The notes beneath the pieces are model-generated. The model was not told the DNA's origin. It saw only the letters and a list, made by a program, of their open reading frames with translations, and did no database searches. From positions 1 to 22,810 of the IMG/VR virus record IMGVR_UViG_3300023276_001691: a DNA stretch of 22,810 bases, one strand, 5' to 3'. Each line of letters opens with the position of its first letter. Position 1 is the first letter of the stretch. This DNA comes from a virus. Of the stretch, positions 1 to 22,810 are shown piece by piece. The translations under genes were made by a program, and so were the position numbers.

Positions 1-1982
1 AAGGTGTAGTTGGTATTTTTGGAAAAAACTATTCCGGAAAATCAAGCATTGTTGATTCTCTATTATATACGATCTTTAACTCAACTTCAAAAAATGATCG
101 TAAGAACCTAAACATAATCAATCAGAATAAGTCCAATTGCACCGCAATTGCTAAAATTTCTATCGGAGACATGGATTATTATATCGAGCGGACCTCTGAT
201 AAATATATTCGAAAATTAAAGGGAGAGACGACGGAAGAGGCAAAAACAAATTGTAATTTTGAAGCTTATTGTCCCGTAGAGGACAATAAAATAAGTTTAA
301 ATGGCTTGACTCGCAACGATACTGACAAAAACATCCGTAAAATTTTTGGAACATTAGATGATTTCTTATATTCTTCCATGTCGAGCCAACTTAACTCCCT
401 AGCATTCATCAATGAGGGTTCTACTAAAAGAAAGGAGATTCTTGCTAAGTTTTTAGATTTGCAATTTTTCGAAACAAAATTCAAATTAGCTAAAGAAGAT
501 GTCTCTGCGACTAGGGGTGCACTAAAAAAGCTAGAAGACCGAGATTTTAATCAGGAAATTTTAGAGGCGAAAATGACTCTTCGCGAATCGGAAGATGATT
601 TATCTCTACAAAATTTAAAATGCCAAACACACAAAGAGAAAATCACTGACATTCAGAAGAAAACAAAGGACATTCAGGAAAAAATAAGCTCAATCCCTGC
701 AGAAATTATAGATGTTTTTGCAGTAAGGGGAGAATTGAAGGATAAGCGGATCCAGCTATTCTCAACCAGAGAACAGAATAAGGAATTTGTGGAAAAAAGA
801 GATTCTTATAAGATGGAATATCTGGCAATCTGCGATTTTCTGCAGAATTTCGATAAAGAAAAATTATATCAGAAGCAGAAAGATATTGACGAACTAGAAA
901 CGGCTATCAAAGACTTAAATCAAGAAATTCAATCAGAGGACACCGAGCTGAAGTCCAACAAAAAAAGAGTGACCCTCCTTGATGGCATTCCATGTGGAAC
1001 AAGCTTTCCAAAGTGCAAATTTATCAAGGATGCATATGCCTCAAAGGCGAACATACCGGTAAATGAGCAAAAAATTAAAAATTTTCATGAAAAGGTGGAA
1101 AGAAAGAGTGGAAAAATAGATGAAATTGATCCAATGCTCATTAGAACTAAAATTGAAAAATATCAAGAAATAGTAGATAAGAAAAACGAATTATCAAATA
1201 AAATTACCAATCATGATCTGAGGATTGATAGAAACAAGTCCTGCATTACCAACCTTGACAATGAAATCGCGAGACTTGAAGATAAATTATCTGAATATGA
1301 GCTGAATAGGGAGGCAATCGAAAATTTGGAAAGCCTCAGTATAAGCTTGTCGTCTCTGGAGAGGGAGGAAAAGAGAGTACGAACAAGAAGTGATAAATGT
1401 GCCTCAAGTATTCTTGCTCTCTATAAAACAGTGGGATCTCTAGAAGAGAAAGTGAAAAATCTAAAAAATCAGCAAAGCTACCATTTAGAATTACAAGAAG
1501 AGTTTTCAGCTTATGATTTATATATGAGGTGCATGCACCCGAATGGCATCGCTTTTGATGTAATTCGCAAAAAATTGCCAGTTATAAATGAGGAGATTGG
1601 TAAAATTTTATCAAATATTGTAGATTTTGAGATTTTCTTTGAGGATGACGGGAAGAAATTAAATATAAATATTAAGCACCCACAATTTGACCCAAGACCC
1701 TTGGAGATGGGTTCTGGTGCAGAAAAGACTATTGGTGCTATGGCAATACGCTTGGCTTTGCTAAGTGTTTCTAGCCTACCAAAGGGCGACATTTTTGTTT
1801 TAGACGAACCCGGAACAGCCCTTGACGAGGATAACATGCAAGGGTTTGTTGATATTCTCGCGATTATTAAATCTTATTTTAAAACAGTTCTATTGATTTC
1901 TCATCTAGATAGTTTGAAGGACTGTGTGGATATGCAAATCACCATAGATAAAAAAGATGGATTCGCATCAGTAAATATTTAA
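1..1982 (+). CDS. 46: gp46/SbcC/Rad50-like recombination ATPase subunit (5' partial)
   Basis: The reading frame is open from base 3 and enters from outside the window, so only the extreme N-terminus is missing. The first visible residues hold a Walker A P-loop (GKNYSGKS, bases 24-47). A long charged coiled coil follows (about bases 480-1500), broken near its middle by a Cys-x6-Cys pair (codons at 993 and 1014) where Rad50/SbcC proteins carry a zinc hook. The C-terminal ATPase half has a signature-like GSGAEKT (about 1711-1731), a Walker B ending in LDEP with D-loop TALDED (about 1797-1832), and an ISH switch histidine. This layout is that of T4 gp46, the ATPase partner of nuclease gp47, which resects DNA ends for recombination-dependent replication. 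A gp47 gene would be expected to the left, outside the window. An internal ATG at base 171 is not the start, because the P-loop lies before it. Confidence 0.9.
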   Translation, partial: GVVGIFGKNYSGKSSIVDSLLYTIFNSTSKNDRKNLNIINQNKSNCTAIAKISIGDMDYYIERTSDKYIRKLKGETTEEAKTNCNFEAYCPVEDNKISLNGLTRNDTDKNIRKIFGTLDDFLYSSMSSQLNSLAFINEGSTKRKEILAKFLDLQFFETKFKLAKEDVSATRGALKKLEDRDFNQEILEAKMTLRESEDDLSLQNLKCQTHKEKITDIQKKTKDIQEKISSIPAEIIDVFAVRGELKDKRIQLFSTREQNKEFVEKRDSYKMEYLAICDFLQNFDKEKLYQKQKDIDELETAIKDLNQEIQSEDTELKSNKKRVTLLDGIPCGTSFPKCKFIKDAYASKANIPVNEQKIKNFHEKVERKSGKIDEIDPMLIRTKIEKYQEIVDKKNELSNKITNHDLRIDRNKSCITNLDNEIARLEDKLSEYELNREAIENLESLSISLSSLEREEKRVRTRSDKCASSILALYKTVGSLEEKVKNLKNQQSYHLELQEEFSAYDLYMRCMHPNGIAFDVIRKKLPVINEEIGKILSNIVDFEIFFEDDGKKLNINIKHPQFDPRPLEMGSGAEKTIGAMAIRLALLSVSSLPKGDIFVLDEPGTALDEDNMQGFVDILAIIKSYFKTVLLISHLDSLKDCVDMQITIDKKDGFASVNI

Positions 1983-1987
1983 AAAAT

Positions 1988-2000
1988 AAACTAATTATAG
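1988..2000 (+). promoter_or_regulatory. Candidate late promoter element, copy 1
   Basis: AAACTAATTATAG lies in the 37-base gap after the recombination gene, with its C 29 bases before the ATG at 2020. It matches the recurring A-A-C-T-A-N-T-T-A-T motif found in four other gaps. T4-type late promoters consist of a single AT-rich -10-like box, which fits. The role is inferred from recurrence and position. Confidence 0.4.
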
Positions 2001-2019
2001 CCAAGGAGGTATAGTAATA

Positions 2020-2214
2020 ATGACAGAAATGGCAAAAGGTGCAATTGATAAGGTTTTGGAAAAGCTGGTTTCGAGAAAACTGCTTGTTTGGGCCACTGCA
2101 ACCGCTCTGATGTTCACTTCCCACCTAGATAGCGGCGATTGGCTAATCTTGAGTGCCCTTTATATCGGCGGACAATCCGTAATTGATGCAATCGTCAGGC
2201 TAAAGAGTGTATAA
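2020..2214 (+). CDS. Small two-segment membrane protein, holin-like
   Basis: This 64-residue protein follows an excellent ribosome binding site (AAGGAGGT, 2003-2010) at 9 bases from the ATG. A short charged N-terminus is followed by two hydrophobic stretches (about residues 21-36 and 41-57) with a Gly-Gly-Gln-Ser turn in the second. Its size, two putative membrane spans and basic end are typical of small phage holin-like proteins, which make pores in the cytoplasmic membrane. No sequence motif proves that role. It is the first gene of a run of three membrane-associated genes, which is mild support for a lysis or envelope function. An alternative start (ATG at 2029) is possible but less well spaced. 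Confidence 0.55.
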   Translation: MTEMAKGAIDKVLEKLVSRKLLVWATATALMFTSHLDSGDWLILSALYIGGQSVIDAIVRLKSV

Positions 2215-2228
2215 CAAGAGAGGTAAAA

Positions 2229-2630
2229 TTGGTTAATATCAATTTTGGAGAAATGTTTAAATCAATAGGCTCTTTCGTGGCGAAGAACTGGCAAGTTATT
2301 GCTCTTATCGCCGTGATTATCCTATTTTTCGTTTCTAAAAACGACTTTGGCGCATTGCGAAAATCAATGGAGGTCATGACTTTGAGTTATCAAGACCAGT
2401 TGGCTTCCATGGAGTCCCTCCACAAAAGGGAGCTTAAGCTCCGTGAGGAATCTATCGCAAATTACGAAAAGCAGTTGGCAGAACTCAACCAGAGGTACAG
2501 CGAAGCTATGGAAGAGCTGCAACAAAATAAAGAAAAGAGCATTAAAAAATTTAAAAGAGACTTCGAAGAGCAGCCAAAAGAGTTGGCGAAAGAAATTCAG
2601 AATCAATTTGGGTTTAAGTATGTGGAATAG
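2229..2630 (+). CDS. N-terminally anchored coiled-coil protein (i-spanin-like candidate)
   Basis: This protein of about 133 residues appears to start at a TTG, 5 bases after AGAGAGG (2217-2223). The next in-frame ATG (2253) has no comparable site. Residues about 20-38 form one hydrophobic membrane segment. The remainder is a charged, heptad-rich helix (about 45-125) dense in Glu, Lys and Gln. One N-terminal TM followed by a coiled coil is the architecture of inner-membrane spanin subunits, and the gene overlaps the next membrane gene by 11 bases, as spanin pairs often do. The next protein lacks a lipobox, however, so it is not a classical outer-membrane partner. No family is recognised and the spanin idea is architecture only. 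Confidence 0.6.
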   Translation: MVNINFGEMFKSIGSFVAKNWQVIALIAVIILFFVSKNDFGALRKSMEVMTLSYQDQLASMESLHKRELKLREESIANYEKQLAELNQRYSEAMEELQQNKEKSIKKFKRDFEEQPKELAKEIQNQFGFKYVE

Positions 2631-3060
2631 AACATTAATACTGCTCGCCTTGGGGATTTTGGGAACTTTCGACACTTCCGAGGCCGCCGAAGGAAAGTTC
2701 TCCTTCATACAAGAGGGGCATGAAGCACCATTTACGGGAACCCTCTTTGATCCAGATGCGACAGCCAGATTGTTGGCAAATCACGAGTTTTTAAAAGAAG
2801 AATATAGACTTAAGTTAGGTTACGAACTTAACAAGCAGGAAAAGAAATTTAGCCTAGATATAGAGCAATTAAATATTTCACTCCAGACACAGCAGGACTA
2901 CTATGAGTCGACTCTGAAAACGAAGAATACTGAGATTGTGCAGTTAAATAAAATAATCAGGAGAAAGCCTGGAACAAATGCTTTAATTTGGGGCATAGTT
3001 GGAGGTTTTGCCGCTGGAGTACTGGCGACAGTTGGTATAACCTACGCGGTGAACAAATGA
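2620..3060 (+). CDS. Secreted or envelope protein with signal peptide and C-terminal TM, phage-conserved type
   Basis: The start is the ATG at 2620, which overlaps the previous stop. The frame is open further upstream, but only inside the preceding gene. The 146-residue product begins with a signal peptide (hydrophobic residues about 5-15, likely cut near the Ala-Ala at about 21-22). A segment containing APFTGTLFDPDATARLLA follows, a pattern I recall from uncharacterised proteins of marine phages, and then a charged helix. It ends in a Gly/Ala-rich membrane segment (about 121-143) with a short basic tail. It therefore seems to span the periplasm with its C-terminus anchored in the inner membrane. 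The layout resembles a one-gene spanin but has no lipobox cysteine. Function is unknown; an envelope or lysis role is inferred. Confidence 0.6.
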   Translation: MWNRTLILLALGILGTFDTSEAAEGKFSFIQEGHEAPFTGTLFDPDATARLLANHEFLKEEYRLKLGYELNKQEKKFSLDIEQLNISLQTQQDYYESTLKTKNTEIVQLNKIIRRKPGTNALIWGIVGGFAAGVLATVGITYAVNK

Positions 3061-3443
3061 AAAAAGATCTAAACGAAATTGCTAAATATGAGGTCGCCAT
3101 ATCGAAAAAATATGGAAAAGAAGCTATCAAACACCCAAAGGCTGACTGGAACGATAAGAAAGAAAAAGAATATCAGCAGCAAATCAAAGATTTATATGAA
3201 AAAGAGAGAAGACAAGAAGAAAAAAACGAAAAAATCGAAATGGATGGTTTTTTAATTTCCAAAAAACTATTTAATAAGGATGACAATAGAAATTGTCCGG
3301 TTTGTCAAGCCTATTCTTTTGAATTAAGGGATGATGTTTACATGGCAAAATTTGATTGTTGCTTTAAGTGCTATATACAATGGGTCGACGGAAGAGAGAC
3401 TAGATGGAACACAGGGTGGCGTCCAGGCGACAAAAAGGAATAA
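3057..3443 (+). CDS. Small zinc-ribbon-like phage protein
   Basis: The ATG at 3057 overlaps the previous TGA (ATGA), so translation is probably coupled. The 128-residue product has a lysine/glutamate-rich helical N-terminal half. The C-terminal half carries CPVC (codons near 3295-3306) and CCFKC (near 3358-3372), a typical pair of knuckles for one structural zinc. The sequence ends in a Trp/Arg/Gly-rich stretch. Similar CPVC...CCxxC proteins occur, as I recall, as hypothetical proteins in cyanophages and other aquatic T4 relatives. A nucleic-acid or protein contact role is plausible but not shown. An in-frame upstream ATG at 2988 lies inside the preceding gene and has no ribosome binding site. 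Confidence 0.65.
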   Translation: MKKDLNEIAKYEVAISKKYGKEAIKHPKADWNDKKEKEYQQQIKDLYEKERRQEEKNEKIEMDGFLISKKLFNKDDNRNCPVCQAYSFELRDDVYMAKFDCCFKCYIQWVDGRETRWNTGWRPGDKKE

Positions 3444-3447
3444 AATT

Positions 3448-3729
3448 ATGAAACTTACAAAATTACAATTGAGAAGAATTATTAAGGAAGAGATTGGAAA
3501 GGTTATCGAAGGCGCCCCAACAGACGCATTTGGTGACACGGACGGAGAAAAATATTGGGGCAAGGCTGCTGAATTGGGTGGCTCATCTGGAGAACTTCCA
3601 GATCTTGGGACATTCTCGACAAGTGCCAGAGATGCTCTTATTGCCATCGGCACCTTAGCGATTCAATCTGGAATGTCAAAAGAAGAGGTTCTGGGCGCTT
3701 TAACACAGGGAATAAATAAAGGAAATTAA
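3448..3729 (+). CDS. Small phage protein with basic N-terminal helix, unknown function
   Basis: This 93-residue protein starts at the ATG at 3448, four bases after the previous stop. The frame is open further upstream, but only within the preceding gene. The first 20 residues form a strongly amphipathic basic helix (MKLTKLQLRRIIKEEIGKVI). Leaders of this kind precede many small proteins in aquatic T4-like phages. A Gly/Asp-rich middle follows, and then a predicted helical C-terminus (about 55-90). The I-K-E in the leader fits the (I/L)-x-E consensus of T4-type prohead protease, although the following residue (Glu) is not the favoured small one. A packaged internal protein is one possibility; no family is recognised. 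Confidence 0.55.
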   Translation: MKLTKLQLRRIIKEEIGKVIEGAPTDAFGDTDGEKYWGKAAELGGSSGELPDLGTFSTSARDALIAIGTLAIQSGMSKEEVLGALTQGINKGN

Positions 3730-3732
3730 ACA

Positions 3733-4242
3733 ATGGCTACAACATTAGAAATAATTCAAGGAATCAATCAGGCAGCAGCGAATGCTTACGATGGGGCACA
3801 TGATCAGAGGTTCGTCTCCGGAGACACCAAAGAGATTGGTCTAGGCCGTGAAGAGGGGTGTCCTATCATCGATAGCCGTGTTTCTGATGGGTTCGGGGTT
3901 AAGATTATTGGAGATATGCTTCAAATTAATTACGAGGCAAATGTTCGTCTATCGGATGTTTATGCCGTGGGTTTTGAAGAAGAGTGTGAGCGCAAAATTC
4001 AAGCAATTGCCGATTTTTTGAAAAAGGAATATAAGGTAATTACGAGCAACTCACTCAGACTTACTCCACAGGGCGAGGCAATATGTATTGTCCAGAACAC
4101 TTCTAGGGTCCGCACTTTCGTACTTTGTCACAAGCTGTTTAAAATTGGCGGCATGCAGGGTGTTGAGACTCTCGGCGAAGCAATTACTGACCCCATCGAT
4201 GTGAAGTATCAAAAGTTTTTGAAAGAAGGTTCCTTTAAATAA
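3733..4242 (+). CDS. Unassigned phage protein upstream of large terminase
   Basis: This 169-residue protein has its ATG 8 bases after AAAGGAA (3718-3724). It reads as a mixed alpha/beta soluble protein with no signal peptide or TM segment. The N-terminal half includes EEGCPIIDSRVSDGFGVK, then a helix (about residues 84-100) and beta-rich stretches. In T4 the gene just before the large terminase encodes the small terminase (gp16, of similar length), but I see no helix-turn-helix or long coiled coil that would support that here. I recall similar hypothetical proteins in marine phages near packaging genes, and a virion or packaging role is inferred from position only. Confidence 0.55.
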   Translation: MATTLEIIQGINQAAANAYDGAHDQRFVSGDTKEIGLGREEGCPIIDSRVSDGFGVKIIGDMLQINYEANVRLSDVYAVGFEEECERKIQAIADFLKKEYKVITSNSLRLTPQGEAICIVQNTSRVRTFVLCHKLFKIGGMQGVETLGEAITDPIDVKYQKFLKEGSFK

Positions 4243-4251
4243 GAAGCAGGA

Positions 4252-5841
4252 ATGTCTTACACATTATCTAAAAAAGAGATAGTAGCAGAAATATTAAAAT
4301 GCGGCAAAGATCCCGTTTATTTTACGAATAATTATGCTAGAATTTCCCACCCCATCCATGGATTAATCCCCTTCAAGACCTATCCCTATCAGGCGGACTT
4401 GCTTCAGGATTTTAACGACTATCGTTTTAATGTTATATTAAAGGCAAGACAGCTTGGTATTTCAACTATCGCTGCTGGATATGTTGTTTGGCTGATGTTG
4501 TTTCACCGCGACAAAAATATTCTTGTCATGGCGACAAAATTCAAAACTGCTTCAAATTTGGTAAAAAAAGTCAAAGCAATAATGAAAAATCTCCCAGAAT
4601 GGATTGTTATTTCGGAGATATCAATAGATAATCGCTCATCTTTTGAGCTTTCTAATGGCTCTCAGATACAGGCAGCTTCTTCCTCGGGAGATGCGGGTCG
4701 CTCAGAGGCACTTTCTTTATTAGTTATTGATGAGGCTGCCCATGTTGAGAATCTAGATGAATTATGGGCAGGTCTATATCCCACGATTTCAACTGGGGGT
4801 AGGGTTATCGCGCTATCTACCCCAAACGGTGTTGGTAACTGGTTTCACAAGGTATACTCCGAGGCGGCAGAAGGTTCCAACGACTTTCACCCTATTAATT
4901 TGCCGTGGGATGTCCACCCAGAAAGGGATCAGGAGTGGTTTGATAAGGAAACCAGAAATATGTCAAGAAGGGAGATTGCACAAGAATTAGAATGCAATTT
5001 CAACACTTCCGGAGAGTCAGTGATACACCCTGATGATATCGCATGGCTAGAATCTTCTGTGTGCGATCCGCAATATAGAACCGGTTTTGACAGAAATATG
5101 TGGATTTGGGAAAAATACGAACCAGATAGTTCTTATTTGTTAGTAGCCGATGTCGCCAGAGGAGACGGAGCGGATTATTCTGTATTCCATATCTTAAAGC
5201 TGGAGACGATGGAGGTGGTAGCCGAATATCAAGGAAAGCCTAGCCTCGATATGTATTCGAATATCTTATCACAAGCGGGCAAAGAATACGGAAATTGTCT
5301 CCTTGTGGTGGAAAATGTCGGTATCGGCATATCTGTTCTGGAGAAGCTCATTGATATGGAGTATCCAAACTTATATTATTCAATAAAGAGTACTCATGAG
5401 TTTGTGGACAGCTATCAGGGTGAAACAAATAACTCTGCGGTCCCAGGATTTACGACATCTTCTAAGACGAGACCATTAATTGTTGCAAAATTGGAAGAAT
5501 TCATAAGAAACAAACTAATTAGAGTATATTCTGTTCGCCTTTCGAATGAAATGCGAACTTTTATTTGGCATAATGGCAAACCCCAAGCAATGAGGGGCTA
5601 CAACGACGATTTGACAATGGCACTAGCCATTGCATGCTGGGTTAAAGACACAGCACTGTCGGTAAACAAAAAGGAATCAGATTATAAAAAAGCTTGTCTA
5701 GGATCGATAATTAAAGTTGATACAAAAATAAATACAACAATTCCAGGAATGCAAGGATACAATAGGAAGCAGACTTTAGACGAAAAAATGTTTCAAGCAA
5801 AAGATGATTATAAAAAATATTCATGGTTAATAAAAGGATAA
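4252..5841 (+). CDS. 17: Terminase large subunit (gp17-like packaging ATPase/nuclease)
   Basis: The 529-residue product is a complete two-domain viral DNA packaging motor. The ATPase domain has an atypical Walker A (K64-A-R-Q-L-G-I-S-T72), Walker B LLVIDEAA with D160 and E161, and coupling motif STPNG (189-193). The P-loop lacks the usual GK(S/T) lysine. As in lambda-type terminases, a lysine at the start of the loop (K64) probably substitutes. The RNase H-like nuclease domain has its acidic residues at D300 (ADVARGDGADYS), E354 (VVENVG) and D452/D453 (YNDDLTMAL), matching T4 gp17 D401, E458 and D542 in context. It docks on the portal, cuts concatemeric DNA and pumps it into the prohead. The portal gene follows 3 bases downstream. 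Confidence 0.95.
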   Translation: MSYTLSKKEIVAEILKCGKDPVYFTNNYARISHPIHGLIPFKTYPYQADLLQDFNDYRFNVILKARQLGISTIAAGYVVWLMLFHRDKNILVMATKFKTASNLVKKVKAIMKNLPEWIVISEISIDNRSSFELSNGSQIQAASSSGDAGRSEALSLLVIDEAAHVENLDELWAGLYPTISTGGRVIALSTPNGVGNWFHKVYSEAAEGSNDFHPINLPWDVHPERDQEWFDKETRNMSRREIAQELECNFNTSGESVIHPDDIAWLESSVCDPQYRTGFDRNMWIWEKYEPDSSYLLVADVARGDGADYSVFHILKLETMEVVAEYQGKPSLDMYSNILSQAGKEYGNCLLVVENVGIGISVLEKLIDMEYPNLYYSIKSTHEFVDSYQGETNNSAVPGFTTSSKTRPLIVAKLEEFIRNKLIRVYSVRLSNEMRTFIWHNGKPQAMRGYNDDLTMALAIACWVKDTALSVNKKESDYKKACLGSIIKVDTKINTTIPGMQGYNRKQTLDEKMFQAKDDYKKYSWLIKG

Positions 5842-5844
5842 AAG

Positions 5845-7806
5845 ATGGCAGATAGAAAAAATAACCCCAACAATCCCCAGTCAGAACTTTTTAGGAGGCT
5901 GACGAGGCTATTCTCTGGACCAATTGTAAATTGGCGAACCCAGATGAATAGAAAAATCAGAAGAACTGCGTTGGACAAATATTCGACACAGTTTAAATCT
6001 GCATCTGGCCAGCAATTTCGAAAAGCGGAGTATTCTCCCTTTGATGTCATGCATTCTAAGATCATGGCCCAACAAAACCGTGCTGAAAGATATGTAGATT
6101 ATGAGCAGATGGAATATATGCCCGAAATAGCTTCGGCAATGGATATCTATGCTGACGAAATGACCACCCACTCTGCTTTGTCTCCCATGCTAAACATTGA
6201 GTGTTCAAACGAGGAAATCAAGGCTGTCTTATCTTCTTTATACGAAAATGTATTAAATGTTAATCACAATCTCTTCGGCTGGTGCCGCTCGATGTGCAAA
6301 TATGGAGATTTCATTCTCTATATGGACATCGATGATACCATCGGTGTCAAATCTGTCATTCCCATCCCACTTCGAGAAGTTGAAAGGATGGAAGGAGAAG
6401 ATCCAACAAACCCAAATTATATCCAATATCAGTGGAATTCTGCAGGAATGACCTTCGAAAACTGGCAAATCGCCCATTTCCGAGTATTGGGGAATGATAA
6501 ATATACCCCATATGGAACTTCCGTGCTAGATCCAGCCCGCCGCATCTGGCGCCAGCTTGTGCTGATGGAAGATGCAATGATGGCATATCGGATCGTTCGA
6601 TCCTCTGAGAGGAGAGTGTTCTATATCGATGTGGGAAACATTGCCCCTCAAGATGTTGAGACATTTGTGCAAAAAACGATTACCTCCATGAAGAGAAACC
6701 AGGTAGTTGATGCTAACACTGGTCGTGTTGACCTTCGCTATAATCCGCTATCTGTTGAGGAGGACTATTTTATTCCAGTCCGGGGCGGAGAGTCATCAAA
6801 GATCGAAACCCTACAGGGAGGTCAATTTACTGGCGACATCGATGATGTTAAATACCTTCGTGACAAGATGTTTTCAGCATTAAAAATACCCGTTGCATAT
6901 CTTTCGTCTGGCGAGGAGGCTGCAGAGGACAAAACAACCCTCTCGCAAAAGGATGTGCGCTTCGCCCGCACAATTCAGAGACTCCAGCGCGCAGTAGTTG
7001 CAGAATTAGAAAAGATCGGCATCGTTCATCTTTACACCTTGGGATTCCGAGGTGATGACTTGGTTAGTTTCCGTTTGGGTCTTAATAATCCATCAAAAAT
7101 TGCAGAAATGCAAGAATTGGAACACTGGAAAGTCAAATTTGATATTGCGGGCGGTGCAACAGAGAACTTTTTCTCTCGCAGGTGGATAGCACAAAATATT
7201 TTCAGCCTTTCTGAAGAGGAATTTGTACGAAACCAGCGAGAAATGTTCCACGATAGGAAATACGAGGCTGAATTGAATGCAACTGCAGAGGCAGCCGGTG
7301 AGCAAGCCGCCGCCGACTTCGGTGGAGACCTTGGCGATGTTGGCGGACTCGACCTCGGAGATGAAGAGGGGCTAGATTTGGAAGATCTCGGCACAGAGGA
7401 CGAGGCACCGGAATCACCGGCCGAGGAGGAGGCTGGACCGCTATTGGCGGCACCCGCCAAGAGGGACGACCGGGATGGCAGAGACAGGCGAACTACCAAA
7501 AACTCACAAACTAAGAGGGCTAAGGGAAAAGCTTATGTTTCCAAAGAGTTGAGAGGAGGGGATTCCAGATCGGGTCGCCAACAAAACTATTCAGCAATCG
7601 CTGTCCCCAAGCCAAAGGACATCATACCGGGATCCTCGGAACTTCGCAGTCTTTCTAGGGGGATTTACGAGGTTAAACAACCTATTTATCACGGCGGAGA
7701 CGAAACTTCTCTTTTTGAGAATAGTACGAGAGTCCACAAGCTAATTCAAGAATTAGAACATTCGGAGAACCAAACAGATGAAGATGAAACACAACAAAAA
7801 GCGTAA
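5845..7806 (+). CDS. 20: Portal protein (gp20-like) with long acidic/basic C-terminal extension
   Basis: The ATG at 5845 follows AAAAGG (5832-5837) at 7 bases. The 653-residue product matches the T4 gp20 portal in its core. It has a tyrosine/acidic N-terminal segment (YVDYEQMEYMPEIASAMDIY, about 78-97), SSERRVFYIDVGN (about 253-265), the segment around YFIPVRGG (about 308-315), and KIPVAYLSS (about 349-357). T4 gp20 is about 524 residues. The excess is a C-terminal tail: an acidic, Asp/Glu/Gly/Leu-rich stretch (about 487-530), a basic Arg/Lys stretch (about 535-570), and a further segment of about 80 residues. The dodecameric portal nucleates head assembly and is the channel for DNA entry and exit. 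The tail could contact the scaffold or the packaged DNA, but that is inference. Confidence 0.95.
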   Translation: MADRKNNPNNPQSELFRRLTRLFSGPIVNWRTQMNRKIRRTALDKYSTQFKSASGQQFRKAEYSPFDVMHSKIMAQQNRAERYVDYEQMEYMPEIASAMDIYADEMTTHSALSPMLNIECSNEEIKAVLSSLYENVLNVNHNLFGWCRSMCKYGDFILYMDIDDTIGVKSVIPIPLREVERMEGEDPTNPNYIQYQWNSAGMTFENWQIAHFRVLGNDKYTPYGTSVLDPARRIWRQLVLMEDAMMAYRIVRSSERRVFYIDVGNIAPQDVETFVQKTITSMKRNQVVDANTGRVDLRYNPLSVEEDYFIPVRGGESSKIETLQGGQFTGDIDDVKYLRDKMFSALKIPVAYLSSGEEAAEDKTTLSQKDVRFARTIQRLQRAVVAELEKIGIVHLYTLGFRGDDLVSFRLGLNNPSKIAEMQELEHWKVKFDIAGGATENFFSRRWIAQNIFSLSEEEFVRNQREMFHDRKYEAELNATAEAAGEQAAADFGGDLGDVGGLDLGDEEGLDLEDLGTEDEAPESPAEEEAGPLLAAPAKRDDRDGRDRRTTKNSQTKRAKGKAYVSKELRGGDSRSGRQQNYSAIAVPKPKDIIPGSSELRSLSRGIYEVKQPIYHGGDETSLFENSTRVHKLIQELEHSENQTDEDETQQKA

Positions 7807-8596
7807 TACAGCTTTTATTTATGAGGCAATCATAAGAGAGCTGACAAAAGCTATGGTAGAGGGTGATAAAAAGAAGCAGTCGACCATTGTCAAATTAATT
7901 AGGGAGCACTTCAAGGGTGGCACCGCTTTGGCAAAAGACTTAGATTTATATAAGTCCGTTTTGGAAACCAGAGAAGTAGATAAGTACACTGCCGAAAAGG
8001 TCATCTTTCAGTCTCGCACTATAAAGGGAAATATAGATCCCAAGCAGCTGTTCAGAGAGCAGTCAGCTGTCATTAATGGGATTAATAAAACCATTTCTCC
8101 GGATGTGTTTTCAAATTTTGTTCCAAATTATAAAGACTTGGCTACTATTTCTCTGATATTCAATCCAAAGACAAGGACAAGGCAGAGGATTCTTATGGAA
8201 GGGGAACTTATTGAAAAAATGATCTCCGAGGCGGCCAGAGAAAAAGAGTTGTTAAAACCAATTGATAGATTGACTTATAAAACTTTTGTTAAAAAGTTCA
8301 ATGAAAAATATTCAAATTCTCTTTTACCCGAGCAGTGTGATTTGCTGAAGCATTATGTTTCTTCTTTCGCAGACAACGGGATAGATTTAAAGTTATTTTT
8401 GAATGAAGAGATTCCCAGATTGCTGGAAGGTGTAAGGGGATCACTGGAATTGAGAGAGGTTAGAGAAGACAAGGATATGGAAAACAAAGCAAAAAAGGTT
8501 ATTAACATGCTGGAGAATACCTCTAAGCGATTTGTCGATAACGAGTTTGTGCATGAGATCTTAAAAATCCAGAATCTGGTCAAGGAACTTAAATAA
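7778..8596 (+). CDS. Conserved T4-like phage protein between portal and protease, unknown function
   Basis: This 272-residue protein overlaps the portal gene by 29 bases. The ATG at 7778 lies 10 bases after GGAG (7764-7767); a second ATG at 7784 is possible. It opens with a very basic segment (MKMKHNKKRNTAFIYE) and appears mostly helical, with no membrane segment or catalytic motif. I recall the opening KHNKKRNTAFIYE and the FVPNYKDLATIS segment (about 110-122) as characteristic of a hypothetical family in marine T4-like phages, next to portal genes. Its conserved place suggests a prohead assembly or initiation role, perhaps linking portal and core. That is inference from context. Confidence 0.7.
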   Translation: MKMKHNKKRNTAFIYEAIIRELTKAMVEGDKKKQSTIVKLIREHFKGGTALAKDLDLYKSVLETREVDKYTAEKVIFQSRTIKGNIDPKQLFREQSAVINGINKTISPDVFSNFVPNYKDLATISLIFNPKTRTRQRILMEGELIEKMISEAAREKELLKPIDRLTYKTFVKKFNEKYSNSLLPEQCDLLKHYVSSFADNGIDLKLFLNEEIPRLLEGVRGSLELREVREDKDMENKAKKVINMLENTSKRFVDNEFVHEILKIQNLVKELK

Positions 8597-9147
8597 TGGG
8601 AATATTAGTCAAATTGGGGAACGATTCTGCAGCCCAAACCGTCACATTGGAGTTGAAAGCTAGAAAATCGATCGACGGAAATATTATGATTTTCGACCAC
8701 AACGAGATGGATATTGTTATAATGCCCCAAAAAAGCAAAATTGTAACTTTTGCAAAATATGATTTTTCAGAAACTGTCTACGGTGCCCAAAATAGATTGT
8801 TTGAGTTTCTGAAACGCAAGGGTGTCGTAGATTATGAGACAATCCGAGGTGGAAATGTTTATGGCTCTTTAGAGGGTATGATTCCGACCCCCCAAGACGA
8901 GGGTGTAAATTCGATCGATTATGCTATTTATGGAATTTATAAATTTTTAAAAGAAGAGGCTCCGTACTACAATTATATTGAAGATTATGAAGAAATGTTG
9001 GATGATTATTTTACAAAGCCCACAGATGAGGACTCTACGGAATTGGGGGAAGTTCCCCAATCTACCGAAAAAGGCTCGATCCGCCCTGGGTATACTTACG
9101 CTCCATATTGGATGAGTTATATGCTCGAAGGAAAAGAGAGGAAGTAG
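8596..9147 (+). CDS. Unassigned phage protein in prohead gene cluster
   Basis: The ATG shares its A with the preceding TAA (8594-8596), so the two genes are coupled. AAGGAA (8582-8587) is the ribosome binding site. The 183-residue product begins with a beta-rich region, in which LGNDSAAQTVTLELKARKS and a later VIMPQKSKIVTFAKYDFS suggest a small beta domain. It ends in a tyrosine- and acid-rich stretch (YYNYIEDYEEMLDDYF, about 124-139) and a Trp/Tyr-rich tail. There is no signal peptide, TM segment or known motif. I do not recognise the family. Position between portal and protease suggests involvement in head assembly. Confidence 0.6.
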   Translation: MGILVKLGNDSAAQTVTLELKARKSIDGNIMIFDHNEMDIVIMPQKSKIVTFAKYDFSETVYGAQNRLFEFLKRKGVVDYETIRGGNVYGSLEGMIPTPQDEGVNSIDYAIYGIYKFLKEEAPYYNYIEDYEEMLDDYFTKPTDEDSTELGEVPQSTEKGSIRPGYTYAPYWMSYMLEGKERK

Positions 9148-9446
9148 TGTCTCTACTATATTTTGTTCTAGCATCATACGGAATGACACAGCTTCTTTGC
9201 TACGGCAAGGTGTTTCACAGAATTCGCCCACGAGGTTACTTTTGGTCATGTCCAATGTGTATGGGCTTTTGGGTGGGGATATTTTTATGTGGCATAAGCC
9301 CCTGTACGGAACTATTTATATTTGAGCTATCAGTCGCGAACTTTTTAATTTGCGGGTGTATAAGCTCTGGAACATCATATGTGTTAAATATGATTTTTGG
9401 CGATTCCGGCTTTAAGTTGGACACAAAGGAGCGACGACATGTTTAG
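9147..9446 (+). CDS. Small membrane protein with CPMC motif (DUF1360-like)
   Basis: I place the start at GTG 9147, overlapping the previous TAG by one base and just after GAGAGGA (9135-9141). An ATG at 9108 is in frame, but it is buried in the preceding gene and lacks a ribosome binding site. The product of about 99 residues has a hydrophobic N-terminal stretch, then RPRGYFWSCPMCMGFWVGIF, then two more hydrophobic stretches with several cysteines. A Cys-Pro-x-Cys followed by a Gly-Phe-Trp membrane helix is reminiscent of DUF1360-type membrane proteins found in phages and Bacillus. Function is unknown. A possible promoter-like motif lies inside the gene (9310-9319). Confidence 0.6.
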   Translation: MSLLYFVLASYGMTQLLCYGKVFHRIRPRGYFWSCPMCMGFWVGIFLCGISPCTELFIFELSVANFLICGCISSGTSYVLNMIFGDSGFKLDTKERRHV

Positions 9447-9492
9447 AAGATGGATGCTACGCGGTGTTAGGCGATGCAAAAACGGGTGCTGA
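9439..9492 (+). CDS. Seventeen-codon basic mini-ORF with ideal ribosome binding site
   Basis: ATG at 9439 to TGA at 9490-9492 encodes MFRRWMLRGVRRCKNGC. AAGGAG (9426-9431) sits 7 bases before the ATG, one of the better sites in the window. The start overlaps the end of the upstream gene by 8 bases. The peptide has five arginines, one lysine, two cysteines and two tryptophan/phenylalanine residues, with no acidic residue. It could be a real micro-protein, or a leader ORF that couples translation to the protease gene, whose own site (GAGAGGA, 9501-9507) begins 9 bases after this stop. No homology can be claimed at this size. Confidence 0.4.
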   Translation: MFRRWMLRGVRRCKNGC

Positions 9493-9514
9493 CTATTTTA
9501 GAGAGGATTAAGGA

Positions 9515-10132
9515 ATGAGCAAGGTTTTATTGAGAGAATATTATGCTTTGTGTGAAGGCGGTGTCTGCCAAGACCTCCTCACAGAGGCAGAGAAAATAGA
9601 TATACAAAAAAATGGTGCAATGTACCTTACCGGGCTGATGCAGTGTGCTGCAAAGCCCAATGGGAATATGAGAGTGTACCCAGAAGATATTTTAATCAGA
9701 GAAGTGAAAAATTATCAAAAACTCGTAAAAGAAAATCGTGCACTTGGGGAGCTGGATCATCCCGATGATTCGGTTATTAACTTAAAAAATGCTTCCCACA
9801 TTGTAACAAACATTTGGATGGAAGGACCGGAGGTCAAAGGCACAGTTAAAGTACTGGACACCCCTTCGGGAAAAATACTGCGATCACTGGTTGAAGGCGG
9901 GTGTCAACTCGGAATTTCTTCTAGGGGTCTTGGGTCCGTAAGAGAAATGCATGACGGCTGTGTCGCAGTTGAAGAGGATTTTCAGCTTATTTGTTTTGAT
10001 TTTGTATCAGAACCGTCAACACCAAACGCTTTTATGAACCTTCGAGAGGGCAAGCAATATAAAGAGCCAAACATTTTTACAAAAGCCGATAGAATTAACA
10101 GAGCTTTAAACAGCATCTTGGGAGATAAATAA
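9515..10132 (+). CDS. 21: Prohead maturation protease (gp21-like)
   Basis: The 205-residue protein is a serine protease of the T4 gp21 type. The catalytic histidine is in GELDHPD (H82) and the nucleophile in LGISSRGLG (S135 or S136). The segment CFDFVSEPSTPNAFM (about 164-178) is characteristic of the family. Length is close to T4 gp21 (about 212). It is made inside the prohead core, self-activates, cleaves scaffold and capsid proteins after (I/L)-x-E, and then degrades. Fitting substrates are present in this window, in the scaffold (15633-16640) and capsid (16663-18390) proteins. The ATG is 7 bases after GAGAGGA. Confidence 0.93.
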   Translation: MSKVLLREYYALCEGGVCQDLLTEAEKIDIQKNGAMYLTGLMQCAAKPNGNMRVYPEDILIREVKNYQKLVKENRALGELDHPDDSVINLKNASHIVTNIWMEGPEVKGTVKVLDTPSGKILRSLVEGGCQLGISSRGLGSVREMHDGCVAVEEDFQLICFDFVSEPSTPNAFMNLREGKQYKEPNIFTKADRINRALNSILGDK

Positions 10133-10133
10133 A

Positions 10134-10583
10134 ATGAACAACAAGTGGTCAAGCAACGACAAAAATCAATTGATTTTTGAGAATTTTAGAAAATTTATGA
10201 AAGAAGGTGAGTTTTCACCAGTTGTGGCATCATCTGTGAAAGACTTCATCCTCGGCGGAAAAATGGAAAAAAGAAAATATAGCAACATCCCGGTTTATGT
10301 TCTTGCGAGAGTAGTCCGAATCAACCGCAAAGATCTTGAGAAAATGACAAAAGAAGATGGTATCGAAGAGATAGTCAAATTAATGAATACCTTCGACGAA
10401 GATGGCAGTGTTAGTAGAGCCACTAAGGGCAAAAAATTGAGCGATATAATGAAAATAAGGGAATTTGTAGAATGGTATTTGGATAAGAAGAAAGAAGAGG
10501 GACAAAAATTAGTAAATTTCACGGACGATGAAATGTCGGACGATGAAATGTCGGACGAAGAACTATACAAGGATATTCTTTAA
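10134..10583 (+). CDS. Small charged protein after protease, probable prohead or internal protein
   Basis: The ATG at 10134 follows the protease stop by one base. The 149-residue product begins with LIFENFRKFMKEGEFS (about residues 13-28), which resembles the short aromatic/basic helices that target proteins into the core of T4-like proheads. This comparison is by eye. The middle is helical and basic. The C-terminus is strongly acidic and contains a perfect DNA duplication of 15 bases (10524-10538 and 10539-10553) giving DDEMS twice, then DEE. I do not recognise a family. Neighbours on both sides argue for a head assembly or internal-protein role. Confidence 0.55.
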   Translation: MNNKWSSNDKNQLIFENFRKFMKEGEFSPVVASSVKDFILGGKMEKRKYSNIPVYVLARVVRINRKDLEKMTKEDGIEEIVKLMNTFDEDGSVSRATKGKKLSDIMKIREFVEWYLDKKKEEGQKLVNFTDDEMSDDEMSDEELYKDIL

Positions 10584-11012
10584 ATGAAAAAACAAGAACT
10601 ACAAAAAATTTTAAAGCCCCTCATCAAAGAGTGTATCAAAGAGGTTGTCTTTGAAGAAGGTGTACTATCCGGACTCATCAGAGAGGTAGCCACGGGGTTA
10701 AATTCTCAACCGCTTGTTACGGAAACTCAAGAAGTATCGCCCAAAAACCAAGAATTTGCAAGAAGGAGGCAAGTTGAGTTGCAAGAGGAATCTAGATCCG
10801 CCATGGAAGCGAAGAAAAGGAAGCTAGAGGAGTCACTGGGGGGTGGATTCGGCGGCATATTTGATAGTGTTGAACCCCTCTCGAAAGGCGGCACAGTCAG
10901 CGAGTCTAAAACTCAGGGGCCATTGTCTGGATATGCCCCCACAGACGCGGGTGTAGATATTTCCGCGATAATGTCATTAGGTGGAGCAAGAATCTGGAAA
11001 AACATGAATTAG
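10584..11012 (+). CDS. Unassigned phage-conserved protein, probable head assembly or internal protein
   Basis: The ATG abuts the previous TAA directly. The 142-residue product starts with an amphipathic helix (about residues 1-38) that includes LKPLIKECIKEVVFEEGVL. I recall this pattern from hypothetical proteins in marine T4-like phages. A charged helical section follows (about 55-85), then a Gly/Phe-rich segment and a loose C-terminus. It contains L-x-E and I-x-E triplets (for example I-K-E in the leader, L-Q-E and L-E-E later), so it could be a substrate of the prohead protease, but such triplets are common. No enzyme motif is visible. It closes the first head gene block; a short non-coding gap follows. 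Confidence 0.55.
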   Translation: MKKQELQKILKPLIKECIKEVVFEEGVLSGLIREVATGLNSQPLVTETQEVSPKNQEFARRRQVELQEESRSAMEAKKRKLEESLGGGFGGIFDSVEPLSKGGTVSESKTQGPLSGYAPTDAGVDISAIMSLGGARIWKNMN

Positions 11013-11065
11013 CAATCCATTTTGTGCACACATAAAGATAAAAAAACAAAAAAAACACATTTGAG

Positions 11066-11078
11066 ATAGTATTTATAT
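11066..11078 (+). promoter_or_regulatory. Candidate late promoter element, copy 2
   Basis: ATAGTATTTATAT lies in the 85-base gap before the fibre gene. Its G (in place of the usual C) is 29 bases before the ATG at 11098. It is the most divergent of the five gap copies (G-T-A for C-T-A). The gap also carries a poly-A-rich stretch (about 11036-11055) and no obvious terminator. Confidence 0.35.
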
Positions 11079-11097
11079 GGAAGAGGATTCCTGAGTA

Positions 11098-13680
11098 ATG
11101 TCGAGATTTAGACCGAGCAGAAACTATGTCAATGGTAAGGTTGTGTTCGATGGCGGACCCGTCGATATAGCTGGAGACCTCATCGTCTCTGGCACGATTA
11201 CTGCCAACGAGTACAATGTCAATGTCATAAATACAAATGTGACACATATAGACGCCGATGGTAATACGAAATTCGGTGATACTCCGGACGACACCCATCA
11301 GTTTACAGGATCTGTGTTTATTAACGGTCCTTTGTCCGCTAGCAGCATTATAGGCGGCGGATCAACCACTCCTGGCGGAGCAGATACCAATATCCAATAT
11401 AATAATGCAGGCGCCTTCGGCGGTTCTGCCAATTTTACTTGGAATAATGCATCCAGCACAGTAACAATAAGTGGAGATTTGAGCGGATCAGGAAACATAT
11501 CCGGGTCAGCTTTTTATGGCGATGGTTCAAATTTAACGGGAATCACAACCACATCACCAACGGGAAAAATGCTGTATGTTGATATAGTCAACGGCAATGA
11601 CGGCACGGCGACAAGGGGCGATGCCAATAGTCCCTATTTGACTGTAGCGGCAGCACTTTCCGATGCCTTAGCACAGGATGCAGTAATAGTGAGGCCGGGC
11701 ACTTATACCGAATCTGGATTAACCCTATCTTCTAGTGTCACTCTAATTGGCGAAGGAGGCTGGAGAAATACTCAAATTGGTGATCACTCTGCAACTCAAA
11801 ACATTTTAGAAGTCGAAGGACTATCTCAAGTTGATGGGATAACCTTTTTGGTGCCAAGTTCTTCAGCTGGGTATAGCGGAGTATTTTACAGCGGCTCCGC
11901 TGATCCCACGTTCTCTATATATAATTGTAATATGTTCGGGAATGCCTCAACTGGCCAGGGGATAGGAATCAATAAAACCGGTATCGGAAAAATCATCGGA
12001 GCAGAAATTCGATGCGATCAGGGCGGATTATCGCATGTTCTGAAGGTGGATTCTGGAACAACAGCCCTTGAATCGATACATGTCCCGCCAAGTAGCGGAG
12101 ATATAGATTCGGTCGCTTTCGCCACTGGCTCAGGAAGATTCCAGCTAGTTGATTTAAACGTTGACAGCCCAAATGTTACCGATGCCCTCTATTGTGACGA
12201 TTCTTCTACAACTCTCATATTCGGAATAAATACATTTAATATAACAAACAGTGTGCATATAGCATCTAACGATGCCTCCGTTACTATCAACGGCGGACAG
12301 ATGGACGAGACGGGTTTCGCTGTGCTTGCTGATCCATCTCTGACCCTCAATAATGGAAAGGTCAGAATTACTGCGAATCACAACTCGAACTATAGCTTCA
12401 ACCCCGCCGCCGCAGGCGCAGATTTCGGATTATCGTTCTTTCAAGAAGGCGATCTAACAAGATTTCCTCAACAACGTGCCTTCGGTGTCGATTCTGCTTT
12501 TGGATTCGCAGAACGGGGAAGCAAACTATTCTCTGGGCGAGGACCATCATATTCAACCGGAATAAGGGTAATAACAACAGACAATACAGCGGGACCAGTG
12601 TCAGATGGTGGAGGCTTCGTAGACGAATCAACTTCTGCTAGATCTAGAACTGCAAGCACATTTACCTTTCAGGGCACATTGCCAAATCATACCATCTTGT
12701 GGACCACGGAAAGGCTAGATCCGGCAGGCTCTAACTTGAAACATTGGGGGATTCAAATGCAGCAGGCACTCGCCGGTCTGGGCGGCTCATATGTGATAGA
12801 AATATGGAATGGGGCATCCTGGACAGAGGTTAACTGTATGGCGACATCGGAAGCCGAAACTTATCGATATGCCGACAATTTTTTCTTAAGGGCAAATAGT
12901 ACAGAAATAATGAGATTTGGGATAGACGACAGTACGACATGGGCAACAAAGACTATCGTGGTGGGTGCTGATTCTATAACCGGATACTGGATTCGAGCAA
13001 GAATCGCCACGACTGTGACCACTTTGCCAACCTTTCAGAGATGGTGGGTTGCCCCGTCTTTCACTTTGATTAATACCGAGGGTCAAAGGACAGCAATGGG
13101 GCTTTCTCAGTGGAAGGAAACACTGGTGGGTTCCGGCAACATTTTTGGAGAATCTGGCGGTGTAGTTAATGCCAGCATCCCAGTCGGATCAGGGGGTCTT
13201 CCCACCGGCTGGAATCAGGTTCTATTAAATGCAGAACTAAATGGAAATGGTGATGCAATTTATTTTCAATTTCCGCTTCCAAACGGTGTCTGTACAGCAT
13301 ATCCAGTAAATATAAAGGCAGTATATTCCCTCAATCCAGTGGGCACTACCCCGCCAGACATGATTTGTTCTTTTTTGCCCGCTGAAGTTGCTGAAAATCT
13401 AATTGCAGATCCAGCAGGAGGAATTCCTCCTGTTCCAAGGTTGATAGCCAGCACAGATTCACTTACAGCGAATCCTGCACAGACATCTTCTGTGGCAGTT
13501 CCAAATAACATTGCTAACAAGTTAAGCATTATCGACTTTGGCGGCTTCGATATCTCTCCTTATTATGAGGATGATATCATGGTCATGCGCATTGAGATGG
13601 ATAACGGAAATGGCGGCGATGTCGTCATTTGGTCTCTCATTATTGAAGGTGTCATATTCTCAGACGGAAAAAATATTTAG
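11098..13680 (+). CDS. Large beta-helix fibre or appendage protein
   Basis: The 860-residue product is rich in Ser, Thr, Gly and Asn, as virion fibres are. Residues about 1-75 hold a head/tail attachment-like segment (GDLIVSGTITANEYNVNV...THQFTGS). A fibre-type motif SGSAFYGDGSNLTGI follows at about 135-149. From about 158, LYVDIVNGNDGTATRGD begins a pectin-lyase-like parallel beta-helix that runs to about 430 (VIVRPGTYTESGLTLSSSV is a typical early rung). The rest contains a domain with GYWIRARIATTVTTLPTF (about 627-644), a type seen in aquatic phage structural proteins, and a beta-rich C-terminus. It probably binds or degrades a host surface glycan, but no catalytic residues can be assigned. 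Its place inside the head genes also allows a head-attached fibre. Confidence 0.75.
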   Translation: MSRFRPSRNYVNGKVVFDGGPVDIAGDLIVSGTITANEYNVNVINTNVTHIDADGNTKFGDTPDDTHQFTGSVFINGPLSASSIIGGGSTTPGGADTNIQYNNAGAFGGSANFTWNNASSTVTISGDLSGSGNISGSAFYGDGSNLTGITTTSPTGKMLYVDIVNGNDGTATRGDANSPYLTVAAALSDALAQDAVIVRPGTYTESGLTLSSSVTLIGEGGWRNTQIGDHSATQNILEVEGLSQVDGITFLVPSSSAGYSGVFYSGSADPTFSIYNCNMFGNASTGQGIGINKTGIGKIIGAEIRCDQGGLSHVLKVDSGTTALESIHVPPSSGDIDSVAFATGSGRFQLVDLNVDSPNVTDALYCDDSSTTLIFGINTFNITNSVHIASNDASVTINGGQMDETGFAVLADPSLTLNNGKVRITANHNSNYSFNPAAAGADFGLSFFQEGDLTRFPQQRAFGVDSAFGFAERGSKLFSGRGPSYSTGIRVITTDNTAGPVSDGGGFVDESTSARSRTASTFTFQGTLPNHTILWTTERLDPAGSNLKHWGIQMQQALAGLGGSYVIEIWNGASWTEVNCMATSEAETYRYADNFFLRANSTEIMRFGIDDSTTWATKTIVVGADSITGYWIRARIATTVTTLPTFQRWWVAPSFTLINTEGQRTAMGLSQWKETLVGSGNIFGESGGVVNASIPVGSGGLPTGWNQVLLNAELNGNGDAIYFQFPLPNGVCTAYPVNIKAVYSLNPVGTTPPDMICSFLPAEVAENLIADPAGGIPPVPRLIASTDSLTANPAQTSSVAVPNNIANKLSIIDFGGFDISPYYEDDIMVMRIEMDNGNGGDVVIWSLIIEGVIFSDGKNI

Positions 13681-13689
13681 GAAAACATC

Positions 13690-14454
13690 ATGGCAGGAAC
13701 ATTCGATCTATTATATACTCAAAATTTTACAGCAACAGATACAATAGTTGTTAACCACGGACTTGATCGCTATCAGGTTGGGATAATAGTTAATGTTGAC
13801 GGTGTGGTCAGAAATGATCTACTTCAATCGATAACCTTGGACCCTGTTGACCCAAGAAATTCTCTAACAATTGTAATGGACTCTTCCCAAACGGGGGCTG
13901 TAAAGATAGTGGATTCTGACTATTCTTGGGCAAACATGCCAACACCAGAAGGAGCAGTATCTATCGAATCATTGCCGTCTTTGGTAAATCACGGAAGTGC
14001 AGCATCGGCACCAGCCTCACCTCCTCCTTCTGCAGGAGACACCTACTACGACACGACTATCAACTCTCAAATGGTTTATGATGGAACTCGCTCAAAATGG
14101 CTCTCCGTGGAGTCTTGCACATTTCAATATGCATCGAATAAAGATATGGAAAATCAATATCTCTATATGCCGGGTAATTTGCAGGGTAGCAGTACTAGGG
14201 GATATGCAATCCCTCTTGATGCAACCATTGTCGCCATTGGTTATACGAGGGACAATGCATCCGATACACCAACTTTTCAGGTCCACTCGAACGGCTCTTC
14301 GGTGGCCACAATAGCAAGTGCTGCAAGTGTCACGGAAGGCATAGACAGTACTATAGATGTTGATATCACCGCAGCCGAGCACATTATTGGGTATGTCTCT
14401 GGTGACAAAGCAAAGCACCCTTCTTTCTGGGTGAGACTAAAGTGGAGAAGATAA
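13690..14454 (+). CDS. Fibre or receptor-tip-like virion protein
   Basis: The 254-residue protein starts 9 bases after the fibre gene, with a ribosome binding site (AGGAAAA) overlapping the upstream stop. The N-terminal ~95 residues are beta-rich, a possible attachment domain. Residues about 111-140 (PPPSAGDTYYDTTINSQMVYDGTRSKWL) match a short element common near the distal ends of phage fibres and tailspikes. The C-terminal ~110 residues form a beta-rich domain (LPGN-like turn, PLDATIVAIGYTRDN, ending WVRLKWRR) that is a plausible receptor-contact or trimerisation domain. It probably works with the large fibre upstream, for example as its tip. The family is inferred from motif style, not from a database match. 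Confidence 0.65.
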   Translation: MAGTFDLLYTQNFTATDTIVVNHGLDRYQVGIIVNVDGVVRNDLLQSITLDPVDPRNSLTIVMDSSQTGAVKIVDSDYSWANMPTPEGAVSIESLPSLVNHGSAASAPASPPPSAGDTYYDTTINSQMVYDGTRSKWLSVESCTFQYASNKDMENQYLYMPGNLQGSSTRGYAIPLDATIVAIGYTRDNASDTPTFQVHSNGSSVATIASAASVTEGIDSTIDVDITAAEHIIGYVSGDKAKHPSFWVRLKWRR

Positions 14455-14455
14455 A

Positions 14456-14848
14456 ATGAGCATGGAAAGAATTAAAGATGGCATTATTTCATCGATTAAA
14501 GAGCAGATGGACTATCGTCTAGAGAACGGCTATGTCGTTGCTGAGTATCCAAGCGAAAGCGGGAAATACTTTTGTTGCAACGGGGAAGCTCAAAATAGGT
14601 GGCTGACACTATCGATGATGGATCAGCGGGGCTTAATTTCTTATCCCCACAGGGTGGAAACACATGATGAAAGGTCAAGCTACGATATAACTAGCAGTTC
14701 CGATTTGACATCATTCCTGTCAGCAATTTTCTCAGAAGTCACTTTAGAGCGCACCCGTGCACAGGGCTATATAGACGAAATTCTTGCTGCAAATGGTGAA
14801 AGTGAATCTTTGGCAAAATTAAACGCATATATAAATTTAAATACATAA
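14456..14848 (+). CDS. Small fibre-associated protein, possibly DUF4376-like
   Basis: This 130-residue protein begins one base after the previous stop, 8 bases after GGAG (14444-14447). The segment from about residue 38 (YFCCNGEAQNRWLTL) through a middle Tyr-Asp-containing strand to a long C-terminal helix rich in Ala/Glu/Arg has the outline of DUF4376-type domains found in tail-fibre proteins: a Trp-containing loop, a short beta strand with charged residues, and a helical hairpin. The resemblance is weak and by eye. Position directly after two fibre genes makes a fibre assembly, chaperone or tip role plausible. Confidence 0.5.
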   Translation: MSMERIKDGIISSIKEQMDYRLENGYVVAEYPSESGKYFCCNGEAQNRWLTLSMMDQRGLISYPHRVETHDERSSYDITSSSDLTSFLSAIFSEVTLERTRAQGYIDEILAANGESESLAKLNAYINLNT

Positions 14849-14860
14849 ATGGAGTAAGAG

Positions 14861-15082
14861 ATGGCTAAAAAAGCAGTAAATGTATCGACCAGACCAAGAG
14901 GCAGGAACGATAACCAAATGAGAATGATAAAGAGATTTATGAAAAAGGTAAAAAAAGAAAGAGTTATTGAACAGTACCGGGAGAATCAATATTATGAGAA
15001 GCCCTCCGTTGTTCGAGCCAGAGCTGCCAAGAGGAAAAGGAGAGTTTTGGACAAGTTGAGAGAAAAAGAGAAAAATTCATAA
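14861..15082 (+). CDS. rpsU: Ribosomal protein bS21 homologue encoded by phage
   Basis: The 73-residue, extremely basic product matches bacterial ribosomal protein bS21. It has a helix (MIKRFMKKVKKERVIEQYRE, residues 22-41), then the family hallmark YYEKPSVVRARAAKRKRR (44-61) and a basic tail. Cellular bS21 proteins carry the same (F/Y)YEKP followed by K/R-rich helix and are 55-85 residues long. bS21 sits on the 30S platform near the anti-Shine-Dalgarno end of 16S rRNA and acts in initiation. Phage-encoded bS21 has been reported in aquatic phages, including a pelagiphage. Here it is embedded in the virion operon, with GGAG (14851-14854) 6 bases before the ATG. It could bias late translation toward phage messages; that function is inferred. 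The short N-terminal region differs from bacterial bS21. Confidence 0.85.
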   Translation: MAKKAVNVSTRPRGRNDNQMRMIKRFMKKVKKERVIEQYRENQYYEKPSVVRARAAKRKRRVLDKLREKEKNS

Positions 15083-15087
15083 AATAA

Positions 15088-15100
15088 AAACTATTTATAT
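15088..15100 (+). promoter_or_regulatory. Candidate late promoter element, copy 3
   Basis: AAACTATTTATAT lies in the 38-base gap after the bS21 gene, with its C 30 bases before the ATG at 15121. It matches the shared motif exactly, and TTGGAG (15105-15110) follows as ribosome binding site. Confidence 0.45.
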
Positions 15101-15120
15101 AAAATTGGAGTTTTTAATAA

Positions 15121-15528
15121 ATGTCAATATACGAATATAGAGCAGGATTGCAAAATGTTGGTTCCTATCAGGTTGGTGGAACCCCGTTTTTAACTGGAGC
15201 GATACTCCTTGGTGCCGGTCCAAACAACGGAGAAGTGAAAGTTGAGTTTCCAAATGTGACAAAAAATGTGCTTGTAGTAAACACATCTGGCTCTGTGCCA
15301 ATTAAGGTTCATTTTAATTCGACAACAGCCGGAAATGTAGTCGGAGGTCATCACTTTTTTACCCTAGAGGATAAAAAAGATAGTGTAACTCTTAATAGTA
15401 AGTGTAAAGAAATATATATTTCTCTTGTGGCTCCGGGAACCGATGGATCTTTTGAATTGGTAGCCGACTTAACTGGTATCGCACCAAAAGAAATGTTTGC
15501 ATTAACCGGCTCCGGATTAACAGATTAA
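15121..15528 (+). CDS. Small beta-rich probable virion protein
   Basis: This 135-residue protein opens with MSIYEYRAGLQNVGSYQVGGTPF, a start I recall from virion-type hypothetical proteins of marine myoviruses. The body reads as an all-beta fold: repeated alternating hydrophobic strands such as KVEFPNVTKNVLVVNTS, IKVHFNSTT and EIYISLVAPG. There is no signal peptide or TM segment. Size, fold and position directly before scaffold and capsid suggest a capsid decoration, head-fibre-base or other minor virion protein. It has its own candidate promoter (15088-15100) and is followed by a second one, so it may be transcribed as a single gene, as abundant decoration proteins can be. Function is not proven. 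Confidence 0.6.
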   Translation: MSIYEYRAGLQNVGSYQVGGTPFLTGAILLGAGPNNGEVKVEFPNVTKNVLVVNTSGSVPIKVHFNSTTAGNVVGGHHFFTLEDKKDSVTLNSKCKEIYISLVAPGTDGSFELVADLTGIAPKEMFALTGSGLTD

Positions 15529-15567
15529 CCCCCTATATGCAAAAGCATAAAATATTACCTTTATAAA

Positions 15568-15587
15568 ATTTTGTCTTTTTACAAAAT
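15568..15587 (+). terminator. Weak AT-rich hairpin in gap before scaffold gene
   Basis: ATTTTGT and ACAAAAT form a 7-bp inverted repeat around CTTTTT. A smaller hairpin (TATGC-AAAA-GCATA, 15536-15549) lies just before. Neither has GC-rich pairing with a following T-run, so terminator activity is doubtful. Confidence 0.2.
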
Positions 15588-15591
15588 AAAT

Positions 15592-15604
15592 AACTATTTA
15601 TTTT
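15592..15604 (+). promoter_or_regulatory. Candidate late promoter element, copy 4
   Basis: AACTATTTATTTT lies in the 104-base gap before the scaffold gene, with its C 39 bases before the ATG at 15633. It has the shared A-A-C-T-A-T-T-T-A-T core with the longest spacing of the set. AGGGAG (15618-15623) follows as ribosome binding site. Confidence 0.42.
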
Positions 15605-15632
15605 GAGATAAATTTATAGGGAGTTTTTTCAC

Positions 15633-16640
15633 ATGTCTTCGTTGTTACAACAAGCAATAATCGATGCTTCAGCACTAAGAGAAGCAGCAATTAAGAATGC
15701 CGAAACGGCAGTTTTAAATAAATATTCCACAGATATTAAAGAGGCGGTAGAGTCTCTTCTGGAAGAGGAGGGGGAGGAATTCCTCACTCCTGGCGATGAG
15801 GCAGCCTCTAAATCGTCTCAGGGGCTGGAGTCTTCAATTCCAATGAGCTTAGAGGGTGATGAATCCCCTTCAGAGCAGGAAATAATTCTAAATATGGAAG
15901 AACTCAAGGACATGGCTGAAATTCTTGCCAATGAAGAAGAAGATCTGATTGGCGAGCCAACTCCGCATGAGGATCTTACTACGGATATGGAGCCAGAGCT
16001 TGTCCCGCCGACTCCTGCAGATGAGGAAATTTCCACGGTGTCGTTTGATGCCACTCTCGAAGAAGAGGTTGACCTGGAAGACTTAAATCAGATCATCGAG
16101 GAGCTGGTTGTGGATATTGAACCTCAAAAATCAGGATGGGCAGCCACCCCAGACCCAATAATGGATTATAAAGAACAGATGGAATTGGCCCGCCGGTCAT
16201 CAACAGAGGCATTAGAGCAAGTTGCTGCCCTGAAGTCTGCTGGCGAAAGACTCTCTGAAGAAAAGAAAGAAATTGAAAAAAAGAATGCAAAATTGGTCAA
16301 AATGTTGCATTCTTTAAAGGAAAGCTTTGAAAAATCTCAGCTTTCAAACGCGCATTTACTATATACGAATCGTATTTTAACAAATAGCTCCCTGAATGAG
16401 CGACAAAAAAATAAAATTGTTGAAGCTTTGTCAAATACAGATTCGATTCAAGAAGCAAAGGTAGTTTTCGAGACTCTACAGAGTGCAGTGGGAAGTGTAA
16501 CAGGTAAAGCACATTCTAAATCACTGCGCGAGACTATAGAAAGACCCTCTGCCACTTTACCTAGAAGAGCACCTAAAGTTGAGTCCTCTCCCCAGACGGA
16601 TAGGATGCAGATTTTAGCTGGTATTAAAAAACTTAAATGA
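15633..16640 (+). CDS. 22: Prohead scaffolding/core protein (gp22-like)
   Basis: The 335-residue protein has the make-up of a T4-type core scaffold. It has a helical N-terminus, a very acidic middle (about 43-165, Glu/Asp/Pro-rich), then a long coiled coil (about 180-240). A conserved segment LLYTNRILTNSSLNERQKNKIVEAL follows at about 242-266, which I recall from gp22 proteins of aquatic T4 relatives. Candidate gp21 cleavage triplets are L-R-E|A (15-17), I-K-E|A (35-37), L-L-E|E (42-44) and L-K-E|S (228-230), consistent with scaffold being degraded on maturation. It lies directly before the major capsid gene, as gp22 does before gp23. T4 gp22 is about 269 residues; the extra length is mainly the acidic region. 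Confidence 0.85.
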   Translation: MSSLLQQAIIDASALREAAIKNAETAVLNKYSTDIKEAVESLLEEEGEEFLTPGDEAASKSSQGLESSIPMSLEGDESPSEQEIILNMEELKDMAEILANEEEDLIGEPTPHEDLTTDMEPELVPPTPADEEISTVSFDATLEEEVDLEDLNQIIEELVVDIEPQKSGWAATPDPIMDYKEQMELARRSSTEALEQVAALKSAGERLSEEKKEIEKKNAKLVKMLHSLKESFEKSQLSNAHLLYTNRILTNSSLNERQKNKIVEALSNTDSIQEAKVVFETLQSAVGSVTGKAHSKSLRETIERPSATLPRRAPKVESSPQTDRMQILAGIKKLK

Positions 16641-16662
16641 CACTAAAGGAGATTTAAAAATC

Positions 16663-18390
16663 ATGTCAATTATTAATAAATTAACGGAAGGCATCGTTCG
16701 CCGAGACCTCGCCAAGGAAGGATCCGCTCTTTTATCCAAGTGGGAAAAGACCGGTCTATTGGAAGGACTAAATGAACGCACAAAACAAGGTATGGCTAGC
16801 CTTTTAGAAAATCAAGCTAAGGAAATTCTTCGTGAAGCTTCCACTATGGCAGGTTCCGGAGGCGGAGACGTCGAAGGTTTCGCATCTGTCGCATTCCCAA
16901 TCGTTCGCCGAGTATTCGGTGGACTGATCGCCAATGATCTTGTATCTGTCCAGCCAATGAGCCTCCCATCGGGACTCATTTTCTTCTTGGACTTCACTTA
17001 TGACGGCGGTACCACCCGTCGTCTTGATTATGTTGCGGATACTTCCGTATATGGCGGCGGAGTTGTTGGTTCTCAAATTACTGGCGGTATTTCACTTGCT
17101 GGTAACGAAGCAGAACAAAGCTACTATGCTTTGAACAACGGCTACTCAAGCCCAACCGGATCTGCAAACATCACTTATGATGGTATGGCTTCTGGAACGG
17201 TCGGTTCTGGTGTTCCTGGTGATTGGACTGCTACCGGTACAGGTGCAGCAGCATTGCAAGCCCTTGGTGACCGTCTGGTTCGTTTCGACCCAGACTTGGC
17301 ATCAGGTTCTTTCGCTGCAGTTGCTAGTGTTCCCCTATCGCAATTCACTGGTGGTGCAGACTCTCTTAACATCAAAGATTACGTTACCATTACTTTGGAA
17401 GATTCAGGCGGCATCGTCGACGGAAACCAAGTTCGTCGTCTTACCGTAGATGACCCAACCACTCCTGGCAACATCTTGCTTGTCGCAGTTGGTGCAACAT
17501 CTATCCTCGCAGAATCAGATTTGATCCAGAATAACACCGCTTCTTTCGTCATCGATGACAATTTTCAAGCAGCTGGTGGTGCAATCGGAGCAGTTACTGG
17601 TATTGATAATTGGGGACTGGAAAACGAAGCAGCAATCCCAGAAATCGACATTAAGGTTGATTCTGTCGCTGTTACTGCCAAAACCAAGAAACTCAAAGCT
17701 AAGTGGACACCAGAATTGGCTCAAGACTTGAACGCATACCACAACCTGGATGCCGAAGTCGAACTGACTTCAATTCTGTCCGAGCACATCGCACTTGAGA
17801 TTGACCAAGAAATCTTGGAAGACCTCGTAAAAGGTGCCACTGCCCAAACGATGTTCTGGTCTCGTCTCCCTGGCAAATTTGTCAATAGAGAAACTGGCAC
17901 ACCGCTTCCCACCTCCGGAACCTTCCCAGACTTCACTGGCAATGTTAGCGAATGGTACGAAACCCTCATTGAAACGATCAACGATGTTTCAGCACAGATT
18001 CACCGTAAGACTCTGAGAGGCGGAGCAAACTTCCTGGTATGTTCACCAGAGGTTGCAAACCTTCTTGAGTTCACCGCTGGATTCAGAGGTGCTGTATCTC
18101 ATGATGACGATCGTGGAAATGTTGGAGCTGTCAAAGTCGGTTCCTTGAGTAAGAAGTTTGACGTTTATGTCGACCCTTACTTCCCAAGAAACGTTGTTCT
18201 TTGCGGTCGTAAAGGATCCTCTTTCCTTGAAAGCGGATATGTGTATGCACCTTATGTGCCTCTCCAGATGACTCCTACCATTTTTGGTACAGAGGACTTC
18301 GTGCCGCGTAAAGGTGTCATGACCCGATATGCCAAGAAGATGGTTCGTCCGGATATGTACGGTCTCGTAATCGTTCAAGACTTAGTATAA
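16663..18390 (+). CDS. 23: Major capsid protein (gp23-like)
   Basis: The 575-residue product aligns by eye with T4 gp23. Diagnostic segments are IVRRVFGGLIANDLVSVQPM (80-99), LKAKWTPELAQDLNAYHNLD (about 344-363) and, near the C-terminus, GYVYAPYVPL and GVMTRYAKKMV. The N-terminal ~58 residues form a helical propeptide ending in L-R-E|A (E58/A59; codon 59 at 16837), matching the site and length of the T4 gp23 propeptide (cut after residue 65). The predicted mature protein is about 517 residues. The region between about 110 and 310 is Gly/Thr/Ser-rich and differs from T4, where gp23 carries its insertion domain. Arginine codons here are mostly CGT/CGC, unlike the AGA-rich neighbours, as expected for the most abundant virion protein. 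AAAGGAG (16645-16651) precedes the ATG by 11 bases. Confidence 0.95.
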   Translation: MSIINKLTEGIVRRDLAKEGSALLSKWEKTGLLEGLNERTKQGMASLLENQAKEILREASTMAGSGGGDVEGFASVAFPIVRRVFGGLIANDLVSVQPMSLPSGLIFFLDFTYDGGTTRRLDYVADTSVYGGGVVGSQITGGISLAGNEAEQSYYALNNGYSSPTGSANITYDGMASGTVGSGVPGDWTATGTGAAALQALGDRLVRFDPDLASGSFAAVASVPLSQFTGGADSLNIKDYVTITLEDSGGIVDGNQVRRLTVDDPTTPGNILLVAVGATSILAESDLIQNNTASFVIDDNFQAAGGAIGAVTGIDNWGLENEAAIPEIDIKVDSVAVTAKTKKLKAKWTPELAQDLNAYHNLDAEVELTSILSEHIALEIDQEILEDLVKGATAQTMFWSRLPGKFVNRETGTPLPTSGTFPDFTGNVSEWYETLIETINDVSAQIHRKTLRGGANFLVCSPEVANLLEFTAGFRGAVSHDDDRGNVGAVKVGSLSKKFDVYVDPYFPRNVVLCGRKGSSFLESGYVYAPYVPLQMTPTIFGTEDFVPRKGVMTRYAKKMVRPDMYGLVIVQDLV

Positions 18391-18414
18391 AAATACTTTC
18401 TCCTTGAAAATATG

Positions 18415-18447
18415 CCCTCCCACAATTGTGGGGGGGTTTTGTGTTTT
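18415..18447 (+). terminator. Rho-independent terminator after major capsid gene
   Basis: CCCTCCCAC (18415-18423), loop AATT and GTGGGGGGG (18428-18436) form a 9-bp stem with one G-T wobble, followed by TTTTGTGTTTT. This is the strongest terminator in the window and would end capsid transcripts just before the next candidate promoter. Confidence 0.88.
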
Positions 18448-18450
18448 GAA

Positions 18451-18461
18451 AACTACTTATT
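18451..18461 (+). promoter_or_regulatory. Candidate late promoter element, copy 5
   Basis: AACTACTTATT lies directly after the terminator, with its C 27 bases before the ATG at 18480, followed by AGGAGG (18465-18470). A restart of transcription would be expected at this point, which supports the promoter reading. Confidence 0.42.
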
Positions 18462-18479
18462 GCTAGGAGGAAGTTCGTA

Positions 18480-19748
18480 ATGGCTTTACCAACTTTAACA
18501 CCCGCTAGTCAGATGAGCAAGGCTATTTTGCCACCAACTGGAAATGTGGCGGCGGTATCCGCACAGTTACCACTCACGGTCTATTCGGACTCGAATGCCT
18601 TCCTTTCCGGTGCGGCTGATCAGGTCGCCTACACCTTTAAGAAAATAGGCGGCGATGTCCTAGATATCGAACTGAAAACGGGGAATGTATATGCGAACTA
18701 TCAAGAGGCCGTACTAGAATACAGCTACCTTGTTAATCTGCACCAATCAAAAAACATTTTATCAGATGTTCTGGGGCAAACCACGGGTACATTTGACCAA
18801 GACGGTCAGAGTGTATCTGGACCATCAGGTGTGAATTTAAAATTCCCTCGTGTAATGTTTGAATATGAGAAAAGAGTTGCTGATTACTATTCCTTCGAGG
18901 CAAATGTGGGAGGAACGATCCCCATATACTCAGCTTCTTTTCAATTGCAAGAAGGAGAACAAGATTACGATTTACAGTCCATCATTTCCGGCTCTTCCGC
19001 ATCAGGAACGGAACCAAATGGAGACCCAGCACCATTTGCTGGTATAGTGGGCGACAAGAGAGTCATTGTTAAAAAGGTTTATTATAAGACTCCGCAGGCT
19101 ATGTGGCGATTTTTCGGTTATTTCGGTGGTTTAAACGTCGTCGGCAACTTAAACTATTATGGGCAATATACGGATGATTCAAGTTTTGAGCTGGTTCCAG
19201 CTTGGCAAAACAAGCTTCAAGCAATGGCATTTGAAGATCATCTTTACACCCGGTTATCTCACTATTCATACGAATTAAAAGACAATAAGTTAAGATTATA
19301 TCCAGCCCCACAATTGTTGAGTACCTACCGGTATATGTGGGTAGATTTTTCTGTCATACCTAATAGCTGGGAAGAATCTGGAGATTCGGATTCCGGAATT
19401 GGCGGAATCAACAATATGAATACACTCCCTTTCGATAATATCCCATATGAGAATATTAATGCGATAGGTAAACAGTGGATTAGGAGATTTGCCTTGGCAC
19501 TATCAAAAGAAACACTGGCACAAATAAGGGGAAAATTTCAAACAATTCCAATTCCTGGAGAATCTGTCACCCTAAACGCATCGGAACTTTTATCTCAGTC
19601 GAAAGACGAGCAAGAAAAGTTGAGAGAAGAGTTAAAAACGATCCTAGACGAATTAACATATGCAGAGTTGGCAAAAAGAGATTCAGAAAAAACAGAAGCA
19701 GTGAATACGGTGCAAAAAAGAATACCTAATATTATCTTCCAGGGGTAA
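18480..19748 (+). CDS. 13: Neck protein (gp13-like head completion)
   Basis: The 422-residue protein follows AGGAGG at 9 bases. It has a long beta-rich body. The C-terminal region starting INAIGKQWIRRFALALSKETLAQIRGKF (about 324-351) and continuing through IPGESVTLNASELL to a charged helix and a terminal aliphatic-Gly matches the pattern of the T4 gp13 family C-terminus (W-x-R-R/K-x-x-x-A-L followed by a GG/GES-x-T-L-N motif). gp13 joins the portal after packaging and, with gp14, seals the head and accepts the tail. It is longer than T4 gp13 (about 309), with an extended N-terminal and middle part. Its position directly after the capsid gene and before two further neck/tail-end genes agrees. 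The assignment is by motif pattern. Confidence 0.7.
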   Translation: MALPTLTPASQMSKAILPPTGNVAAVSAQLPLTVYSDSNAFLSGAADQVAYTFKKIGGDVLDIELKTGNVYANYQEAVLEYSYLVNLHQSKNILSDVLGQTTGTFDQDGQSVSGPSGVNLKFPRVMFEYEKRVADYYSFEANVGGTIPIYSASFQLQEGEQDYDLQSIISGSSASGTEPNGDPAPFAGIVGDKRVIVKKVYYKTPQAMWRFFGYFGGLNVVGNLNYYGQYTDDSSFELVPAWQNKLQAMAFEDHLYTRLSHYSYELKDNKLRLYPAPQLLSTYRYMWVDFSVIPNSWEESGDSDSGIGGINNMNTLPFDNIPYENINAIGKQWIRRFALALSKETLAQIRGKFQTIPIPGESVTLNASELLSQSKDEQEKLREELKTILDELTYAELAKRDSEKTEAVNTVQKRIPNIIFQG

Positions 19749-19750
19749 AA

Positions 19751-20620
19751 ATGAGCAGCAAAAAAGAACAAAATGATGATTTTCGACCATATTATCCCAA
19801 AAAGGATGACCCAACAAAGCCACCCTTAAAAGAAATTTCTTTTATGCCCTCGACAATTGAGACCATTGACTTCGCCTTATACGATTGGCTTAACGAAGAA
19901 TTAAACATATTTTGCACAACAAATGATGGGTGGAAAAAGGTTCCTCTTATATGGTCGATGCCAGAAAGGGCTTTCCAGACAAAAGATAATAAAGATTTGA
20001 GAAATGCTGATGATATCTTCACACTGCCGGTCATCAGTATCGATAGAAGCTCTTTGATTAAAGACCCGAACATGAAGGGGGTTGCTTGGTCACACCTTCC
20101 CAGGCAAAATGATGCCAAAGGGGGAACTCTCACGGTAGCAAGAAGAATACAGCAAGAGAAAACATCTAATTTTGCTGATGCCGATGCCAAGAGAAGATTT
20201 GACCAGCGAACTTATCCACTTAAGAACGAAAAAATTGTATATGAAACTGTAACAATGCCTCTTCCTACATATGTCGTCGCAAACTATAAATTAACCATTA
20301 CGACAGAATATCAACAACAAATGAATGAAATTTTTACACCCTTTATGTCATACACCGGACAAATTAATAACTTTTTCATAAACCGTGATGGCCATAGATT
20401 TGAGGGATTCGTAGACGGACAGTTTGGATTAGAAAATAACATTTCACAACTTGGAGAAGAAGAGCGAAAATATAAAACAGTCATTAATCTTAAGATTTTA
20501 GGATACTTGATGGGTTCCGATAAGAATGATAATCAGCCAAAAGTAACAATTCGAGAATCTGCAGCAGAACTTAGATTTACAAGAGAGCGCGTTGTTTTTG
20601 GTGATAAGAAGGAATATTAG
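19751..20620 (+). CDS. 15: Tail sheath stabiliser/tail terminator (gp15-like)
   Basis: The 289-residue protein starts 2 bases after the previous stop. Its pattern follows T4 gp15 (about 272 residues). An early W-K-K-V-P-L-I-W-S-M-P-E-R strand (about 61-73) is followed by TLPVISIDRSSL and then by PLPTYVVANYKLTITTEYQQQ (about 173-193), a helix ending in FTPFM, a Gly/Asp-rich turn and a final strand. gp15 caps the contractile tail and binds the neck. The N-terminus is Lys/Asp/Pro-rich and likely flexible. Another tail-completion protein remains possible. Confidence 0.65.
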   Translation: MSSKKEQNDDFRPYYPKKDDPTKPPLKEISFMPSTIETIDFALYDWLNEELNIFCTTNDGWKKVPLIWSMPERAFQTKDNKDLRNADDIFTLPVISIDRSSLIKDPNMKGVAWSHLPRQNDAKGGTLTVARRIQQEKTSNFADADAKRRFDQRTYPLKNEKIVYETVTMPLPTYVVANYKLTITTEYQQQMNEIFTPFMSYTGQINNFFINRDGHRFEGFVDGQFGLENNISQLGEEERKYKTVINLKILGYLMGSDKNDNQPKVTIRESAAELRFTRERVVFGDKKEY

Positions 20621-20622
20621 TC

Positions 20623-21465
20623 ATGGCTGATGAAGAAAATAAGTGGACAAAGCCATCCAATCCTCCCCCTCCTCTTTTTCTAGGCGAGCGGGAAAGAAAT
20701 CTTGTTAAGCAGGTTAACGATGAGCTTATAGAAAGGGTCATCGGGCAGGCGATTACTTATTTACCGATTTCTATGGAGAGAACAAATTTTCACCCTCTCT
20801 ACGGAGAGGCAATAGAGAAGTCGTTTTTGCCGCCAATCCGAGTATATGCTTTGGTGGAATTCGAAAATAAAACAACCATAACGACTGATTACGGCATCGA
20901 TAAGGACTACTCAATCATTGTTAGATTTCATAACCGTAGGTTGCACGAAGATCAGAACTTGTTCATAAGGGAAGGGGATTATGTCCAATATGGCACCTCT
21001 TTCTTTGAAATCGTCACACTTACGGAAGATAGAGATTTGTTCGGTCAAGTCGACCACAGATTTCAATTAATCGCCAAGTGCATAAAGACAAGAAGAGGGC
21101 TGATAAACTTGGATGTGTTGCCCACAACTACAGTTTCAGCCCTGACCGATAGCTACGAAGCAGAGGTTGCCCCTACCGCCTCTGAAGCCGAAGCCGAAGC
21201 AAGTCCCGTAACAAGTGTTGTTAGAATTGTATATTGTGAGGATGCCACCATGGATATTTCTTCAGGGACTTCTCTAAATTCTCTTCTTAGTGCACCCACC
21301 TCTCTATCTTTAGAGACGGCAGCTGTTTATCTGGGCGGATTAAGGCAGAAATTGACAGATAGTCCAGTAACTGGCGAATTTTATATTGTTTCGGGGGAGC
21401 TTTACAGCAGTTTCGACATTTTAACTGGAGAAAGATTAACTTTGGAGGTTCTAACTTTAGTATGA
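20623..21465 (+). CDS. 14: Neck protein (gp14-like)
   Basis: The 280-residue protein starts 2 bases after the previous stop. The segment ITYLPISMERTNFHPLYGEAIEKSFLPPIRVYALVEFE (about 43-81), followed by a run ending REGDYVQYGTSFFEI, has the order of elements in T4 gp14: a Y-L-P start, a docking loop, beta strands, then E-G-D-x-V-x-Y-G. gp14 forms the ring between gp13 and the tail. An additional C-terminal region (about 180-280, starting Ala/Glu/Pro-rich) extends beyond that core. The last bases overlap the next gene (ATGA, 21462-21465), tying it to the DUF444 gene. Gene order here would be 13-15-14 rather than T4's 13-14-15, so the labels gp14 and gp15 carry some uncertainty. Confidence 0.62.
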   Translation: MADEENKWTKPSNPPPPLFLGERERNLVKQVNDELIERVIGQAITYLPISMERTNFHPLYGEAIEKSFLPPIRVYALVEFENKTTITTDYGIDKDYSIIVRFHNRRLHEDQNLFIREGDYVQYGTSFFEIVTLTEDRDLFGQVDHRFQLIAKCIKTRRGLINLDVLPTTTVSALTDSYEAEVAPTASEAEAEASPVTSVVRIVYCEDATMDISSGTSLNSLLSAPTSLSLETAAVYLGGLRQKLTDSPVTGEFYIVSGELYSSFDILTGERLTLEVLTLV

Positions 21466-22673
21466 GTATTTTTAGAGAACACAAATCAATAGCCGACCGT
21501 TCTGCGGCAGATAGAAAAAGACATAAGGAAAAAATAGATAGGGCACTCCGCGACGGAATAAAAGGAGTTATTGCCGAAGAATCTATCATAGGTCAAAATG
21601 GCAAAAAGAAAGTAAAAATTCCAGTTAAGGGCATCAAGGAATATCAGTTTGTCTTTGGGGATAATAAAAATAATAAAAAAACAGGTTCCGCTGGAGATAA
21701 GAAGATTAAGAGAGGGCAGGTCTTACGCAGAGGAAAGAAGGACCAGAAGTCAAATCAGGCAGGAAAGGAAGGGTCGAACGAACAAGGCGAAGAATATTAT
21801 GAAGTGGAAGTGACACTGGAAGAGTTGGCTGAATACCTTTTCATGGATCTGGAACTGCCCGACCTTGAAAAAAAGAAATTTAGATATATAAAAACACAAA
21901 GGCTAAAAAGAAGCGGTTTTAGAAAAAAGGGCATGCGCTCTAGGCTTTCCAAAAAAGAAACTATAAAAAGAAAGATAAGAAGAAAAAAGCGCGCCACCGC
22001 TGCAGGCACCTACGATCCCGAAGGCGAAGAGAGATTCCCCTTCCACGAAGACGATTTGAAGTACAAGCACATGAAATTAAAGCCCGAAGAGAACAACTCC
22101 GCAGTTATATTCTTCTTGATGGATGTGTCCGGATCAATGACAAAGGATAAGAAGTACATTGCCAGAAGCTTTTATTTCTTGTTGTATCAATTCCTCCGAT
22201 ACAAATACGATAATATAGAAGTTGTATTTATTTCGCACTCGACAGAGGCAAAAGAAGTTAATGAAGACGATTTCTTTAAAAAAGCAACAAGTGGTGGAAC
22301 CCTGATGTCTACCGCACTGGAACTAGAGAAAGAAATAATAAATAAGAGATATCACCCTTCCAGCTGGAATATATACACTTTTTATTCTGGCGATGGAGAA
22401 AACTGGTCTTATGACGATGAAAAGACACTAAAATTGTTTTCGGAACTAAAAGAAGTAAATCAGATGATGTGTTATGCCGAAATTGACCCGCACTCTATAG
22501 AAGAGTCAGAATTGTCATTTTTGTCGAGATCTTTTAATTATAATGTTAGTGAGGCGAGCAAGATGTGGATGAAGATAAATAAAGTATTGGGAGATGGCTT
22601 TAAAAAAGTAAAGCTTACAAAGCCAGAACACATCTGGCCATCATTCCGTGAATTATTTGGAGGAAAGCCATGA
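21462..22673 (+). CDS. yeaH: DUF444 (YeaH/YhbH) vWA-like protein carried by phage
   Basis: The ATG overlaps the TGA of the neck gene (ATGA), so this gene is translationally coupled to a virion gene. The 403-residue product matches the DUF444 family: a charged, basic N-terminal half with a lysine/arginine-rich stretch (about 140-178), then a vWA-like domain. That domain contains a MIDAS motif DVSGSM (D221, S223, S225), FISHSTEAKEV (about 257-266), TSGGTLMSTAL (about 277-286) and SGDGENW (about 309-315). In bacteria this family is encoded with PrkA kinase and SpoVR (YcgB) and is tied to stress, starvation and sporulation; the biochemical role is unclear. MIDAS residues are intact, suggesting an active metal-dependent contact. 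The SpoVR gene follows with another ATGA overlap. Confidence 0.9.
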   Translation: MSIFREHKSIADRSAADRKRHKEKIDRALRDGIKGVIAEESIIGQNGKKKVKIPVKGIKEYQFVFGDNKNNKKTGSAGDKKIKRGQVLRRGKKDQKSNQAGKEGSNEQGEEYYEVEVTLEELAEYLFMDLELPDLEKKKFRYIKTQRLKRSGFRKKGMRSRLSKKETIKRKIRRKKRATAAGTYDPEGEERFPFHEDDLKYKHMKLKPEENNSAVIFFLMDVSGSMTKDKKYIARSFYFLLYQFLRYKYDNIEVVFISHSTEAKEVNEDDFFKKATSGGTLMSTALELEKEIINKRYHPSSWNIYTFYSGDGENWSYDDEKTLKLFSELKEVNQMMCYAEIDPHSIEESELSFLSRSFNYNVSEASKMWMKINKVLGDGFKKVKLTKPEHIWPSFRELFGGKP

Positions 22674-22810
22674 AAGATTGGTCTGTAAAGGAGCTGGAAA
22701 GGTGGGATGATGAAATTTGTAAAATTGCAAAGGAAAAATATAACCTAGATTGGTTTCCTATCGAATATGAAATTTTAAATTATCACGAGATGATCGGGGC
22801 TATGGCTTAT
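22670..22810 (+). CDS. spoVR: SpoVR/YcgB-family protein (3' partial)
   Basis: The ATG at 22670 overlaps the preceding TGA (ATGA). The window ends after 47 codons. The visible segment (KELERWDDEICKIAKEKYNL, DWFPIEYEILNYHEMIGAMAY) matches the N-terminus of SpoVR/YcgB proteins, where a conserved I-A-x-E-x-G/N-L-D-x-(Y/F)-P is followed by x-(E/Q)-x-E-I/V and a short Met/Ala/Tyr-rich run. In bacteria SpoVR is co-encoded with DUF444 and PrkA. Only about a tenth of the usual length is seen here, so intactness and any downstream PrkA gene cannot be judged. Confidence 0.85.
   Translation, partial: MKDWSVKELERWDDEICKIAKEKYNLDWFPIEYEILNYHEMIGAMAY

Follow-up and report, generated by a model that had tools for sequence, protein, structure and literature searches.

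The whole stretch analyzed here, which we call the window, is a 22.8-kb virus record of a T4-like phage. It encodes gp23, an S77 protease, and TerL, which place it among the T4-like (gp23) myoviruses. At its right end, it carries a DUF444 gene and the beginning of a SpoVR gene, directly behind virion genes. The features are as follows.

4252-5841, TerL, a T4-type terminase
9515-10132, S77 prohead protease
16663..18390, plus strand, gp23-like major capsid protein of the upstream virion operon (PF07068, E=6e-77; phrog_138, E=2e-72)
18480..19748, plus strand, head-tail adaptor or neck-like protein of 422 aa (phrog_211, head-tail adaptor Ad2, E=4.5e-11)
19751..20620, plus strand, virion-operon gene of 289 aa, kept in relatives and assigned to the neck by position (synteny)
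20623..21465, plus strand, 280-aa gene assigned to the neck by position (synteny)
21121-21465, C-terminal extension of the 280-aa neck gene (residues 167-280)
21444..21449, plus strand, GGAGGT, probable ribosome-binding site of DUF444, within the last codons of the neck gene
21462..21465, plus strand, ATGA start/stop overlap of neck gene and DUF444 (ATG at 21462-21464; TGA of the 280-aa gene at 21463-21465)
21462..22673, plus strand, DUF444 (YeaH/YhbH family), VWA domain protein of 403 aa (PF04285, E=2e-105; VWA fold in the model)
22122..22139, plus strand, MIDAS motif DVSGSM, with T280 at 22299-22301 and D311 at 22392-22394
22670..22673, plus strand, ATGA start/stop overlap of DUF444 and SpoVR, common to many relatives
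22670..22810, plus strand, N-terminal 46-47 codons of SpoVR (PF04293, E=9e-8), running past the window end

The 280-aa gene is called a neck protein by position; neither it nor its homologue in contig L011 matched any Pfam or PHROG family, while the phrog_211 match lies two genes upstream. The 289-aa gene had no significant match in Pfam or PHROG either. Tail sheath and tail tube genes are present in relatives, where they were named by sequence resemblance and position. A scan of the window for the T4 late promoter TATAAATA gave four matches, compared with 1.17 expected. The sole plus-strand TATAAATA match (position 1664) lies within an ORF far upstream, and thus the timing of transcription is not readable from the sequence; a sigma-70 scan of the window gave about the shuffled expectation.

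We confirmed that the DUF444 gene is real and has an intact MIDAS, as the first-pass annotation had stated, and that both ATGA overlaps are present in the window and conserved in relatives. The MIDAS residues (D221/S223/S225, T280, and D311) were invariant among 36 aligned homologues, and the structural model of DUF444 (pLDDT 72) is a VWA domain whose many VWA-domain matches include the Rea1/Mdn1 MIDAS and a NorQD chain, while a sequence search of the PDB returned no homologue. A search for the same junction with the neck gene in other T4-like genomes had been proposed as a check; the exact 4-nt overlap of neck gene and DUF444 was found in 19 of 29 related loci, a set that includes near-duplicates, and most of the others abut within 3 nt. 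A similar purine-rich sequence precedes DUF444 in many of the relatives that share this overlap. The neck, DUF444, and SpoVR genes are probably translationally coupled through their overlaps; contrary to the earlier wording, they are not fused. In L056 and L057 (DUF444 at 10001-11204), the DUF444 reading frame is broken near LRYKYDN, and the break is identical in both, which may reflect a natural pseudogene or a sequencing error.

That the contig ends inside SpoVR is the sole point in favor of an assembly chimera or bacterial contamination. This explanation has a negligible probability, because 4,488 bp of a separate contig, L002, match the window at 99.98% identity across both the neck-DUF444 and the DUF444-SpoVR junctions, the same junction occurs in some 25 further contigs, and the phage gene order is unlike that of all bacteria read. 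The chimeric join that the first-pass annotation had allowed for is therefore refuted by independent contigs.

Extension to the right, which had been proposed as a check, revealed a complete three-gene set. L002 carries SpoVR on to 164 aa, which are 91% identical to the full 433-aa SpoVR of L011, and full-length SpoVR proteins in L011, L030, and L050 matched PF04293 with E values of about 1e-114 or better. Scanning viral contigs with the window DUF444, we obtained 57 loci with 48-100% identity; on contigs of sufficient length, SpoVR (about 433 aa) came next after DUF444, and a third gene behind it encoded a protein of ~645-655 aa. This third protein is a two-domain PrkA (in L011, PF08298 [AAA_PrkA], E=1e-144, and PF06798 [C-terminal], E=6e-79). 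PrkA is known here from relatives, the window ending within SpoVR; nonetheless, the earlier suggestion of a PrkA next door, and with it a three-gene system, was borne out. From a PrkA scan, we kept the best 80 of 226 relatives, including 76 newly fetched loci, and found the order DUF444>SpoVR>PrkA in 75 of them, the remaining contig starting at SpoVR. The triad genes were thus present in about 100 distinct viral contigs (at least ~109 with both scans together, the PrkA list being the best 80 of 226).

The gene order separates the phage loci from the bacterial ones. All complete T4-like phage loci of the first set (51/51), together with two MAG-binned contigs, had DUF444>SpoVR>PrkA, whereas all 54 complete bacterial loci, from Bacillota, Pseudomonadota, Bdellovibrionota, Myxococcota, and others, had PrkA>DUF444>SpoVR, an order that was not found in the T4-like loci. 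Pfam matches were far over the cut-off for all three proteins in three lineages; the phage components belong to the PrkA, DUF444, and SpoVR families, and their operon is a permuted variant. Phage PrkA is ~56-67% identical to PrkA of most bacterial loci read, and keeps the Walker A motif GPVGAGKS and the residue aligned with K426 of YeaG. YeaG R232, which has been reported to be functionally important (PMC4664914), is conserved neither in phage PrkA nor in two closer bacterial relatives. The best AAA domain of PrkA was AAA_PrkA; AAA_5 scored 20.3 bits, below the 22-bit cut-off, and PrkA is accordingly not MoxR-type by this measure. A sequence search of the PDB retrieved 9xip as a PrkA homologue.

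SpoVR gave no PDB homologue by sequence search, and its model (pLDDT 87) had no Foldseek match at E<=0.001. By VIA-align, the top row was a putative lipoprotein (3o0y, Z 11.7 over 182 residues), and the rows were mostly gluzincin metallopeptidases (ERAP2, Z 9.3; Pz peptidase, 9.2; ACE, 8.1), these being middling values that are common with helical models. In the model, H107-x3-H111 lies in one helix and N246-E247-G248 in a later helix, and all of these residues were invariant among 41 sequences. The motif is HxxGH, with C, V, or A in the 41 sequences where HExxH has its catalytic Glu; hence, SpoVR lacks the HExxH part of the gluzincin catalytic motif (HExxH plus a downstream Glu ligand). We regard the predicted resemblance to gluzincin metallopeptidases as a lead, and it is possible that SpoVR is a metal-binding pseudo-peptidase or another hydrolase. 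SpoVR has been reported to bind RNA in vivo (PMC12456014). The SpoVR of L044 (3255-5816) is 853 aa long, with an insertion of ~400 aa in the conserved NEGW-A region that looks like an intein.

In the PrkA tree, which had 109 rows, the sequences from T4-like phages formed one clade (SH-aLRT 100) outside all 51 bacterial-type rows, within which the lineage of the window was a clade of its own (SH-aLRT 100). This implies that the module is old in phages and is not host contamination; placement inside a host, the other outcome that had been held to speak against a phage origin, was not observed. Clostridia appeared as the sister group of the phage clade, a placement that is not firmly established; the bacterial sample was drawn with phage-like DUF444 peptides. 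Two MAGs, TMED69 and SP2999, were rejected as bacterial sources of the triad, because the triad adjoins genes matching phage contigs, which implicates binning or infection. Indeed, L059 (NHDW01000006.1, Methylococcaceae MAG) has gp23 on the same contig, many flanking genes of L059 and of L060 (PBIO01000025.1, Halobacteriovorax MAG) match phage contigs, and both are likely to be phage contigs binned with bacteria.

The dN/dS ratio was about 0.02 for all three genes, with dS near saturation (dN/dS components: DUF444, window versus L011, 0.053/2.72; SpoVR, 0.036/1.64; PrkA, 0.029/1.82). At the sequence level, all three proteins are under strong purifying selection, which rules out that DUF444 or SpoVR is a degraded host gene. 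The same data bear on the idea that phage subunits act as dominant-negative decoys that poison the PrkA system of the host, one of the roles suggested earlier. Their homology to host components and the occurrence of DUF444 alone in Bacillus phage CM1 would be in line with it. One altered subunit would suffice for such a purpose, though, whereas the phages keep all three genes together in about 100 contigs, with MIDAS and Walker A intact and under the selection described above, and we consider blocking of host PrkA very unlikely.

In the lineage of the window, the triad lies between the neck and tail sheath genes. Contig G008, for example, has on the plus strand throughout the 280-aa neck gene, DUF444, SpoVR, PrkA, two more genes, tail sheath, and tail tube, and G005 has the same arrangement except for larger fibre-like genes ahead of the sheath. 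Thus, the triad sits within the virion operon, ahead of the sheath and tube genes, and not at the operon's end as first described. The accompanying claim that the genes are made with late proteins is supported for this lineage, as far as gene order indicates. The neck-sheath site also holds the triad in L225, whose head gene is more distant (63% identity). In the close relatives L126-L133, a neck gene of 165 aa is followed directly by the sheath gene, with no triad between them. The C-terminal extension of the neck gene is absent from this 165-aa homologue and is largely limited to triad-bearing contigs. In the head/neck tree, L126-L132 and L124/L125 are nested within triad-bearing rows, so that three changes are needed, most simply one gain and two losses; the triad was probably lost twice in this group (group A), where lost means lost from the neck-sheath site, the triad-less L124-L133 being partial contigs. 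In L124 (5046-6407) and L125 (7485-8846), the neck gene is duplicated, with copies of 167 aa and 281 aa; other structural-like genes come after the long copy in L125, and no triad is seen there.

This accessory distribution in group A, together with the several genome positions of the triad, could suggest that the genes are cargo picked up opportunistically from hosts and that their place in the virion operon is functionally meaningless. We consider this improbable, because the triad forms one old clade with an invariant gene order under strong purifying selection, and even the more distant L225 has it at the same site.

Two other T4-like lineages place the triad elsewhere. In G011 (group B), at least 80 kb separate it from the main virion genes, and in G025 (group C), it is on the opposite strand, far from virion genes; both contigs also encode gp23 and the S77 protease. 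This implies that the late position belongs to one branch and not to the module as such, and a general late or virion role, as had been proposed, does not agree with these two lineages or with the two sublineages whose virion operons do without the triad. In group B, PrkA is directly followed by a divergent gene that resembles part of GroEL (phrog_5725, E about 1e-13; L030, 14470-15795, L035, 14449-15690, and about 20 further loci), while at least one contig of this group (G011) has a full GroEL gene at another location. Group C has a full GroEL gene a few kb from the triad, and long contigs of all three groups encode full GroEL. The proximity to chaperonin genes suggests a role in protein homeostasis, and the distance from virion genes in groups B and C likewise favors a cytoplasmic role of this kind.

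A virion-directed function would mean that the triad serves late in infection as a chaperone or processing machine while head, neck, and tail are assembled or mature, or that it is packaged in the particle. Such a function would fit the place of the triad between neck and tail sheath, the start/stop overlap with the neck gene, the neck-gene extension largely limited to triad-bearing contigs, the metallopeptidase-like fold of the SpoVR model, and the unrelated Thermus phage Lalka27a, which has DUF444>SpoVR>PrkA between a minor head protein gene and TerL. It is at odds with the groups B and C, with the triad-less virion operons, and with the high identity of phage to bacterial PrkA, which would be expected of biochemistry held in common with a non-virion system. 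On balance, we consider it unlikely, albeit worth keeping in mind.

We somewhat favor the explanation that the triad is a complete copy of the bacterial machine, late in this lineage, that acts in the infected cell and is not a structural part of the virion. The bacterial system acts in spore cortex formation in Bacillus. YeaG/YeaH has been called a metabolic brake in nitrogen-starved E. coli (PMC10954441, PMC4664914), and the prkA-vWA-spoVR operon of Rhizobium etli is (p)ppGpp induced (PMC3188799). By analogy, the phage triad would be made late, judging from gene order, as a soluble AAA+ machine, in which PrkA would be the ATP-driven component (ATPase), DUF444 a VWA/MIDAS adaptor presenting clients in the manner of NorQ-NorD or Rea1-Ytm1, and SpoVR a partner of predicted gluzincin fold that would bind metal and may also bind RNA. 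It might bring about or sustain a state resembling stress or quiescence, with the protein homeostasis of that state, during particle production. Complex formation of the three proteins and their effect on the host are deduced here. Three points count against this explanation: the position in the virion operon fits an assembly role equally well; YeaG R232 is absent from phage PrkA; and neither kinase nor protease activity could be detected for B. anthracis PrkA in vitro (PMC13001217), which leaves the bacterial biochemistry unsettled. A bolder version, which we put forward tentatively and think doubtful, is that PrkA, DUF444, and SpoVR are one split AAA+ machine (ATPase, MIDAS adaptor, and gluzincin-fold metal site of SpoVR), and that T4-like phages captured and permuted it, one lineage fixing it in the virion operon to remodel host or virion proteins late. 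If this is true, a split machine with the metal site in SpoVR could account for the disagreement among reports on whether PrkA is a protease.

PrkA-DUF444-SpoVR is a widely conserved bacterial stress operon with little-understood biochemistry, and the phage version offers a route to its function: the triad, being compact, permuted, and strongly conserved, lends itself naturally to reconstitution, and its setting in the virion operon hints at the time of its action. A virome study ranked spoVR first in abundance among "sporulation" auxiliary genes (PMC8940887); in T4-like phages, it is part of a three-gene stress module, which need not concern spores.

Among known systems, AAA+/VWA-MIDAS machines (NorQ-NorD, the Rea1/Mdn1 MIDAS, RavA-ViaA, and CbbQ-CbbO) might work in a similar way, each pairing an ATPase with a MIDAS protein. 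PrkA, however, is AAA_PrkA and not MoxR-type by Pfam, and we do not claim membership of the MoxR-VWA class. The bacterial operon (yeaG-yeaH plus ycgB; prkA-yhbH-spoVR; prkA-vWA-spoVR in R. etli) shares with the phage triad all three families, both PrkA domains, the MIDAS, and the invariant SpoVR residues, but it is ordered PrkA>DUF444>SpoVR, whereas the phage genes are ordered DUF444>SpoVR>PrkA and lie here in a virion operon. The YeaG-YeaH genes at the record end of Enterobacter phage LAU1 (L202, MN688132.1, 1-3308) look like prophage-flanking host genes.

Other phages are also known to carry these genes. The huge phages LR745206, LR756502, LR756504, and LR756511 encode PrkA, DUF444, and SpoVR, as here, but with PrkA first, the bacterial order, unlike the T4-like phages, and three of their four PrkAs group with proteobacterial-type PrkA in the tree. 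The jumbo phage RsoM2USA has SpoVR (ORF28) and PrkA (ORF30) (PMC8504454), and no virion-operon link is shown for it or for the huge phages. Thermus phages phiYS40, phiLo, MN1, and Lalka27a have the complete triad in the same permuted order as the T4-like phages, with one extra gene ahead of PrkA in phiYS40, and in Lalka27a the triad also lies among head/packaging genes. These are different phages, however, and their PrkA is only about 33% identical and forms a separate deep branch. Their triad genes are annotated one at a time, and carriage was already on record in the phiYS40 annotation. We found no paper that treats them as a system, and in the Thermus Lalka paper the terms searched turned up no mention of the triad. 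In the open-access literature searched, we likewise found neither the complete permuted module, nor its spread among T4-like phages, nor its place in a virion operon described. Thus, phage carriage was already known from phiYS40 and RsoM2USA, whereas the permuted, widespread, and virion-embedded form is, as far as we found, new.
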